Assembly (NCBI RefSeq): GCF_009914765.1 | Contig: NZ_WYDS01000004.1 | Coordinates: 98,029 to 162,028 of the forward strand | Direction: 5' to 3' | Source: Halodesulfovibrio sp. MK-HDV | GTDB taxonomy: Bacteria > Desulfobacterota > Desulfovibrionia > Desulfovibrionales > Desulfovibrionaceae | Length of the DNA stretch: 64,000 bases | Part shown: one piece after another, positions 1 to 64,000 of the stretch | How the letters are laid out: every line of letters begins with the position of its first letter | Numbering within the stretch: the stretch's first letter is position 1 | Notes under the pieces: generated by a model | What the model saw: only the letters and a program-made list of their open reading frames with translations | What the model was told of the DNA's origin: nothing | Database searches by the model: none | Made by a program: the position numbers and the translations under genes

Positions 1-1
1 C

Positions 2-1867
2 CTTGTGCCTGTAGAAACACAGGTTTCCGAAGCTGGGAACGATGTGGAGAATCCTGTCTGGATTATCTCCCAAAAAGTTATGAATCATTACATGGCACGC
101 ATGTTCATGCCTGCCACACTTCGTCCTTATTGGACTGCGTTTAAAGTGGCTCCACTTATGTGGGCAGGTTTACAGTCACTGCGTCAGCGCAAGCTGGATG
201 TAAATGTGCTGGATGCAGCCGCTGTCGGCGCTGCTCTTGCCATGCGTGACTTTAATACCGCAGGAACAATTAACCTGCTGCTCGACATCAGTGAAACTCT
301 TGAAGAGTGGACAAAAGAAAAATCCCGCAGTGACATTGCAGCACTATTTAACGGTGATAAGAAACCGGTATGGGTGATGCGCAATGACGAGCCGGTTTCC
401 GTTTCTCCAGATGACCTTGTCGTGGGTGATCTTGTGGTTGTGCGTTCAGGCGCACGAATACCTATTGATGGTGTTGTTGCTGAGGGCACAGCCCTTGTGA
501 ATCAGGCATCAATGACAGGTGAACCACTTGCGGTTGAAAAGAGCATGGATAGTGAAGTGTACGCAGGAACCGTCGTGGAGGAAGGGCGTATTATTGTATA
601 CGCCGAATCCGTCGGTAATGAGACGCGCTTTGCAAAGATTGCTCAAATTCTGACAGAATCTGATGATCGTAAAGCAGACATTCATAGTCAGGCTGTAAAA
701 ATGGCAGATAAAATTGTGCCATTTTCCTTTATCCTTTCAGGACTTGTTTTTGTTGTGACTCGCAACATGACGCAGGCTGCAGCTGTTTTGCTTGCGGATT
801 ATTCTTGTGCAATTAAGCTTGCGACTCCGCTTGCGGTGCGTTCTGCAATGCTTGAAGCGGCACATAACGGGGCGGTCATTAAGGGCGGAAAGTATCTGGA
901 ACACTTGTCCAAACTGGATGCAATTGTTCTGGATAAAACAGGAACCCTCACAGAAGCGCGTCCGGAAGTTGTGAAAGTCTGTGCTGTTAACGGTTATACT
1001 GAAGAGTTTGTATTGCAGCAGGCTGCATGCATGGAAGAGCACTTCCCGCATCCGGTTGCCGATGCCATTGTGCGCAAGGCGGACGAAGCAGGATTAGTGC
1101 ATTCTGAAGATCATGCAGAGGTTGAGTACATTCTGGCGCACGGTATTGCGACTTCCTTGGACGGTCATCGTACCGTTTTGGGCAGTAAGCATTTTGTGCA
1201 TGAAGATGAAGGTATTTCGTTTGAAAATGCAGATGAAGTGATTGCTGAGTGCTCCGGCGCAGGGCTTTCTTTACTGTACTTTGCGTGTGGCGGAGAACTT
1301 GCCGGTGTTTTTGCGATTAAAGATCCAGTCAGGGAAGATGCGAATCAGTTTATTCGAAAGCTTGAACGTAGAGATGTGGAACGCATTATTATGCTGACAG
1401 GTGACGGAGAAGAAACTGCTGCCTCGGTTGCGAAGGATTTGCAAATAGAAGAATACTATTCGCAAGCATTACCGGATGAGAAGACTGCGTTAATCAAGAA
1501 TCTTCAGGCTCAGGGGTATACTGTAGCCATGGTGGGTGACGGTATTAACGATTCCGCAGCACTGACCACTGCTGATGTAGGTGTTTCAATGAAGCACGGT
1601 GCGGACATTGCCCGCGAAGCGTGTGATATTATGCTTACAGGCGAACGGTTGGATAGTTTGACGGATGCTATAGATATCTCAAAAAGTGCAATGCAGCGGA
1701 TCAGGCGCAACTTTATGTTTATTGTTGCAAGTAACACTTTGTTTATTGGACTCGGTGTTTCTGGAGTAATTACGCCAGCCTTGATGGCGTTGCTGCATAA
1801 CTCCGGTACGGTTTTAACATGTGTACACTCAATGAGACCAATGTTGTCAGAACGCGATCACGCGTAA
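2..1867 (+). CDS. P1B-type heavy-metal-transporting ATPase (partial, 5' end off the window)
   Basis: Membrane pump that couples ATP hydrolysis to movement of a transition metal across the inner membrane. The frame is open from base 2, so the true start may lie outside; a GTG at base 5 is possible. Counting from that GTG, the actuator loop has the MTGEP motif, the phosphorylated aspartate is in DKTGT (D310), the nucleotide domain has a HP pair (HFPHPVAD) and the hinge is GDGIND (511-516). The ion-path motif is Ser267-Cys268-Ala269, not the usual CPC. The SCA signature marks a little-studied P1B subgroup (recalled as 1B-6), so the metal cannot be named. It converges on a small HMA-like gene with a shared terminator between them. 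Confidence 0.93.
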   Translation, partial: LVPVETQVSEAGNDVENPVWIISQKVMNHYMARMFMPATLRPYWTAFKVAPLMWAGLQSLRQRKLDVNVLDAAAVGAALAMRDFNTAGTINLLLDISETLEEWTKEKSRSDIAALFNGDKKPVWVMRNDEPVSVSPDDLVVGDLVVVRSGARIPIDGVVAEGTALVNQASMTGEPLAVEKSMDSEVYAGTVVEEGRIIVYAESVGNETRFAKIAQILTESDDRKADIHSQAVKMADKIVPFSFILSGLVFVVTRNMTQAAAVLLADYSCAIKLATPLAVRSAMLEAAHNGAVIKGGKYLEHLSKLDAIVLDKTGTLTEARPEVVKVCAVNGYTEEFVLQQAACMEEHFPHPVADAIVRKADEAGLVHSEDHAEVEYILAHGIATSLDGHRTVLGSKHFVHEDEGISFENADEVIAECSGAGLSLLYFACGGELAGVFAIKDPVREDANQFIRKLERRDVERIIMLTGDGEETAASVAKDLQIEEYYSQALPDEKTALIKNLQAQGYTVAMVGDGINDSAALTTADVGVSMKHGADIAREACDIMLTGERLDSLTDAIDISKSAMQRIRRNFMFIVASNTLFIGLGVSGVITPALMALLHNSGTVLTCVHSMRPMLSERDHA

Positions 1868-1881
1868 CTTTCATTTAATTT

Positions 1882-1919
1882 AAAAAAAACATGCGGCATT
1901 AATGCCGCATGTTTTTTTT
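1882..1919. terminator. Bidirectional Rho-independent terminator
   Basis: Perfect 10-bp stem CATGCGGCAT / ATGCCGCATG with A and T runs on both sides. It lies between the convergent metal ATPase and HMA-like genes and can serve both. Confidence 0.9.
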
Positions 1920-2352
1920 AATTAAATAGAGTGCGTTTGTTTTGGTAGATATGTGTTGCAATCAGAGAAAGCCAGACAACTCCAGCAATCGCGTGTTTAT
2001 CTTCAGAGACTGTTAGTAGTGCCAGTGCAGTAATACCGACAGCCATCATTCCTCTTTTTACAACCCGTCTTCCCTTTCTGCCTGTAATTGTGCGATTAAA
2101 GCTGGTTAGCTTGTTTCTTACTTGTTCAGGGTTCAGACCAACACAACGGGCAATTGTTGAGAACAATTGCTCTGCTTGAACTTTACCTTGATCAAAAAGT
2201 ACAAGTAAGCTTCCTACCCGTTTGTTTACGGCAACTTCTGCTACGCCTTTGGTTTTTGACAACGCATCTTTTACGGCATTTGCCCGTTCTTCAAGTTTAA
2301 GTGACTCGCATCTAAAGCGAAAACGTGCATGGTGTTCTGTTGTTGTGCTCAT
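1918..2352 (-). CDS. Small HMA-like (heavy-metal-associated fold) membrane protein
   Basis: A 144-residue protein. Residues about 10-75 resemble a ferredoxin-like HMA domain of the HMA_2 type but without a CxxC metal pair. After a basic stretch (GRKGRRVVKRG) come two hydrophobic segments at about 101-115 and 122-137. The start has a strong ribosome site (AAGGAGG) five bases upstream. Proteins of this kind are often found beside P1B ATPases, as here, which suggests a role in metal handling or pump regulation. That role is inferred from the neighbour only. Confidence 0.8.
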   Translation of the reverse strand: MSTTTEHHARFRFRCESLKLEERANAVKDALSKTKGVAEVAVNKRVGSLLVLFDQGKVQAEQLFSTIARCVGLNPEQVRNKLTSFNRTITGRKGRRVVKRGMMAVGITALALLTVSEDKHAIAGVVWLSLIATHIYQNKRTLFN

Positions 2353-2636
2353 AATGGTACCTCCTTGTGCTGTCTCTAGACTACGCGGAATTATTTTGTC
2401 TCAAAGTATATTTAATAACGCACTTGTGAAAGTCTTTTATGCTGTATTGGAGAAGGTGTACGACTACACAAATATTTTTTGTTGTCGGTATGTTACTACA
2501 GCAATCAGTTTGCGTGTTGTTCTTGGCAAAAGTCCACAATGCGGTGAGGGAAATCGATACGGTGAGCGCATATGGTGCAGGCTGATTTTGAGTATGGCGT
2601 TCTGCAATAGGCTGTCGGCGAAGTCCATAGGGCATG

Positions 2637-2663
2637 AAAAAGGCAGGAACAAATGTCCTGCCT
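2637..2663 (-). terminator. Terminator downstream of the SulP gene
   Basis: Eight-bp stem AGGCAGGA / TCCTGCCT followed on the minus strand by a T run. It sits about 70 bases after the SulP stop. The rest of 2353-2731 holds nothing else I can support. Confidence 0.75.
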
Positions 2664-2731
2664 CTTCAATAGCTTGCTTTTACGTCTTGAACCGGACGAA
2701 CGTATCGTAACTGCTGGGCGGTGCTGTTACA

Positions 2732-4501
2732 TTACTGTTCGTCTAATGCGAGGGTGTTGCCAGCGCATTCGTCAAAAATGCGAGCCTTACAGGTTTTACA
2801 TTTTTCAGTGTTGACGGAAGCAGCAAGTTTTTTAATCGCAACTCGTTTGTTTGCGAAAATATGGTCAGTACCAAACCGCTGTAGGACACCGGCTCTGTTC
2901 AGCATTCCCCTAACTTCAGGGTTCAGCGAAGAGAGGTACATGTCACAGCCTTTTTCGCGGAAAGCGTCTCGTTCTGCAGAGAACATCTCGCATCCCGCAA
3001 TATCGATGAATGTTACAGCCTTAAGTATCACAAGAAGTTTCGTCTGGGTAGGACATTCATCAATTTCTTTATGCAGACTTTCAATAATGTTGTTGGTTGC
3101 ACCAAAGAAGATTTCCCCACGTAGCCGTACAATCTTAATTTGAGGGCATTCGAGGTCTTTTTCACTTGTTACTTCAACAATCGATGAAATTCCAGCCTCG
3201 TCCCGTTGGACAGTGACGGAAGCAAGTTCAGGATGCGATGTTTTGTTAATATACAAAAGAAGTGAAAGAACTACACCAACATAGATTGCAAATTCAAGGT
3301 GCAGGAAGAGTGTTGCAAGCAGCGTTACAATCATAACGCCAAATTCCTGCCGACTTGTTTTCATGATGCCTTTGATGTGATGAAAATCAATCAGTTTAAA
3401 TGCAACAACCATGAGTACTCCTGCCATTGCAGGAATCGGGAGATACGCAGTTATCGGCGCGATAAGCAGTAAGATACCGGCGAGAAAACATGCAGCAAAG
3501 ACTGCGGCAGCAGGGGTGCGGGCTCCCGCGGTGTAGTTTACACCAGTACGGGTGAATGAGCCGGATGCAGCGTAGCAGGAAAAAAAGCTGCCTATGACAT
3601 TGGAAAGTCCCTGCCCGACAAATTCCTGATTGGTATCGATATGCTGTCTGGATTGCATGGCGACTGAGCGTGCAATGGATACAGCTTCTGTCAGTCCGAG
3701 AATGGCAATGGCAAGCGCGCTGGAGCCGAGCTGTTGAACGGTACTTGCGGATAACTGAGGGATAACAAATTGTGGAAGCTGCGAAGGCAGTGCGCCAACG
3801 AGTTTGATTCCTGCGTCTGCCCCGCCGAACATAATGGCAGCAACTCCACCGGAGATAAGCGCGACAAGCATACCGGGAAGCTTTGGAGCGAGTTTTTGAA
3901 ATACCACTGAAATTATCAGGGCGAGAAGCGCGATGATAAGAGCAGGTGTGCTTATTTCACCTAGGTTGTTAAGCAGGTACGGAACTTTTTCATAAAATGC
4001 AGAGCCGGAAGGGAATGTGACACCTGTAAAGTTACCCAGTTGGCTGAACCCAATGAGTACAGCGGCTCCGGCGGTGAATCCTACAACAACTGAATGAGAA
4101 ACAAAGTTGACCAGTGTCCCCAGTTTTACCAGTCCGAAAAGTAACTGGATGAGACCTGTGAGCAGGGTAAGTGAAAAAGCGGCACCAATGTATTCTTCAG
4201 AAAATGGTGTGTAAAATTGACTCAAATTTTCATAAATAACGAGAGATATAGCGGTAGTCGGGCCGGAGATAAGATGTTTTGATGATCCGAAAAGTGCGGC
4301 AACTATTGCGGGCACAATTGCAGAGTACAATCCAAATTCTGGAGGAAGCCCTGCAATAGCAGCAAATGCGACCCCCTGAGGAAGCACAATAATGGCTCCA
4401 CTTAATCCCGCATTTAAGTCCAGTTTAAACGTCTCCTTAGAGAAATTTTGTAACCAGCTGAGAAACGGAAAGAGTCTTATGTATGCTGAGGCTGTTGTCA
4501 C
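2732..4501 (-). CDS. SulP family anion (sulfate-type) transporter with STAS domain
   Basis: Inner-membrane SulP/SLC26 carrier, about 589 residues. The N-terminal half has many hydrophobic helices with the family signature near the start (LPQGVAFAAIAGLPPEFGLY); the C-terminal part is a cytoplasmic STAS domain. The substrate could be sulfate, bicarbonate or another anion. A TTG 21 bases upstream extends the frame, but the GTG at 4501 has an AAAGGA site seven bases upstream and is preferred. The tail after the STAS domain carries a Cys-rich motif (CKTCKARIFDEC), which is unusual. It is a single gene with its own terminator. In a sulfate reducer a sulfate role is plausible but unproven. Confidence 0.92.
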   Translation of the reverse strand: MTTASAYIRLFPFLSWLQNFSKETFKLDLNAGLSGAIIVLPQGVAFAAIAGLPPEFGLYSAIVPAIVAALFGSSKHLISGPTTAISLVIYENLSQFYTPFSEEYIGAAFSLTLLTGLIQLLFGLVKLGTLVNFVSHSVVVGFTAGAAVLIGFSQLGNFTGVTFPSGSAFYEKVPYLLNNLGEISTPALIIALLALIISVVFQKLAPKLPGMLVALISGGVAAIMFGGADAGIKLVGALPSQLPQFVIPQLSASTVQQLGSSALAIAILGLTEAVSIARSVAMQSRQHIDTNQEFVGQGLSNVIGSFFSCYAASGSFTRTGVNYTAGARTPAAAVFAACFLAGILLLIAPITAYLPIPAMAGVLMVVAFKLIDFHHIKGIMKTSRQEFGVMIVTLLATLFLHLEFAIYVGVVLSLLLYINKTSHPELASVTVQRDEAGISSIVEVTSEKDLECPQIKIVRLRGEIFFGATNNIIESLHKEIDECPTQTKLLVILKAVTFIDIAGCEMFSAERDAFREKGCDMYLSSLNPEVRGMLNRAGVLQRFGTDHIFANKRVAIKKLAASVNTEKCKTCKARIFDECAGNTLALDEQ

Positions 4502-5068
4502 CGATGAATCCTTTTGAAACAATGATTACTGGATATAGAAACTGTTATGACAAGTGCGTCATCTATCTCCATATCAATAGAGTGTAAGAAGAGTATGTGC
4601 TGAGAATGAAACGCTTAATTAGCAGTTGTGTGAATGAAAAGCATACGTAAAAGTTTCCATTGTGCAATTGAGTTGAGCAGTAAAGTGTCGTTGTGCAGTA
4701 GACAATTTAAGCACGATCTTCTTACTACATGTATATATGTAAATAGCTGTTCAAACTATTTCATAATTCTTATCGTCTTCATGAGAAAAATTGAGGTTGG
4801 ATAGAGTCTCTATTTTTATTCTGTAAATATGGTGTGTTGAGTAAGCCAGTTAGAGGTGATAACGAAATGCTTTGCGCGATCTATAGTAAGATAACCCTTC
4901 TTATTGCGGTGTGTTTTCTAAAAATTTAAAAGTGTACATCAAATATATCTTTCTAGGTTCTCTAGTACCTGCACTGCCCAGCGCCTCATGATCTGTGCAA
5001 CAGGACTATGTTATCAGTTTTGATGTGTAATCAGATTTCCCCCAAGTAATTCACGAGGAGAGGCCGGA
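4502..5068. other. Intergenic region with no established gene
   Basis: About 570 AT-rich bases between divergent genes. The one thing noted is a 20-codon hydrophobic frame on the plus strand at 4867-4929, preceded by AGAGGTGA nine bases upstream. It is too short to call. The promoters of both neighbours must lie here, but I cannot place them securely. Confidence 0.4.
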
Positions 5069-6151
5069 ATGGAAACTTCAGCTGAAAAGACGGAACAGTT
5101 TAGTCAGAAACTGTGTGATATACTGAACTATGGTGCACTGAATACGGCTATGGGAATAGGGTATGCTTCCGGTGCGTTTGAAGCATTAGCGACTTTTGAT
5201 GAACCAGCTCTGTGTGAATCCATTGCCTTGCAAGGCGGACTAGATGATCGTTACTTGCAGGAATGGCTGGGAGTAATGGTTACCGGCGGTATTGTCGAAG
5301 TGATAGAAGAGGATGGAGACGAATTTTATTTTCTGCCCAAAGAATATGTCCCGCTTCTTACCCGTAGCGGCGGCAACGCCAACCTCGGCGTGTATACGCA
5401 GGAGATTCCGTTACTCACCAAGTGCGGGCTCAACGAAATTGTTTCTGGAATGGAAACAGGTGAAGGCGTTGGCTACGAGCAGTACCAGCCCTTTTATGCA
5501 TTCATGGAAGAGCTTGCCAACGCCAAGCATGAGCAGGTTCTGGTAGATACGTTTCTCCCTTCTGTGCAGAACGGTGCCATTGTGGAACGACTGAAGCAGG
5601 GAATTCGTGTCTGCGATATCGGCTGTGCGGATGGCCTTGTCTTGCATCTCATGGCGAAAGAATATCCTAATTCAACTTTTGTGGGCTTCGATATAGCAGA
5701 GGCAAGCGTTCAAAAAGCACAGGAACGTGCAGAAGTGCTGGGGCTGAAAAATGTTCAGTTTATGGTGCAGGATGCTGGTACCGAGGCCGTTGAAGCCGAG
5801 CAGTTTGATTACATAATGGCTTTTGATTCAATCCACGATCAAACCCGTCCCTTTGAAGCATTAAAGAATATTCAAATGATGTTGAAACAGGGCGGAGTTT
5901 TTTCAATGGTGGATATTGCTGCAAGTTCTTCTGTCGCTCAGAATAAAGATCACCCAATGGGAGCATTTCTTTATACCGTGAGCTTGATGCACTGTATGGC
6001 GGTAGGACTGGTGGACAATGGCATGGGGCTTGGAATGATGTGGGGTAAAGAACAAGCGTTGGCGCTGTGTTCCGTAGCTGGATTCAGTTCTACTGAAGTG
6101 CACGATATTCCAGAGGATGGTTTTAACAGCCATTACTTGTGTCATAAATAA
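5069..6151 (+). CDS. Class I SAM-dependent methyltransferase with N-terminal winged-helix-like domain
   Basis: A 360-residue soluble protein. The N-terminal third looks like the helical winged-helix-type domain seen in Rv2258c-like methyltransferases. A Rossmann fold follows, with SAM-binding motif I (VCDIGCADG, about 183-191), an acidic residue at the end of strand 2 (FVGFDIAE) and an MVQDAG motif. The start has a GAGGAGAGG ribosome site. It stands alone, flanked by a long AT-rich region and a strong terminator. The substrate cannot be read from the sequence. Confidence 0.85.
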   Translation: METSAEKTEQFSQKLCDILNYGALNTAMGIGYASGAFEALATFDEPALCESIALQGGLDDRYLQEWLGVMVTGGIVEVIEEDGDEFYFLPKEYVPLLTRSGGNANLGVYTQEIPLLTKCGLNEIVSGMETGEGVGYEQYQPFYAFMEELANAKHEQVLVDTFLPSVQNGAIVERLKQGIRVCDIGCADGLVLHLMAKEYPNSTFVGFDIAEASVQKAQERAEVLGLKNVQFMVQDAGTEAVEAEQFDYIMAFDSIHDQTRPFEALKNIQMMLKQGGVFSMVDIAASSSVAQNKDHPMGAFLYTVSLMHCMAVGLVDNGMGLGMMWGKEQALALCSVAGFSSTEVHDIPEDGFNSHYLCHK

Positions 6152-6156
6152 TAAAA

Positions 6157-6199
6157 CAGGCCGAAGACATACCGGATGCAGGTGTGTCTTCGGCCTTTG
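6157..6199 (+). terminator. Terminator of the methyltransferase gene
   Basis: Perfect 12-bp stem AGGCCGAAGACA / TGTCTTCGGCCT just after the stop codon. Confidence 0.85.
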
Positions 6200-6387
6200 A
6201 ATACCCGACAAAGGGTATTCACGAGCAACGAAAAAGATAGAGGTGCAAAAAATCTTCTTCGCTGCTGATTGGCATAGATGTAACTGAATGAAATTTTTAT
6301 GATATGAACTTGTTTGTTACCATAGAGTGTTTGGTGAATATAGGGGCTAGGCATAGGGAATATGTTTAAAACTACTAAAAGATGTAA

Positions 6388-6426
6388 GAAGGGCTGATGA
6401 AATATTATTTCATCAGCCCTTCTTTT
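6388..6426. terminator. Hairpin terminator, probably bidirectional
   Basis: Perfect stem (GAAGGGCTGATGAAAT arm) with a three-base loop, followed on the plus strand by TCTTTTT. It abuts the prepilin peptidase stop codon, whose transcript reads through it in the minus direction. Confidence 0.8.
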
Positions 6427-7187
6427 TAGCGGATAAATGAGGCTATCTGATCACCGTACAGATACGTGATGAGTGCTCCGGAAGCGAGGAAGGGGCCAAA
6501 GGGAATGTATACTCTTGACATTCCAGCTTTTCCACGCGTTGAAATGATGCAGAAAATAAGTGCAAGAACGCTCGCCAGAAAAATAAAAATGGAAAGATGT
6601 CCTATTCCTGTGAGTGCTCCGAGCATTAACATAAATTTAACATCACCAAGCCCCATGCCATTAATCTTACGAATTAATTTGTATAGTGCCGAAACTGCCC
6701 AAAGCGCGAATGCGCCGATACCCGCTCCGAGTAGTGATTGCATAAAGTCGACGTGAAGTATTCCGGCGTAACTTGCTACAAGAACAATTGCTGCTCCAGA
6801 GTATGTGAGAATATCCGGCAGGAGAAATGTTCGCAGATCAATGGCTGAGGCAACAATACATATGCCGCCGATAGCCAGAAGTACTACCCATTCAACGTAT
6901 GTTGTTGCGTGTGTTGCTGCTAATACTGCCCAGAACATAGAGGTTAATTCTATTAATGGATAAAAGATTGGAATGCGCGCCTTGCAGAGGGAGCAGCGTC
7001 CTTTTTGTATGAGAAAACTTATGAGCGGAATGTTTTCGAGGATGGTCAGTTGATGATCGCACTGTGGACAAAATGATCGCGCCGGTTTGAAAATCGTGTT
7101 GTCTGTTCCGTAGCGACTGACACAGACAGAATAGAAGCTGCCGAGAACAAGGCCGAAGAGTGCTGCAAAAATAAGATACATATCCAT
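6426..7187 (-). CDS. pilD: Prepilin peptidase / type IV leader peptidase (PilD/GspO family)
   Basis: Inner-membrane aspartic protease that cleaves the leader of type IV pilins or type II pseudopilins. Features include the GSFxxVCxxR motif near the start, a zinc-type CPQC...CSLC pair, and the two catalytic aspartates in AIDLRTFLLPD and GMGLGDVKFM. A longer frame begins at 7316, but that start overlaps a 23-base palindrome and the added N-terminus is not family-like. ATG 7187 (or 7181) gives the normal N-terminus (MDMYLIFAALFG). About 253 residues. No pilin or secretion genes are nearby, so it probably serves a system encoded elsewhere. Confidence 0.9.
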   Translation of the reverse strand: MDMYLIFAALFGLVLGSFYSVCVSRYGTDNTIFKPARSFCPQCDHQLTILENIPLISFLIQKGRCSLCKARIPIFYPLIELTSMFWAVLAATHATTYVEWVVLLAIGGICIVASAIDLRTFLLPDILTYSGAAIVLVASYAGILHVDFMQSLLGAGIGAFALWAVSALYKLIRKINGMGLGDVKFMLMLGALTGIGHLSIFIFLASVLALIFCIISTRGKAGMSRVYIPFGPFLASGALITYLYGDQIASFIR

Positions 7188-7310
7188 CCCGGAATGTATG
7201 GGTTTTTTGAATAGCGCACGTGTTGTGCGTTTTGAATAATAATTCGTATAGCTGCTGGTTACATAGAATGCAGATGGAAGCTTGTCCAAGTATTTGGAGA
7301 GGTGTTTTTG

Positions 7311-7333
7311 TGTCATAGGCTGAGCCTATGACA
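7311..7333. promoter_or_regulatory. Palindromic site between divergent pilD and the TSUP carrier gene
   Basis: Perfect inverted repeat TGTCATAGGCT / AGCCTATGACA with a single-base centre. There is no T run on either side, so an operator fits better than a terminator. The bound protein is unknown. Confidence 0.45.
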
Positions 7334-7428
7334 ATGCTCATAAATAAGTATTTAACATTTTCTCCGTTTTAGCCCACATTGCCGTCAGTCATTAACTGTC
7401 CGGCTGGTGTCGGGCAACGGAGTATATA

Positions 7429-8175
7429 ATGGAACATTTGCTTTTTGTAGCATTGTGCTGGGGTTTTGGTGGATTCATCAACGGTATTGCGGGGTTCGGT
7501 GCCGCACTTATTGCCATGCCCCTTATTACGACCATGGTTCCGCTGCGTCTCGCAGTGCCAAGTTGTACGATTCTCGGCGTCATTCTATGTCTTCAGATGG
7601 CATGGACATATCGTAAAAGTCTTGATTTTCAACGGCTGAAGCCGATCTACATTGGTACTGTTCCAGGTGCGATTGTAGGCATCACAATGATGCAGGAATT
7701 TCCGGCGCATTACCTGAAGTTAGGTATGGGCATCTTTCTGTTTATTTATGCGATCTGGGGCTTATTTTTTGAAGGCAAAAGCCAAAAAGTAGTTCATAAA
7801 GGATGGGGTGTTGTGGCTGGTTTCTGTTCCACTGCAATCAGCTCATCCATTGGAATGGGTGGCCCTCCGACAATCGTCTACACCTCTCTTGCGGGCTGGG
7901 CAAAAGATACCGTTAAAGCCGGTATAGCCAGCTACTTTATTGTCTCCGGTATTCTTGTAATTTCATTGCAGACGTATGCTGGAATCCAGACCCAAGAGAC
8001 TGTAACGCTTTTTGCTGCTGCGGCACCGGCTGTTATGATTGGAGCACGGTTAGGTGTGATGGCATCTACTAAAATTGGTGAATTTACGTATCGAAAAGTA
8101 CTTTTTGGAATGCTTGCTGTGATGGCGTGCATTATTTTGAAAAGTGCTGTTACACAATTTGCTGCGCTTGCATAA
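7429..8175 (+). CDS. TauE/SafE (TSUP) family membrane carrier, sulfite-exporter type
   Basis: A 248-residue, very hydrophobic protein with about eight membrane helices. Two family-typical repeats are visible: the N-terminal GGFINGIAGFGAALIAMPL and the internal SSSIGMGGPPTIVY. Members export or import small sulfur- or carbon-bearing anions such as sulfite or sulfoacetate. The substrate cannot be assigned, but the sulfur-rich setting fits a sulfur anion. A GGAG site lies seven bases before the ATG. It is a single gene with a strong terminator about 130 bases downstream. Confidence 0.88.
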   Translation: MEHLLFVALCWGFGGFINGIAGFGAALIAMPLITTMVPLRLAVPSCTILGVILCLQMAWTYRKSLDFQRLKPIYIGTVPGAIVGITMMQEFPAHYLKLGMGIFLFIYAIWGLFFEGKSQKVVHKGWGVVAGFCSTAISSSIGMGGPPTIVYTSLAGWAKDTVKAGIASYFIVSGILVISLQTYAGIQTQETVTLFAAAAPAVMIGARLGVMASTKIGEFTYRKVLFGMLAVMACIILKSAVTQFAALA

Positions 8176-8301
8176 GAATTCTATTTCCTAACGCATCACC
8201 TTGTTTCATTTTTTAAAATGAAGGAGTGGATGAAGAGGGAGACTGTCCCCAGTAATTGGGAGAGAGTTGTTTTTTTGTGTAGTACAAAGATTGTTTTATT
8301 T

Positions 8302-8341
8302 CCGTGCTCTGCTTTTTCAAAAGCAGAGCACGGTTTTTTTT
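8302..8341 (+). terminator. Rho-independent terminator
   Basis: Fifteen-bp stem CCGTGCTCTGCTTTT / AAAAGCAGAGCACGG followed by eight T. It ends the TSUP carrier transcript. Confidence 0.92.
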
Positions 8342-8517
8342 GTGGAACAGGAAACTATAACTTTTATTTGTAATTTACTTAAAACATTAAATAATTTTTT
8401 AAAAACTACTTGATATGGCGAGCAATATCTTTTTATATGACATGGGGAAATAAGGTGAATTCCTTTTTTCTGATTGGAAGGGTGCATACGAAAGGACATA
8501 GAACTGAGGAGATCGGC

Positions 8518-9630
8518 ATGGCAAAAGATCGTTTATACTTTTTAGATAACTTACGAGCTTCAATCATTTTTCTCGTAGTTTTGTTGCATGTGTCTCTTTG
8601 CTACATGCTGTATGCTCCAAGCTGGTGGTATGTAATCAATCCGGTTTCCAGTATCTTTTTTACACTTCTCGTTGTGCTGATTGATGTTCCGATTATGCCT
8701 GCCATGTTTTTTATTGCTGGGTATTTTGCCATACCGTCATTGCAACTACATGGTGCAACAGAGTTTTTGCGACAAAAGACTTGGCGAATATTCACACCAT
8801 GGGTGCTGGGCATACTGTTGTTGGCACCACCGACAGCTTTTATGATTCCTTTTACGCGCAATCTTCCTGTAGAAATTTTTTCTTTTTGGACGGGAGCATT
8901 TTGGGCTGAAGCGTTTCAACATTCAGTATACTGGTTTCTTGCTTTGCTCTTCTGGATGTTTGTTGCACTGACTTTGCTATGGAAATGCATTCCAGCGTTG
9001 CACACGTTGACCCAAACTCCAGCGAAGGCACCGCTATGGTTTTTTCCTGTGTTTGTAGCGATATCAGCAGCTTGTTTCTTCACAGTTATTCAGTTTTTGC
9101 CTCTGGATTACTGGTTTGTCAGTTACTTCCTTTCATTCCAGCCTGAACGAATTTTTCAGCATGTTTTGTATTTCAGCCTTGGTATTTGGGCCTGGAAATA
9201 TGGTTGGTTTACTGAAGGTGGATATTGCCCTCGCAAGCGTGCATGGTTGCCGATTCTTGCGATCACTATGGCTGTATATCTTCTGGTCAAAATGGGATTT
9301 GCCGCATCCACTGCGCCGCTGTTGAATAAGCAGTTTGTTTTAGCCTGTTCCTTTGCAACGTATTGCATCGCATCGCTTATGGGGTGGAGCGCGGTATTTA
9401 GTACGTGGGTCAATGGTCGCGGACGTTTTTGGCGTTCCGCAGCGAAGAATTCTTACGGAATTTACTTTTTACATGCCTTAGTCGTTTATTGGTTAGCGTA
9501 TGGTTTGATTGCCGTAACGTGGTCAATTTATATAAAAGCAGCAGTAGTATTTTTTATTACCACAATATTCTGTTGGTTATTTACCTCCGGCGTGTTGCGA
9601 AAAGCACCATTGTTGAGGCGTATGTTCTAA
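8518..9630 (+). CDS. Acyltransferase family 3 membrane protein
   Basis: A 370-residue integral membrane protein of the OafA/YrhL-type acyltransferase group, which moves acyl groups (often acetyl) onto sugars or lipids. The N-terminal signature is DNLRASIIFLVVLLHVSL with the conserved histidine, followed by about ten hydrophobic helices. A longer frame opens at 8410, but ATG 8518 has a GAGGAG site six bases upstream and starts directly at the family N-terminus (MAKDRLYFLDNLR). It is 21 bases upstream of the EamA transporter and may be co-transcribed with it. The acceptor is unknown. Confidence 0.88.
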   Translation: MAKDRLYFLDNLRASIIFLVVLLHVSLCYMLYAPSWWYVINPVSSIFFTLLVVLIDVPIMPAMFFIAGYFAIPSLQLHGATEFLRQKTWRIFTPWVLGILLLAPPTAFMIPFTRNLPVEIFSFWTGAFWAEAFQHSVYWFLALLFWMFVALTLLWKCIPALHTLTQTPAKAPLWFFPVFVAISAACFFTVIQFLPLDYWFVSYFLSFQPERIFQHVLYFSLGIWAWKYGWFTEGGYCPRKRAWLPILAITMAVYLLVKMGFAASTAPLLNKQFVLACSFATYCIASLMGWSAVFSTWVNGRGRFWRSAAKNSYGIYFLHALVVYWLAYGLIAVTWSIYIKAAVVFFITTIFCWLFTSGVLRKAPLLRRMF

Positions 9631-9651
9631 TATTTTAGGGAGAAAACAGAC

Positions 9652-10533
9652 ATGATGGTGTACGGAAAACTAATCCTAACCGCATTCTTGTGGGGTGGAA
9701 CATTCGTCGCAGGTAGACTGCTGTCGGATGGAATGGGAGCCTTTTCCGCCGCATTTTTGCGGTTCTTAACAGCATCAATCTGTATGATGTGGATTATGCG
9801 CTACCGTGCTGGTGGCTTGCCGAAGCTGGATAAGAAAGGTTGGATTGGTGTCTGTCTTTTAGGTGCAACTGGTGTGTTCGCATATAACGCACTTTTTTTT
9901 ACAGGGTTGCAGACAGTTACAGCGGGTAGAGCGGCTGTCATTATCTCTTTGAACCCAATTATGATTACATTACTGGCAGCAGTTTTTTTTGGCGAAAAGC
10001 TTTCTGTCCGTAAGGGCTTAGGTATCTGTCTTTCTGTGACTGGTGCAACCATAGCGATTTCTCGTGGTGATCCAATCTCACTCTTAACAGGAGGGCTAAC
10101 CAGTGGCGACCTCGCAATCTTTGGTTGTGTTGCAAGCTGGGTTACATATTCCTTGTTAGGGAAACGAATGATGGGGTTTTTAACGCCCCATGCGGCGATT
10201 ACTTATTCCTGCATCACAGGCACAATTATGCTGTTGCCGTTTGCCCTCTACGAGGGGATGATGAGTGATTTTTCCGGCTACACAGCGAATCATTTTCTTT
10301 GTATCGCATACCTCGGGATACTTGGCACAGTCATCGGATTTACGTGGTTTTATGAAGCTATTAATACCATCGGGGCATCGCGCTCCGCCGTGTTTATTAA
10401 TTTTGTTCCCGTGGCAGCTATCCTTTGTGGATGGTTTTTCCTCGGTGAACCACTTTCAATGTCGCTTCTTGTTGGTGTCTCTCTCGTTGTTTCAGGTGTT
10501 TATCTAACTAACTCTACACCTCAAAAAGCATAA
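9652..10533 (+). CDS. EamA/DMT family transporter
   Basis: A 293-residue protein with ten predicted helices arranged as two EamA repeats. The first repeat begins TAFLWGGTFVAGRLL. Family members export amino acids or other small metabolites, and the substrate is not readable here. AGGGAG precedes the ATG ATG start. It follows the acyltransferase gene closely and ends at a hairpin terminator about 80 bases downstream. Confidence 0.9.
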   Translation: MMVYGKLILTAFLWGGTFVAGRLLSDGMGAFSAAFLRFLTASICMMWIMRYRAGGLPKLDKKGWIGVCLLGATGVFAYNALFFTGLQTVTAGRAAVIISLNPIMITLLAAVFFGEKLSVRKGLGICLSVTGATIAISRGDPISLLTGGLTSGDLAIFGCVASWVTYSLLGKRMMGFLTPHAAITYSCITGTIMLLPFALYEGMMSDFSGYTANHFLCIAYLGILGTVIGFTWFYEAINTIGASRSAVFINFVPVAAILCGWFFLGEPLSMSLLVGVSLVVSGVYLTNSTPQKA

Positions 10534-10614
10534 AGTTTTTTCCACCTTCCTCCATTTTTTATTGCTGAGATCTCCCTTTAGGTTGATTCCACACTACTCC
10601 ATTCTTTAAATAGC

Positions 10615-10652
10615 AAACGGGCTGTCCTCATATGAAGGGCAGTCCGTTTTTA
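10615..10652 (+). terminator. Terminator after the EamA gene
   Basis: A 12-14-bp stem containing G-U pairs (AAACGGGCTGTCCT against AGGGCAGTCCGTTT), followed by a T-rich stretch. It directly abuts a dispersed repeat. Confidence 0.75.
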
Positions 10653-10655
10653 TTT

Positions 10656-10787
10656 TATGAAAGGCGGTGGGGCAAAACCACGAATAACTTTAAATAACGA
10701 TATAATCTCGCAAGTAAAAGTTTTTGGAAAGGGGTCTGGGGAAGAACCTTTTTACAAAAAGGTTTTCACCAGCCGCCGGAGGCAAAA
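10656..10787 (+). repeat. Dispersed hairpin repeat, family 1, copy 1
   Basis: About 130 bases. The core runs from AAAAGTTTTTGGA through GGGTCTGGG, then an inverted AACCTTTTT / AAAAAGGTT pair, and ends in AGCCGCCGGAGGCAAA. The upstream GAAAGGCGGTG and CTCGC segments match other copies weakly. It lies between the EamA terminator and dhaK. Confidence 0.8.
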
Positions 10788-10930
10788 AAAGAAAAAAGAA
10801 AGCCCCAAAGCCCACCCAACAATCCCACTAAAAAACAGGTGCAGATAATCCACGATTTCGCGCACCCGTTCGTGGTAGGATTGATGGTTGTTACTTGAAA
10901 GCAGTGAGCTAACGACTTCGGAGATGATAG

Positions 10931-12040
10931 ATGAAAAAGTTAATTAACGATCCGAAAAATGCTGTGGATGAGCAGTTGCAGGGGCTGGCTGCCGCACATC
11001 CTGAACTTCATTTGAATATGAACCCTCGATACGTGTGTAGAAAAAATATTCCTGACGGGAAAGTTGCGATTGTTTCCGGCGGCGGCAGCGGTCATGCTCC
11101 GTTACATTGTGGGTATGTGGGATATGGCATGCTCGATGGCGCATGTCCGGGAGAGGTTTTTACATCACCTACACCCGATCAAATTTATGAATGCGCGAAG
11201 AAAGTGCACCGCGGCGCTGGGGTCTTGTTTCTGGTAAAAAATTATACGGGCGATGTGCTCAATTTTGAGACTGCTGCTGAGCTGTGCTCGATGGACGGAA
11301 TACAAGTTCAATGCATTTTGATTGATGACGATGTGGCTGTAAAAGGCGGTGGACATACTGCTGGCAGACGTGGGGTTGGCGTGACGGTGTTTGCGGAAAA
11401 GATTGGTGGCGCTGCTGCTCAAGCAGGATATAATCTTGAAGAATGCGCTGACTTGTGCCGCCGCGTGAACGTGAACGGGCGTTCTATGGGGGTTGCTTTG
11501 AGTTCGTGCATTGTTCCGGAAATAGGGGCTCCGACATTCCTTTTAGATCATGATGAAGTTGAAATAGGTATTGGTATCCATGGCGAACCGGGGGTGGAGC
11601 GTATCCCTATGGCGGATGTGGATGAGCTGGTGGAAATACTGGTTGAGCATATTTTTTCAGATCCGGAATATGTACGCGTTGTCCGTGAGATGAACTTGGC
11701 TTCAGGACTGTGGGAAGACGTGCAGCTTGTAAGCGAACCCTTTACAGACAGTGATGAATTTATTGTTTTGGTGAATGGTATGGGCGGAACACCGTTGGGT
11801 GAATTGTATGGGGTGTACCGTAAACTCGCTTCCATGTGTGACGAGCGTGGTGTGCGTATTAAACGTAATTTGGTCGGAACATATATTTCATCATTAGAAA
11901 TGCAGGGGTGCTCTATCAGCATGTTGCGGGCAGATGATGAGATGGTGAAATTTTGGGATGCTCGGGTTGTGACCCCTGGGTTCTGTACTCCGGAATGTAC
12001 CAGTGAAATAGCAGCAGATGAGGAAAAGAATGCTGACTAA
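10931..12040 (+). CDS. dhaK: Dihydroxyacetone kinase subunit DhaK
   Basis: Substrate-binding subunit of the phosphotransfer-driven dihydroxyacetone kinase. It holds dihydroxyacetone covalently as a hemiaminal on a histidine. That histidine is H217 in GIHGEPG, and the second active-site histidine is H55 in GGGSGHAPLH. At 369 residues it is slightly longer than the usual 356. A GGAG site precedes the ATG. It is the first gene of dhaK-dhaL-dhaM and overlaps dhaL by 11 bases. The product, dihydroxyacetone phosphate, enters lower glycolysis. Confidence 0.95.
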   Translation: MKKLINDPKNAVDEQLQGLAAAHPELHLNMNPRYVCRKNIPDGKVAIVSGGGSGHAPLHCGYVGYGMLDGACPGEVFTSPTPDQIYECAKKVHRGAGVLFLVKNYTGDVLNFETAAELCSMDGIQVQCILIDDDVAVKGGGHTAGRRGVGVTVFAEKIGGAAAQAGYNLEECADLCRRVNVNGRSMGVALSSCIVPEIGAPTFLLDHDEVEIGIGIHGEPGVERIPMADVDELVEILVEHIFSDPEYVRVVREMNLASGLWEDVQLVSEPFTDSDEFIVLVNGMGGTPLGELYGVYRKLASMCDERGVRIKRNLVGTYISSLEMQGCSISMLRADDEMVKFWDARVVTPGFCTPECTSEIAADEEKNAD

Positions 12041-12659
12041 AGCGACGGCCTTACTCTGGTTCGAAAAAGCAGCTTATTATCTGGCTGAAAATAAGAACGA
12101 ACTGCATATGCTTGATGCTGCCATTGGAGACGGTGACCACGGAATTAATATGGATAGAGGGTTTAGCGCTCTTGTCCGGGACATTCCGGAGATTGAACAT
12201 TTGTGTTTGGGGGAAATACTCAGACGCGCAGGCATGGTGTTACTTTCCAATATTGGCGGCGCAAGCGGGCCTTTGTACGGCACCTTGTTTCTAAAGGGGG
12301 CAGCAACCGTTGGTGATAGCGAGGCGCTTGATGCGACAGGCCTGCTGACGCTCCTTGATGTAGGTGTTGCAGGGCTGGTCATGCGCGGTAGGACGGAGGA
12401 AAACGAGAAAACTATGTATGATGTGTGGGCTCCGGTGCTGCGCGAATATAAAAAATGTTTAGAAGCGGGCATGAGTTTAGATAAGATTCTAGGGGCCTGC
12501 GTCAAAGCGGCTGAATTAGGGATGAAGGCTACCATTCCAATGCTGGCATTAAAAGGGCGAGCAAGTTATCTTGGAGAGCGGAGTATCGGGCATCAGGACC
12601 CGGGAGCGACTTCGTCGTATTACCTTATTGTCGCATTGTATGAGAGTATAAGAGAGTAA
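12030..12659 (+). CDS. dhaL: Dihydroxyacetone kinase ADP-binding subunit DhaL
   Basis: Carries a tightly bound ADP that is rephosphorylated in place by DhaM and passes phosphate to dihydroxyacetone on DhaK. The Mg-ADP site is clear (AAIGDGDHGINMDRG) and so is GGASGPLYG. The ATG at 12030 overlaps the end of dhaK in ATGCTGACTAA and has AGGA upstream. An earlier in-frame ATG at 12018 is possible but less likely. About 209 residues, typical for the family. It is followed by dhaM four bases after the stop. Confidence 0.95.
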   Translation: MLTKATALLWFEKAAYYLAENKNELHMLDAAIGDGDHGINMDRGFSALVRDIPEIEHLCLGEILRRAGMVLLSNIGGASGPLYGTLFLKGAATVGDSEALDATGLLTLLDVGVAGLVMRGRTEENEKTMYDVWAPVLREYKKCLEAGMSLDKILGACVKAAELGMKATIPMLALKGRASYLGERSIGHQDPGATSSYYLIVALYESIRE

Positions 12660-12663
12660 ATAT

Positions 12664-15156
12664 ATGGTCGGTATTGTCTTAGTTTCTCACAGTATCCTTT
12701 TGGTAGAAGGGATTCAGGCTATCCTTGGTCAGATGACACAAGATGCGCCTCCTGTTGTTGTGGCTGCCGGAACGGGTGATGATGAAAATCCCATAGGCAC
12801 AGATCCTATCAAAATTCTTCATGCTATCAAAAAAGCAGAGCAAGGTGACGGCGTTATTGTGCTTATGGACTTTGGCAGTGCTCTGATTAGTGCAGAAGCT
12901 GCCTTCGATCTTTTGTCAGAAAGAGAGCAGCATAATGTTTTTTTAAGCCCTGCACCATTTGTGGAAGGGGCCTTGGCTGCGACTGTTCAAGCGTCTTTAG
13001 GGGCTGGAGTTACAACCATACTTGAGGAAGTAGGAGCTATTAACCGCACAAAAGCAAAGCGCCTTGGGGTAGAAGACGTTGGGCTTTATGCTGCGACAAG
13101 AAATACTGACATTCCACCGGCAAGAGATAGGAGCGAAGAAATTTCATTGATAGTCCCGAACCAGCTCGGACTGCACGCACGTCCTGCCGCCCGTGTTGCG
13201 GGGACGCTTGGCGGGTATATTGCGGAGGTCTGGCTTATTCGAGGAGCTGACAGCGCTAATGCTCGTTCATTGAACCAGATGACAATGCTGACTGTACAAA
13301 AAGGTGAAAGTATTCAATTTCGTGCAGTCGGGGCAGATGCAAAAGACGCTCTTTCTGCTTTGCTGGCGCTTGCCAGTGAGAACTTTGGTGATGTGGATAA
13401 ACCTGATTTTCGCTTACAGGGAAAAAATATGTTGGAAGGTGGTATTGCGGCGGCACCGGGGAGTGCTCTTGGACCTATTGTCTGGTATCGCCCTGAATTT
13501 CCAAAAATTGAACGGAAGATAGTTGCGGATGCTGAAAACCAAATGGTGCGTCTGGCAGAAGCTATTGCAATGGCGCGTATTGAGCTGTCTGAACTGGAGC
13601 ATATGACGTCCGGTAATGTGGACTCCGCCGAAGAAGCAGAATTTTTTGCTTTGCATAGTATGTTGTTGGATGACCCGTACATTACGTGCTCAGCGCATGA
13701 TTTTATTACAAAGTCGCGATACAATGCAGAATCTGCATGGGCGGAAACAATAGAAAAGACAATGGAGCGCTACCGCACCTTGCAGAATGAATATGTTCGC
13801 GGCAGAGCCGCGGATGTGCTTGATGTTGGTACTCGTGTTCTTAGGGCATTAACAGAAGAAGAATTTCGTGGCCCTCAGTTAGACGAACCAGCTATTCTTG
13901 TGGCAACTGATCTTGGGCCTTCAGATATGGTTAATCTGGATAAGAATATGGTGCTCGGGATTGTTACACAGGAAGGCGGCGCAACGTCTCATGTTGCTGT
14001 TTTTGCTCGTGCTTTAAAAATTCCTGCTGTTGCCGGAGTTAAAACCTTAATTCGCCCATTGCTGGACGGAGACATCATCGGTCTTAACGGCTCCACTGGA
14101 GAGGTTTGGATTTCACCTGATTCCAGACAGCGTAGAGCATTGGAAATGTTGCGAGCTCAGTGGGATGATCATTTGCAGGATGTTCGATCTAAAGCAGTAG
14201 AGCCTGCGGTTACCCGCGACGGTAAGAGCGTGCGAGTAGAGGTGAATGTTAAATCGGTAGATAGCATTGCGGATGCAATACAGGCTGGCGCAGATGGTAT
14301 TGGCATTTTGCGTACAGAGTATTTGTATTTGAATAGAGACAGTGAGCCTTCTGAGGAAGAACAATATGCCGCGTATTCAAAAGCAGCCGCGTTGCTGAAT
14401 GGCGAACCACTTGTTATTTCCACGGCAGACTTAGGTGGGGAAAACATTTTGCCATATCTGGATAAAACATCAACAGAGCGAAATGTTTGTTTCGATAAAC
14501 GCGGTGTACGGTTCAGTCTCGCACATAGGAATCTATTTTTATTGCAGATTAAGGCACTTCTTAGAACTGCGGCAGAGTATCCGATAAAAATTTTGTTACC
14601 AATGGTCTCTCAACTTACAGAGCTGCGCGAAGTGTACGGTGTAATAAATGAAGCGCGTGCAATGTTGAAAAAAACTTCTATTCCCTGCGTGGCCAATATT
14701 GAAGTCGGCGTGGTTATCGAGGTTCCGTCATCAGTTTTTCTGGCAGATCAGTTGGCGCGTGAGGCAGATTTCTTTGTACTGGGAGGGGATGACCTAGCGC
14801 GCTATGTCATGGTGTATGATACTAAAAACTCTGTGCTGGGAACAGAATATACCGAACTGCATCCTGCCATATTGCGAATTGTACGTGATATCATACGAAT
14901 TGCGCATGAAGCAGATATTCCAGTGAGTGTGGGCGGAGATATAACCAGCAACTTGCAGGCAGTGTTTGTTCTTGTTGGTCTGGGGATAGACTCCCTTGCA
15001 GTATCCGCTGCGTCTCTTGAGCAAACCAAGGATTTAATCCGAACAATTGTGACATCTGAAGCCAAAGAGCTTGCTTTGGAAGCTATGGAGTTACCAGATG
15101 CTAATAGCGTGAAGAGCCTTATTGCCATGCATTGTTGCACGCTTTACGAAATCTGA
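12664..15156 (+). CDS. dhaM: DhaM-HPr-Enzyme I fusion phosphotransferase
   Basis: An 830-residue phosphorelay protein that rephosphorylates DhaL. Domains in order: mannose-type EIIA (1 to about 130, phospho-His9 in VSHS), HPr (about 155-245, His171 in GLHARPA), Enzyme I phosphohistidine domain (His443 in EGGATSH) and a complete PEP-binding barrel (ILRTEYLY, VVIEVPSS). E. coli DhaM stops after a partial Enzyme I, so this form is longer. The barrel departs from Enzyme I at key places: the catalytic Cys of MCGE is Gly757 (VGGD), GTND reads GGDD, and the DRGN arginine is lost (DTKN). It may therefore need a separate Enzyme I for PEP, or react differently. No dha regulator lies next to it. Confidence 0.93.
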   Translation: MVGIVLVSHSILLVEGIQAILGQMTQDAPPVVVAAGTGDDENPIGTDPIKILHAIKKAEQGDGVIVLMDFGSALISAEAAFDLLSEREQHNVFLSPAPFVEGALAATVQASLGAGVTTILEEVGAINRTKAKRLGVEDVGLYAATRNTDIPPARDRSEEISLIVPNQLGLHARPAARVAGTLGGYIAEVWLIRGADSANARSLNQMTMLTVQKGESIQFRAVGADAKDALSALLALASENFGDVDKPDFRLQGKNMLEGGIAAAPGSALGPIVWYRPEFPKIERKIVADAENQMVRLAEAIAMARIELSELEHMTSGNVDSAEEAEFFALHSMLLDDPYITCSAHDFITKSRYNAESAWAETIEKTMERYRTLQNEYVRGRAADVLDVGTRVLRALTEEEFRGPQLDEPAILVATDLGPSDMVNLDKNMVLGIVTQEGGATSHVAVFARALKIPAVAGVKTLIRPLLDGDIIGLNGSTGEVWISPDSRQRRALEMLRAQWDDHLQDVRSKAVEPAVTRDGKSVRVEVNVKSVDSIADAIQAGADGIGILRTEYLYLNRDSEPSEEEQYAAYSKAAALLNGEPLVISTADLGGENILPYLDKTSTERNVCFDKRGVRFSLAHRNLFLLQIKALLRTAAEYPIKILLPMVSQLTELREVYGVINEARAMLKKTSIPCVANIEVGVVIEVPSSVFLADQLAREADFFVLGGDDLARYVMVYDTKNSVLGTEYTELHPAILRIVRDIIRIAHEADIPVSVGGDITSNLQAVFVLVGLGIDSLAVSAASLEQTKDLIRTIVTSEAKELALEAMELPDANSVKSLIAMHCCTLYEI

Positions 15157-15223
15157 TGTGGTGTCGGGAATATCTTTCGAAAAATTAGACAAAGATGCCA
15201 TGTATTCTACTTATTTCACATAG

Positions 15224-15256
15224 AAAAAACCCACTTGCTGCCAGGTGGGTTTTTCT
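15224..15256 (+). terminator. Terminator of the dhaKLM operon
   Basis: AAAAACCCAC / GTGGGTTTTT stem extended by CTTG-CAGG, followed by T residues, about 70 bases after dhaM. Confidence 0.88.
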
Positions 15257-15287
15257 GTCTTGTTTGTCTCTAAAGTGCGTGGGGTAC

Positions 15288-15381
15288 GTTCCGGATTTTT
15301 TTAGGGATGAATTACACTTAATCTCAAAGAATCCATCTCTGGGAGGTACCGTCGCCGGGTTAGTGCGACTGTGACCGGAAC
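15288..15381 (+). other. Candidate structured leader upstream of the antiporter gene
   Basis: In the gap of about 375 bases before the ArcD-like gene, GTTCCGG (15288-15294) pairs with CCGGAAC (15375-15381) and encloses a GTCGC / GCGAC hairpin (15352-15369). No known riboswitch class is recognised. The domain could be an RNA leader or chance pairing. Confidence 0.3.
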
Positions 15382-15491
15382 AACGCTAAGACATTCACTG
15401 CGATTATCTTTCATAGCTTATGAGTTATCTCCAGACAAATTAACTGCATCACTGTTTGGCACTAAATTGTTGCAATAAAGTCACATGGTTA

Positions 15492-15507
15492 TTGATTGGT
15501 CAATCAA
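15492..15507. promoter_or_regulatory. Palindromic operator candidate upstream of the arcD-like and adiA genes
   Basis: Inverted repeat TTGATTG / CAATCAA with a two-base centre, about 125 bases before the antiporter start. It suits a dimeric regulator. No regulator gene is adjacent. Confidence 0.4.
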
Positions 15508-15632
15508 GTTGTTATTTGAAAATCAAAATATATTTACTAGGTTGCGATAAATCATTTCTTTGTAATGGGCTGTGTTGCTGAATAGTACAGATATAGTTGA
15601 AAAAAATGTCACAGCAAACAGCGAGGAACATG

Positions 15633-17060
15633 ATGGCAGAGCGAGAAAAGAAGCTGGGCTTGGTTGGGCTGATAGCCATTGTAGTGAGTGCCATGATTGG
15701 CGGAGGGATCTACAATTTACCGTCAAATATGTCCGAAGGGGCAGCAGCTGGTGCTGTAATGCTGGCTTGGGCGCTTACAGGGCTTGGTATGTATTTTCTT
15801 GCTACTTCATTTCGGGCGTTATCGGACGCTCGACTAGATCTTGATTCCGGTATCTATGCTTATGCGCGTGAAGGATTCGGCGACTTTGTCGGATTCGAAA
15901 TGGCATGGGGATATTGGCTGAGTGCAGTATTTGGTAACGTTGGCTATGCGGTACTTACTATGGATGCTGTTGCGTACTTTTTTCCACCGGAAATGGTTAG
16001 TGCGCAGCTTCAAGCATTCATCGGTGGATCTTTTCTTATCTGGAGCATGTGCATTATTTGCTTGTTCGGTGTTTCCGCAGCAAACGTGCTTAACATTATT
16101 ACAACGGTAGCCAAGTTGCTGCCGTTGCTGTTGTTTGTGGGAATAGTCGCAATATTCTTCTCTGCAGAGAATTTTACGCTGGATTTTTGGGGAAACGCAT
16201 CCGCAGGATTGGATGGTTTAGGTAAACAGCTCAAAAGTACAATGCTTGTTACGCTCTGGGCGTTTATTGGTATTGAAGGTGCTGTTGTTGTTTCAGGCAG
16301 AGCAAAAAATGCAGATGACGTTGGCAGGGCTACTATTTTGAGTCTGATCTTATGTCTTTGCCTGTACGTACTAATTTCTCTTCTTCCGTATGGATTTTTA
16401 ACGCAGGCAGAGCTTGCGAAGCTTCCAAACCCTTCCGCAGCATATGTGTTGGAAAAATTAGTGGGTACATGGGGAGCATCCCTTATCAATCTTGGTGTCA
16501 TCATCGCATTGTTAGGTAGCTGGTTGTCGTGGACGATTATGGTGGCAGAAGTGCCGCACGTTGCTGCGAAAGATGGTGTCTTTCCAAAGATATTTGCGAA
16601 AGAAAATAGACACGAATCTCCATATTTTTCTCTTCTGATAACAAGTGCCTGTATGCAGCTGACCATGCTTGTTGTGCTTTTTGCTAACAATGCATGGTTG
16701 TTCCTGTTGGATATTACAGGCGTCATGATTCTTTATCCATATTTTGTAAGCGCTGTGTACTTGGGCAAGTTGTGTATGGCCGGAGAGTATCCGAAAGATC
16801 AGCCTGTTTCTAAAGGGATGGCGCTATTTGCAGGCGGATTTGCCGCAGTATACGCGTTATGGCTTTTGTACGCAGCGACGCCGAAATTTTTATTGCTCTC
16901 CAGCATCTTCTTTGCCTCAGGATTGTTTGTTTTCTGGAAAGCAAAACGAGAACAGGGGCATGTAGCCCTGTTTGTTGGGTGGGAGAAAGCAGGTGCGATT
17001 TTTGTGGTGGGGATAGCAATAATCGCTGCAGTGTTCTTTGGTAGCGGGTACGGTAAATAA
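15633..17060 (+). CDS. ArcD-like basic amino acid antiporter (APC/APA family)
   Basis: Inner-membrane antiporter of about 475 residues and 12-13 helices. The N-terminus (SAMIGGGIYNLPSNM) and the segment EMAWGYWLSAVFGNVGYAV match the arginine/ornithine antiporter ArcD rather than AdiC, whose motif is GSGVF. Because adiA follows directly, exchange of arginine for agmatine is the likely use. This is an inference from context. The ATG at 15633 has AGGA five bases upstream; earlier in-frame TTG and ATG codons lack a ribosome site. The stop overlaps an in-frame upstream ATG of the next gene by one base, so the two are co-transcribed. Confidence 0.88.
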   Translation: MAEREKKLGLVGLIAIVVSAMIGGGIYNLPSNMSEGAAAGAVMLAWALTGLGMYFLATSFRALSDARLDLDSGIYAYAREGFGDFVGFEMAWGYWLSAVFGNVGYAVLTMDAVAYFFPPEMVSAQLQAFIGGSFLIWSMCIICLFGVSAANVLNIITTVAKLLPLLLFVGIVAIFFSAENFTLDFWGNASAGLDGLGKQLKSTMLVTLWAFIGIEGAVVVSGRAKNADDVGRATILSLILCLCLYVLISLLPYGFLTQAELAKLPNPSAAYVLEKLVGTWGASLINLGVIIALLGSWLSWTIMVAEVPHVAAKDGVFPKIFAKENRHESPYFSLLITSACMQLTMLVVLFANNAWLFLLDITGVMILYPYFVSAVYLGKLCMAGEYPKDQPVSKGMALFAGGFAAVYALWLLYAATPKFLLLSSIFFASGLFVFWKAKREQGHVALFVGWEKAGAIFVVGIAIIAAVFFGSGYGK

Positions 17061-17089
17061 TGGGTGCAAACAGTAGTAAGGAGCAGTGC

Positions 17090-19414
17090 ATGTCAGTGGC
17101 AGACTTTCATGTATTAGTGGCAGAGGACGAAACAACGCAGGCAGAAACGTATGTGAATAATGCCGTGCATAGACTTATGCAGGAGTTGGAAAAACAGAAC
17201 GTGCGCATTACCCGTTCCTACAGTTTTTGCGATGCCAGCATAATTCTACAAGCAAATACTCCTGTTGATTGTTTGTTACTCAGTGCCAATATGCATAACG
17301 AGAACGATGAGGAATATCAGCAGGCAGAGCGATTGATTCGTAAGTTGCACAGCAGGCAGGTTAATGTACCTGTGTTTCTGATTGCTGAGCGTGAGAAAAC
17401 AACTCGCGCCATGTCCAGCCACCTGATGGAGATGGTGGATGAGTTTGTATGGATTGTAGAAGACACGGCAGACTTTATTGCTGGACGTATCGAAGCAGCG
17501 ATCCGTCGGTATCGTAACCAAATGTTGCCGCCACTTATGGACGCACTTATGCGATACGGAGCCATAAAAGAATACTCATGGGCGGCACCCGGACACCAAG
17601 GGGGGATAGGGTTTACAAAATCAGCCGTGGGTAGAGTGTTTTTTGATTATTACGGCGAAAATTTATTCCGCACAGATATGGGCATAGAACGAGCCTCGCT
17701 CGGTTCCCTTCTTGACCATACCGGTGCTTTTGGAGACAGCGAACGCTACGCAGCCCGCGTGTTTGGTGCGCATCAAACCTACAACGTAGTCGTAGGGAGT
17801 TCCGGTTCCAACAGGACTATTATGCAGTCGTGTATCACCCATGACGACATCGTGCTTATTGACCGAAACTGCCATAAATCTATTGAGCAAGGGTTAATCC
17901 TTACAGGCGCAATTCCTGTATATATGGTTCCAACACGTAATAGATATGGCATAATCGGACCTATTCATGCCGCAGATATGCAGCCTAAAGCCATAGCCAA
18001 GGCTGTAAAAGAATCAGCCCTTGTAAAGCAATTAAATGGTCGATGCAGCCAATGCGAACCTGTTTACGCCGTAGTAACCAACTGCACCTACGACGGGTTA
18101 TGCTACAACGCAAAAAAAGCAAAAGAGCGGTTGGAAGAATCGGCAGATGTAATCCACTTTGATGAAGCATGGTACGGCTACGCACGTTTTAACGCTATGT
18201 ACACAGACCATTTCGCCATGAACGGCAATCCGGATGAACACGACGGAGCAACCATATTCGCCACTCACTCCACGCACAAACTTCTTAACGGACTTTCCCA
18301 GTCTTCCTACATTCATGTACGCGAAGGACGTAAAAAAGTTGATCCCGACATGTTCAACCAAGCGTACATGATGCACACCACAACTTCGCCTCTGTATTCA
18401 ATAGTTGCATCTAACGATATTACTGCCGCAATGATGTCCGGTGAAAGCGGAGAGTCGCTTACGCAGGAAGTCATACAGGAAGCAGTAGATTTTCGCCGAG
18501 CAATTGCACGGCTTTGGCGCGAACACGCGAATCACAAAGATTGGTTCTTTAAACCGTGGAATCCAGAGTACGTGGAAATAACAGAGCAAGGCGAAAAAGA
18601 ATGGGTTCTCTTTGAAGATGCCCCAGTAGAAGTACTGACTAAAAATCAGGATTGCTGGCGGCTCAAGCCTGACGAAGCATGGCATGGCTTCGAACTGGAA
18701 GAAGACAACTGGTGCATGCTTGATCCGATAAAAGTTAGCATCCTTACTCCCGGTATGGGCGATGACGGAAAATTATTGCCAGACGGTGTTCCCGCAGCAC
18801 TCGTAACGCAATATCTTACCCGATTCGGAATAGTCCCGACCCGTACAACAGATTTTCAGATTATGTTCCTCTTCTCAATGGGCATAACCCGCGGCAAATG
18901 GGGAACACTTCTCAACACCCTGATCCGTTTCAAAGAGCATTATGATTCCGGTGACACTGTGCGCGACGTACTACCAGATCTCTACAATGCAAATCCAGAA
19001 AAGTATGAGGAAGTTACCCTGAAAGCCCTTGGTGACAGGATGTTTGCATTCTTAAAGTCGAGTGAAATGCATCTTGCCTTAGACAAGGCCTATACAAGCA
19101 GTTTCACTGCATTCATGAAGCCTCGCGATGCTTACGAGAAAATCGTACAGCAAGAAGTTGAACTAGTAGCATCAGACAAGCTAGGAAACAGAATAGCAGC
19201 TAATTCGCTGCTTCCGTATCCTCCAGGTATCCCGATGATCATGTCCGGAGAAGCTTTCGGGGCGCAAGATAAGTGTCCAGCCATCCAGTACCTCAACCAT
19301 CTTGAAGACTGGGACAACGCGTTCCCCGGTTTTGAGCATGTGACAGAAGGTGCCGAAGTTAAAGACGGCAAGTATCACGTACTTTGTGTGAACAACAGAC
19401 GACGCAGAAAGTAA
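17090..19414 (+). CDS. adiA: Biodegradative arginine decarboxylase AdiA
   Basis: PLP enzyme that converts arginine to agmatine and CO2 and consumes a proton. It aligns with E. coli AdiA as I recall it along nearly its whole length: wing domain (VDEFVWIVEDTADFIAGR), EYSWAAPGHQGG, FRTDMGIERASLGSLLDHTG, the PLP lysine K397 in ATHSTHKLL, and PYPPGIPMIMSGE near the end. An upstream ATG at 17060 touches the antiporter stop, but ATG 17090 has an AAGGAG site six bases away and gives the normal N-terminus; 774 residues result. With the antiporter it forms an acid-resistance or pH-homeostasis pair. Confidence 0.95.
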   Translation: MSVADFHVLVAEDETTQAETYVNNAVHRLMQELEKQNVRITRSYSFCDASIILQANTPVDCLLLSANMHNENDEEYQQAERLIRKLHSRQVNVPVFLIAEREKTTRAMSSHLMEMVDEFVWIVEDTADFIAGRIEAAIRRYRNQMLPPLMDALMRYGAIKEYSWAAPGHQGGIGFTKSAVGRVFFDYYGENLFRTDMGIERASLGSLLDHTGAFGDSERYAARVFGAHQTYNVVVGSSGSNRTIMQSCITHDDIVLIDRNCHKSIEQGLILTGAIPVYMVPTRNRYGIIGPIHAADMQPKAIAKAVKESALVKQLNGRCSQCEPVYAVVTNCTYDGLCYNAKKAKERLEESADVIHFDEAWYGYARFNAMYTDHFAMNGNPDEHDGATIFATHSTHKLLNGLSQSSYIHVREGRKKVDPDMFNQAYMMHTTTSPLYSIVASNDITAAMMSGESGESLTQEVIQEAVDFRRAIARLWREHANHKDWFFKPWNPEYVEITEQGEKEWVLFEDAPVEVLTKNQDCWRLKPDEAWHGFELEEDNWCMLDPIKVSILTPGMGDDGKLLPDGVPAALVTQYLTRFGIVPTRTTDFQIMFLFSMGITRGKWGTLLNTLIRFKEHYDSGDTVRDVLPDLYNANPEKYEEVTLKALGDRMFAFLKSSEMHLALDKAYTSSFTAFMKPRDAYEKIVQQEVELVASDKLGNRIAANSLLPYPPGIPMIMSGEAFGAQDKCPAIQYLNHLEDWDNAFPGFEHVTEGAEVKDGKYHVLCVNNRRRRK

Positions 19415-19518
19415 ACACGGATAATGTATCTGTTCGTGTAGGTGAGCCTTCGGCGACGTTTACTAACGGGATGCCTTTGGCAAACCTGCGGTGCTTGTCT
19501 GCGACGCCTTTTTATGTT

Positions 19519-19651
19519 GTCTCCGACGGCGCTTGCCAGCGAGGCTTTAAGAACCTTTTGCAAAAGGTTCTTAAAATCTCCAAAAACTTTTATTTGCGAG
19601 GCACACCTGTTGGTTACGCAACCTCGCGGCTTATGCATCATTACCTTTCGT
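19519..19651 (-). repeat. Dispersed hairpin repeat, family 1, copy 2
   Basis: Read on the minus strand it runs from CGAAAGGTAATGATG through ATAAGCCGCGAGG, CCTCGC, ATAAAAGTTTTTGGAG, an inverted AAGAACCTTTT / AAAAGGTTCTT pair and CGCTGGCAAGCGCC to GTCGGAGACA. It is nearly the same as copy 5 at 45.2 kb. Confidence 0.9.
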
Positions 19652-19660
19652 GAAACAAAA

Positions 19661-19691
19661 AGGGCTGTCCCCATATATATGGGACAGCCCT
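19661..19691 (-). terminator. Terminator between adiA and the acyl-CoA synthetase gene
   Basis: Stem AGGGCTGTCCC / GGGACAGCCCT with an AT loop, and a T run on the minus strand. It is flanked on both sides by repeat copies. Confidence 0.8.
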
Positions 19692-19703
19692 CTTCGCTAT
19701 TTA

Positions 19704-19830
19704 AGTCGGTGGAGCATAAGCCGCGTGAGAAGGTATCTAACGGGCTTACCTCGCAGATAAAAGTCTTTGGAAGGGGGCTGGGGGAGAACCTTCCTACAGA
19801 AAGGTTTCACCCAGCCGTCGGAGACAAAAG
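19704..19830 (+). repeat. Dispersed hairpin repeat, family 1, copy 3
   Basis: Contains CATAAGCCGCG, ACCTCGC, ATAAAAGTCTTTGGAAG, GGGGCTGGGGGA, an inverted AACCTT..AAGGTT pair, CCCAGCC and a GTCGGAGACAAA end. With copy 2 it forms an inverted pair around the terminator. Confidence 0.88.
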
Positions 19831-19876
19831 AAAAAGCCACCGCAGGTTCGCACCGTCGGCGACGAGAAAAGCCGAT

Positions 19877-22285
19877 TTAAAAATGTTCGTTAGTAGCCCT
19901 AATTTCTTCAACACGGAGCCGAGCTTCGGAGTAGAGGGCGAGTGCTGCGACGGCACGATCGCACACAGCGAAGACAGGCACGTTGTTTTGTAAGAAGTGG
20001 TCACGTAACGGATCGTAAAGCCTGCCACCGTCGATGACGCCGATGATCGGCTTGGATGAATCTTTAGCAACTTCCACGAGAAGGTTTGCTATAGAGTTAG
20101 GATCATCCATGGAGAATGCTGGTGGAGTTGGCTCCGCAAGTGTGTGCATTGCAGGCGATAAAGGATCGAGTCCAACGATTACGGAATCGACTGCTGAATC
20201 TTCTACGAGAGTTTGCACGGCGCTTGTGTGGAGCGCATCGTTTGCTGTTGGTGTGAGATCAAGCGGATTCTGGATTGTCACGAGCGATTGCAGACGGTTT
20301 GCTTCGAGCGTTGCGGCAATGGCTTGTTTTGTCTCAGAACTGAACTGGGCTAGATCCATCTGGAAATCGTCGGAGTGGATGGAGTCAGCCATACCTACAG
20401 CTTCGAATCCTGCACCGCTGACAGCGGCGAGGCGGTTGCCGGCAATTTTTTTGTCGTGCAGCATTTCTGCAAGCAGGAAGAGATCCTGAAATTCTTGGAA
20501 ACTTCTGGCGACGATGGCACCAGCCTGACGCACACAGCTTTCGCATACCATGTAGTCACCTGCGAGTGATGCTGTGTGACCACTTGTGGCTGTTTTGCCT
20601 TCAGGAGTCCGGCCTGCTTTGTAGAAGACAACTTCTTTTCCGTTATGGATAGCTTCGCGAATAGCTTTGCAGAATTCGAGACCGTCGAGATCGCTGAATC
20701 CTTCAGCGTATACGGCGATTACATCTACGTTGTCTGCGTCTTTGAAATATCGAACCATGTCACCAAGGGTGAGATCTGTCTGGTTGCCCATGGAGACCAT
20801 GTAGCTTGGATGCAGCTCAGGACTCTGGCTGTAACGGTGGAGCATGAATGCGCCACTTTGACTGATAAGTGCAGCGCGGTGCGGTGTGGCTTTTCGGTTT
20901 TTCGGCAGTTTTTCTTCTGGGATAAACCATGTGTCGTAGGAGCCGGGATGCGACACAACACCCATGCAGTTCGCACCGAGGAACACAGGGCCGCCGCCTT
21001 CTTTGGCGTGTGTGGCGTCAATATGAGCAATCAGTTTTGCGGCTTCTATCTGGCTGTCTTCGGTTTCACCCATACCACCGGGGATGAGCATGACGCTCTG
21101 GGCGGCATCCAGATCGATGATCTCGTCTACAAGTTCCGGAACTTGTGTTGCGGAAACCGCTACGACAAAAAGATCAAGCTTGTGATCAAGGCTGGCAAGG
21201 TTGGGAACGCAACGTACGCCATCGATTTCGTCGATGCCGTCTCTGATGAGGGTTACGTTTTCTTTGGCGAAGCCTTCTGCGAGAATATTTTCGAGAATGA
21301 TTCGACCGAAATTACGACGTGTAGCTGAAACACCGATGATGCCAATGCGCTCTGGGTGCAGCAGATCATGAATTTTTTTAATCGGGCGCGGGTTGGCTCG
21401 TTTTTCAGCTTTGCCGAAACGGCACATCCCATCAAGCGGAACCATAAGGTAGTCCGTGAATGCAAACGGGTTGATTTCCAGCTCTTCGATGATGAATGGT
21501 GCGTCGTTGTTTGACGGTGAATAGTGGCGACCCATTTCAATGAATGAACTGAAACATTCAATAAGCTGTTCGTCGGTAACAATGCGACGCTGACCGCGTG
21601 TGAGACCGGCAAGTTTGCGGTATGAAATAGTTTTGCGGAACAGGGCGAAGAAAGCTTCACCGTCGACGAGCTCTGTTGATGCTGCGACGATTGCCTGTCC
21701 TTTACGGAAACGTTCTGCGTAAAGCTCTGTGTCTGTTCCGCCAAGACCGGCACTGATAACCATGCCGAATTCTCGGGTGTGACGGAGACCTACAATGAGC
21801 TCGTTACCGAAAGCGCTGGAATCCGGTGGCATGAATTGCACTTGAAGCACACCTTTCAAGTCACGGCTGATGGCTTTCATGAGCGCATCACCTTTTAACC
21901 CTTTGTAGGATTCCGGTGCGTGGTCTGGGTTACGTTCGATGTATGTCGCGTAGTTTTCCGGCACTTCATACTGCATAGCGCGAACAGCAGAGCGGATTTT
22001 AGATGGCTGTTTTTCAACAATGCGCACGCCGCCTACTTCTGTCTTATGGATAATAGTAGGGGATACAATCTTGAGAACAGCTTTTTCACCCGGAATAGCC
22101 ATAAGCTCTTCATCGGGAAAACGTGCGCCACGGGGCAGCAAGTTAGAAATTGGCGGTGTTTCTGCGCCGGAGTTGGCTAGCAGATTGTACACTTCATATT
22201 CGTATAGAAAATCTCTGTTTTCTGTATCAGCAGCAATAAATAACTGGGTAATCTTTTCAAAATCAATCAATGTGTTCATAGCCAT
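19877..22285 (-). CDS. Acyl-CoA synthetase (ADP-forming), acetate-CoA ligase type
   Basis: An 802-residue cytoplasmic enzyme that interconverts an acyl-CoA plus ADP and phosphate with free acid, CoA and ATP, so it can make ATP by substrate-level phosphorylation. The ATP-grasp part is N-terminal (residues to about 300, with INPFAF), followed by a CoA-binding Rossmann domain (GIIGVSATRRNFG) and the succinyl-CoA-ligase-like part with the phosphohistidine H570 in ATSGHTASLAG. ATP-grasp first is the reverse of many archaeal-type fusions. The substrate acid, acetate or another, is not readable. It is a single gene on the minus strand. Confidence 0.92.
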   Translation of the reverse strand: MAMNTLIDFEKITQLFIAADTENRDFLYEYEVYNLLANSGAETPPISNLLPRGARFPDEELMAIPGEKAVLKIVSPTIIHKTEVGGVRIVEKQPSKIRSAVRAMQYEVPENYATYIERNPDHAPESYKGLKGDALMKAISRDLKGVLQVQFMPPDSSAFGNELIVGLRHTREFGMVISAGLGGTDTELYAERFRKGQAIVAASTELVDGEAFFALFRKTISYRKLAGLTRGQRRIVTDEQLIECFSSFIEMGRHYSPSNNDAPFIIEELEINPFAFTDYLMVPLDGMCRFGKAEKRANPRPIKKIHDLLHPERIGIIGVSATRRNFGRIILENILAEGFAKENVTLIRDGIDEIDGVRCVPNLASLDHKLDLFVVAVSATQVPELVDEIIDLDAAQSVMLIPGGMGETEDSQIEAAKLIAHIDATHAKEGGGPVFLGANCMGVVSHPGSYDTWFIPEEKLPKNRKATPHRAALISQSGAFMLHRYSQSPELHPSYMVSMGNQTDLTLGDMVRYFKDADNVDVIAVYAEGFSDLDGLEFCKAIREAIHNGKEVVFYKAGRTPEGKTATSGHTASLAGDYMVCESCVRQAGAIVARSFQEFQDLFLLAEMLHDKKIAGNRLAAVSGAGFEAVGMADSIHSDDFQMDLAQFSSETKQAIAATLEANRLQSLVTIQNPLDLTPTANDALHTSAVQTLVEDSAVDSVIVGLDPLSPAMHTLAEPTPPAFSMDDPNSIANLLVEVAKDSSKPIIGVIDGGRLYDPLRDHFLQNNVPVFAVCDRAVAALALYSEARLRVEEIRATNEHF

Positions 22286-22548
22286 CTCGCTTGGAAAAAT
22301 TCAGTAAGAAAATAACTGTACGAACTTTTGACGTTTTTGTCTTTGCTGTGTTTTTCTTTTCGACTATGTGGAAAAAGGACTGGTGGAGTAGAGAATAGGC
22401 GTTTGCTTTTTATGCTTTTAGTAATGAGAAAACTTAAGCCAATTGAAGAAGCGGAGAAATACAGTGGGAACAGAAAAAAACATGCAGCCTGTTGTTCGGA
22501 TTGCATGTTGCGGAAATCGCTGAATGTGAAGAGATAGGTAGAAAAAGA

Positions 22549-22587
22549 TGATCGGGACAGGGAGAGAGAGGCTTCCTGTCCCGATCA
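22549..22587 (-). terminator. Strong terminator with no gene immediately upstream
   Basis: Thirteen-bp stem TGATCGGGACAGG / CCTGTCCCGATCA with ATCTTTTTC following on the minus strand. The nearest upstream gene on that strand, arsC, ends about 210 bases away. Either arsC has a long 3' tail or a small RNA ends here. The rest of 22286-22795 shows no credible gene. Confidence 0.75.
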
Positions 22588-22795
22588 GTTGTCTTGGCGC
22601 ATGGTAATTGCTGGACCATGCTGTAAGACACAGAATAGAGTTGCCGTCGCCATAATTGCCAATGGCTGACGGAAAACAATGTATATTTTGCATGTGACAA
22701 TTGTGTTACGAACTACGATGTTCAAATAAAAAAATAATAATTATTTGGTATTTAACGCATATTTTTTTCGTGAACAGCGTTCTCTGATTTCTTTG

Positions 22796-23242
22796 CTACA
22801 GTCCGAGAGATTCTGGAAGCGTGGCAACATACGCTTTGATTTCATCACGGACGGTACGGTAGCAGGCAAGCTGTTCTTCTTCGGAGGCACCCTGCGCTGC
22901 AAGTTCTTTTGCCAGTGCAGGGGGATCGGGGAAGCCTACATGAACAATTTTTGCATTACCTGGAAAGTACGGACAAGTTTCGTGTGCGTGGCCACAAACA
23001 GTAACAACCACGTCAAAGTCGATGTCATCAAAGTCACTAAGCAGTTGTGACTTGTGAGAGAAAATATCGACACCAGCTTCTTTCATTACAGCGACAGCAT
23101 TCGGGTTTAGACCGTGCGTCTCGATACCTGCGGAATATGCATTAAGCACATCACTTTTGAGGTGTTTTGCCCAACCCTCTGCCATTTGACTGCGGCAGGA
23201 GTTACCTGTGCATAAAAAAAGAATAGTAACTTTAGCACTCAT
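22796..23242 (-). CDS. arsC: Thioredoxin-coupled arsenate reductase
   Basis: Reduces arsenate to arsenite using a cysteine relay on a low-molecular-weight phosphatase fold. The P-loop is CTGNSCRS (C11, C16), and the relay pair is C83 (TVCGHA) and C90 (CPYFPG), matching C10/C82/C89 of the staphylococcal plasmid enzyme. An upstream in-frame ATG at 23287 overlaps arsR; ATG 23242 has AGGA and gives the standard N-terminus, MSAKVTILFLC. About 148 residues. It follows arsR by eight bases. No arsenite pump gene is present in the window. Confidence 0.93.
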   Translation of the reverse strand: MSAKVTILFLCTGNSCRSQMAEGWAKHLKSDVLNAYSAGIETHGLNPNAVAVMKEAGVDIFSHKSQLLSDFDDIDFDVVVTVCGHAHETCPYFPGNAKIVHVGFPDPPALAKELAAQGASEEEQLACYRTVRDEIKAYVATLPESLGL

Positions 23243-23250
23243 TTTTGTTC

Positions 23251-23631
23251 CTAAGTTGATCTGCTTGAACCACGCTGTTTCCGACAAATATCTTCAGGTG
23301 CACTGGAGACAATTTTTTGGAGGTGATCATGATCTTGTTGCAGCTCGGTGCAAGTTGTTGATTGTTCTTGAATCCAATCCAGAAGTGGCTTGGAGTACGC
23401 TACTCCCTTTCCGAGTCTGTAAAAAATCCATCTGCCTTCTTTTCTGAATTGAACGAGTTCTGCATTGTGCAGTACGCCCAAGTGACGCGATACTGTGGCT
23501 CCGGCTATTCCCAGCAGTTCTGTAAACTGGCAGGCGCATAGTTCGTCATGCTCCATGAGCGCGGCAACAATACGGAGTCGGTTTTGATCGGATAACGCTT
23601 TCAGAGTTTGAGTAATTTTTTGCATAATCAT
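23251..23631 (-). CDS. arsR: ArsR family metalloregulator
   Basis: A 126-residue winged-helix repressor. The recognition helix region is GATVSRHLGVLHNAELV, and the metalloid-binding pair is C32 and C34 in ELCACQ, as in arsenic-sensing ArsR. The C-terminal tail is basic and serine-rich (KQRGSSRST). ATG at 23631, or two codons inside, has only a weak ribosome site. It leads the arsR-arsC operon and probably represses it until arsenite or antimonite binds. No clear operator was found in the region upstream. Confidence 0.93.
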   Translation of the reverse strand: MIMQKITQTLKALSDQNRLRIVAALMEHDELCACQFTELLGIAGATVSRHLGVLHNAELVQFRKEGRWIFYRLGKGVAYSKPLLDWIQEQSTTCTELQQDHDHLQKIVSSAPEDICRKQRGSSRST

Positions 23632-23926
23632 CCCGGGTGTGTTTCCACAGCCTAATCAGCACCTTTGTCCGTTATTACGTTGGCACGTTGACAAGAAAAT
23701 AGAATTTCTGTGGCAAAAACGTTACGTTTTACCTTTTCTATCCCTGTTGGCTTTGAAAAAACGGACAACAGCAATTGATTAAAATGTAGAGACCCCCCCC
23801 TACGAAACATCTGTTGTGTTCGTTTAGTTGGTTAGCTAAATATGCTTTCAATGCTGAATTTGTCAAGAATCGGGTTGGGCAACTCTGTGAGTATCCAGTA
23901 TTCTAGACTACATAATGAAATAGTGT

Positions 23927-24049
23927 TTAGTTAACTCGTTGTATTGTATGTTCAATAGTATGGGAGCCCTTTGCTTTTACAGCACATCCGGTGGATAAAG
24001 TAATGAGGAAGATGCTGAGTATCACTGCATAGATACATAATTTAGACAT
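23927..24049 (-). CDS. Small putative lipoprotein (40 residues)
   Basis: A short frame with a GGAG ribosome site and a signal-peptide-like N-terminus (MSKLCIY, then AVILSIFLITLS) ending in a lipobox-like LSTGC. Lipidation at Cys22 would leave about 19 residues. The mature part has a spaced pattern (G, I and I residues) that faintly resembles entericidin-type small lipoproteins; this likeness is weak. The -3 residue of the lipobox is Ser, not the usual Leu or Val. It sits alone in the 600-base gap between arsR and the YitT gene. Confidence 0.6.
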   Translation of the reverse strand: MSKLCIYAVILSIFLITLSTGCAVKAKGSHTIEHTIQRVN

Positions 24050-24141
24050 AAATTCTCCAAGGTTGAATGGACAGCACAGCACCAGATGATTTGAAATTCG
24101 TCAAGCGGGTACAAAGTGAGTCTGTTGATTTGAACATAGCA

Positions 24142-24192
24142 AAAAAAGCCCCCATCAGGCGATAGCGAATTCGCTACGATACCTGATGGGGG
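24142..24192 (-). terminator. Terminator of the YitT gene
   Basis: Stem CCCCCATCAGG / CCTGATGGGGG with an inner palindrome (TAGCGAATTCGCTA) and a run of seven T on the minus strand. Confidence 0.9.
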
Positions 24193-24235
24193 TTTAATGC
24201 TTTAGGAAAAGCCGTAACCCGAATTGTAAATAATG

Positions 24236-25099
24236 CTAGTACATTTTGCGTGGGTTAAAGTTTGATCCAACAACAGAGAATGTATTTTCAACAATGAAAA
24301 TTGCATTCGGGTCGGTATCAAATACAATCGATTCCAGCTGTTTCATACGAATGTTATCAGTAACGCAGAACAGCATACTTACATCTTTACCGGAGTAAGA
24401 ACCGGTACCCCAGACCAATGTACCGTTAAGGCGACGTGCCTCGCGCATCTTGGCCATAATCTCTTCGTTCTTGTAGGAGATAATACGCACTGCTTTTTTC
24501 TGGTTGAACATTGAGAGTGCGTATTCAGTTACATAGGAACTGAGAGAGAGCATGATGAGCGTAGTAACAACGAGATCAGGGTTAAAGCGGACTGCAATGA
24601 GTCCCATAAGAACTAAGTTGATGATGAAGAAGAAAACTCCGATACGTAATCCATATTTCTGATTCAGAATAACTGCAAGAACATCAAAACCACCAGCAGC
24701 ACCGAAGGAACGAAGAATGATCCCGCTGCCAAGTCCCATAATGACACCTGCTGCGATGGATGCAAGCAGTCTGTCCTGAATATGAAGATCAAGCGTGAAA
24801 TATTGCGTAAGAAACGTTACGAGTACCATGCAATACAAGTTCAACAGAAAGAATCTTTTGCCGACGCTGTGCCAGGCAATAACAAAGATTGGAATGTTGA
24901 AAATAAGGTACCACTGTGGAGTGGTGAAAGTATCGCTAATGTAACTTCCGAGAACAGCGAAGCCATACAGGCCAGCAGGAATAAAGTCATGGTGGACGGC
25001 GATACCGTTGTATCCAACGATAAAGATAATCGCACCAAAGGTGAGAAGAAAAATGTTCCACGGAAGAGAGTAGGCAAAAGCCTGACGGTTAAACTGCAT
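24236..25099 (-). CDS. YitT family membrane protein (DUF161/DUF2179)
   Basis: A 287-residue protein with five or six membrane helices in the first 200 residues (FLLTFGAIIFIVGYNGIAV, GGFDVLAVILNQKYG) and a C-terminal soluble DUF2179 domain (about 205-287). The family is widespread but its function is unknown; transport has been proposed. AAGGAA precedes the ATG. It is a single gene, preceded by the candidate RNA at 25.2-25.5 kb, whose terminator ends about 110 bases before this start. Confidence 0.88.
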   Translation of the reverse strand: MQFNRQAFAYSLPWNIFLLTFGAIIFIVGYNGIAVHHDFIPAGLYGFAVLGSYISDTFTTPQWYLIFNIPIFVIAWHSVGKRFFLLNLYCMVLVTFLTQYFTLDLHIQDRLLASIAAGVIMGLGSGIILRSFGAAGGFDVLAVILNQKYGLRIGVFFFIINLVLMGLIAVRFNPDLVVTTLIMLSLSSYVTEYALSMFNQKKAVRIISYKNEEIMAKMREARRLNGTLVWGTGSYSGKDVSMLFCVTDNIRMKQLESIVFDTDPNAIFIVENTFSVVGSNFNPRKMY

Positions 25100-25206
25100 T
25101 GTGTTTTCCTTAAGTTTTACAGCTTAGATTGTGGTCCGGTAAGGCCGGTTTTAGGATATTCTTGTTCGTAAAGTAACGTTTTGCCCTGACGGGCTGTATA
25201 AAATGC

Positions 25207-25480
25207 ATAAAAAAAGGCTCGAACACATGTTCCGAGCCTTTGTAAAAACAATAGAAGTCGCAGCTTATCGCAGCCGCGTGTAATCGGACGTAGTCCAAGG
25301 CTCATGGAATACGCACGCAAAGATGCCTTCCATACTGGAAAGCGTTATCTGTCTATTTGCGATTGACGTATTCTGCATACAAAAACCTTGGTTAAAAACT
25401 ACAAAAAGAGGCAGCCGTTTTTGGGCTTCCCGTACCGATTTCGCGCTATCTATCTGATAGTGAAGTCGGCGTCTAGTGGA
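25207..25480 (-). ncRNA. Candidate structured RNA ending in an intrinsic terminator
   Basis: On the minus strand a nested rod of helices spans 25295-25391: CCAAGG/CCTTGG, GAATACG/CGTATTC, CGCAAA/TTTGCG and CTTTCC/GGAAGG around an AGTAT loop. The last helix contains a pair that is G-U on the minus strand but A-C on the plus strand, which favours the minus strand. GTAGT/ACTAC extends the rod outward. A 13-bp terminator with seven T ends it at 25207-25241. Upstream hairpins (CTATC/GATAG) reach to about 25480. The 5' end is a guess. I recognise no known RNA class; the remainder of 25100-25662 shows no gene. Confidence 0.5.
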
Positions 25481-25662
25481 AAAAAACTTTTTTTCAATAA
25501 AGATTTATTTCACAAGGAGAAAATGATTCTTTTTATATTATTGTCATAAAATTGGTATGTTAGCATTCTTTTAAAGAGTGTAGGACTATTGCTTGCGAAG
25601 AGTATTATTTTATCTTTCACACCATGTGATGGCCTGCAACCCATGATTACGAAAGGAATTGG

Positions 25663-26253
25663 TTACGTAGTCAGTGCATACAGCGTTGCACCGAGCATAA
25701 GTATAACAAGTGAAGAATTTACCATAAGGCGCATTTGAGGATTTTTTAATGAATTATAGAGCCCCGCGCCTAGCCCGCACCACATGGAATGAAAAGTAAA
25801 TTGTCCTACCATAAAAGGAAAAACGAACAGAGCTGTTGTTTCTGCTGTAACAGGAAGCAATGCAAAAAACTGGCTATATGCTGCAATGGACATAGCCCAA
25901 CTTTTGGGGCTGAGTGGATGTAAGAGCAGCCCTTCGCTTATGGTAAATTGTTTTATAGTTTCCGGCGGTGCTGCCTGTAACTTAAAGAGCTTGTATGCAA
26001 GATACAGAATGTATGCGGCGCCTCCGAACTTTAGCGTCAGCGCAAGCCACTCCCACTGTTTAAATGCCTCTCCAAGCCCCAACGATACGAGCAGATTAAG
26101 CGACGCAAATCCTATTGTAGTCCCGATAAGAAACGGAACAGCAGTTCTGAATCCGGTTGTTTGACCGATAGCCATCATCGTCATGTTTCCCGGCCCCGGT
26201 GTACCTGTCATTGCAACAATAAAAATAGCGAACGGTATAAGCAGTTCTGCCAT
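25663..26253 (-). CDS. LysE/RhtB family amino acid exporter
   Basis: Inner-membrane exporter of about 196 residues with five or six helices. The family signature TGTPGPGNMTMMAIGQ is near the N-terminus, and the mid-protein helix has LLLHPLSPKSWAMSI. A longer frame starts at 26292, but ATG 26253 has AAGGAG about seven bases upstream and gives the expected N-terminus, MAELLIPFAIF. It is divergent from a MocR-type regulator with a symmetrical operator between them. That arrangement suggests the regulator controls it. The substrate is unknown. Confidence 0.9.
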   Translation of the reverse strand: MAELLIPFAIFIVAMTGTPGPGNMTMMAIGQTTGFRTAVPFLIGTTIGFASLNLLVSLGLGEAFKQWEWLALTLKFGGAAYILYLAYKLFKLQAAPPETIKQFTISEGLLLHPLSPKSWAMSIAAYSQFFALLPVTAETTALFVFPFMVGQFTFHSMWCGLGAGLYNSLKNPQMRLMVNSSLVILMLGATLYALTT

Positions 26254-26382
26254 GGAATGCTCCTTAAGAAGTAACCTTGAAAATATCTGCAAGGTTTTGC
26301 TGTAATTTTATAAATGGTAGCTTGATACTTTTGTGCGCACAAAAATTGTATGAGGGCTACTGTTCTGATTGTACCCATAGAA

Positions 26383-26403
26383 TTGACATTGTGTGAATGT
26401 CAA
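26383..26403. promoter_or_regulatory. Symmetrical operator between lysE-type and mocR-type genes
   Basis: Perfect inverted repeat TTGACATT / AATGTCAA with a five-base centre. Each arm carries a TTGACA hexamer, one facing each gene, so one bound protein could block both promoters. Confidence 0.65.
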
Positions 26404-26412
26404 CGCTAATAT
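26383..26412 (+). promoter_or_regulatory. Sigma-70-type promoter of the MocR gene, leaderless
   Basis: TTGACA at 26383-26388, an 18-base spacer and TAATAT at 26407-26412. Transcription would begin at or just before the ATG at 26420, and no ribosome site precedes that ATG. Confidence 0.6.
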
Positions 26413-26419
26413 TGTATGC

Positions 26420-27817
26420 ATGACAAAGTGGACACCATTAATTGAAGCAGAGGACACGCCTTTGTATCTTGCGCTTGCAGATGCAATTGAGCGGGATGTG
26501 TATGCAGGAACCTTGCAGCCGGGAACGCGTTTGCCGACACATCGAAATTTGGCTGACGATCTTTCTGTAAACGTATCTACGATTACACGCGGGTATTTAG
26601 AAGCTGAACGCCGAGGCTTGGTTGCAAGCACTGTGGGGCGCGGTACGTTTGTGGCTGTTGACGCGACCACGCCATCTGCCATGGTTTCTTTCGAGCCATT
26701 TTCTCCGGGACTTATTGAAATGGGGCTGGCTACGCCAATGCCGCATCTTGATCCGGATTTGAGCATTGCCTTGAAGACCATCAGTCGTCGTAAAAATCCG
26801 GAAACTTTTCTGCGGTATTCAGACCCGCGCGGGCTGCCAGAGCATAGAGAAATAGGGGCACACCTTATTCATATGTATGGAATGCCAGCCACAGCAGATG
26901 ATATTATTGTCACGGCCGGTTCTCAGCATGCGCTATCTACGGCGCTCTCTGCCATGTTTAAGCCGGGTGACAGGATTGCAACGGATGCATTGACCTATCC
27001 CGGTTTTAAATCTCTCGCTGCAAGTCTCGGGATTCGTTTGTGTCCGGTCGCGATGGATGAAGGTGGGATGCTGCCAGAGTCTTTGGATACTGTTTGCCGC
27101 CAGCGGGAAGTGAAGGGATTGTACTTGTTGCCTCACGTACAAAATCCAACTGTCTGCTGCTTATCGCATGAACGGAAAGTTGCTCTTGCTGCTGTTGCGA
27201 AAAAGAATGCTCTAACTGTTATTGAAGATGATGCGTATGCCTTTTTGTACGATGGTGATTTGGTGCCTCTGTCCTCAATGCTTCCTGATCAGAGTATTTT
27301 TATAGCGGGCGTTTCAAAGATGATTGGAGCCGGATTGCGCGTCGGTTTCATGTGTGTCCCGAAGCATTTGAGGGAAGTCTTTGCACAAAGTGTTTTAAAT
27401 AGCATGTGGATGGTACCTCCATTGAATGTTGAAATCATTACAAAATGGATTGCTGATGGCGACATGATTGCTGCCAGAGAACGTAAACGTGCTGAAGCGA
27501 GGCGGCGTAGTGCACTTGTGCGGCAGATATTAAATTGTGGAACGTTACATATGTCGGGAACAGACTTTTTTTGCTGGTGGGAACTGCCGGAACCTTGGTG
27601 TGGGCAGGCCCTTGAAGCTGTGGCTCGCAGGGCTGGGGTCAATGTATTCAGCGCCGAAAAATTTATTGTCGGTGACGCTGAAGCGCCGAGAGCCTTACGT
27701 GTCGGGTTGACCGGCATGGAGCATATTAGTGAGTTGGAAAAGGGGCTTTGTATTTTACGGGAGATTGCGCAGAATCCTGATATGCAGAGTACGATGCTCA
27801 AAAGAAAGACTGGCTAG
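26420..27817 (+). CDS. MocR/PdxR-type transcription regulator (GntR winged helix fused to aminotransferase fold)
   Basis: About 465 residues. The N-terminal winged helix (about 10-75) has TRLPTHRNLADDLSVNVSTI. It is followed by a fold-type I aminotransferase-like domain with a PLP lysine in AGVSKMIGAGLRVGF. Such proteins sense PLP or amine/amino-acid ligands. The GTG at 26393 extends the frame, but ATG 26420 gives the normal N-terminus, MTKWTPLIEAEDTPLY, and sits at the predicted transcription start. The divergent LysE exporter is the probable target. Confidence 0.92.
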   Translation: MTKWTPLIEAEDTPLYLALADAIERDVYAGTLQPGTRLPTHRNLADDLSVNVSTITRGYLEAERRGLVASTVGRGTFVAVDATTPSAMVSFEPFSPGLIEMGLATPMPHLDPDLSIALKTISRRKNPETFLRYSDPRGLPEHREIGAHLIHMYGMPATADDIIVTAGSQHALSTALSAMFKPGDRIATDALTYPGFKSLAASLGIRLCPVAMDEGGMLPESLDTVCRQREVKGLYLLPHVQNPTVCCLSHERKVALAAVAKKNALTVIEDDAYAFLYDGDLVPLSSMLPDQSIFIAGVSKMIGAGLRVGFMCVPKHLREVFAQSVLNSMWMVPPLNVEIITKWIADGDMIAARERKRAEARRRSALVRQILNCGTLHMSGTDFFCWWELPEPWCGQALEAVARRAGVNVFSAEKFIVGDAEAPRALRVGLTGMEHISELEKGLCILREIAQNPDMQSTMLKRKTG

Positions 27818-27856
27818 ATATGTAGCCAGTCTGTAGTAACGCTATAGTTGAATGCT

Positions 27857-28996
27857 CTAATAATCGTCATAATAGTATTCTTCATCCGGACATTCATGTT
27901 GCCGTAACAGTGCTGCAAGCTCTTTAAGGCTGCTTGTGAGTGTAGATTCCGGGAATAAATGACAGTAGGGCGTTCCATCGTTAATTGCGATGAATGTGCC
28001 CTTCTGGTCTTCCGGTAAACACGTAATGCAATCAACGCCGATGGTCTTTTCTATTTCAAATTTAGAGAGAGTGTTGCCGGAAACACAGCCGGTAAGCACA
28101 AGCGAAAGTTTACAGAAGTTTTCGAAACCGCCTGCCGTGATAGTCTCTACAAATCGCTTAGCGCTCCCCATGCAAGGCTTTGTAGGCATGGTTACAAGCA
28201 GGCTGTCGTCTGCCATTTCCATTACTCTATAGAGTGCAGCATCCACACGGCTGCCCATATCAATAACAATTGTTCCAAATGCATCTGCTGCTGCAATGAG
28301 CATGGCAGAAACAGTTTCTGGAACCACACTTCCCGTCCCCATGGTCACTTCCGGTGCTACTAGGGCTAAGATGCCGCTGCTGTGATGATACATAGCGCTT
28401 TTAATGTATGAGGCATTCATTAGGCCGAGATCTTTTGCGGCGTGGCGTCTGTCACGCTTTGAAGGAGTATTCAGGAATGTGGCGACGTCTCCGTATGGTC
28501 TTGAAAAATCGAGTAAACCTACCCGTTTTCCATCTTGTGCAAAGCATGCTGCCAAGTTTACCGCCACAGACGTTGTTCCGGAGCCACCACGTGCGCCCAT
28601 GACTGCAATAACTTTAGGCCGATTCTTTTTACTCGGATCAACCGAGCGGTTTGTTACGTAATCTTCCAAAGCCCGCTGTAAGATTAATTTGCTCAGAGGA
28701 TAGCTAAAAAAATCTCGTGCGCCCGCAACTAATGCTTGTTGTTTATGAGAGTCTGTATATTGCGATGCACAAACAAACACAGCGCCGTAATTATGCCTTT
28801 TTGCTTCAAGAATACGCTCTCTTATTTCTTCAGTATAGTTAGTGCAGCCGATAACAAGAACTTCCGGCTTTGTAAGCTGAAGTGTGTTTAGAAGGTGTGT
28901 GAAGGGTATTTCACACAGCATATTATGAAGAGCGCCTGCAATAGTTGGATCACTGGCTTCAAGTTTTATGTATAAAGCTTCTTCAATTGTAGGCAT
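27857..28996 (-). CDS. MinD/CpaE/TadZ-like ATPase with receiver-like N-terminus
   Basis: A 379-residue protein. Residues 1-110 look like a degenerate response-regulator fold (EVLVIGCTN, GARDFFSYPL). A deviant Walker ATPase follows with GARGGSGTTSVAVNLA (about 134-149), which lacks the usual signature lysine of MinD, and a Walker B-like FGTIVIDMG. The tail ends in EEYYYDDY, an unusual acidic tyrosine cluster. TadZ/CpaE proteins place Flp pilus machines at the pole, but no tad genes are here. The 56-residue membrane gene upstream may be co-transcribed. The family is fairly clear; the role is not. Confidence 0.8.
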   Translation of the reverse strand: MPTIEEALYIKLEASDPTIAGALHNMLCEIPFTHLLNTLQLTKPEVLVIGCTNYTEEIRERILEAKRHNYGAVFVCASQYTDSHKQQALVAGARDFFSYPLSKLILQRALEDYVTNRSVDPSKKNRPKVIAVMGARGGSGTTSVAVNLAACFAQDGKRVGLLDFSRPYGDVATFLNTPSKRDRRHAAKDLGLMNASYIKSAMYHHSSGILALVAPEVTMGTGSVVPETVSAMLIAAADAFGTIVIDMGSRVDAALYRVMEMADDSLLVTMPTKPCMGSAKRFVETITAGGFENFCKLSLVLTGCVSGNTLSKFEIEKTIGVDCITCLPEDQKGTFIAINDGTPYCHLFPESTLTSSLKELAALLRQHECPDEEYYYDDY

Positions 28997-29061
28997 TAAT
29001 CCCTCCGATTGCTCCTGTAGGGAAAAAGCAATGTATATAACGTAATTCTATAGAGTGATGA

Positions 29062-29232
29062 TCATTTTTCTATGTTCTTTTCTTCGGTAAAGACCTTCTC
29101 TGCGGTTGGAATGTCGTCGGGTGTTGTATCTACTAAAATTCGCCAAGTACCTATTGCAAAAGTTATACAGAGTATAACAAACAAAATATTTCGCAACGAA
29201 CGGAAATGAGAAACTTTATGATCTTGAACCAT
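29062..29232 (-). CDS. Small single-span membrane protein (56 residues)
   Basis: A short frame with GGAG eight bases before the ATG. A basic N-terminus (HKVSHFRSLR) precedes one hydrophobic helix (NILFVILCITFAIGTW) and an acidic C-terminal tail (DTTPDDIPTAEKVFTEE). This layout predicts a bitopic protein with the N-terminus in the cytoplasm. It lies 65 bases upstream of the TadZ-like ATPase on the same strand. I recognise no family. The reading frame, ribosome site and membrane topology together make it a probable real gene. Confidence 0.65.
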   Translation of the reverse strand: MVQDHKVSHFRSLRNILFVILCITFAIGTWRILVDTTPDDIPTAEKVFTEEKNIEK

Positions 29233-29627
29233 TACATAATCTCCGCAATAAGATGAATAATGTTTCTATGTAAAATTGTATAAGTAAGCGTGCTGTTCAT
29301 TCCACTAGTAGTGTAATATGTGAGCGCGGCAAGAACATATGATATTGAAAATGTATATTCTTACTGTGTAGATGCGGTTTAAATGTGTATTGGCGTTCAT
29401 GTAAGTATATGGTTACGTATATACAGTGTGTCCGTTATACTAATTAGTTTGCATTTGTCTTTTTTATTTAATAATAAAGGGGTGTTGTGTGTTTGATTTG
29501 GTGTTGAACGCTCAAACAGTTGTGGTGTATTAGTACCGTCCCTTAGGTAAAAATTAAAGAAAGAGTAATAAAAACCGATGGAGGAAATAGAGTTTTCTTG
29601 AAAAAGAAATATGAGGGTGGTTGTCGT

Positions 29628-29674
29628 GAAGAGTGTTCGGGCAAGCGCATAGGGAAAATGCGCTGATGCTCTTC
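29628..29674 (+). promoter_or_regulatory. Hairpin in the 5' leader of the cytochrome-chemoreceptor operon
   Basis: GAAGAG / CTCTTC outer stem around a perfect AGCGCAT / ATGCGCT hairpin, 20 bases before the cytochrome start. The ribosome site (GGGAGAAG) follows it. It may stabilise the message or affect translation. The remainder of the 460-base gap from 29233 shows no gene. Confidence 0.45.
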
Positions 29675-29694
29675 CAAAAAGGGAGAAGAAAATT

Positions 29695-30144
29695 ATGCAA
29701 AACCAGAGAGTCTTTCTAGTTGCTCTCGTATTGGTTCTGTGCGTGCCATGTATTACTTTCGCAGCGAAGTATGTGGGATCTGCTGCGTGTGGTGAATGTC
29801 ATGAAACAGAACACGGGCGTTTTATGCAACACTCGAAGAAGGCAAAATCTTGGGAGAGTATTGCAGTAATGGCGCCAAAGCTTACACCGGCAGAGCAACA
29901 AGAATGCTACGAATGCCACACTACTGGTTACAAAAATGGGGGATTTGTTAGCTACGAAGAGACTCCGGAACTATCAGATGTTGGGTGTGAAACTTGTCAT
30001 GGACCTGGTGCGGCACATGCTGAAGATGGCGATCCTGATTTGATCAAGCGTAAACCTGAACCAAAAGAATGCGTGGTATGCCACAGTGCGGCCCGTGTTA
30101 ACGATTTTGGATTCAAACCGCTTGTAAACAGTGGTGCACACTAG
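29695..30144 (+). CDS. Periplasmic tetraheme cytochrome c (cytochrome c554-like)
   Basis: A 149-residue exported electron carrier. A signal peptide (VFLVALVLVLCVPCITFA) is followed by four c-type heme sites: C32-H36 (CGECH), C71-H75 (CYECH), C98-H102 (CETCH) and C126-H130 (CVVCH). The first site and the following HGRFMQHSKKAKSW resemble the cytochrome c554 family. It lies nine bases before a chemoreceptor that itself has a heme motif, in the same transcript. That suggests the cytochrome passes electrons or redox information to the receptor; this is an inference. Confidence 0.92.
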   Translation: MQNQRVFLVALVLVLCVPCITFAAKYVGSAACGECHETEHGRFMQHSKKAKSWESIAVMAPKLTPAEQQECYECHTTGYKNGGFVSYEETPELSDVGCETCHGPGAAHAEDGDPDLIKRKPEPKECVVCHSAARVNDFGFKPLVNSGAH

Positions 30145-30153
30145 GAGGACATA

Positions 30154-32172
30154 ATGGCGATACGGACTTCTTTAGGTGCTAAGATTACAGTCTTAATCAC
30201 CATCATTTCGTTTGTTGTGTTCTCAATACTCATTGGCACTTCGACATTCCTTCAGCGTAAAGGAATGCTGGAGCAGCTTAGTGAGTCTTTGACGCAGACA
30301 TCGCAACTGGTGCAGGAAGCGATTGAGCGCCCAATGGTTGTCGGTGATGATGAAGGGACGACTGAGGAATTCATCCGACTTAGGAATGAATACCCGGGCA
30401 TGAAAATTCATCTTGCCGATTATGCTGGCGAAGTAACGTATTCAACGCAAGATGTTAACGTTGATAAGCAGATTGCAGGTCTGTTACCGATCGACGGTTT
30501 TGCGGATGTGTCCAAACGGGCATTGCAAGAACCAATAAAAGAAAATCTGATTGTAAGCGGTGGCGACAGTCCCGTTTTTGTCAGAGTAATCTCAATTCCA
30601 AATGCTCCTTCCTGTAGGCACTGTCATGGTGCATCCAAGCCTATTCTCGGGCAGCTGGTCATTACAAAAGACATTTCCGGTACGATGGGTACCATTGCCT
30701 TCCAGATGTATGAGAACATGGCAATCTCTCTTGCCGGATTGATAGCACTTGTTCTCAGTGTCGTGTTCTTTATTCGTAAAGTCGTTATCAAACCAATTGA
30801 GCAAATTGCTGCTGCATCAGACGCCATTACAAATGGTGATTTTAATGCACATTTCTTGGTTGAAAGCGAAGATGAACTTGGCAATTTGTCTAAAAACCTT
30901 GGTTCGATGGTTGAAAAACTTAAGATTGAGTTAGGTTTCTCCAAAGGTGTCTTACGGGGTATGACCGCGCCAATTCTTATTTGTGATGTTGACCGTAAGG
31001 TTACTTCTACAAATCAGGAAGCGATTACCCTTATGGGAGTTGCCGGAACACCAATTGAATACAAAGGTGTCCCGGTCTCTGAGTTCGTTGTAAACGACCC
31101 TTGTTGTGACCGGATTATTGAAGATGTAATTACATCACGTCGACCTTCCACAGGTAATGAAGGCGTTTTGGAAAACTTTGCGGGTGATCAACTTACCCTT
31201 ATTTTTGATGCTGCGCCTATCTATGATTTAGATGGCAAAATGCTTGGTGTGTTCGTAATGATTACGGACATGACAAGTATGCGCAGACAGCAAATCAGAG
31301 TGGAAGAACAGAACGAAAAGATTACTCATGCTGCGGAGTCTGCACGGGCTATTTCTGAACAGGTATCATCTGCTTCTGAAGAGCTTGCCGCGCAGATTCG
31401 TCAGTCCAGCAATGGCGCTGATGAGCAGCAGAAACTTACAGGTGAATCCGCAAGTGCAATGACGCAAATGAATGCTTCTGTTCTTGAGGTTGCCCGTAAC
31501 GCTTCTGATGCTGCTGAACTTGCTGCAACAACGCAGGAAAAGGCAGCGGAAGGCGGACAGATTGTAGGTCAGGCTGTAAGTAAGATTCATGCTGTTTCGG
31601 AACAGGCACAGGCTCTTAAAGAGGAAATGAGCGTACTTGGTTCCCGTGCAGATGGAATTGGCCAGATTATTACCGTAATTGAAGATATTGCCGACCAGAC
31701 AAACTTGCTTGCATTGAACGCGGCTATTGAAGCTGCACGTGCTGGTGATGCTGGTCGAGGTTTTGCTGTTGTAGCAGATGAAGTGCGTAAGCTTGCAGAA
31801 AAAACAATGAATGCCACCCGCGAAGTTGTTGAGTATGTAGGTGCAATTCAGACAAGTACACATCAAAATGTTGAAGCGACAGAAAGGGCTGTTGAGCTTG
31901 TGGGTGATTCCACAGAGCTGGCTACCCGTTCTGGTGAAGCGTTGAAAGCGATTATGAAAATGGTTGAAGCAACTGCGGATCAGGTTCGCGCTATTGCCAC
32001 TGCATCAGAAGAGCAGTCGGCAGCGAGTGAACAGATCAACAGTTCTGTAACCGTTATTAATGATATCTCTGAGCAGACAGCCGCCGCCATGACTGAGTCT
32101 ACCGTTGCGGTAGAAGTCGTTGCGCAGCTTGCTCAGGACTTGGACGGCATTATTGAGAATATGCGTTCATAG
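30154..32172 (+). CDS. Methyl-accepting chemotaxis protein with periplasmic c-type heme site (DcrA-like)
   Basis: A 672-residue chemoreceptor. Order: membrane helix 1 (about 9-31), periplasmic sensor with C154-C157-H158 (CRHCH), membrane helix 2 (about 189-209), HAMP, a PAS domain (about 260-375) and the signalling coiled coil with its hairpin tip (IADQTNLLALNAAIEAARAG). A CxxCH motif in the sensor predicts covalent heme, as in DcrA of Desulfovibrio vulgaris, an oxygen or redox sensor. The sensor resembles the Tll0287/DUF3365 type. It is co-transcribed with the tetraheme cytochrome. A terminator follows. Confidence 0.93.
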   Translation: MAIRTSLGAKITVLITIISFVVFSILIGTSTFLQRKGMLEQLSESLTQTSQLVQEAIERPMVVGDDEGTTEEFIRLRNEYPGMKIHLADYAGEVTYSTQDVNVDKQIAGLLPIDGFADVSKRALQEPIKENLIVSGGDSPVFVRVISIPNAPSCRHCHGASKPILGQLVITKDISGTMGTIAFQMYENMAISLAGLIALVLSVVFFIRKVVIKPIEQIAAASDAITNGDFNAHFLVESEDELGNLSKNLGSMVEKLKIELGFSKGVLRGMTAPILICDVDRKVTSTNQEAITLMGVAGTPIEYKGVPVSEFVVNDPCCDRIIEDVITSRRPSTGNEGVLENFAGDQLTLIFDAAPIYDLDGKMLGVFVMITDMTSMRRQQIRVEEQNEKITHAAESARAISEQVSSASEELAAQIRQSSNGADEQQKLTGESASAMTQMNASVLEVARNASDAAELAATTQEKAAEGGQIVGQAVSKIHAVSEQAQALKEEMSVLGSRADGIGQIITVIEDIADQTNLLALNAAIEAARAGDAGRGFAVVADEVRKLAEKTMNATREVVEYVGAIQTSTHQNVEATERAVELVGDSTELATRSGEALKAIMKMVEATADQVRAIATASEEQSAASEQINSSVTVINDISEQTAAAMTESTVAVEVVAQLAQDLDGIIENMRS

Positions 32173-32282
32173 CTTTAAATGCGTTTACAACATGTCGTGT
32201 GCTTTGATCTCCTGTTCCCGTACATTTGAGACAAAGCGATGGCGCTGACCATATCGCATGACAGAATATGTTGAGATAATAC

Positions 32283-32317
32283 AAAAAGGGTGAAGCTGAG
32301 GCTTCACCCTTTTTTTG
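32283..32317 (+). terminator. Terminator of the cytochrome-chemoreceptor operon
   Basis: AAGGGTGAAGC / GCTTCACCCTT stem, TGAG loop and a run of T. Confidence 0.92.
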
Positions 32318-32495
32318 TAAGCTGAGTAACAGGCAGACGGTGTAGTTGATTGCGTCGAGGCTGTGCATCAAGAAATTGATCTCGCGAATCGGAGTCCTAG
32401 ATGGTGAGGTCGCCTGTCTGTCGGAGTTAGGAGTAGTAACCCGCTGTTTTAATTTTACGATGGAGGATTTCCACCATCTTCTTTATGCAAAAAAA

Positions 32496-32894
32496 TTAGA
32501 GTGCTTTTGATGTGAGCGGTTTGGTGGCTGGCTGTTTGCAGGAAGTGCCACCTTTCTGATTATTCAGTATAGCTTGAAATTTGTTGTCGCGTTTTGCAGC
32601 TCTGTTAATGAATTCGTCAGCGATTTTTGTAGGCCCGTTGCATTCGTTCACGAGGTAATGTTGCAGCTGTTCAGCTTCGGCGAAACTAAGTGCCCCATGA
32701 AGAGTGCGTTTATTTGGGTAATTAATATGGAACGTAGATGAGAGGATGAATTTGCCAATGGAGGTTTTGTACAGCTTCAGCTCCCACCAGTTTGGTGTAA
32801 CGCCCATTACTTCTCTGTCATCAAGGTTCACAAGTAACTCACCTGTAAATACAAGATTCTCTTTGCCATTTCTTTTCAAGGAAACTGTCTGCAT
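32496..32894 (-). CDS. Hypothetical protein (132 residues)
   Basis: A soluble protein of unrecognised family. The first 80 residues alternate in a way that suggests beta strands (ENLVFTGELLVNLDDREV, WWELKLYKT). Residues 85-115 look helical, and the tail is Lys/Thr-rich with one Cys. There is no signal peptide or membrane helix. The start has AGGAG six bases upstream, so expression is likely. It stands alone; a weak hairpin lies just downstream (GATGG / CCATC, 32459-32479). A terminator at 33.15 kb separates it from the glycine riboswitch upstream. No function is proposed. Confidence 0.65.
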   Translation of the reverse strand: MQTVSLKRNGKENLVFTGELLVNLDDREVMGVTPNWWELKLYKTSIGKFILSSTFHINYPNKRTLHGALSFAEAEQLQHYLVNECNGPTKIADEFINRAAKRDNKFQAILNNQKGGTSCKQPATKPLTSKAL

Positions 32895-33144
32895 AGTAAG
32901 CTCCTGTGAAGATAAAACTTCTTATATTTGGGGTGCAGGTAACAGCAGAAAAAAGTGATAAAAACAAAACACTATTAATAACTACAGCTATTGCAATGCA
33001 AAAAAGAGGACTATGAAAGTGTAGTGCGTTTTTTATGCAGGTGTAGCAATGATAATGTTCTTCTTACTGCAACATACCAAATATACAAGAGAGGCGTATG
33101 GCGGGGGAGAGAGGGAAATATGATAGGAATAAAGTGGGGTGTTA

Positions 33145-33185
33145 TAAAAATGCAGATGCGCCGGAACTAAAAGCTCCGGCGCATC
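33145..33185 (-). terminator. Terminator without an assigned gene upstream
   Basis: Perfect 11-bp stem GATGCGCCGGA / TCCGGCGCATC with TTTTT after it on the minus strand. The transcript it ends would start at the glycine riboswitch about 230 bases upstream. Confidence 0.8.
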
Positions 33186-33388
33186 GCAACCACAACAACA
33201 AACCAGTCAGGAGGGGAATCTATATTCCCCTATATATGTATCGCTCAAGGCGATTACAAACGTGATCAAATGCTCCCCAGTTTGCTGGCTGTTAGTGCAT
33301 AGACGCAAAAAAACAGCCCGCTAAGCGGTGCCTAGATGGAAACGGTGAGACTGGAAAGTGGAAAAGAGGACGGCAAAACGCAATATTC
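33186..33388 (-). other. Gene-free segment downstream of the glycine riboswitch
   Basis: On the minus strand this holds a short CCGC / GCGG hairpin followed by TTTTTTT (33305-33331), a GGGGAAT / ATTCCCC hairpin followed by TCCTGACTGG (about 33205-33232), then the 33.15 kb terminator. No reading frame with a ribosome site was found. Confidence 0.45.
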
Positions 33389-33409
33389 AAAAAACCAAAT
33401 ATTGGTTTT
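33389..33409 (-). terminator. Expression-platform terminator of the glycine riboswitch
   Basis: AAAACCAA / TTGGTTTT hairpin followed by a T run, five bases after the second aptamer. This is the usual position of a riboswitch-controlled terminator. Confidence 0.6.
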
Positions 33410-33414
33410 ATGGG

Positions 33415-33592
33415 TCCACTCTGTCCTTTTACCTGAGAGTTTCACTGCACTGGGAAAGCAGTTTGCTCCTTCGGTGCTCCTTGCGGAGTCTCTCCAGAGG
33501 CTCGTCCGAGCAGCAGTCCTTTTGCCTGAAAGAGTTACATCTTCGGCGCCGTGTCTTTTTTTGGGGAAAAAAAGGCGGTCTCTCCTGCTGCC
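33415..33592 (-). promoter_or_regulatory. Tandem glycine riboswitch
   Basis: Two aptamers on the minus strand. Aptamer 1 (33592 to about 33506) has GCAGGAGAGACC, CGCCGAAG, ACTCTTTCAGGCAAAAGGAC and a GCAGCA/TGCTGC closing stem. The linker CGGACGAGCCTCTGGAGAG is typical of tandem forms. Aptamer 2 (to about 33415) has GGAGAGACTCC, CACCGAAGGAGCAAA, AACTCTCAGGTAAAAGGAC and a CTCTG/CAGAG closing stem. These match the Vibrio-type tandem element motif by motif. The plus-strand frames over this region are shadows. No glycine cleavage or symporter gene follows. Confidence 0.97.
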
Positions 33593-33726
33593 TTCAACCG
33601 AGATCCATATGTTGAGGCAGACTCCTATTTATCGTGGGCAGATATAAAACGCAATAGAAAAAGCACCACAGTAGTTGAAAATCCAGTATTCCGTGAAAGT
33701 AAAATCGATTTTCACATATGCGAAAT

Positions 33727-33763
33727 AAAAAAAACGCCCTGCTCATGGTGAGCAGGGCGTTTT
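33727..33763 (-). terminator. Terminator of tgt
   Basis: AAACGCCCTGCTCA / TGAGCAGGGCGTTT stem with T residues after it on the minus strand, about 50 bases after the tgt stop. Confidence 0.9.
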
Positions 33764-33808
33764 CAGAGTGTATTATTTTACAGCAGAGTTGTGTAAAACA
33801 ACATGCCG

Positions 33809-34981
<1,173 letters not shown>

Positions 34982-35021
34982 TCAAAAAAACAGGCTGTAA
35001 TTGCTTGATAACCTATTAAAA

Positions 35022-35062
35022 TATAAAAGGCTGCTCCCGAATAATCATTCAGAAGCAGCCTT
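35022..35062 (-). terminator. Terminator of the nfeD-stomatin operon
   Basis: AAGGCTGCT / AGCAGCCTT stem extended by GAAT/ATTC, T-rich after it on the minus strand. Confidence 0.85.
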
Positions 35063-35084
35063 AATTCACAGTGGAACAGAAAAG

Positions 35085-36008
35085 TTATTTCTGTACTTTA
35101 ATCTGGTTTAAAATTTCTGTAGCAGATGCAACCATACCACCAACGTTTGCCATGTCTGCTGGAATGATCATGGTGTTGGATTTTTCAGCCATTTTACCGA
35201 ACTCGTTGATGAACTGCTCAGCAATTTTAAGCTGTGCTGCTTCTTTACCACCAGGGGCGGACATAGCATCTGCAATAAGGGTAATACCTTTTGAAGTAGC
35301 TTCGGCGATAAGGAGGATCTCCTGAGCATGGCCACCAGCTTCGTTGATCTTTTTCTGTTTTTCACCTTCAGAAAGTTCAATGGCTTCCTGCTTGTACCCT
35401 TCCGCACGGTTAATGCGGGACTGTCTGTCACCTTCAGAGCTAGCAATTTCAGCACGTTTTTCACGTTCTGCTTTCATCTGCTGTTCCATAGCGTGCATAA
35501 CAGTTTCAGGAGGGGTGATGTCCTGAATTTCGTAACGCATAACTTTGATGCCCCATTCGCGTGCTGCTTCGTCAACTGCACCAACAACGGCAGCGTTAAT
35601 GCTGTCACGTTCTTCGAATGTTTTATCAAGGCTGATTTTACCAATGGCAGAACGTAGAGAGGTCTGTGCCAACTGGCTTGCGGCAAGATAGTAATCATTA
35701 ATGCCGTAACAGGATTTCATGACATCCTGTACCTGAATGTACAGTATGCCGTCGATTTCTACGACTACGTTATCGCTGGTAATACAAGACTGGGAATCAA
35801 TTCCCAAAATTTCTTCTTTAGTAGAGCGGCGGTAGGCAACTTTATCTACAAAAGGGATGAGGATGTGCAGACCCGCATCAAGAGTTTTGGAGTACTTACC
35901 CAAGCGTTCAACAACGTAAGAGCTTTTCTGCGGCACAACAATAGCCGTCTTGATAAGAGTAATAAGGGCAAGTGCGGCGATAACTATGGAAGTAATAAGA
36001 CCGGTCAT
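35085..36008 (-). CDS. SPFH/Band 7 stomatin-like membrane protein (QmcA-like)
   Basis: A 307-residue membrane-scaffold protein. One N-terminal helix (ITSIVIAALALITLIKTAIV) is followed by the Band 7 domain (VPQKSSYVVERLGKYSKTL, YEIQDITPPETVMHAMEQQ) and a long charged coiled coil (KAEREKRAEIASSEGDRQ) used for ring assembly. It begins one base after the nfeD stop, the classic stomatin-NfeD pairing. Such pairs organise membrane microdomains or protein quality control. The partner process here is unknown. Confidence 0.95.
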   Translation of the reverse strand: MTGLITSIVIAALALITLIKTAIVVPQKSSYVVERLGKYSKTLDAGLHILIPFVDKVAYRRSTKEEILGIDSQSCITSDNVVVEIDGILYIQVQDVMKSCYGINDYYLAASQLAQTSLRSAIGKISLDKTFEERDSINAAVVGAVDEAAREWGIKVMRYEIQDITPPETVMHAMEQQMKAEREKRAEIASSEGDRQSRINRAEGYKQEAIELSEGEKQKKINEAGGHAQEILLIAEATSKGITLIADAMSAPGGKEAAQLKIAEQFINEFGKMAEKSNTMIIPADMANVGGMVASATEILNQIKVQK

Positions 36009-36009
36009 G

Positions 36010-36468
36010 TTAATCCTTTTTGACTATAAAAGTATTTTGATCAGATTCTTTACGAGCGAGGATCGTGACAATTGCACCGGAATCAATATCTTCCGTTGCC
36101 TCAGCGTTCCAGAAAGTTCCCTGATATTTAATGCGACCACCACTTGTGCATGAAATTGCTTCAGCAACAGTGGCATGGGCGTTTATGGCTGTGTCTGTAA
36201 ATGGTTCTTGGTCTTTAGCGTCTTGACCGAACCATGTAGGCATTTTTTTGCGGAGAAGTACGAGCAGGGCAATGGAAGAACAGAAAAACATGACAATTTG
36301 AAATGTCAAAGACAGTTCAAAGAGCGCAGTTATGCCTGCGAGTATTGCGCCTGCTGAGAAAAATATTGTTATGAAGGTAGGAGTAAACATCTCAATAAGA
36401 AAAAAGATTACTGCTAAAGAAAACCAAGCCAACCAGAATAAATTAACATCAAAATCCATGCTTAACAT
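36010..36468 (-). CDS. NfeD-like membrane protein
   Basis: A 152-residue partner of the stomatin-like protein. Three or four helices (FWLAWFSLAVIFFLIEMF, FITIFFSAGAILAGITAL) are followed by a C-terminal OB-fold domain (about 85-150; GRIKYQGTFWNAEA). This is the short NfeD type without a protease domain. The start could be ATG 36468 or ATG 36459; neither has a strong ribosome site. It is the first gene of the two-gene operon. Confidence 0.92.
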   Translation of the reverse strand: MLSMDFDVNLFWLAWFSLAVIFFLIEMFTPTFITIFFSAGAILAGITALFELSLTFQIVMFFCSSIALLVLLRKKMPTWFGQDAKDQEPFTDTAINAHATVAEAISCTSGGRIKYQGTFWNAEATEDIDSGAIVTILARKESDQNTFIVKKD

Positions 36469-36596
36469 TGAGTGGGTTCCCCATATTCCATGCTATATAT
36501 CATAATGCATACGTTATGCGAAAATAACACTAGGTGTTTATGGAGTAAATGGAAAATGCATGCTGAAACTTACAAAAAAAGTATCCGCAGCACAGT

Positions 36597-36636
36597 GTAA
36601 GAGCGCATGTAACATTGCTGTTGCATGCGCTCTTAC
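36597..36636. terminator. Hairpin downstream of the AsmA-like gene
   Basis: Perfect 13-bp stem GTAAGAGCGCATG / CATGCGCTCTTAC. It lacks a clear T run in either direction, so its role as a terminator is uncertain. Confidence 0.5.
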
Positions 36637-36748
36637 TTATTCTGGTCCATTTTTGCTGAAAAGACGTGCAAGGCTCCTTTTACGTGAATGCTATTCTTTT
36701 GCGTTAACCGGATTGTTCATGGAACGATGGACTAGCTTTGGAGATGGC

Positions 36749-37441
36749 TTAGTTATCTCTATAGCGAACGTAGGTATCCATGACCGCGTATTGAACCCGA
36801 TCTTCGATTTTGGTCAAAATTTGTTCAAGGGCTACTAAGAACGGAATACCGTTTTCCCGCTCACCGATGTCGGTAAAATATATGTCGTCCATAATGACGC
36901 TAAAATTTGCGCGTTGCGGCTTTGGCATGGAGCCACTGACAGACGGTGTGACGATATGTACGTTCTTAATGATATATTTGTTACCGATAACTTTTGAGTA
37001 ATCGATGTATTTACTCGTATTATCCGGAAATTCGAGTGGCTTTGGAAGTTTGCTACGTAAGTTGTTGAGTAGCAACGTGACGTTGTTTTCTTTACGATGT
37101 CGTATGAAAGCAATATCCATAGCCTTTATTGTAAGATTATTGATGATAATGGTGCCTGTACCAATGGAAGATGGAAGCATCTCTACATCAATTTTTCCAA
37201 TTTGGATGCACTGTCCACGAGGGTATCCAACTGGATTTCCAAGATATACGTTATGTATTGAGCCATAACCGGAGAGCGTGGAAAGCTTTGCGTCTTCCAG
37301 TTGTACTTTGGATCCCATGACCTTAGGCCCAATGTAATGTACTGTTTTCGTTAAAATTGGGTTAATAGACACAGTAGTATATGAGCTGATGCCTAATGCG
37401 ATTAATCCGGCGAGCAGCATTAATAAGAAAATCTTTTTCAC
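36749..37441 (-). CDS. AsmA-like/DUF748-type membrane-anchored protein
   Basis: A 230-residue protein with one N-terminal anchor (IFLLMLLAGLIALGISSY) and a periplasmic part of beta-rich AsmA-type repeats (LEDAKLSTLSGYGSIHNVYL, GTIIINNLTIKAMDIAF). It resembles short AsmA-like proteins that may affect envelope lipid traffic or assembly; no function is proven. The GTG start has AAGGAG nine bases upstream. It is a single gene. Confidence 0.75.
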   Translation of the reverse strand: MKKIFLLMLLAGLIALGISSYTTVSINPILTKTVHYIGPKVMGSKVQLEDAKLSTLSGYGSIHNVYLGNPVGYPRGQCIQIGKIDVEMLPSSIGTGTIIINNLTIKAMDIAFIRHRKENNVTLLLNNLRSKLPKPLEFPDNTSKYIDYSKVIGNKYIIKNVHIVTPSVSGSMPKPQRANFSVIMDDIYFTDIGERENGIPFLVALEQILTKIEDRVQYAVMDTYVRYRDN

Positions 37442-37610
37442 GAAAAGAGACTCCTTGCCAAGTGTGTATCGATCTCAATTGTTACGATAAAATCGTGAGA
37501 GCGTTGCAGCAAGGATTAAAGAAAAGAATACTATGTCTACTAAAGTGTTATTGTATACAGTTCCTAACTGTTTGAATGCGTTGCAATGGTCGTTACAGCG
37601 TTACAACATG

Positions 37611-37653
37611 AAAAAGCTCATTCTATTGGATGGTTACAACAGAATGAGCTTTG
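37611..37653 (-). terminator. Terminator of the BPL_N-type gene
   Basis: AAAGCTCATTCT / AGAATGAGCTTT stem with T residues after it on the minus strand. A short CAACGTGC / GCACGTTG repeat (37669-37691) lies between it and the gene. Confidence 0.85.
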
Positions 37654-37708
37654 TCTTGTATATAGCACCAACGTGCGATTAATGCACGTTGTGAGTAACG
37701 ATAGATCG

Positions 37709-38977
37709 CTACGATTGAATAGTATGTGGTAACACAAGATACATAAGGTGATCTAATGTTTGAAGAAGCTCTAAATATACACCGCCGCTTGCCATCGGAG
37801 GGCCGAACAAAGCTGCCCGTTGGTTGCGTAATGATTCGGTGGAAACAGTCTCGGGGAATGTTTTTGATAACGTCATAGCAAGACGTTCTGCTAACAAATA
37901 CCCCTTAACTCCCTCATAGAAGAGTGTCAGGTTGTGCATGAACTCGTCAGAGACAGAATCCCAGTAGGCTTCCGCCGCAGGAGTAGGCGGCATGGAGACT
38001 GCGGAGCATAGCCCGTTGTACAGGTTGTTCAGGTTTGCACCCGGAATGCCTGCGCGCCAACCGATTAGCCACGAATTTCTTTCAAAGAAAAGACAATGGT
38101 TCTTGCCAATTGTAACGATATCGTCAAATATCCCTTTTGCTTCCAACAGCTTTTCATCTGTCCATTGTGGAATCTCTTCTGAAGGGTTCCAATCTGTTAC
38201 CAGCGTTTGCTCTGCTGTAACTGCACCGTCAGTGAGTGTTTTAATGATATGGGCAAGCCATGCGTTTGCATCGGGTGAATTTGGTGTTTCAAGGTGCGTG
38301 TAACTAAGTACATAGCGGCCTTCACCGTATTTACCTGTGAGGATGCAGGGCTGACCTTTAAGGAATTCTGGACGTAATTTAAGATCGTACAACGCTTCCC
38401 ACTCATTAAAAGTGCCCGGAGGAAGTGTGTTTAAAGGTAGATCTGCAATCCAGAAATCGTCACTTGGAGTTTCGTAGCTGGCCAAAATTTCAACATCAGT
38501 ATTTTCTTTTGGAGAGAATCTGGCTGGCCACCAGACTGGAAGGTCTGGTTTTTCTGGAAAGTTATCTGGAACAAGGTCGGCAGAGTGAGAAATGTGGGTA
38601 CCGATAGAAGAATGAAGATGGCCACTTACAAAATGTTGTAAGCGGTTGGTAAATTTTGCGCGTTCCCACGGACATAGATTCAGCCCGTTTTGACCGGTAA
38701 GTCCTAGCCCTGCGCCACCGCAGAAGCCTAAGTACTTGCCGCCATTGGCAACATATTTACGTATTTCTTCGATTCCCTTAGATCCAAGGGCGTCTGCTTT
38801 AAGTCTGGCATTGCCTCCAGGAGCAAGAAGTAGGGCTGGTGGGTTGCAAGAAAGCAATCCCTGCGCTATTTCTTCTCCCCGCACAATGCAGTATGGAAGT
38901 TTCATTGCTTCCAGTGCCCGCCAGACGAGTAAACCCCATAGGTGAGATTCGTCCCATAATATATAGATGCTTGACAT
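37709..38977 (-). CDS. BPL_N domain protein (biotin-ligase N-terminal, glutamine-amidotransferase-like)
   Basis: A 422-residue cytoplasmic protein. The first 240 residues match the BPL_N fold (YILWDESHLWG, LLLAPGGNARLK, and a nucleophile-elbow-like GFCGGAGLGL with Cys86). A long helical C-terminal extension follows, with no biotin-ligase catalytic domain. Desulfovibrio-type genomes carry such stand-alone proteins; their reaction is unknown. The start is ATG 38977. It is a single gene with its own terminator, divergent from valS. Confidence 0.82.
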   Translation of the reverse strand: MSSIYILWDESHLWGLLVWRALEAMKLPYCIVRGEEIAQGLLSCNPPALLLAPGGNARLKADALGSKGIEEIRKYVANGGKYLGFCGGAGLGLTGQNGLNLCPWERAKFTNRLQHFVSGHLHSSIGTHISHSADLVPDNFPEKPDLPVWWPARFSPKENTDVEILASYETPSDDFWIADLPLNTLPPGTFNEWEALYDLKLRPEFLKGQPCILTGKYGEGRYVLSYTHLETPNSPDANAWLAHIIKTLTDGAVTAEQTLVTDWNPSEEIPQWTDEKLLEAKGIFDDIVTIGKNHCLFFERNSWLIGWRAGIPGANLNNLYNGLCSAVSMPPTPAAEAYWDSVSDEFMHNLTLFYEGVKGYLLAERLAMTLSKTFPETVSTESLRNQRAALFGPPMASGGVYLELLQTLDHLMYLVLPHTIQS

Positions 38978-39093
38978 TGTCCTTCCGCTAATTAATCTGA
39001 CTTTTTGCAGTCGTGGAAGTGCACTCTAGCAAGCGAGGGCGGCGAGTGCAAATAGTTACAAGACTTGTTTGAAAAAGGGCAGTCCTCAATCAC

Positions 39094-39140
39094 GGCCAGA
39101 GGGAATGTTCCCTTTGCAGGTGCGGGGCAAAGCCCGCTCG
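39094..39140 (+). repeat. Degenerate dispersed repeat, family 2
   Basis: GAGGGAATGTTCCCTTTGCA then GGTGCGGGGCAAAGCCCGCT. The order of two small hairpins matches the better copy at 42.12 kb. Confidence 0.55.
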
Positions 39141-39240
39141 TCATGGGCATACCGAACATGCAACGGTAGCTTTGGCGTTCATATGATACAAAATCAGGCT
39201 GTAATACGTCTGAATACAATAAAGAATCTGGAGTAGCAGT

Positions 39241-41889
39241 ATGGCGGAAAACGCTCTTTCTAAGGGGTATGAATCCCAAAAAGTTGAAGACCAGTGGCGC
39301 AAGCACTGGGAAGAAAACAACGTGTTCACACCGGATATGGATGCTGAGGGTGATGCATATTCAATTGTCATTCCGCCTCCAAACGTCACCGGTGCTTTGC
39401 ACATGGGACATGCTCTTAACCTTACTCTGCAGGATATCCTTTGTCGCTACCAGCGTCAGAAAGGTAAAAAAGTTCTGTGGGTACCGGGTACTGACCACGC
39501 AGGTATTGCTACTCAGAACGTTGTAGAGCGTAAGCTTGCAACTGAAGGCTTGGGTCGTCACGATCTTGGCCGCGAAAAATTTGTTGAACGTGTATGGGAA
39601 TGGCGCGATGAATATGGCAGCCGTATTCTCAATCAGGTTCGTATGATGGGTGCATCCGTTGACTGGAGCCGTGAACGCTTCACCATGGATGAAGGTCTTT
39701 CTAAAGCTGTTCGTAAAGTTTTTGCAGAACTTCATGATCAGGGACTCATCTACAAAGGTGACTACATCATTAACTGGTGTCCTCGTTGTCATACCGCTCT
39801 TGCTGATGACGAAGTAGATCACTCTGACGAACCGGGTGCGATGCACTACATTAAATACCCGCTCGCAGACGGCTCCGGCGAACTTACCATCGCAACAACC
39901 CGTCCTGAAACCATGCTTGCGGATACCGCTATTGCTGTTAACCCTGAAGATGATCGTTTCAATCATCTCATCGGTAAAAAAGCGATTCTTCCACTTGTTG
40001 GTCGTGAGCTTGATATTATTGGTGATAGCTACGTAGACATCGAGTTCGGTACAGGTTGTCTTAAAGTTACCCCTGCACATGACCACAATGACTGGGAACT
40101 CGGTCGTAAACACGGTCTTGAGGTTATGAACATCCTGACCGAAGACGGTACTCTTTCCGAAGATACCGGCGAATACGCAGGTCTTACCTGTGCTGAAGCA
40201 CGTGTTAAAATCCTCGAAGCATTGAAAGCTGAAGGCTTCCTCGATCGCATCGAAGAGCACGAACACAGCGTTGGTCACTGCTACCGTTGTAAAACTATCG
40301 TTGAACCGTTTGTTTCAACTCAGTGGTTCGTAGCAATGACTAAACTTGCTCCACGTGCTCGTGCAGCAGTTCCTGAACTTACTCAGATTTTCCCAGAGTC
40401 ATGGATCAAGACCTACAACCATTGGCTTGATAACATCCGTGACTGGTGCATCTCCCGTCAGATCTGGTGGGGACACCGTATTCCGGCATGGACATGTCAG
40501 GATTGTGGCGAGCTTATCGTAGCAGCGGAAGATCCAACCAGTTGTAAATGTGGTTCCAAGAATATCGTACAGGACGAAGACGTTCTCGATACTTGGTTCT
40601 CTTCAGCTCTTTGGCCGTTTACTACCATGGGCTGGCCTGACAAAACAAAAGAGCTCGATACATTCTACCCGACTTCCGTACTCGTTACTGGTTTCGATAT
40701 TCTCTTCTTCTGGGTTGCCCGTATGATGATGATGGGTCTGCACTTTATGGACGAAGTTCCGTTCCATCATGTGTACATTCATGCTCTTGTACGTGACGAA
40801 CAGGGCAAGAAAATGTCCAAATCAACAGGTAACGTTATCGATCCTGTTGAAATGATCGACAAATACGGTTGTGACTCCCTGCGCTTTACTCTGACTTCAT
40901 TCGCAGCAATGGGTCGTGATATTAAATTGTCCGAGCAGCGCATTGATGGGTACCGTAACTTCAGTAACAAAATTTGGAACGCAGCTCGCTTCGCGTTGAT
41001 GAACCTTCCGGAAGAAAAGCCTAAGACTTTTGCTTTCAATGAAATCGACGGCGTACATCACCGTTGGATTCTTTCCCGTCTTGAAACTGTGAAGAAAGAT
41101 ATGGATCACGCTATTACTAGCTACCATTTCAACGAATCTGCACAGATCATGTACAAGTTCATCTGGAACGAGTTCTGTGACTGGTACCTCGAGCTTATCA
41201 AACCTGACATGCGTGCAGGCGGCGAACGTGCAGAAAAAGCACAGTTTGTACTCTGGACTGTGTTGCAGGAAATGATGGTTATTCTTCACCCGATTATGCC
41301 TTTCATCACCGCAGAGGTATGGAGCGTATTACCGGGTATCGAGAACAAAGATATCGCAACCGTATTGTACCCAGAAATGCGTCCTGCCTGTGAAAGCCCA
41401 GTGGCTGAAACAGCAATGACACTTATTCAGGAAACAATCGTTGCAGTACGTACCATTAAAGCAGAGCTGAACGTTGCTCCACAGACTCGCCTCAACGTGC
41501 TTATCCGCACAGCTTCCCGTGAAGCAAACGCGTTGTACGAAGAATCTATGGAAGTAATGCAGGCTCTCGCCCGTCTTGAAAACGTTGAACTCGGCGCAGA
41601 CGTTGAAGCACCAAAAGCTTCTGCTTCCAGCATTGTTCAGGGTAACGAAGTTATCGTACCTCTCGAAGGTCTCGTAAACTTTGAAGACGAACTTGCCCGA
41701 CTCGATAAAGAGCTCGGTAAAGTTGAAAAAGATCTTAAGCAGGCTTCCGGTAAGCTGCGTAACGAAAGCTTCGTTAACAACGCTCCGGCTGCTATTGTTG
41801 AAAAAGAGAAAGCTCGCGCTGCTGAACTTGCAGATACACAGCAGAAATTGCTTAAGCTTCAGAAGCGTCTTGTTGACGCAATGGGCTAG
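39241..41889 (+). CDS. valS: Valyl-tRNA synthetase
   Basis: Class I synthetase of 882 residues that charges tRNA-Val. The HIGH-type motif is NVTGALHMGHALN and the KMSKS loop is GKKMSKSTGN. An editing domain lies between them (TTRPETMLADTAIAV). The anticodon-binding region is followed by a C-terminal coiled-coil arm (about 820-882; EDELARLDKELGKVEKDLKQ). CTGGAG precedes the ATG. Codon use is noticeably more biased than in the neighbours, as expected for a highly expressed gene. No clear terminator follows; repeat copies do. Confidence 0.98.
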   Translation: MAENALSKGYESQKVEDQWRKHWEENNVFTPDMDAEGDAYSIVIPPPNVTGALHMGHALNLTLQDILCRYQRQKGKKVLWVPGTDHAGIATQNVVERKLATEGLGRHDLGREKFVERVWEWRDEYGSRILNQVRMMGASVDWSRERFTMDEGLSKAVRKVFAELHDQGLIYKGDYIINWCPRCHTALADDEVDHSDEPGAMHYIKYPLADGSGELTIATTRPETMLADTAIAVNPEDDRFNHLIGKKAILPLVGRELDIIGDSYVDIEFGTGCLKVTPAHDHNDWELGRKHGLEVMNILTEDGTLSEDTGEYAGLTCAEARVKILEALKAEGFLDRIEEHEHSVGHCYRCKTIVEPFVSTQWFVAMTKLAPRARAAVPELTQIFPESWIKTYNHWLDNIRDWCISRQIWWGHRIPAWTCQDCGELIVAAEDPTSCKCGSKNIVQDEDVLDTWFSSALWPFTTMGWPDKTKELDTFYPTSVLVTGFDILFFWVARMMMMGLHFMDEVPFHHVYIHALVRDEQGKKMSKSTGNVIDPVEMIDKYGCDSLRFTLTSFAAMGRDIKLSEQRIDGYRNFSNKIWNAARFALMNLPEEKPKTFAFNEIDGVHHRWILSRLETVKKDMDHAITSYHFNESAQIMYKFIWNEFCDWYLELIKPDMRAGGERAEKAQFVLWTVLQEMMVILHPIMPFITAEVWSVLPGIENKDIATVLYPEMRPACESPVAETAMTLIQETIVAVRTIKAELNVAPQTRLNVLIRTASREANALYEESMEVMQALARLENVELGADVEAPKASASSIVQGNEVIVPLEGLVNFEDELARLDKELGKVEKDLKQASGKLRNESFVNNAPAAIVEKEKARAAELADTQQKLLKLQKRLVDAMG

Positions 41890-41943
41890 CAACAAGTTAA
41901 GCGTTAAGCTGATAACTCGATAGAACAGTTGGAGTAAAAGTTA

Positions 41944-42003
41944 GCCTGCGGCGCTTTTGTCTCCGACGGGCAGGGGAGATAATCCCCTCTGCACCCCCTG
42001 ATA
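41944..42003 (-). repeat. Dispersed repeat, family 2
   Basis: On the minus strand: CAGGGGGTGCAGAGGGGATT then ATCTCCCCTGCCCGTCGGAGACAAAAG. It ends in the same core as family 1. Confidence 0.7.
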
Positions 42004-42120
42004 GGCGAGAGATAGTATGTGAAAGCCGACATTATGGCTTTGCAACGTATTAACTGTCTGGATGGGGAGTAAACATCAACGTTTGCGTGTTAACGAATTT
42101 TGAATAAAAAGCGTTAATAA

Positions 42121-42196
42121 TCCGCGGTCAAGGGGGCGTCCCCCTTGCGGGTGCAGGGCAGAGCCCTTGCCCCTCGGCGAGCCGCCGGAGGCAAAC
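42121..42196 (+). repeat. Dispersed repeat, family 2
   Basis: GGTCAAGGGGGCGTCCCCCTTGCGGGTG, then a GGGCAGAGCCC hairpin, then GAGCCGCCGGAGGCAAA. The two hairpins and the ending define the family. Confidence 0.85.
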
Positions 42197-42236
42197 AACT
42201 GTGTTGTTCCATCAAGTAAGATAAAGTTATTATCAG

Positions 42237-42276
42237 GGAACCGGAGGTAACTCCGGTTCCTGATTATTACCGGAGG
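42237..42276 (+). promoter_or_regulatory. Two-state leader hairpin covering the cobA-hemD ribosome site
   Basis: The central segment CTCCGGT (42251-42257) can pair upstream in GGAACCGGAG / CTCCGGTTCC (42237-42260, loop GTAA) or downstream with ACCGGAG (42269-42275), which contains the ribosome site. The two pairings exclude each other, so translation could be switched. Confidence 0.5.
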
Positions 42277-42280
42277 AATG

Positions 42281-43786
42281 ATGAAAGTTTACCTTATCGG
42301 TGCTGGCCCGGGCGATCCCGGCCTGCTGACAATTAAAGGCCGTGATATTCTGAGCACAGCAGATGTTATCGTGTATGACTATCTTGCAAACGCTGAATTT
42401 CTTTCTTACGCAAAGCCAGAAGCCGAAATTATTTACGTAGGCAAAAAAGGCGGCGACCACACATTAAGTCAGGAAGGCATCAACCAGCTTATCGTTGGTA
42501 AAGCGAAAGAGGGTAAGTCTGTTGCTCGTCTTAAAGGCGGCGACCCGTACATGTTCGGTCGTGGTGGCGAAGAAGCTCAAGAGCTGCTTGCTGCTGGCGT
42601 ACCGTTTGAAGAAGTACCGGGCATTACTTCCGCTATTGCAGGTCCTGCATATGCTGGTATCCCGCTTACTCACCGTGACTATGCTTCCTCCGTGTCCTTT
42701 GTTACCGGTCACGAAAATCCAGACAAGCCAGGCTCTTCCCATAACTGGAAAGCTCTTGCTACCGGCACATCCACTCTCGTGTTCTTTATGGGCATGAAGA
42801 ATCTGCCGCATATTTCTAAGCAGCTCATCGAAAACGGTATGGACCCTGAAACTCCGGCAGCACTCGTGCACTGGGGTACAACAGCGAAGCACCGTTCTAT
42901 GGCTGCAACCATCGCAACGCTTCCAGAAGAAGGCGTAAAGCAGGGCTTTACTTCTCCTTCTCTCATCGTTGTAGGTAACGTAGTTAAGCTTCGTGATGAG
43001 CTTAACTGGTTCGAACAGCTTCCACTGCGCGGTAAAGGCGTAGTAGTAACTCGTGCTCGTGAGCAGGCAAGCGGTATGGCAAAATCCCTTACTCAGCTTG
43101 GCGCTAATGTAATCCAGTTCCCTACTATTAAAATTGACCCGCTTGAAGATTACAGCGAAGTGCACACAGCAATTAAATCCCTTAGCGAATACGAGTGGGT
43201 TATCTTCACTTCCGTTAATGGCGTAAAACACTTCTGGAACCAGCTTGCAGAGCTCGGACTCGATACCCGTGCTCTTGGTGTCAGCAAGATTGCTGCAATC
43301 GGCCCTGCAACAGCGGAAATTCTACGCGAAAAAGGTATTGAGCCTGATTTCGTTCCAGAAAAATACGTTGCTGAAGGCGTTGTAAAAGGACTTCTCGAAC
43401 GCGGCATGGACGGCAGCAAGATTCTGCTTCCACGCGCTAAAGTTGCTCGTGAAGTGCTTCCTGAAGAACTCCGCAAAGCTGGCGCACAGGTAGATATTCT
43501 TCCTGTATACGAAACCAAGCCAGCAGGCGAACAGCGCGAAGAAGTGCTCGAACTCATCAAGAATGGTGGGCTTTCCTGCGTAACTTTCGGCTCTTCATCT
43601 ACTGTTGAAAACTTCTTTGACCTTGTGTCTCCTGAGCTTGTAAAAGAACATCGAGCCAACGTGAAGCTTGCTTCCATTGGTCCGATTACTACCAAAACAC
43701 TTGAGCAGTTTGGCTTTACTCCGGATATTGAACCGGAAGATTACACCATCCCTGCACTCGTGGATCAGTTAGTCGAAAAGCTGTAG
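42281..43786 (+). CDS. cobA-hemD: Uroporphyrin-III C-methyltransferase / uroporphyrinogen-III synthase fusion
   Basis: A 501-residue bifunctional enzyme at the branch between heme, siroheme and cobalamin. CobA domain (1 to about 240): MKVYLIGAGPGDPGLLTIKG, YVGKKGGDHTLSQEGIN, RLKGGDPYMFGRGGEE. HemD domain (about 250-500): GVVVTRAREQASGMAKSL, FTSVNGVKHFW, SIGPITTKTLEQFG. The first closes the tetrapyrrole ring; the second methylates it to precorrin-2. ATG 42281 is placed four bases after GGAGG; the ATG just before it is too close. Siroheme is needed for dissimilatory sulfite reductase, so demand is high. Codon bias is strong, like valS. Confidence 0.96.
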   Translation: MKVYLIGAGPGDPGLLTIKGRDILSTADVIVYDYLANAEFLSYAKPEAEIIYVGKKGGDHTLSQEGINQLIVGKAKEGKSVARLKGGDPYMFGRGGEEAQELLAAGVPFEEVPGITSAIAGPAYAGIPLTHRDYASSVSFVTGHENPDKPGSSHNWKALATGTSTLVFFMGMKNLPHISKQLIENGMDPETPAALVHWGTTAKHRSMAATIATLPEEGVKQGFTSPSLIVVGNVVKLRDELNWFEQLPLRGKGVVVTRAREQASGMAKSLTQLGANVIQFPTIKIDPLEDYSEVHTAIKSLSEYEWVIFTSVNGVKHFWNQLAELGLDTRALGVSKIAAIGPATAEILREKGIEPDFVPEKYVAEGVVKGLLERGMDGSKILLPRAKVAREVLPEELRKAGAQVDILPVYETKPAGEQREEVLELIKNGGLSCVTFGSSSTVENFFDLVSPELVKEHRANVKLASIGPITTKTLEQFGFTPDIEPEDYTIPALVDQLVEKL

Positions 43787-43803
43787 AAAAGTTTTTTGCT
43801 GGG

Positions 43804-43933
43804 TTTTGCCTCCGGCGGCTGGGCTGAAACTTTTTGGAAAAAGTTTCCCCCAGACCCCCTTCAAAAACTTTTATTAGCGAGGCTTGCACGTTTTCTATGC
43901 ACCTCGCGGCTTATACCTCACTACCTTTCGGGG
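43804..43933 (-). repeat. Dispersed hairpin repeat, family 1, copy 4
   Basis: On the minus strand: CGAAAGGTAGTGAGG, TATAAGCCGCGAGG, GCCTCGCTAATAAAAG, GGGGGTCTGGGGGAAAC, an inverted AACTTTTT / AAAAAGTT pair, and CCCAGCCGCCGGAGGCAAAA. The clearest family 1 copy of the GCCGCCGGAGGC type. Confidence 0.92.
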
Positions 43934-44033
43934 CAATGTGAGGGGATTCTTACAGATGAGAACTGATATTTGGGTGAGATTCTTATGCCTCGTCACCTTT
44001 TGTTAGGTTGGTGTGGCACGATATGATTATAGA

Positions 44034-44070
44034 AAGAGGATAGAGCGTTTGCTCTGTCCTCTTTTTTTGT
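44034..44070 (+). terminator. Rho-independent terminator
   Basis: AGAGGA-AGAGC / GCTCT-TCCTCT stem (one mismatch per arm) followed by seven T. It follows repeat copy 4 and probably ends the cobA-hemD transcript. Confidence 0.85.
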
Positions 44071-44176
44071 GTTTTCTAGAAGGTGCAAATTATCAAAGAA
44101 TAAAACGGTGAGAGTAATTACCCTACATAGCTGAAATCATATTTAAAAATTAGTATGTTTTAGCGAAGGGGTAAGG

Positions 44177-45131
44177 ATGACTTTTACACCGAAAAAGCGA
44201 GTGCTGGTAACTGGTGGGGCAGGTTTTCTAGGAGCGCATTTATGCAAGCGGTTATTGGAAAAGCAATGCGAAGTTGTATGCGTGGACAACTTCTTTACTG
44301 GAACAAAAGAGAATATTGTTCACTTAATGGAAGATCCGTATTTCGAATTACTCCGGCACGACATAACATTTCCGCTCTATGTTGAAGTTGATGAGATTTA
44401 CAACTTAGCATGTCCGGCATCACCCGTTCATTATCAATATGACCCTGTGCAGACCGTGAAGACAAGCGTTCATGGTTCGATAAATATGTTGGGTTTGGCA
44501 AAACGAACAGGCGCTAAAATATTTCAAGCCTCGACTTCGGAAGTGTATGGCGACCCAGAAGTTCATCCGCAAACAGAAGATTACTGGGGCAGAGTAAATC
44601 CTAAAGGCGTACGTTCTTGCTATGATGAAGGTAAGCGTTGTGCTGAAACACTCTTTTTTTGATTACCAGCGCCAGTATGATGTCCGAATTAAGGTGGCTC
44701 GACTCTTTAATACATATGGCCCGCAAATGCATCCAAATGACGGGCGTGTTGTTTCAAACTTCATTATTCAAGCCCTTAAGGAAGAGCCTGTAACTATCTA
44801 TGGTGATGGAACGCAGACTCGTTCGTTTTGCTTTGTAGATGACTTGGTGGAAGGAATTCTCCGTCTTATGGATAGGACTGAAGATTCATTCGGCGGCCCT
44901 GTTAATTTAGGTAATCCGCATGAAATGACTATTCGTGAGCTTGCAGAAAAAGTTATTGCCCTCACCAATTCCAACTCGGTTCTTAAGTTTAAATTACTTC
45001 CGCACGATGATCCAAAGCAACGTATGCCGGATATCAGTCTTGCCCGTGAAAAGCTGAATTGGTCACCAGTAACAACTCTTGAAGATGGGTTGAAGAAGAC
45101 TATTGAATATTTCAAAAAGAAAAAAGAATGA
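44177..45131 (+). pseudogene. UDP-glucuronate decarboxylase-like epimerase, interrupted by a frameshift
   Basis: A full gene would encode about 317 residues of an NAD-dependent short-chain epimerase that makes UDP-xylose from UDP-glucuronate. The first part has the NAD motif [10 protein letters not shown], the family stretch [15 protein letters not shown], the catalytic [14 protein letters not shown] and YDEGKR. Then a run of seven T (44654-44660) brings in TGA; six T would continue as [13 protein letters not shown]. The second part ([26 protein letters not shown]) continues intact in the next frame to 45131. This could be a real inactivation, slippage-based rescue, or a homopolymer sequencing error. 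The intact rest argues for a recent or artefactual event. Confidence 0.88.
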
Positions 45132-45173
45132 GCTAGCTATCGCTCTCTATTTGTTTTTCACTTATCGAAAAAG

Positions 45174-45206
45174 AAAAGGGTCGTCCTACAGGACGACCCT
45201 TTTCTA
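45174..45206. terminator. Rho-independent terminator
   Basis: AAAAGGGTCGTCC / GGACGACCCTTTT stem with a TACA loop and T residues. It ends the epimerase transcript and directly abuts repeat copy 5. Confidence 0.9.
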
Positions 45207-45210
45207 ATTA

Positions 45211-45350
45211 TGAAAGGTAGTGATGAATAAGCCGCGAGGCTTAAAAAGAAACGTGCTGGCCTCGCTAATAAAAGTCTTTGGAGATTTTTAAGAACCCTTT
45301 CTACAGAAAGGTTCTTAAAGCCCCGCTGGCAAGCGCCGTCGGAGACATCC
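45211..45350 (+). repeat. Dispersed hairpin repeat, family 1, copy 5
   Basis: TGAAAGGTAGTGATGAATAA, GCCGCGAGGCT, GGCCTCGCTAATAAAAG, TCTTTGGAGATTTTTAAG, an inverted AACC / GGTT pair, CGCTGGCAAGCGCC and GTCGGAGACA. Nearly identical in order to copy 2. Confidence 0.9.
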
Positions 45351-45411
45351 CGAAAGCAGCTCCCTGTAAGCGCCGCTGGATACATATCGAAGGCAGGTTA
45401 GAGAAAACTTA

Positions 45412-46359
45412 TTAGTTTTCACCCACAAGTTTTTCTTCACCTTTCGGCTTGGTTGAGCGCGATTGAACCACTTTAGAGCTTGGAGCTACGTCGTGCGTAA
45501 TCCAGACGTTACCGCCGATCATGGTGTCGTGTCCGATGGTGATGCGACCGAGTACTGTTGCCCCTGCGTAGACTGTAACGTTGTCTTCAAGGATTGGGTG
45601 GCGCAGGTTGCCTTTTACGAGCAATCCTTCTGTATCTTTAGGGAAGGATAGCGCACCGAGGGTTACACCCTGATAGAGACGACAGCCTTTGCCGATGATG
45701 CAAGTTTCGCCGATTACAACACCTGTGCCGTGGTCGATGAAGAATTCTTCGTCGATTTGTGCTCCCGGGTGAATGTCGATTCCGGTGTTGGAATGCGCCA
45801 TTTCACTAATAATACGGGGAATGATCGGTACTTCAAGACCGTACAGCTCATGCGCAATACGGTGATGGATCATTGCTGTTATGGACGGGTAGCAAAAGAT
45901 GGTTTCACCCGGAGTTTTAGCCGCGGGGTCACCTTCAAATGCTGCTTTAACGTCAGAAGCAAGGAGCCTGCGCAGCTTTGGTAGAGCCTGTAAAAATTTC
46001 ATTGCTGTGTCACGGGAATGTGCTTCGCAATCTTTGCATTCATCAGCAAACTCAGCGCAAATGAAGCAGCCGCCACGTTTAATTTGTTCTGCAAGTATTC
46101 TATAGATAGAATCGAGATTTGCAGCCAGATGATAACGCATAGATTCTATACGTACGGCTTTATCCCCGAAGTAACCGGGGAAAAGGGCTGCCTTGAGGCG
46201 CTCTACTAATTCAAGCAATGCCTCTGTTGAAGGCATTGGTGCATCGTGTTTGGAACGATGGTATACCGCAGCGTAAGATTCTGGAGCGCAAAGCTCTTCG
46301 ACTACAGAGTCGAGTTCTGCCATGTTGTGTTGCTCCAGTTCGGCGTGTTTACGTTGCAT
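45412..46359 (-). CDS. cysE: Serine O-acetyltransferase (EpsC type)
   Basis: Makes O-acetylserine from serine and acetyl-CoA, the first step of cysteine synthesis. About 315 residues. The hexapeptide domain (GIDIHPGAQIDEEFFIDHGTG, GETCIIGKGCRLYQGVTLG, GNLRHPILEDNVTVYAGATV) contains the active-site Asp and His. The N-terminal domain has an unusual four-cysteine motif, C98-x2-C101-x6-C108-x2-C111, which could bind zinc or another metal. AAGGGAG precedes the ATG. It follows cysK by 21 bases, so serine acetylation and sulfide capture are co-expressed. Confidence 0.95.
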   Translation of the reverse strand: MQRKHAELEQHNMAELDSVVEELCAPESYAAVYHRSKHDAPMPSTEALLELVERLKAALFPGYFGDKAVRIESMRYHLAANLDSIYRILAEQIKRGGCFICAEFADECKDCEAHSRDTAMKFLQALPKLRRLLASDVKAAFEGDPAAKTPGETIFCYPSITAMIHHRIAHELYGLEVPIIPRIISEMAHSNTGIDIHPGAQIDEEFFIDHGTGVVIGETCIIGKGCRLYQGVTLGALSFPKDTEGLLVKGNLRHPILEDNVTVYAGATVLGRITIGHDTMIGGNVWITHDVAPSSKVVQSRSTKPKGEEKLVGEN

Positions 46360-46380
46360 GTGGTCTCCCTTGCGAGTTTG

Positions 46381-47310
46381 CTAGTCAGCTTCTGTAAAAA
46401 GCGGGGTTGAAAGGTAACGCTCTGCAGTGTCGCAGATGATAAAGACAATGCGTTTCCCTTTGTTTTCAGGTCGATTGGCAAGTTGTAGCGCTGCGTATGC
46501 ATTTGCACCGGAAGAGATGCCACACATAATGCCTTCTTCTTTCATAAGGCGACGTGCCATAACGAGGGCATCTTCGTTGGTAACGCGAATGATTTCATCA
46601 ATTACGCTTCTGTCGAGAATTTCCGGTATAAACCCTGCGCCGATACCTTGAATGGCATGTGGCCCCGGGGTGCCACCGGAAAGAATAGGTGATGCGTCTG
46701 GTTCAACAGCGATGCATTTAATTTTTTTATTGTGCTTTTTAAGAACAGAACCGACGCCGGTGATTGTGCCGCCTGTTCCAACGCCTGCAACGAAGATGTC
46801 GATATGACCGTCTGTGTCTTCAAGAATTTCTTTGGCAGTTGTTCTACGATGAATTTCCGGATTCGCTTCGTTCGCAAATTGCTGAAGATGGATGGCGTTC
46901 GGGTTTTCTTCTGTAATGCGTTTTGCTTCTTCCACTGCACCTTTCATACCTTGGGTGGCAGGGGTCAGGATGAGTTTTGCGCCAAAGCCTTTGAGGAGTG
47001 CTCTGCGTTCTTTACTCATGGATTCCGGCATAGTGAGAATAAGCGGAAAGCCTTTTACGGCACAGGTGAAAGCAATGCCAATACCGGTGTTGCCGCTAGT
47101 TGCTTCAACAAATACAGTGTTTTCGTTTGTCTGACCGGAATCAATTGCGGTTTGAACCATGTTGTTACCGATGCGGTCTTTAACCGAAAAACATGGGTTA
47201 AGGGATTCCAACTTACCGATAACTTCGGCTTGTACGCCTTCTGCAATGCGGTTGATGCGAACGAGCGGTGTTTTGCCTACAAGGTCGATCATTGAGTCTG
47301 CGATGTTCAT
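46381..47310 (-). CDS. cysK: Cysteine synthase A (O-acetylserine sulfhydrylase)
   Basis: PLP enzyme that makes cysteine from O-acetylserine and sulfide. A 309-residue fold-type II protein with the PLP lysine in SLNPCFSVKDRIG, the substrate loop EATSGNTGIG, and the PLP-phosphate loop GTGGTITGVG. AGGTAA lies upstream of the ATG. It pairs with cysE downstream. A strong terminator separates it from nifS, so the cysK-cysE pair has its own promoter or depends on read-through. Confidence 0.97.
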   Translation of the reverse strand: MNIADSMIDLVGKTPLVRINRIAEGVQAEVIGKLESLNPCFSVKDRIGNNMVQTAIDSGQTNENTVFVEATSGNTGIGIAFTCAVKGFPLILTMPESMSKERRALLKGFGAKLILTPATQGMKGAVEEAKRITEENPNAIHLQQFANEANPEIHRRTTAKEILEDTDGHIDIFVAGVGTGGTITGVGSVLKKHNKKIKCIAVEPDASPILSGGTPGPHAIQGIGAGFIPEILDRSVIDEIIRVTNEDALVMARRLMKEEGIMCGISSGANAYAALQLANRPENKGKRIVFIICDTAERYLSTPLFTEAD

Positions 47311-47330
47311 GTAGTTACCTCATTAGATGA

Positions 47331-47371
47331 AAAAAAAAGGGTCGGACTAACCACGTGTGTTGTCCGACCCT
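47331..47371 (-). terminator. Terminator between nifS and cysK
   Basis: AGGGTCGGA / TCCGACCCT stem with eight T after it on the minus strand, 25 bases after the nifS stop. Confidence 0.92.
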
Positions 47372-47396
47372 GAAGTATATATCTTAGGGTCTGCTA

Positions 47397-48590
47397 TTAA
47401 CAAGAACAAGGACGTGATGGAGCTTCTATGCTGTCGTCATCCTTATAAGGAGAAATCTCACGCAGGCGCTTGATGATAGGAGGAAGCTCCTTAAGCACTA
47501 CTTTGATTTCATCGTCGCTATTAAAGCGGGAAAGTGAGAAACGGATGGAACCGTGCGCGAATGTGAACGGCACGCCCATTGCGCGAAGCACATGGGAAGG
47601 TTCCAGACTACCGGATGTGCATGCAGAGCCGGAGCTTGCAGCAATACCGTGTCCGTCCATCATAAGTAGAATTGCTTCACCTTCAACATGCTTGAAAGAA
47701 ATGTTGGTGGTGTTTGGCAATCTGTCTTTTGTGTCGCCGTTAATGATAGCTTCTGGAATTGATTTGAGAAGACCTTTTTCAAGAACGTCACGCATGTGCT
47801 TAACGCCTGTGTTCTCAATTTCCATATTCAACTGTGCAAGTTCTGCTGCTTTGCCGAGACCTACGATAGACGCAGTGTTTTCGGTGCCCGCACGGCGTCC
47901 ATGTTCCTGATGCCCACCACGGAGGTGAGGACGGAAGGAAGCGCCTTTGCGAACATACAGAGCTCCAATACCTTTAGGGCCGTGAATTTTGTGGCCGGAA
48001 AGGGAGAGGAAATCTACAGGGAATTCTGCAAGGTTGATTTCAATTTTGCCAACAGCCTGAACTGCATCCGTGTGCATCATTACGCCGCGGTCTTTTACGA
48101 TCTTAGCGATTTCATGCATTGGGAACATAACGCCGGTTTCACTGTTAGCATACATGATGGTAACAAGTGCGGTGTCAGGGCGCAGTGCAACACGAAGTTC
48201 ATCAAGGTCAAGCTGACCTTTGGTGTCTACATTAAGGTAGGTTACTTCGTAGCCGCGTTGTTCTAAGTGCTGACAGACGTTAAGGATTGCAGGATGTTCA
48301 ACACGTGTAGTGATAATGTGCTTTTTACCCGGCTGAGATTCCAGCGCAGAGTAAATTGCAGTGTTGTCACTTTCTGTACCGCCTGCGGTAAAGATAATTT
48401 CATCCGGCTGTGCGTTCAAAAGAGACGCAAGCTGATGACGTGCTTTTGCAATATCTGAACTGACCTGTCCACCGAACTGGTGCATGCTGGATGGGTTGCC
48501 GTAGTAATCTGTAAGAAACGGCATCATCACTTCAAGCACTAACGGATCAATTTTTGTGGTCGCGTTGTTATCTAGATAGATTGTGCTCAC
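47397..48590 (-). CDS. nifS: Cysteine desulfurase (NifS/IscS type)
   Basis: PLP enzyme that takes sulfur from cysteine as a persulfide and gives it to the NifU scaffold. A 397-residue protein with MSTIYLDNNATTKIDP, the PLP lysine K201 in SLSGHKIHGPKG, and the persulfide Cys324 in ASSGSACTSGSLEPSHVL. A CSC tail is at the end. The GTG start overlaps the nifU stop by four bases (GTGA), so the two are translationally coupled. The cysteine synthesis genes lie just downstream. Confidence 0.97.
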   Translation of the reverse strand: MSTIYLDNNATTKIDPLVLEVMMPFLTDYYGNPSSMHQFGGQVSSDIAKARHQLASLLNAQPDEIIFTAGGTESDNTAIYSALESQPGKKHIITTRVEHPAILNVCQHLEQRGYEVTYLNVDTKGQLDLDELRVALRPDTALVTIMYANSETGVMFPMHEIAKIVKDRGVMMHTDAVQAVGKIEINLAEFPVDFLSLSGHKIHGPKGIGALYVRKGASFRPHLRGGHQEHGRRAGTENTASIVGLGKAAELAQLNMEIENTGVKHMRDVLEKGLLKSIPEAIINGDTKDRLPNTTNISFKHVEGEAILLMMDGHGIAASSGSACTSGSLEPSHVLRAMGVPFTFAHGSIRFSLSRFNSDDEIKVVLKELPPIIKRLREISPYKDDDSIEAPSRPCSC

Positions 48591-49435
48591 TGCGATACCT
48601 CCACAACTGTGAGTTCTGGTTCAACCTGTTCCTGCAAAGCTTTTTCTACAACATTTTTGAGAGTAAGCTTGCTGGAAGGGCAGCTGGAGCACATACCGCG
48701 AAGCGCTACTTTTACCATGTGTCCTTCAATATCGATAAGCTCAACATCGCCGCCGTCCTGTTTGAGGCGCGGGCGAACTTCTTCGTTAAGCACTTTCATA
48801 ACAAGCTGCATACGCTCGATGTTAGAAAGAGCCGGACGGGGAGTAGCTTCAGGAACTTCACATGCAGCAATTTTACCAGTTGCTTCATCAATAAGTCGCT
48901 GAATGTCGTCAACACAATTACCGCAACCGCCACCGGCTTTGGTGTAATGTGTAACCTCTTCTACAGTGGTAAGGTTGTTTTCAGTCACAGCACGCAGGAT
49001 TTGTTCATCAGTAACGCCAAAGCAATGGCATACAATGTTTCCTTCGTGCTCGTGAACTTCAACAGGTTCACCGCGGTAGGTTTTAATAGCCATTTCTAAA
49101 GCTTCCTGTCCCATAACGGAACAGTGCATTTTTTCTTCTGGGAGACCGCCGAGGTAATCGGCAATTTCTTTGTTGGTTATTTTTTCTGCTTCAGTAAGAG
49201 TTTTGCCTTTAAGCAATTCTGTAAGAGCAGAAGAAGACGCAATAGCGCTGGCGCATCCGAAGGTCTGGAAAGTGGCGTCAACGATGCGATCATTATCATC
49301 TATTTTAAGGAAGAGTTTCAGCGCATCACCACATGCAAGGCTTCCAACCTCGCCAACGGCGCTTGCGTCTGTCATCTCACCTACGTTCTTTGGATTTAAG
49401 AAGTGCTCGCGCACTTTATCAGTATATTCCCACAT
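48587..49435 (-). CDS. nifU: Fe-S cluster scaffold NifU (three-domain)
   Basis: Builds Fe-S clusters with NifS. The 282 residues hold an IscU-like N-terminus (C35, C61, C105), a central [2Fe-2S] BFD-like domain (C136, C138, C171, C174) and a C-terminal Nfu domain (C249-x2-C252 in GMCSSCPSS). The full three-domain form is typical of Desulfovibrio-type bacteria where NifU/NifS serve general Fe-S assembly. No nitrogenase genes are here. It is the first gene of nifU-nifS. Confidence 0.97.
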   Translation of the reverse strand: MWEYTDKVREHFLNPKNVGEMTDASAVGEVGSLACGDALKLFLKIDDNDRIVDATFQTFGCASAIASSSALTELLKGKTLTEAEKITNKEIADYLGGLPEEKMHCSVMGQEALEMAIKTYRGEPVEVHEHEGNIVCHCFGVTDEQILRAVTENNLTTVEEVTHYTKAGGGCGNCVDDIQRLIDEATGKIAACEVPEATPRPALSNIERMQLVMKVLNEEVRPRLKQDGGDVELIDIEGHMVKVALRGMCSSCPSSKLTLKNVVEKALQEQVEPELTVVEVSQ

Positions 49436-49648
49436 TACAAGTATCCTCCGGATTCAGTTCATAAGTATTGTGAGCGCATCTTGAAGTATAGTAATGCGAA
49501 AGAGGTTAGGGAAGGGGGAAACGCATTTTTTTTTTAAGATGGCACACGAAGCCTTACGATTGAACCCGATTTCAAGTGATATTCTTCGATAATTTTAAGA
49601 ATATATGAGGCAGTTTGAAATGCAGACTATATTTTTGCAGCCTAACGA

Positions 49649-50644
49649 TTAAATAATGCCGTTCCCACTTAAGATTTGAATAAACCGCTTGAATACATTC
49701 ATATCTATTTGTGTAGGCATTTCTTCTTTCATGATGCGCAATGTTCTGAATGCGTCAGTTCCGTCTGAATATGGTCTTGAGGAACGAATTGCATCATAGA
49801 TATCCGCAATGGTGACTGCACGAACCGGAAGGGGAATATCCGGCTCTTTAAGTCCGCAAGGATAACCGGAACCATCGAGCTTTTCATGGTGGAAGAGAAT
49901 GCAGTTGAGGGCATCCTGAGAAAGAGGAAGTCGAGCACACACACCGGCGCCATGAACAGGGTGGGTATTGATGTGCTCTCGTTCTATTGTAGTAAGCGTC
50001 CCGGGTTTATTAAGAATAGCTTCGGGAATCATTCTCTTGCCGATGTCATGCAAGATGGCACCAAGGCCAAATTGTACCATGTCCCGTTCTGCAAACGAAT
50101 ATGTCTGGAGGATGAGTTGGGAATAGACAAAGACGTGAAGTGAGTGTGAATACGTTTGATAATCGTGGGCGATAATTGAACCCATAGTTTTGAGTGAATT
50201 TTCCAGAGTAAGAAAACTTACACCTTTGGTCACAAATTCGAAGACTCTGTTGAACTCGCCTCGGTCTATACCCGGAGGAAGTTCCTCTGTGAAAATTTCT
50301 TCTACGATTTCAAGTGAAGTTTCGTAAAAAAGTTGCGCTCTTGTTGGTCTTGGAATTTTTTCATCGAGAAGTGTTTCGCCGAGATGTGAAGTGATGTGAT
50401 CAAAATACTCTGGTCGTTGGTCATGCCGGATGTAAACATTTTTCCGTCCGCTGTTGAGCAGGATTCTTTCATGATGCTCAGTAAAGCTGTCTCCAGCTTT
50501 GGCATACAGTGCAAAAGAATCATCACTGCGGATATAAATGTCGTAGTTCCCACGGGTCGAACGCAAGACCAGTGAAGGCAAGACGGGGAAAAAGTCGTGC
50601 GACAATTCCTCTCTGGGAGGTGCTTGGGGAACAGCTTGTGTCAT
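49649..50644 (-). CDS. HD-GYP domain cyclic-di-GMP phosphodiesterase candidate
   Basis: About 331 residues. The N-terminal 130 residues form a DUF3391-like or unrecognised sensor (VLRSTRGNYDIYIRS). The HD-GYP domain (about 150-320) has HDIGKRMIPEAILNKPG, HINTHPVHGA, HHEKLDGSGYPCGL and IADIYDAI, covering the full metal-binding and GYP signature. It would hydrolyse c-di-GMP and affect motility or biofilm. A start 33 bases upstream is possible; ATG 50644 has CAGGT before it. It is a single gene beside the long AT-rich region. Confidence 0.92.
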   Translation of the reverse strand: MTQAVPQAPPREELSHDFFPVLPSLVLRSTRGNYDIYIRSDDSFALYAKAGDSFTEHHERILLNSGRKNVYIRHDQRPEYFDHITSHLGETLLDEKIPRPTRAQLFYETSLEIVEEIFTEELPPGIDRGEFNRVFEFVTKGVSFLTLENSLKTMGSIIAHDYQTYSHSLHVFVYSQLILQTYSFAERDMVQFGLGAILHDIGKRMIPEAILNKPGTLTTIEREHINTHPVHGAGVCARLPLSQDALNCILFHHEKLDGSGYPCGLKEPDIPLPVRAVTIADIYDAIRSSRPYSDGTDAFRTLRIMKEEMPTQIDMNVFKRFIQILSGNGII

Positions 50645-50759
50645 TACCTGATGTAGCCTGTAAGGTTGTAAGCACAAATGTTACAAACATGAGTATGCAG
50701 CTTAGCTTTGGGGAAGCATGAGCAGTATGCCTGGCGCGGAGAGAACAAGGGGGAATTTA

Positions 50760-52219
50760 TTCGCACCGTAAATGTCCGTAACATCATTCTGTGTGCTTAA
50801 GTTAGAACGCCCTCACCAACTTTTTTTGTTGTGATGCTATGTTTTCCTGTTACAGGTATGGCTTTATTATTCTGCACTGCTGGGGAGGAGTGAAAATGTA
50901 AGCACATAGCATAAAGCTGGTGAGTATCACCTATTTTCTATCCCTTGTTGAGCCAACAAAGGATTATTCTAACCTTTTAAAACACATTCAATTTAGTTAA
51001 CTCTGTATGAAAATGTTAACTAACAGTGAACAACTGTATGGTTGATTCAGTAACCAACTGTGAAGGGTGAAAGTGAAAACACAGTGTGAAGCTATGCTTG
51101 ATTCATTTTAACGCAAGTCTTATGACAAAACAAAATTACAAAAGAGTAACCGCATGTTGCGCTAACTTTTGTTGTTTGTCTACGACCAATTTTTTGCAAT
51201 ATGCAAAAGTATTATCGTTGTTTAAATATTTTACTATAGTTTTTTGGAAACAAAAAAACATTACCAATACCTGTTTTGTTTTTTACAACACTTAAAGAAT
51301 TTTAATGTAAAATTTTTATACATTTTCTGTTGCTGATGTCTTAAAATGAATACGTATTTATTCGTTTATCACATATGTTCTGCACAAAATTAAAAAGTAA
51401 TAGTGGTTTTCTATTAATTGTAGAAAGAAGCTATGTGTCAGTAAATAAAACGAATTTGAACATCGTTGGAGCTTGTTTTTACTTTTTTGTACAATACTTT
51501 TTTTTATGTTCAGGCAATACTTTTTATTTTTTAATACAGTTTTTTTGAATTGGTACGGCTAGAGAATGTGATGTTATATTGAATAATACAACTTCAGTTG
51601 GAATTTTAATATTCTTTGAAAAGGCAAAAATGTTTTTCTAAGTTATTATAATATTATGATATAAAAAGATTATTTGATTTTTAAACCAAAGTCTAGAATC
51701 TATGCAGTCTGTGTATATTTTTTATTTCTAAAGTGATGACGATGAGAAAAAGACCCCTGAAAATGGGACGTGCAGTCTTTTTGCTAATTTACAGGTTAAG
51801 TTAAATCAATTTACGTATGTGGAATTGTACAGATGATGCTACTTTTTATGAATGGAAAAGAATGTACAGGTTCAGGGCAGTAAGCATGTAAAAAGGACTC
51901 GCTGAGTAGGGGGGAGATTTTTCATTGCAGCTTGAAATATGCTGATTGAACTTTTCATCAATCATTCGTTATTTCTAATAGGTATAATGGGTTGGAGAAA
52001 AAACAAGCATGCATGGACTGCATTTTGATAACATGGTGTTTCAAAAAAATGTGGTAGGGTATACTGATTTCTTGTTTTCACAGTACCGAGTGATTTTTTC
52101 AAAAAAGAACAAACACTGTACAAAATGAAGATGCATATTATTTATATGTCCAACATGTTTGCTTTTTAGTATCACCTGATTGTTGGCTATCATTTTTTGT
52201 GGAGTAAAGACCGTTCAGC
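50760..52219. other. AT-rich gene-free region of about 1.5 kb
   Basis: The longest gene-free stretch in the window. Base use turns strongly AT-rich from about 50,950. A TTAGTTAAC / GTTAACTAA inverted repeat (50994-51024), GGTT / AACC pairs near 51,040-51,060 and short poly-T runs are visible. A few frames of under 70 codons have no ribosome site and odd residue content (mostly Phe, Tyr, Asn). No replication origin boxes, tRNA or known RNA were recognised. Confidence 0.5.
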
Positions 52220-53038
52220 ATGCAGCATATTTTCCGTAAAATTTTTCATTACATCCATCCTGACACTCGATCTGTTGCCGTCGATATAGCGATGTATCTC
52301 GCTGTAATCACAGTTCTTATCCAGAGTGTTTTTTCCGGGGCAGAAGCTTCTGGGTACAACTGGCAGTGGAGCAGAGTCCCTCGTTACGTTTTTACCATCA
52401 CCGACGGATCATTCCACATGGGGCCGTTGCTTACCGGTCTTTGCGTAACCCTTGAAATAGCATGTTATTCTATGGTGCTGGCTTTTGCTTTCGGGCTCAT
52501 TTCGGTACTGTTCAGATCTTCCAAGTCAATCGTTGCCCGTTCTATTGCTCTTCTCTATGTTGAGCTAATCCGCAATACGCCGCTTATGCTTCAGGTGCTG
52601 ATAATGTACTTTGTTATCGCGCCAGTATTGGAGATGGAACGTTTTCTTTCTGCCGTTCTTGCGCTTGCTCTTTTTGAAGGAGCGTACATCGCAGAAATTT
52701 TTCGTGCAGGCATCAATTCTGTTCCTAAAGGACAGTGGGAAGCTGCGGAAAGCGTTGGCTTAAGTCGTTTTCATATATACAGGCTTGTCGTGCTGCCGCA
52801 GGCTATTCGAGCCACATTGCCGCCATTAACCGGGCAGGCTGTCTCTTTGGTAAAGGACTCCGCACTGGTTTCGGTCATTGCAATCTACGATCTGACAATG
52901 CAAGGGCAGGCAATCATTTCTGAAACCTATCTTACTTTTGAGATTTGGTTTATAGTGGCACTAATTTATTTATTGATTACAGTAAGTTTGTCTTTTGTCG
53001 TACATTTTCTAGAAAAGAAATATTCGTATGAACTCTAG
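52220..53038 (+). CDS. Amino-acid ABC transporter permease (HisM/GlnP type)
   Basis: A 272-residue inner-membrane permease of the polar amino acid uptake family. Five or six helices; the EAA loop that contacts the ATPase is EAAESVGLSRFHIYRLVVLP. The signature GLCVTLEIACYSMVLAFAFG lies in the first core helix. Its start lacks a good ribosome site. It leads a permease-binding protein-permease cassette that contains no ATPase gene. Confidence 0.93.
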   Translation: MQHIFRKIFHYIHPDTRSVAVDIAMYLAVITVLIQSVFSGAEASGYNWQWSRVPRYVFTITDGSFHMGPLLTGLCVTLEIACYSMVLAFAFGLISVLFRSSKSIVARSIALLYVELIRNTPLMLQVLIMYFVIAPVLEMERFLSAVLALALFEGAYIAEIFRAGINSVPKGQWEAAESVGLSRFHIYRLVVLPQAIRATLPPLTGQAVSLVKDSALVSVIAIYDLTMQGQAIISETYLTFEIWFIVALIYLLITVSLSFVVHFLEKKYSYEL

Positions 53039-53069
53039 AAATTGAGTCTAAGAAAAGAGGAGGATTCAC

Positions 53070-53897
53070 GTGTTTAGATCTATGGTGAAAACAGTCGTTG
53101 CGTTACTGCTTGTTGTGGCATTTTGTATTCCTGCTTCTGCGCAGAATGTAATGTCCGAGCTGAACAAGGAAAGCGTAATTTCCAAAGTTATAGAACGGAA
53201 TAAATTGCGCGTAGGATTTTCAACCTTTGTTCCTTGGGCAATGAAAGATAAGAACGGCGATTTTGTGGGATACGAAATTGACGTAATGAAAGAACTTGCA
53301 AAAGATCTTGGTGTTGAAATTGAATTTGTGCCAACCACCTGGTCTGGTATTATCCCTGCGCTGCTTGCAAATAAATTTGATGTAATTATCGGTGGTATGT
53401 CCGTAACTACTCAGCGTAATCTCAAGGTAAACTTCTCAGATCCGTATGACTACACCGGCATCGCCATTCTTGGATCTCTCAAAAAGGGCGGCGACATTCA
53501 CACTCTTGAAGATGTGAACAAAGAAGGCGTAATTGTTGTAGCCCGTATCGGTTCAACACCTGCTGCTGCCGCAAAAAAATATTTCCCTAAAGCAGATGTG
53601 CGACTTTTTGAAAAAGAAACACAATGCGTGCAGGAACTCATGACAGGTCGAGCTACTGTAATGCTCGCCAGTGCTCCACTTCCTGCATTTAAAGCATATG
53701 AATTTCCGAAAAAGTTATTCGTGCCGGTAAAAGGAACATTTACGAAAGAGCCTATCGCTTTTGCTCTGCGTAAAGGTGATCCAGATACTTTGAACGTTCT
53801 CAACAACTGGGTTCGTATCAAGCATGATTCCGGTTGGCTTAAAGCCCGTAAAGACTACTGGTTTGAAGGCAAACAGTGGGAGTCCATGCTTAAGTAA
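53070..53897 (+). CDS. Amino-acid ABC transporter substrate-binding protein
   Basis: A 275-residue periplasmic protein of the SBP_bac_3 type. Signal peptide MVKTVVALLLVVAFCIPASA, then the typical LRVGFSTFVPWAMKDKNGDF, VGYEIDVMKELAKDLG and FDVIIGGMSVTTQRNLKVNF. The Gly, Asp and Arg pattern fits binding of a polar amino acid; which one is unclear. GTG start with GAGGAGG upstream. A terminator hairpin lies between it and the next permease, which would make the binding protein more abundant than the channel. Confidence 0.94.
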   Translation: MFRSMVKTVVALLLVVAFCIPASAQNVMSELNKESVISKVIERNKLRVGFSTFVPWAMKDKNGDFVGYEIDVMKELAKDLGVEIEFVPTTWSGIIPALLANKFDVIIGGMSVTTQRNLKVNFSDPYDYTGIAILGSLKKGGDIHTLEDVNKEGVIVVARIGSTPAAAAKKYFPKADVRLFEKETQCVQELMTGRATVMLASAPLPAFKAYEFPKKLFVPVKGTFTKEPIAFALRKGDPDTLNVLNNWVRIKHDSGWLKARKDYWFEGKQWESMLK

Positions 53898-53935
53898 ACA
53901 GCATGAACTAACGGATTAAAAAATACATTTAACAC

Positions 53936-53965
53936 TGTGGCGGACTTGTTCCGCCACAATTTTTC
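53936..53965 (+). terminator. Attenuator-type terminator between binding protein and permease genes
   Basis: TGTGGCGGA / TCCGCCACA stem followed by ATTTTTC, ending three bases before the next ATG. Confidence 0.85.
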
Positions 53966-53967
53966 TT

Positions 53968-54843
53968 ATGCAGCAAAAACGATATAAACCTGTTCTCCTC
54001 GACTACATCCTGCTGGCACTTATTGGTGGCAGCATTCTCTACTTCTGCTGGCAGTTGGAAAACGAGCTGCAATATGAATGGAGCTGGGAAACCATTCCGC
54101 AATTTATTTTACGAAATAAAAACGGATCATGGGAACCTAACTTTTTACTTGAAGGCCTTTTTACCACAATCCGTCTGAGCATCTGGGCAACCCTTCTGGC
54201 CTCAGTAGTGGGAGTGGTGATGGGGCTTGCGCGGGTAAGTCAGAGCCACTTTGCGCGAATGCTTTCCCGCACCTACGTGGAAATTGTACGAAATATGCCG
54301 CCAATTGTGCTGATCTTTATTTCGTATTTCTTTTTGTCTGCTCAACTTACCCATTATTTGGCGCTGGATTCAGTTGTTCAGGATCTTCCACCGTGGCTGC
54401 ATTCAGTCATTTCGGTGCTGTTCAGTAAGCCGTCGCAGTTTACCCAGTTTGTTACAGGTGTAATAACTCTCGGCTTGTATGAAGGTGCCTACATTACAGA
54501 AATTGTTCGTGGCGGTGTAAACAGCGTACAGCGCGGACAGTGGGAAGCTTCAGCATCTTTAGGCTTTAATCGGTTTGATCAGCTTCGGCTCGTGGTATTG
54601 CCACAAGCGCTGAAAGTGATTGTCCCGCCGTTGGCAGGGCAGTTCATTTCAACGATTAAAGATTCAGCGATCTTGTCTGTAATTTCTATTCAGGAACTGA
54701 CATTTCAGGGGCTGGAACTCATGGCGTCGACCTATCTGGTCTTTGAAATATGGATTACCATTACCATGATGTATCTAGTGTTGACTCTTGGCTGTTCATT
54801 GCTTTCCCGTTGGGTTGAGCATACTTTGGAGTGGAAGAATTAA
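53968..54843 (+). CDS. Amino-acid ABC transporter permease, second subunit
   Basis: A 291-residue permease, partner of the one at 52.2 kb. EAA loop EASASLGFNRFDQLRLVVLP; core helix signature LEGLFTTIRLSIWATLLASVVG; TYVEIVRNMPPIVLIF. A long N-terminal periplasmic loop (ELQYEWSWETIPQFIL) follows the first helix. There is no ribosome site before the ATG because the attenuator hairpin and its T run occupy that space. Translation may depend on the hairpin or on an internal start. Confidence 0.92.
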   Translation: MQQKRYKPVLLDYILLALIGGSILYFCWQLENELQYEWSWETIPQFILRNKNGSWEPNFLLEGLFTTIRLSIWATLLASVVGVVMGLARVSQSHFARMLSRTYVEIVRNMPPIVLIFISYFFLSAQLTHYLALDSVVQDLPPWLHSVISVLFSKPSQFTQFVTGVITLGLYEGAYITEIVRGGVNSVQRGQWEASASLGFNRFDQLRLVVLPQALKVIVPPLAGQFISTIKDSAILSVISIQELTFQGLELMASTYLVFEIWITITMMYLVLTLGCSLLSRWVEHTLEWKN

Positions 54844-54881
54844 CGCTCGTTGGGTAATTATTTCTTTTGGTTGTGGTGTGT

Positions 54882-54955
54882 TTTTGTCTCCGACGGGGAA
54901 GGGCTCTGCCCCTCCACCCCGCAAGGGAGACTCTCCCTTGACCCGATTAGCGAAA
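54882..54955 (-). repeat. Dispersed repeat, family 2
   Basis: On the minus strand: GGGTCAAGGGAGAGTCTCCCTTGCGGGGTG, then a GGGGCAGAGCCC hairpin, CCCCGTCGGAGACAAA. Same plan as the copy at 42.12 kb. Confidence 0.82.
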
Positions 54956-55020
54956 AGTTATTGTTCGTGAACGTAATTACGGCTTAGTGCTATTTGTTTG
55001 GGTAATTGTCTGAAGCTTAA

Positions 55021-55057
55021 AAAAATCCGTCAGTCCTTTGAACTGACGGATTTTTTT
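55021..55057. terminator. Bidirectional terminator
   Basis: ATCCGTCAGT / ACTGACGGAT stem with A and T runs on both sides, between convergent permease and rhodanese genes. Confidence 0.92.
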
Positions 55058-55062
55058 GTATT

Positions 55063-55461
55063 TTATAGTAATTTGTAGAAGCGTTCCGGCGTCATGGCTC
55101 CAGCCAGTTGATCAAGTCGACCTTTAAGAGCCTTAATCTCATCATACCCTTGTGTGCGAAGATACGTATATGCCATGGAGGCTCGGAAACCAGAAAGGCA
55201 GAAGGTGATAATGAATTTATCGCGTGGCACTTCGCTCAGTCGATCCGGAAGTTCGTTCAACGGAATATGTTGTGCGAATGAAAACGTCAGTGTTTTCGCT
55301 TCTTCGTTTGTTCTGACATCTAGAAAAACGAAATGATCATGGTCAATAAACTTACTGGCTTCTTCAACGGTGATTCCGTATTCGCCTGCAACCAGAAAAG
55401 CTATGTCCATTTCGCGCAAAACTTCTGAGAGTTGAGGACAGGCATCGATGTGTTCTTGCAT
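55063..55461 (-). CDS. Rhodanese-like domain protein
   Basis: A 132-residue single-domain rhodanese. The active loop is CLSGFRA with the persulfide cysteine, preceded by FVFLDVRTNEEA. An N-terminal extension of about 25 residues precedes the fold. AGGAG lies before the ATG. It could move sulfane sulfur or act in a sulfur relay; the partner is not apparent from the neighbours. Confidence 0.9.
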   Translation of the reverse strand: MQEHIDACPQLSEVLREMDIAFLVAGEYGITVEEASKFIDHDHFVFLDVRTNEEAKTLTFSFAQHIPLNELPDRLSEVPRDKFIITFCLSGFRASMAYTYLRTQGYDEIKALKGRLDQLAGAMTPERFYKLL

Positions 55462-55596
55462 ATGACACTCCTAATATAATCAGAAACTCTTTTGTTTCGG
55501 GATATTGTTGAACAAGAGTATTGTAGAGTCAAGCCACAGCATGTAGGCTGACAGATACATTGTTGTTAACTTAAATTATTCGTAACAGGATACACT

Positions 55597-56916
55597 ATGG
55601 TTCGTTCTTTTTCCAAGAAGCAGATGTCTCCGATAATCCAGTTTGTAACCAGAGGTATGTGGCGTGTGGATTTAGACACTCTGCCAATGGTTCAACAATG
55701 GGGAGTCATTTTTTGCAGGCGGCTTTCTGTTATCTTTAATGGTTTTCTATTAGATAACTGTATGCTGCGTGCAACTGCACTTGCGTATACAACATTACTT
55801 TCCATAGTGCCGTTTCTTGCTGTTGTGTTTGCCATCTCGAAAGGGCTGGGAGTTCAGAACAGTGATACGTTACGTTATATACTGTTAAATGCATCTGCCG
55901 GTAACAATAAGGCTGTGGAGTTTCTTCTGGAATATGTGAACAACACAGATGTTACCACGCTTGGTGTTATTGGTGTTGCGACATTACTTTTCACCGTGAT
56001 TTCTTTGATGGGAAACATTGAGGCTGCGTTTAATACAATCTGGAGTGTTAAGCACGGCAGAACCATGTGGCGTAAATTTACAGATTTCTTTTCTATGGTT
56101 CTCATTGCCCCTGTTTTTCTTGGCGTCGCTGTCAGCCTTAGTGTGACAATGCAGCATGAATCAGTTGTTCAAGAACTTTTGAGTATTGATGCTGTGAATT
56201 ATGTATATATTCTACTGTTAAAATTGATACCGACCGTGATGATCTGGTGCCTGCTCTTCTTCGCGTATGCGTTTATTCCTAATCTCAAGGTTCAGAAAAG
56301 AAGCGCATTTGTCGGTGCTTTGATAGGCGTTGTTTTGTGGAAAGGGGTAGAGAGTATCTATCTTTCCTACTTAGTAGACGTGAATAAATACAATATGATT
56401 TACGGCAGTTTTGCCCAGCTTCCACTGTTCCTTATCTGGATATACATCAGCTGGCTGATTGTGTTGTTCGGTGTAGAGGTTTGCTACGCTATTCAATATG
56501 GCTCAACAGAAGAAGATAAAATGCTGGCCGGTAAAACGAGCTGCTATGAGAAAGCTATTCTTGCTACTGCCGTCATGGCAACTTTGGCAAAAACATATGG
56601 AGAGAATCAGGGCGCTGTGCGAGTTGATTCGTTGAGTGAAAAGCTAAAAATTTCGCAGCTGCTATTGGAAGATGTGCTTGGTCTACTAGAAGAGAAAGGT
56701 TTTGTTGCAAAATTAGATTCCGAAAATGCTACATATATTTTGGCACGACCAGCAACAACAACTTATGTTTCTGACGTTGTAACTGCCGTGGCGCAGTATC
56801 ATCCGGAGCGAGTGATGCAATATGCGATTCAAGGGCATTCAGATTCTGTCGCTATTGTGGAAACATTATATAAGCAACTTGCAAGCGGTAATGACTGTAC
56901 TCTTTCTGAATTGTAG
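55597..56916 (+). CDS. YihY/UPF0761 family inner-membrane protein
   Basis: A 439-residue protein. Six helices form the YihY domain (about 45-290), with ALAYTTLLSIVPFLAVVFA near the start and YGSFAQLPLFLIWIYISWL near the end. The C-terminal 140 residues are soluble with a winged-helix-like region (KLKISQLLLEDVLGLLEEKGF). Once called RNase BN, the family is not a nuclease; its function is unknown. A CAGGA site precedes the ATG. A shared terminator separates it from rlmN. Confidence 0.9.
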   Translation: MVRSFSKKQMSPIIQFVTRGMWRVDLDTLPMVQQWGVIFCRRLSVIFNGFLLDNCMLRATALAYTTLLSIVPFLAVVFAISKGLGVQNSDTLRYILLNASAGNNKAVEFLLEYVNNTDVTTLGVIGVATLLFTVISLMGNIEAAFNTIWSVKHGRTMWRKFTDFFSMVLIAPVFLGVAVSLSVTMQHESVVQELLSIDAVNYVYILLLKLIPTVMIWCLLFFAYAFIPNLKVQKRSAFVGALIGVVLWKGVESIYLSYLVDVNKYNMIYGSFAQLPLFLIWIYISWLIVLFGVEVCYAIQYGSTEEDKMLAGKTSCYEKAILATAVMATLAKTYGENQGAVRVDSLSEKLKISQLLLEDVLGLLEEKGFVAKLDSENATYILARPATTTYVSDVVTAVAQYHPERVMQYAIQGHSDSVAIVETLYKQLASGNDCTLSEL

Positions 56917-56960
56917 TTCGAGAATTTCTGCCAGCGAAATCAGTTAATAAAATAGAATAA

Positions 56961-56994
56961 AAAAAGCCCGGAGCGTTATGCTCCGGGCTTTTCT
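56961..56994. terminator. Bidirectional terminator
   Basis: AAAGCCCGGAGC / GCTCCGGGCTTT stem, GTTAT loop, A and T runs on both sides, between convergent YihY and rlmN genes. Confidence 0.93.
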
Positions 56995-56998
56995 GTTT

Positions 56999-58051
56999 TT
57001 AACATTCAGCGTCTTTTTTGTTCTGGTCAGCAACAAGCTGTCCACATGCTGCTTTAATATCCGCACCTTTTGATTGGCGGATAATGGCGGTTACGCCTTT
57101 GTCCCAGAGAATTTTCTGGAACTTGAGAACAGCCTCTTCAGACGGAGCTTTGTATGGATCGCCTTCTGCCGGATTGTAGACGATAAGGTTAAGCTTCGAT
57201 TTGGTCTGAGAAATAAGCTTATGCAACTCTCGTGCGTCTTCGACAGAATCGTTTACGCCGCCAAGCAGAAGATATTCATATGTAATGCGCTCACGGGTTT
57301 TGAGCGGGTAATTTTTAAGTGCATGCATCAAGTCGTTAAGTTCCCAGCGTGCTGCTTTCGGCATAATTTTAGCGCGTACTTCCTGATTCGGAGCGTGCAG
57401 AGACACTGCGAGGAAAGCAAGGCCGGATTCGCCGAGTTCGTTGAGTCCCTTCTGAATGCCACAGGTAGAGACAGTTACGCGGCGTGGAGAAAAAGCAAGG
57501 CCGAGAGTGCTGTGCATGGTGTTAAGCGACTTGAGCAGAGTCTCAAGGTTAAGGAGCGGTTCGCCCATGCCCATGAATACGATGTTGCGAAGGATTGGTC
57601 GTTCAGCAACGTCGTTAAGGGAATGGCGCGCAACGAGAATCTGACCGAGGATTTCGCTCTGGGTCATGTTGCGTTTAAAGCCCATTGTACCGGTAGAACA
57701 GAAGGTACAGGCCATTGCACACCCAACCTGACAGGAAAGACACTGGGAGTATCTTCCCTTGGAGCCGGGAATAAGTACGGTTTCCACAAGAGCACCGTCA
57801 TGCAGCTTAAGGAGAAACTTGATCGTACCGTCTTTGCTTGTCTGGGAGGTAACAACTTCCGGCCAGCGGATGTATGCTGCTTCGTGCAGGCGAGCGCGAA
57901 CAGTTTTTGAGATATTGGTCATCTCATCGAAAGATTGAACGTATTTATTCCACAACCATTGCCAAACTTGCTTGGTGCGGAATTTTTTTTCCCCGAGTTC
58001 TACGAGAAACTCTTCAAGTTCTTCATATGAGAGATCAAGAATATTAACCAT
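56999..58051 (-). CDS. rlmN: 23S rRNA / tRNA (adenine-C2)-methyltransferase RlmN
   Basis: Radical SAM enzyme that methylates A2503 of 23S rRNA and A37 of some tRNAs. The cluster motif is C111-x3-C115-x2-C118 (GCAMACTFCSTG); the second catalytic cysteine, which carries the methyl, is C336 in KAACGQL. MGMGEPLLN and VSTCGIQKGL are conserved. 350 residues. A GGGG-type ribosome site precedes the ATG. It is a single gene. Confidence 0.97.
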   Translation of the reverse strand: MVNILDLSYEELEEFLVELGEKKFRTKQVWQWLWNKYVQSFDEMTNISKTVRARLHEAAYIRWPEVVTSQTSKDGTIKFLLKLHDGALVETVLIPGSKGRYSQCLSCQVGCAMACTFCSTGTMGFKRNMTQSEILGQILVARHSLNDVAERPILRNIVFMGMGEPLLNLETLLKSLNTMHSTLGLAFSPRRVTVSTCGIQKGLNELGESGLAFLAVSLHAPNQEVRAKIMPKAARWELNDLMHALKNYPLKTRERITYEYLLLGGVNDSVEDARELHKLISQTKSKLNLIVYNPAEGDPYKAPSEEAVLKFQKILWDKGVTAIIRQSKGADIKAACGQLVADQNKKDAEC

Positions 58052-58319
58052 GACGGCCCCTTTTATCCGGTATTGTCTACCGGTGAATATGTGGATGAAC
58101 GCAGTGCGCCATCGCCACAGACTCTATATACATTAACGGTTCACCTGTGAAGAGGCTGCGGAAACCTTTGCAGAATACAGGGATGGTAAAGTTTGCCGTC
58201 TGTAAGCAGGTCAATAAGGTGGGTGTGAAATAACCTCTTAATTTTTAAAGGAAATAATGCTATGAGTAAGTGTCTTTATTGCACGAACAGAATTGTTTTA
58301 TCGCTATGGAGGGGGTGTT

Positions 58320-59312
58320 GTGAAACTAGCTAGCAACTGCATGGTTGCGATTGTAATTTTATTTTGCGCTACAACATTGAATGCTGCTGCAGGCGATATT
58401 CGTCAGGAACACGCAGCTTCGATGCGTAGTGTAGATATGGAGCTATATTCTTTTTACATGGCGCATAGTCAGGGTTTTGAGCTATGCGGTGCTACGTGTC
58501 CGGATATGGGTGAGGCATTTGAAAATGCTTCTAGTGTATTTGCCGCTCTGCTTGATGATGCTGTTTCTTCTATACGTGGAGAGCATCATGATGCTGTAAA
58601 TTTTCGACAATATGATGGTGTGTTGCTTCAATCCAGTAAGAGAACGTATTCGCTGACTGAAGGCTGTGCACCATGTTTTTCTTTGGTGGAAAAGGTGCAG
58701 ACATATGTTGAGAATGGCCTGCCGTCTACAGTGGCGCGTGCTGCATTGTTTCATACCGAAAAATATAAGTTGAATCCTGAACTTGAATTTACTGACGGTC
58801 TTGTTTCAGCCGCCCGTTATCAGTGGGTTGCGAGTGGCAAGAAAAGAACCTGCAAAATTTCTGTACCCAAAACATGGGGACAAGCTCCATCGAATGGAGA
58901 GAAGCAGTCTGTGGAATATCGAAGTGCCATGGGGAATGGCGTTCCGTTTTTTTCCATACAGTATGCTCGTGCAAAACGAGTGTATTCTGATGACGCAGTC
59001 ATGCATGAACTCCAGCGTCGTGTTTCTACAGATGTACTGACAGAACAGTTCGGTGCAATAGAAATTTTAGCGCAGGGCATCCAGCGACTCGGAAATACTC
59101 AAAGCATTTGGGTTATGTTCTCAGCGGATGGAAAAGGAAACAAGGGGGCGGGGTACTATTACAACTGGTATATGCTGGTTGATGGTACCGTGTTAATGTT
59201 TCAGTCAGGCGTAAGCGGTTCGGGTGAATCTCCGACCGTTCAACAGGAAGAATTGTTTCGAAAATATTATCAGACTCTGCGCGAAATAGCTGTATCGTCT
59301 GTAATTGGATAA
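58320..59312 (+). CDS. Exported protein of unknown function
   Basis: A 330-residue protein with a signal peptide (KLASNCMVAIVILFCATTLNAAAG). The mature part has four spaced cysteines (ELCGATCPD and GCAPCFS), suggesting two disulfides. The second half is beta-rich (KISVPKTWGQAP, VPFFSIQYARAKRVYSDD, YYYNWYMLVDGTVLMFQSG). A longer frame begins at 58293; GTG 58320 follows GGAGGGGG and starts the signal peptide directly. I recognise no family. It has its own terminator. Confidence 0.75.
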   Translation: MKLASNCMVAIVILFCATTLNAAAGDIRQEHAASMRSVDMELYSFYMAHSQGFELCGATCPDMGEAFENASSVFAALLDDAVSSIRGEHHDAVNFRQYDGVLLQSSKRTYSLTEGCAPCFSLVEKVQTYVENGLPSTVARAALFHTEKYKLNPELEFTDGLVSAARYQWVASGKKRTCKISVPKTWGQAPSNGEKQSVEYRSAMGNGVPFFSIQYARAKRVYSDDAVMHELQRRVSTDVLTEQFGAIEILAQGIQRLGNTQSIWVMFSADGKGNKGAGYYYNWYMLVDGTVLMFQSGVSGSGESPTVQQEELFRKYYQTLREIAVSSVIG

Positions 59313-59369
59313 ATGTTATGGATGAGCCCGTGGACTGTTTAGTTCGTTGTGGCTTAATTACAATAAGAA

Positions 59370-59406
59370 AAGTCCGACATCGTGTATGCGATGTCGGGCT
59401 TTTTTG
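59370..59406 (+). terminator. Terminator of the exported-protein gene
   Basis: AGTCCGACATCG / CGATGTCGGGCT stem (one G-U pair) followed by six T. Confidence 0.9.
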
Positions 59407-59439
59407 TGAACAAATAAATTTTACGGAAAGTTGTAGCTG

Positions 59440-60606
59440 CTACAACACACGCATAAAGATTTCAGCAACGTCTTCTCTGTTCAACGGAGCGACATGTCCA
59501 AGAGCACGGTACTCAAATGCACTTTCAACAAGGTACGGTACGTCTTCTTCGGTTACGCCCCACGCAGAAAGGCGTGATGGTGCACCCCATGCGGAAAATG
59601 CTGCACGGGTGGCATCAATGCCGCCTTGAATTGTTTCCTGTCCCCATACGGTTGATGCAAAGCGGTTGAAAATGTCCGGAGCCTTTGCGCAAACTTGTTG
59701 CATCCATGAAGGGAAAATGACGGCAAGTCCTTCTCCGTGCGGGATATGCGGGAAGCGTCCGCTAAGAGCATGCTCAAGCGCATGAGAGGTCCAGTCTCCG
59801 CCGGATAGGCCACAACCGGTAAGGCCGTTAAGGCTTAAGCAGGAAGCCCATGCAAGGTTGGCGCGTGCTTCGTAGTTTGAAGGATCGTGCCGCAGAGAAT
59901 GCAGGGAGTTGATAAGAGAAATGAGCAGCCCTTCACAAATGTTCAGGGTTGTTTCTTCGTTGAAGTAACCGGTGCGCTTGTCTGCAATGCGTCCGCGGAA
60001 ATAGTTTTCCATAACGTGAGTCATTGCATCAATGCCGCTACCAGCTGTGAGATTCCACGGAGTCTGTACCTGATAGAGGGGGTCGATTGCAGTGACTTTA
60101 GGAATCATGCAATGTCCGCCGAGGCTCCATTTTTTTTGTAACTGCTCGTTGGTGATAACGGCCTTCCCGTTCATTTCTGAACCGGTGCCGGACAGTGTAA
60201 CAACTGTGTAGACAGGTAAAGAGCGCTCTACGGTTTTGCGAGATTCAACGCGCTCCCAGTAGTCGTCGAGGTAGAAGCCTGCTGCAATGGCTTTTGCAGC
60301 ATCAATAACACTGCCGCCACCAATGCCGAGAACTGCACCTACACTAGCCTTACGGGCAATGTTTATGCCTGCTTCAACTTGCTCAAGTGAAGGGTTGGGT
60401 TTAATTCCCCAAAATTCTGTCCAATCCACGCCTGCTTCCTGTAACGAACGGGTCGCTGCTTCATAAGCACCGTTGTTACGTGCTGAGCCGCCACCCATAA
60501 CAAGAAGGACCGAAGACGCTTCTTTAACAATATGCCAGCCGATGAGATCGACAGCGTCTTGACCAAAAATTACCTGAGTAGGGGCACTATAAGTAAAAGC
60601 ATCCAT
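59440..60606 (-). CDS. Iron-containing alcohol dehydrogenase (YqhD/butanol-dehydrogenase type)
   Basis: A 388-residue group III dehydrogenase that interconverts aldehydes and alcohols with NAD(P)H. The nucleotide motif is GIGGGSVIDAAKAIAAG. Metal ligands are the Asp and His in GIDAMTHVMENYF, His in HALEHALSG and His in HIPHGEGLAVIFP. ATG 60606 has AGGTGA upstream; a GTG three codons earlier overlaps that site. It lies 190 bases after tupC on the same strand but with its own promoter space. Confidence 0.94.
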   Translation of the reverse strand: MDAFTYSAPTQVIFGQDAVDLIGWHIVKEASSVLLVMGGGSARNNGAYEAATRSLQEAGVDWTEFWGIKPNPSLEQVEAGINIARKASVGAVLGIGGGSVIDAAKAIAAGFYLDDYWERVESRKTVERSLPVYTVVTLSGTGSEMNGKAVITNEQLQKKWSLGGHCMIPKVTAIDPLYQVQTPWNLTAGSGIDAMTHVMENYFRGRIADKRTGYFNEETTLNICEGLLISLINSLHSLRHDPSNYEARANLAWASCLSLNGLTGCGLSGGDWTSHALEHALSGRFPHIPHGEGLAVIFPSWMQQVCAKAPDIFNRFASTVWGQETIQGGIDATRAAFSAWGAPSRLSAWGVTEEDVPYLVESAFEYRALGHVAPLNREDVAEIFMRVL

Positions 60607-60796
60607 GTTAATCACCTGATAAAAAAATGTTATTGCCCAGAATTATGCAATGTTGACTATAGCGAGTAACTGAGGTGACGACAAGTGTTGTGATGATGGA
60701 TTGCGTGAAAGGGTACAGGAGAATAGTGTTCCTACAGTATGTTAGAGTGGAAACATGTAGTTATGAAGTGAGAGCCGTGGTGGAGTGTTAGTGTTG

Positions 60797-61453
60797 CTAT
60801 CCTGAATGCGTGTACTCTATTTTTCCATTACGGATAAGTACAGTGCTGTCAGATACAGAAGCGAGCCATTCTCTGTCATGTGAAACAATAACGAGGCTTG
60901 TTTTATGTTCTGTTTTTGCACGTACTGCTGCATTTCGAATTCGCTCAGTGGATTCTTCGTCTAGAGAAGATGTAGGTTCGTCCATCAAAAGTACTCTCGG
61001 CTTTACCGCAAGACGGGCAGCAAGTGCAACGCGTTGTGCTTCTCCACCGGAAAGTTCAAACCAGTTACGGGTAAGAAATGTATCCGGTAAAAGGCCGACT
61101 TCTTCAAGTGCAGAAGCAGCAATGCCGGAAATATTGGTTATGCCGCGCACATGTAGGCCGTACTCAATATTCTCTTGTACGGTTCGTTTAAGAAGATATG
61201 GCTGTTGAGTGAGTAAAGTTACTTCGCGCCTGAGCGATGTGTCTGCGATAGATGCTTTGGCACCTTTGTACAGAATTGTTCCGCCATGTGGAGATTCCAG
61301 AAAAGCAAGCATGCGCATAAGAGTTGACTTACCGCCGCCGTTGGGACCGATTATACCTGTAATTGTTCCTGCTTCCAGTGTCAGGGAATCAATAGAGAGA
61401 ACAGTTCTGCCGCCGTAAATTTGGACGATGTTTGAAAGCTGATAAAGCGACAT
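60797..61453 (-). CDS. tupC: Tungstate ABC transporter ATP-binding protein
   Basis: A 218-residue ATPase that powers tungstate uptake. Walker A GPNGGGKST, Q-loop LLTQQPYLL, signature LSGGEAQRVALA, Walker B VLLMDEPTSSLD and switch His in IVSHDREW are all present. A much longer frame starts at 61606, but its first 51 codons overlap tupB and read as His- and Cys-rich noise. ATG 61453 lies two bases after the tupB stop and begins the family N-terminus, MSLYQLSNIVQIYG. Confidence 0.93.
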   Translation of the reverse strand: MSLYQLSNIVQIYGGRTVLSIDSLTLEAGTITGIIGPNGGGKSTLMRMLAFLESPHGGTILYKGAKASIADTSLRREVTLLTQQPYLLKRTVQENIEYGLHVRGITNISGIAASALEEVGLLPDTFLTRNWFELSGGEAQRVALAARLAVKPRVLLMDEPTSSLDEESTERIRNAAVRAKTEHKTSLVIVSHDREWLASVSDSTVLIRNGKIEYTHSG

Positions 61454-61455
61454 GA

Positions 61456-62151
61456 CTATTGCCCCGCGCGGCGTTTGAGTTTTGCGACACTGAAGTTCAC
61501 ACCGAAAGCTATGATGAGCAGAACCACACCAAGAGCAATGCCCATGGCGAACTCGCCTTTGCCTGTTTCTAAAGCAATCGCGGTGGTGATGGTGCGTGTG
61601 TGCCATTTAATGTTCCCGCCGACCATCATAGAAATACCAATTTCAGAGACTATGCGCCCGTAGGCTGCAACACCGGCAAGCATGAGATGATAGCGTGTTT
61701 CCCAAAGTGTCGCGCGAAGTACTTGGAACTTGTCCGCACCGAGTGTGAGCAGGGTTTCTTTCATGCCGGAATCTGCGTTTTCCACTGCATTTGCCACCAT
61801 TGCAACAACGATAGGCATACCGAGCATGACCTGACCGATAGCAATACCGGAAAGGGTAAAAAGTAGATCCAAGTCACCGAGTGGTCCTTGTCGTGAAACT
61901 AGGGAGTACACGAGCAGGCCAATAACAACGGTGGGGAAGGAGAGTAGGGTATCGGTAATCATCCGTAGGGTGTCACGTCCTCTAAAACGACAATACCCGA
62001 GCACAAAACCAAGCGGCGCACCGATCAGAATTGTGAAAAAAATCGAAAGTGATGAAACGCAGATCGTTATATAAACGGCAGACCAAGTTTCCGGATTGCC
62101 GTCGAAAAGAAGTTGAAAAGCCTTTAGCAGACCTTCATATATGAAACCCAT
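61456..62151 (-). CDS. tupB: Tungstate ABC transporter permease
   Basis: A 231-residue inner-membrane permease. Five or six helices with the MetI-like domain; the coupling loop has ETLLTLGADKFQVLRATLWE. ATG 62151 has AAGGAG seven bases upstream and is preferred to the one at 62190, which would lie in the terminator. It follows tupA across an attenuator hairpin and precedes tupC by two bases. Confidence 0.93.
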   Translation of the reverse strand: MGFIYEGLLKAFQLLFDGNPETWSAVYITICVSSLSIFFTILIGAPLGFVLGYCRFRGRDTLRMITDTLLSFPTVVIGLLVYSLVSRQGPLGDLDLLFTLSGIAIGQVMLGMPIVVAMVANAVENADSGMKETLLTLGADKFQVLRATLWETRYHLMLAGVAAYGRIVSEIGISMMVGGNIKWHTRTITTAIALETGKGEFAMGIALGVVLLIIAFGVNFSVAKLKRRAGQ

Positions 62152-62165
62152 GTAATCTCCTTGCC

Positions 62166-62193
62166 AAAAAAAAGGGGTGGCAAAAGCCACCCC
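62166..62193 (-). terminator. Attenuator terminator between tupA and tupB
   Basis: GGGGTGGC / GCCACCCC stem with a four-base loop and eight T on the minus strand. It would allow more binding protein than permease. Confidence 0.92.
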
Positions 62194-62220
62194 AGCAAAG
62201 TCTATGTATGCAAAAGCAAA

Positions 62221-63042
62221 TTACTTACCTGCGTTAGGTGTAAAGAGCTGTTTGCCGAGCAGACGGAATTCGCCGATTGCTTTCTGTGCTTTAGGGGAAG
62301 CCATCCATGCGATGAATTCGTTAGCAAGTTCTACTTTTGCTTTAGGGCAAACAGCAGGGTTGATAGCAATAGCACTGTACTGGTTGAAAAGTACTTTATC
62401 GCCTTCTACAACGATTTTCAACGATGTCTTGCCTTTGTTAACATCCATGTACTTGATCCATGTACCACGGTCAGTCATGGTGTAAGCACCTTTCTGTGCT
62501 GCTACGTTCAGAGTTTTGAGCATACCCTGACCAAGCTGCATGTACCAGTCTGCTTTATCTGGAACTGCCATACCGGCTGCTTTCCAGAGAGAAATTTCTT
62601 TTTTGTTGGTGCCGGAGTTGTCACCACGGGAAGCGAAAGGAGCTTTTGCAGCAGCAATAGCTTTCAGTGCTTTTTCAATAGGCATGCCTTTAACATGTGC
62701 AGGGTCAGCAGCAGGGCCTACAATAACAAAGTCGTTGTACATAAGCTGGGTACGGTCAACGCCGTGGCCATCTTTAACGAATTTTTTTTCTGCACCCGGA
62801 GCGTGTACAAGCAGTACGTCAACGTCGCAGTTACGGCCCATGGCAAGTGCTTTGCCTGTGCCGATGGCAGTCCAGCGAATATCAATGCCGGAATCTTTAG
62901 TGAATTCTGGCATGAGCTCATCAAGAAGGCCGGTGTTGTCAGTACTGGTGGTGGTAGCCATCATAAGTACTTTTTCCTGTGCCTGCGCCATTGCTGGTAC
63001 GAGCAGAGCCAATGCGAGAAGTAAGGCAGCAAATTTTTTCAT
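62221..63042 (-). CDS. tupA: Tungstate-binding periplasmic protein
   Basis: A 273-residue binding protein with a signal peptide (KKFAALLLALALLVPAMAQA). The oxyanion motif TTTSTDNTGLLD directly after it is the hallmark of TupA. Later conserved parts include SRGDNSGTNKKE and YTMTDRGTW. ATG 63042 with GGAG upstream starts the signal peptide; the longer frame from 63060 adds six residues. Tungsten is needed for formate dehydrogenase and aldehyde oxidoreductase in this group. Two matching inverted repeats lie just upstream. Confidence 0.95.
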   Translation of the reverse strand: MKKFAALLLALALLVPAMAQAQEKVLMMATTTSTDNTGLLDELMPEFTKDSGIDIRWTAIGTGKALAMGRNCDVDVLLVHAPGAEKKFVKDGHGVDRTQLMYNDFVIVGPAADPAHVKGMPIEKALKAIAAAKAPFASRGDNSGTNKKEISLWKAAGMAVPDKADWYMQLGQGMLKTLNVAAQKGAYTMTDRGTWIKYMDVNKGKTSLKIVVEGDKVLFNQYSAIAINPAVCPKAKVELANEFIAWMASPKAQKAIGEFRLLGKQLFTPNAGK

Positions 63043-63069
63043 TAAGAGCTCCATGGTCATTTTAAGTTA

Positions 63070-63095
63070 TTTTTAGTCCTGATTAGGAATAAAAA
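63070..63095. promoter_or_regulatory. Inverted repeat upstream of tupA (operator candidate 1)
   Basis: Eleven-bp arms with one mismatch: TTTTTAGTCCT / AGGAATAAAAA around GATT. A second copy in the opposite orientation is at 63107-63136. Confidence 0.55.
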
Positions 63096-63106
63096 GAGGT
63101 GTAACC

Positions 63107-63136
63107 GTATTTTCTTCCTAATGGAAACTAAAAATA
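63107..63136. promoter_or_regulatory. Inverted repeat upstream of tupA (operator candidate 2)
   Basis: On the minus strand TTTTTAGTTTCCATTAGGAA closely follows the plus-strand motif of copy 1 (TTTTTAGTCCTGATTAGGAA). The centre has TTCC / GGAA symmetry. Confidence 0.5.
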
Positions 63137-63246
63137 CCTGCTTATAAAATGACACAGATGAAAAAAACAATAATTACGCATTGATTTTGTTGAATTTAAT
63201 TATCTACTTTGGAAATAGATAACCATAGTTAACTATAACTTACAGC

Positions 63247-63280
63247 AAAAAAAGAGGACAGTGAAAAAATCACTGTCCTC
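63247..63280 (-). terminator. Terminator of the exported-protein gene at 63.3 kb
   Basis: GAGGACAGTGA / TCACTGTCCTC stem with a run of seven T on the minus strand. Confidence 0.92.
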
Positions 63281-63312
63281 AGATAGTTAAAAAAACGGGT
63301 CACCGGAATAAT

Positions 63313-63798
63313 TTATTCAAACAAGTAGCCATATTGCAAAGCAATTTGATCAGTCTTGTTTGCTACTGATGTTGCGAGCGCGGAGACGTTGTCTACTGTT
63401 ACAATACCGGTGTCCTGAGCGAGGTAGTATTTCAGATTGTTTGAGTTTTCAGAAAACACCCAGACAACACTATATACAGAACCAATTTTAGGGCGGTCTG
63501 CAAATTCAGACATGGTGGTGATTATTACTGTAATCTTCGGAACATCATCACCTGTCATTTTGAAGAGGCTAGATGTGTTGCATGCACTTTTAAGTTCAAA
63601 TGCAAGCATGGAACCGAGATTGTCTGCCCCTTTCTGCTCAACAAAAATAGGGGTAGTGCGCGATGTAACCACAGCAGGCGTGTCAGCCTTAGGTGCTGCG
63701 GGCTGCACTGTTTTAGCTGGTTTCGGGGCTTCTTCCGCAAAAGCAGGGATTGCTGCAAATGCAATGCAAATGAGTATGAAGCAGAGTAATTGTTTCAA
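63313..63798 (-). CDS. Small exported protein of unknown function
   Basis: A 161-residue protein with a signal peptide (KQLLCFILICIAFAAIPAFA), a Pro/Ala/Lys-rich linker (about 22-45) and a globular domain (about 48-161; SMLAFELKSACNTSSLFKM, KITVIITTMSEFADRP). The single Cys in the domain rules out an internal disulfide. I recognise no family. TTGAAAC and a GGAG site lie before the ATG. It is a single gene with a strong terminator. Confidence 0.78.
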   Translation of the reverse strand: MKQLLCFILICIAFAAIPAFAEEAPKPAKTVQPAAPKADTPAVVTSRTTPIFVEQKGADNLGSMLAFELKSACNTSSLFKMTGDDVPKITVIITTMSEFADRPKIGSVYSVVWVFSENSNNLKYYLAQDTGIVTVDNVSALATSVANKTDQIALQYGYLFE

Positions 63799-63877
63799 TT
63801 TATTCTCCTTATGTCGTTGCGCTACGTAGTATGAGATTGAGTAGCACGTACTATGAACGATGTCAGTTTGTCCGTGA

Positions 63878-64000
63878 TTAGCTGTGATCCGGTGTGCGGA
63901 TAAGCTGTACTAATGCAAGGGAAATACAAGATATTCCTGCTGCTGCAAGGAATGGGATTTTATAGTCCACCATCCAGAGCATACCGCCGAGGGCCGGAAC
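63878..64000 (-). CDS. Transporter C-terminus, probably major facilitator type (partial)
   Basis: The last 40 codons of a minus-strand gene that enters from the right edge. The sequence (PALGGMLWMVDYKIPFLAAA, then GISCISLALVQLI) looks like the final helix pair of a major-facilitator transporter with a short RTPDHS tail. The rest lies beyond the window, so the subfamily cannot be given. Confidence 0.7.
   Translation of the reverse strand, partial: VPALGGMLWMVDYKIPFLAAAGISCISLALVQLIRTPDHS

Follow-up and report, generated by a model that had tools for sequence, protein, structure and literature searches.

A tandem glycine riboswitch of Halodesulfovibrio is predicted to control a small RNA that may pair with glycine genes in trans

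Introduction

Riboswitches have been described mostly as cis devices, and the locus analyzed here raises the question of what a riboswitch controls when no coding gene follows it. The window, i.e., the whole stretch of 64,000 nucleotides that was analyzed, corresponds to contig C4:98029-162028 of the 4.17-Mb draft genome of Halodesulfovibrio sp. MK-HDV (G000) and carries a complete tandem glycine riboswitch on its minus strand. A sequence-only reading of the window had recognized this riboswitch, and RF00504 confirmed it on both aptamers (33411-33597), at scores above the cut-off of 32 bits; the same reading had left a small regulatory RNA and the remains of a lost gene as possible explanations for the sequence that follows. 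We propose here, with a probability of about 70%, that the glycine riboswitch gates a small RNA which acts in trans to repress glycine genes and that the gcv target has thus moved from cis to trans, an interpretation derived from sequence comparisons among ten genomes (G000 to G009, with G000 being the genome of the window) that were taken as Halodesulfovibrio.

Results

Organization of the locus

Located 3' of tgt (identified by PF01702) on the minus strand are, in this order, a terminator, the promoter-like sequence TTGCGT-17-TAAATA, two glycine aptamers and a switch hairpin. The switch hairpin is followed by a hairpin resembling a terminator, then by an inverted repeat, a further hairpin and a GU-rich stretch, and a strong terminator closes the series at 33185-33155. 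The individual features, in window coordinates, are:

33626..33654, minus strand: predicted promoter of the riboswitch transcript, TTGCGT (33654-33649), 17 bases, TAAATA (33631-33626), read from the sequence
33504..33597, minus strand: glycine aptamer 1 (RF00504, 52.7 bits, above the cut-off)
33411..33507, minus strand: glycine aptamer 2 (RF00504, 66.2 bits)
33360..33426, minus strand: switch hairpin (hairpin A), GGACAGAG and its downstream arm, predicted in ten of ten genomes
33307..33333, minus strand: terminator-like hairpin AGGCACCGC-TTA-GCGGGCTG, then TTTTTTT, read from the sequence
33237..33258, minus strand: inverted repeat TGTAATCGCC...GCGATACA, 5' of the putative small RNA, either a hairpin (H0) or a promoter/operator element
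33231..33259, minus strand: possible internal promoter TTGTAA-17-TATATA, overlapping H0, read from the sequence
33213..33230, minus strand: 5' hairpin of the putative small RNA, GGGGAATATAGATTCCCC, predicted in nine of ten genomes
33207..33213, minus strand: anti-Shine-Dalgarno stretch CTCCTGA, its form kept in nine of ten genomes
33184..33205, minus strand: invariant GU-rich putative pairing core TGGTTTGTTGTTGTGGTTGCGA, 22 bases, identical in ten of ten genomes
33155..33185, minus strand: terminator hairpin of the putative small RNA (14-pair stem), then TGCATTTTTA

The predicted fold of 33620-33145 beat 100 of 100 shuffles (z = -4.9) and that of 33400-33150 beat 200 of 200 (z = -3.9). A generic promoter scan did not pick up the predicted riboswitch promoter (33626..33654); TTGC stands before the riboswitch at a near-constant distance, give or take a base or two, in all ten genomes, and the -10 element is weak in four diverged genomes. 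The terminator-like hairpin at 33333-33307, which was read from the sequence and was not among the matches of a terminator scan of the window, is shared by the six closer genomes, of which G001 and G008 have a weaker T run. All four counted pairs of H0 are kept in all ten genomes, in one case by a change in each partner, and the T run after the terminator of the putative small RNA is short.

The gene-free stretch and second terminator described in the sequence-only reading were both found, as no minus-strand open reading frame of at least 40 residues lies between the riboswitch and the terminator with 14 pairs at 33185-33155; shorter frames in this interval are not conserved across genomes. 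The GGGGAAT/ATTCCCC hairpin followed by TCCTGAC, also described there, is present at 33230-33206. Among the relatives, the sequence of this 5' hairpin is changed in G008, G004, G003 and G006 and the hairpin is absent in G007, while the adjoining stretch reads CTCCTGA in seven genomes, TTCCTGA in G003 and CTCCCGA in G006 and is missing in G007.

Riboswitch and switch hairpin

Both aptamers exceeded the RF00504 gathering score in a whole-genome search (66.2 and 52.7 bits), and a window-wide gathering search returned aptamer 2 alone. A match to the glycine-GGAnGA variant (RF03166) spans both aptamers and scored 80 bits versus the 110 needed; as this is below the gathering score, membership in the variant was rejected. 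G000 carries a second tandem glycine riboswitch (C4:41929-42102), which lies 5' of a sodium:alanine symporter gene (PF01235, E 1.8e-135). The earlier statement that the usual targets are absent therefore stands for the locus itself, which has no coding target, but not for the genome, in which the symporter target is found with the second riboswitch. A riboswitch copy preceding the symporter was found in nine of the ten genus genomes, with none in G004; the symporter was called from translations in the relatives and by a PF01235 search in G000 only.

Through GGACAGAG, the switch hairpin (33426-33360) takes up the 3' strand of the aptamer-2 P1 helix, and GGACAGAG was predicted to pair downstream in all ten genomes when fragments without the 5' strand of P1 were folded. 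In these models, the switch hairpin and aptamer-2 P1 would be mutually exclusive; a hairpin of this kind is the usual competitor of P1. U-rich sequence follows the switch hairpin in some genomes (e.g., G001), is poor in G005 and is not found in G006 and G007; where both are present, as in G001, hairpin and U-rich sequence would together form the terminator of an ON switch. The terminator that the sequence-only reading had assigned to the riboswitch (AAACCAATATTTGGTTTTTT, approximately 33409-33389) did not hold up, as it needs a 16-base insertion that is absent from all five alignable relatives. This insertion (33409-33389) makes a perfect-looking AAACCAA/TTGGTTT terminator within the switch hairpin.

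Conservation and genomic context

A search of 59 genomes (including that of the window) with RF00504 found riboswitches in 15, i.e., the ten of the genus and five others, and in all ten genus genomes a tandem riboswitch is followed by the small-RNA element. An exact scan for TGGTTTGTTGTTGTGGTTGCGA in one genome per species, covering 84,980 species with records near the window's own possibly left out, returned three records, all of them Halodesulfovibrio (H. spirochaetisodalis JC271 and two MAGs). Three pairs of the small-RNA terminator are changed on both sides between two clades. For the terminator and H0 together, 190 of 190 cells (19 pairs) are paired, and 16 cells are double-changed compared to a shuffle mean of 6.4; as cells count sequences, these 16 represent few events on one split.

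Neighboring genes were taken from tblastn, because a mechanical neighbor picker chose other, overlapping frames in some GC-rich genomes. Six genomes have tgt directly upstream of the riboswitch and a gene encoding 132 residues downstream, on the same strand and approximately 280-290 bases past the core. In G003, G004, G006 and G007, tgt is more distant from the riboswitch, with one or more other genes in between and a 215-residue gene next to it, and a convergent gene with weak AsmA/DUF748 similarity, under the Pfam cut-offs, ends approximately 50-70 bases past the core; this convergent next gene excludes a coding target in these four most diverged genomes. Judging from these alignments, the linkage between riboswitch and putative small RNA has outlasted changes on both flanks, and no coding gene was seen directly downstream of the riboswitch in any of the ten genomes. 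The 132-residue protein of the window (32496-32894, minus strand, starting at 32894) has no Pfam match and is encoded by the next gene after the putative small RNA; in the other four genomes, its homologue lies on the far side of tgt and is encoded on the other strand.

A genome from another genus of the same family also has a tandem glycine riboswitch after which no gene was seen (G011; L005, C41 at approximately 8866-9038; L076). There, an immediate terminator is followed by approximately 220 bases of non-coding sequence, then by another, strong terminator and an open reading frame in convergent orientation. The spacer in G011 did not fit that genome's own gcvT or gcvH, for which 9 and 28 of 60 shuffles, respectively, did as well.

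Predicted targets

When up to three mismatches were allowed, a scan of the ten genomes with the core complement gave 40 matches, 10 of which are the element itself; the 30 non-self matches, versus 21 for the reversed pattern, do not amount to a decisive enrichment, and looser patterns were not enriched over their reversed controls (172 versus 182 and 155 versus 217). The core complement was thus rejected as a motif in genome-wide excess. As far as sequence comparison goes, the target signal lies in where the matches fall: among the 20 of the 30 non-self matches that were read, three are located just before gcvT (G009, G004) and gcvH (G004). A CA-rich box is found 5' of the Shine-Dalgarno sequence of gcvT, gcvH and glyQ in ten of ten genomes each, with glyQ (PF02091) carrying ACCACAACAAC or ACCACAACGAC in every one of them. 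The target sequence at gcvT of G001, AACCAGTCAGGGAGGA, is an almost exact complement of TCCTGACTGGTT in the small RNA, and CTCAGGAGGA at gcvT of G004 fits that genome's own CTCCTGAG. The predicted duplexes cover the Shine-Dalgarno sequences of gcvT and gcvH; at glyQ, as drawn out for three genomes, the predicted duplex comprises the box and, after a gap, the Shine-Dalgarno region. Complementarity to ribosome sites, which the sequence-only reading had proposed, was upheld to the extent that CTCCTGA, kept in nine of ten genomes, pairs with the gcvT and gcvH Shine-Dalgarno sequences in these duplexes; the invariant part, however, is the GU-rich core just 3' of CTCCTGA, which had not been singled out. 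Since G007 lacks the anti-Shine-Dalgarno stretch yet keeps the core, the case for this stretch as the main feature is weakened.

Predicted duplex energies ranged across genomes from -35.3 to -47.7 for gcvT and from -31.2 to -39.5 for gcvH, while a second gcvH paralogue, which served as a negative control in five genomes, gave -16.7 to -27.2 and no excess. This paralogue (L128-L132) is present in five of the ten genomes and has no CA-rich box. In G000, gcvT, gcvH and glyQ gave -38.2, -33.1 and -32.3 and ranked 1, 5 and 6, respectively, in a sample of 356 start regions with a mean of -20.2 and an sd of 4.8; when z-scores relative to shuffled start regions were used instead, they ranked 1, 6 and 14. 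Three other G000 genes (-36.4, -36.0 and -35.7) outscore gcvH. The 356 start regions represent approximately 0.46 Mb of G000, with the window included, and were taken from 20 non-random stretches, selected so as to contain gcvT, gcvH and numerous pattern matches. This selection should render the background more stringent; given these non-random stretches and the mechanically called gene starts, the ranks are approximate. The stretch containing glyQ was not chosen for this gene, which emerged sixth unprompted. In G006, gcvT ranked 1 of 323 by energy and 2 by z, and gcvH and glyQ are unranked because the mechanical gene finder did not pick them.

When the small RNA was shuffled 200 times, 0-1 shuffles were as good as the real sequence for gcvT in all ten genomes, 0-2 for gcvH in nine genomes (7 in G006) and 0-4 for glyQ in eight genomes (9 in both G006 and G007). 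An exact shared stretch of at least 9 bases was found in 6 of the 356 G000 start regions, including those of gcvT, gcvH, glyQ and a dimethylglycine-dehydrogenase-like gene. Outside the genus, the box was missing from the 20 gcvT and 19 gcvH start regions that were read, with longest shared stretches of 6 and 7, respectively; a further 18 genomes with gcvT matches are not among the 20, and one of 20 fetched gcvH regions was too short. Some start regions outside the genus gave low energies despite lacking the box, the lowest being -34.8 for gcvT and -33.8 for gcvH with the G004 small RNA. No box was seen by eye in the gcvPA start regions of the seven genomes in which a script found this gene (three were missed). 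The gcvH leaders of the six closer genomes contain a TTATGAC...GTCATAA inverted repeat upstream of the CA-rich box, which is perhaps an operator.

Reversed controls place limits on this evidence. The motif read backwards gave a stretch as long or longer at gcvT in four of ten genomes (12 bases in three of them), at gcvH in seven and at glyQ in none, and in the G000 background a stretch of at least 9 bases occurred in 4 of 356 regions backwards versus 6 of 356 forwards; the backwards matches at gcvT and gcvH arise because CA-rich text reads alike in both directions, and the exact order of the box appears to be only partly specific. With the GU core alone, 1-73 of 200 shuffles were as good at gcvH, a modest gain which indicates that CA-richness and the Shine-Dalgarno sequence carry much of the score. 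For gcvH of G006, the reversed small RNA (-37.8) fits better than the real one (-31.3), whereas the real small RNA was the stronger in the other 29 genome-target pairs.

Other genes preceded by the box

Among the boxes read (17 plus glyQ in G000, of 19 listed including the element, and 11 including glyQ in G006, of 12), glyQ is the sole gene seen with the box upstream in both genomes. The exact 10-base box ACCACAACAA in G000 also precedes a nitrogenase-component-like gene (PF00148) as well as genes that, from their translations, we take to be hydroxy-acid-oxidase-like and microcompartment-like. The nitrogenase component-1-like gene (L228:8141-9493, minus strand, PF00148) has AACCACAACAAGAAAGTGAAAAAGGAGG before its start in G000, and its box has no counterpart among the matches listed for relatives. 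L226:10085-12535 (plus strand) encodes an 817-residue protein with DAO and GCV_T domains that resembles dimethylglycine/sarcosine dehydrogenases, and CGCAACCAC stands directly before its Shine-Dalgarno sequence; in a GcvT search of the ten genomes, a second match of the DAO plus GCV_T type was found in G000 only.

Discussion

Proposed mechanism

Conserved linkage to the riboswitch, an invariant core, a terminator with compensatory changes and complementarity at three glycine genes were computed in ten of ten genomes. In the mechanism that we propose, promoter, tandem glycine riboswitch, switch hairpin and small RNA would form one transcription unit ending at approximately 33155, with a small RNA of approximately 75 nt that would extend from the 5' hairpin at 33230 to this end. 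Its GU-rich core and the preceding CTCCTGA are predicted to pair with the CA-rich box and the Shine-Dalgarno sequence of gcvT and gcvH mRNA and, in glyQ mRNA, with the CA-rich box and a later site. Pairing of this type should block ribosome binding, with repression as the simplest outcome, and the riboswitch would through this predicted pairing control the glycine cleavage system in trans. We infer that the transcript exists, that it represses, and that it answers glycine via read-through past the switch hairpin. A search for Hfq (PF17209) found no match in any of the ten genus genomes and detected E. coli and B. subtilis Hfq, so that the pairing would have to do without Hfq, either unaided or with a different chaperone. 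We further consider it more probable than not that the only output of this riboswitch is a base-pairing small RNA with multiple targets, through which cis control of gcv by glycine became a trans regulon without Hfq, comprising gcvT, glyQ and the gcvH operon, to which this strain may add a dimethylglycine dehydrogenase, such that one sensor would serve several unlinked operons.

With regard to the direction of control, the two available clues disagree, as the switch hairpin with U-rich sequence points to an ON switch and the aptamer scores point to an OFF switch. We favor, at roughly even odds, the possibility that glycine switches the small RNA off and thereby releases gcv, since aptamer 2 has the higher score wherever both aptamers were scored (nine genomes; one was listed in G003), as reported for OFF switches, which conserve the aptamer-2 pocket more than the aptamer-1 pocket according to an excerpt of PMC13104608; the bit score of an entire aptamer reflects this pocket only roughly. 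An OFF switch combined with repression would mean that glycine induces the cleavage system, which is the usual logic. That glycine switches the small RNA on is a possibility to which we give about one chance in three; it would represent end-product repression, in which glycine shuts down the cleavage system, and would be sensible for a system run towards glycine synthesis, as in Desulfovibrio desulfuricans, which fixes CO2 by the reductive glycine pathway according to an excerpt of PMC7547702.

Alternative explanations

Riboswitch and small RNA may instead be separate units, with the small RNA transcribed from its own promoter under another regulator and the riboswitch giving a short terminated leader. 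This arrangement, which we regard as unlikely, is consistent with the TTGTAA-17-TATATA sequence over the inverted repeat, which keeps a spacing of 17-18 in the six closer genomes, and with the terminator-like hairpin (33333-33307) that precedes it; however, the other four, diverged genomes have no -35 element recognizable by eye, the linkage is kept in ten of ten genomes despite changed flanks, and the predicted targets are glycine genes. With a promoter of its own, the small RNA could be expressed independently of the riboswitch. The shared motif could also be a protein site, i.e., a DNA operator or the site of an RNA-binding translational regulator, at gcvT, gcvH and glyQ and, inverted, at the riboswitch locus, with no RNA-RNA pairing involved, as might suit a CA-rich motif of low complexity for which the reversed control is as long at gcvT in four and at gcvH in seven of ten genomes. 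The box is placed just before the Shine-Dalgarno sequence, however (at gcvT of G000 within a 52-base gap after the upstream gene), pairing runs in register into the Shine-Dalgarno sequences of gcvT and gcvH, and the motif at the riboswitch locus is located between a hairpin and a terminator; we regard a protein site as quite improbable.

A small protein under riboswitch control, for which a short TTG-started frame over the core in several genomes might speak, is very improbable and was rejected: this frame is not among the listed frames in G005, G008 and G004, it has no Shine-Dalgarno-like match in the other genomes, and the spacer indels are not multiples of three. The lost-gene explanation, by which both the riboswitch and the hairpins would be remnants of a glycine gene since lost, fits the lack of a coding target in G000, but is scarcely credible and was likewise rejected, as no gene was seen at the site in ten genomes, no symporter or gcv gene was seen between riboswitch and terminator in any of them, four have a convergent next gene, the core is invariant and the hairpins are compensated. 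The small regulatory RNA that the sequence-only reading had offered beside it is, on the other hand, well supported by the linkage and core in ten of ten genomes and by the complementarity to three glycine genes.

Comparison with known systems

If our interpretation is true, a metabolite sensor drives a trans-acting pairing RNA, with predicted targets spanning ten genomes, against genes that it controls in cis elsewhere, and whether glycine turns the small RNA on or off would reveal if these sulfate reducers use the cleavage system to break glycine down or to synthesize it. The aptamers are the same as those of the cis-acting glycine riboswitches of gcvT and symporter genes, but here no coding gene is found in cis. 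GcvB is an enterobacterial, glycine-responsive small RNA with a GU-rich unstructured core and C/A-rich targets; it is controlled by the GcvA protein, mainly targets amino acid transporters and uses Hfq as its defining partner. The element described here has the GU-rich core, the C/A-rich targets and glycine as a signal in common with GcvB, but differs in that Hfq (PF17209) was found in none of the ten genomes; with 19.6 bits versus the 42 needed for RF00022, it scored below the gathering score, and membership in the GcvB family was rejected.

Riboswitch-controlled non-coding RNAs are known, including AspocR, an antisense RNA to pocR, and Rli55, which titrates the EutV protein, as described in an excerpt of PMC8079631. 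Like these, the product predicted here would be a non-coding RNA acting on pathway genes of the same metabolite; judged against that excerpt, it differs in that the ligand is glycine and the product resembles a short multi-target pairing RNA with targets on other contigs. The SAM riboswitch RNA SreA of Listeria also pairs an mRNA in trans, but there, according to the same excerpt of PMC8079631, it is the riboswitch, once terminated, that acts in trans, and it has a cis target as well. In Neisseria gonorrhoeae, a tandem glycine riboswitch of gcvT and the sibling sRNAs NgncR_162/163, which pair with the gcvT ribosome-binding region, control gcvT/gcvH (PMC13104608, excerpt); as that excerpt presents it, gcvT is the cis target of the riboswitch and the sRNAs are separate regulators that act in trans, whereas the prediction here is that the sRNA itself is under riboswitch control. 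In the literature searched, partly as best-ranked matches, no glycine riboswitch with a trans-acting RNA product for gcv and glyQ was found. Non-coding RNAs run by riboswitches and sRNAs acting on gcvT/gcvH are thus known individually, while the combination predicted here, a glycine riboswitch leading to a trans-acting RNA, appears to be new and, in comparative terms, has a strong basis.
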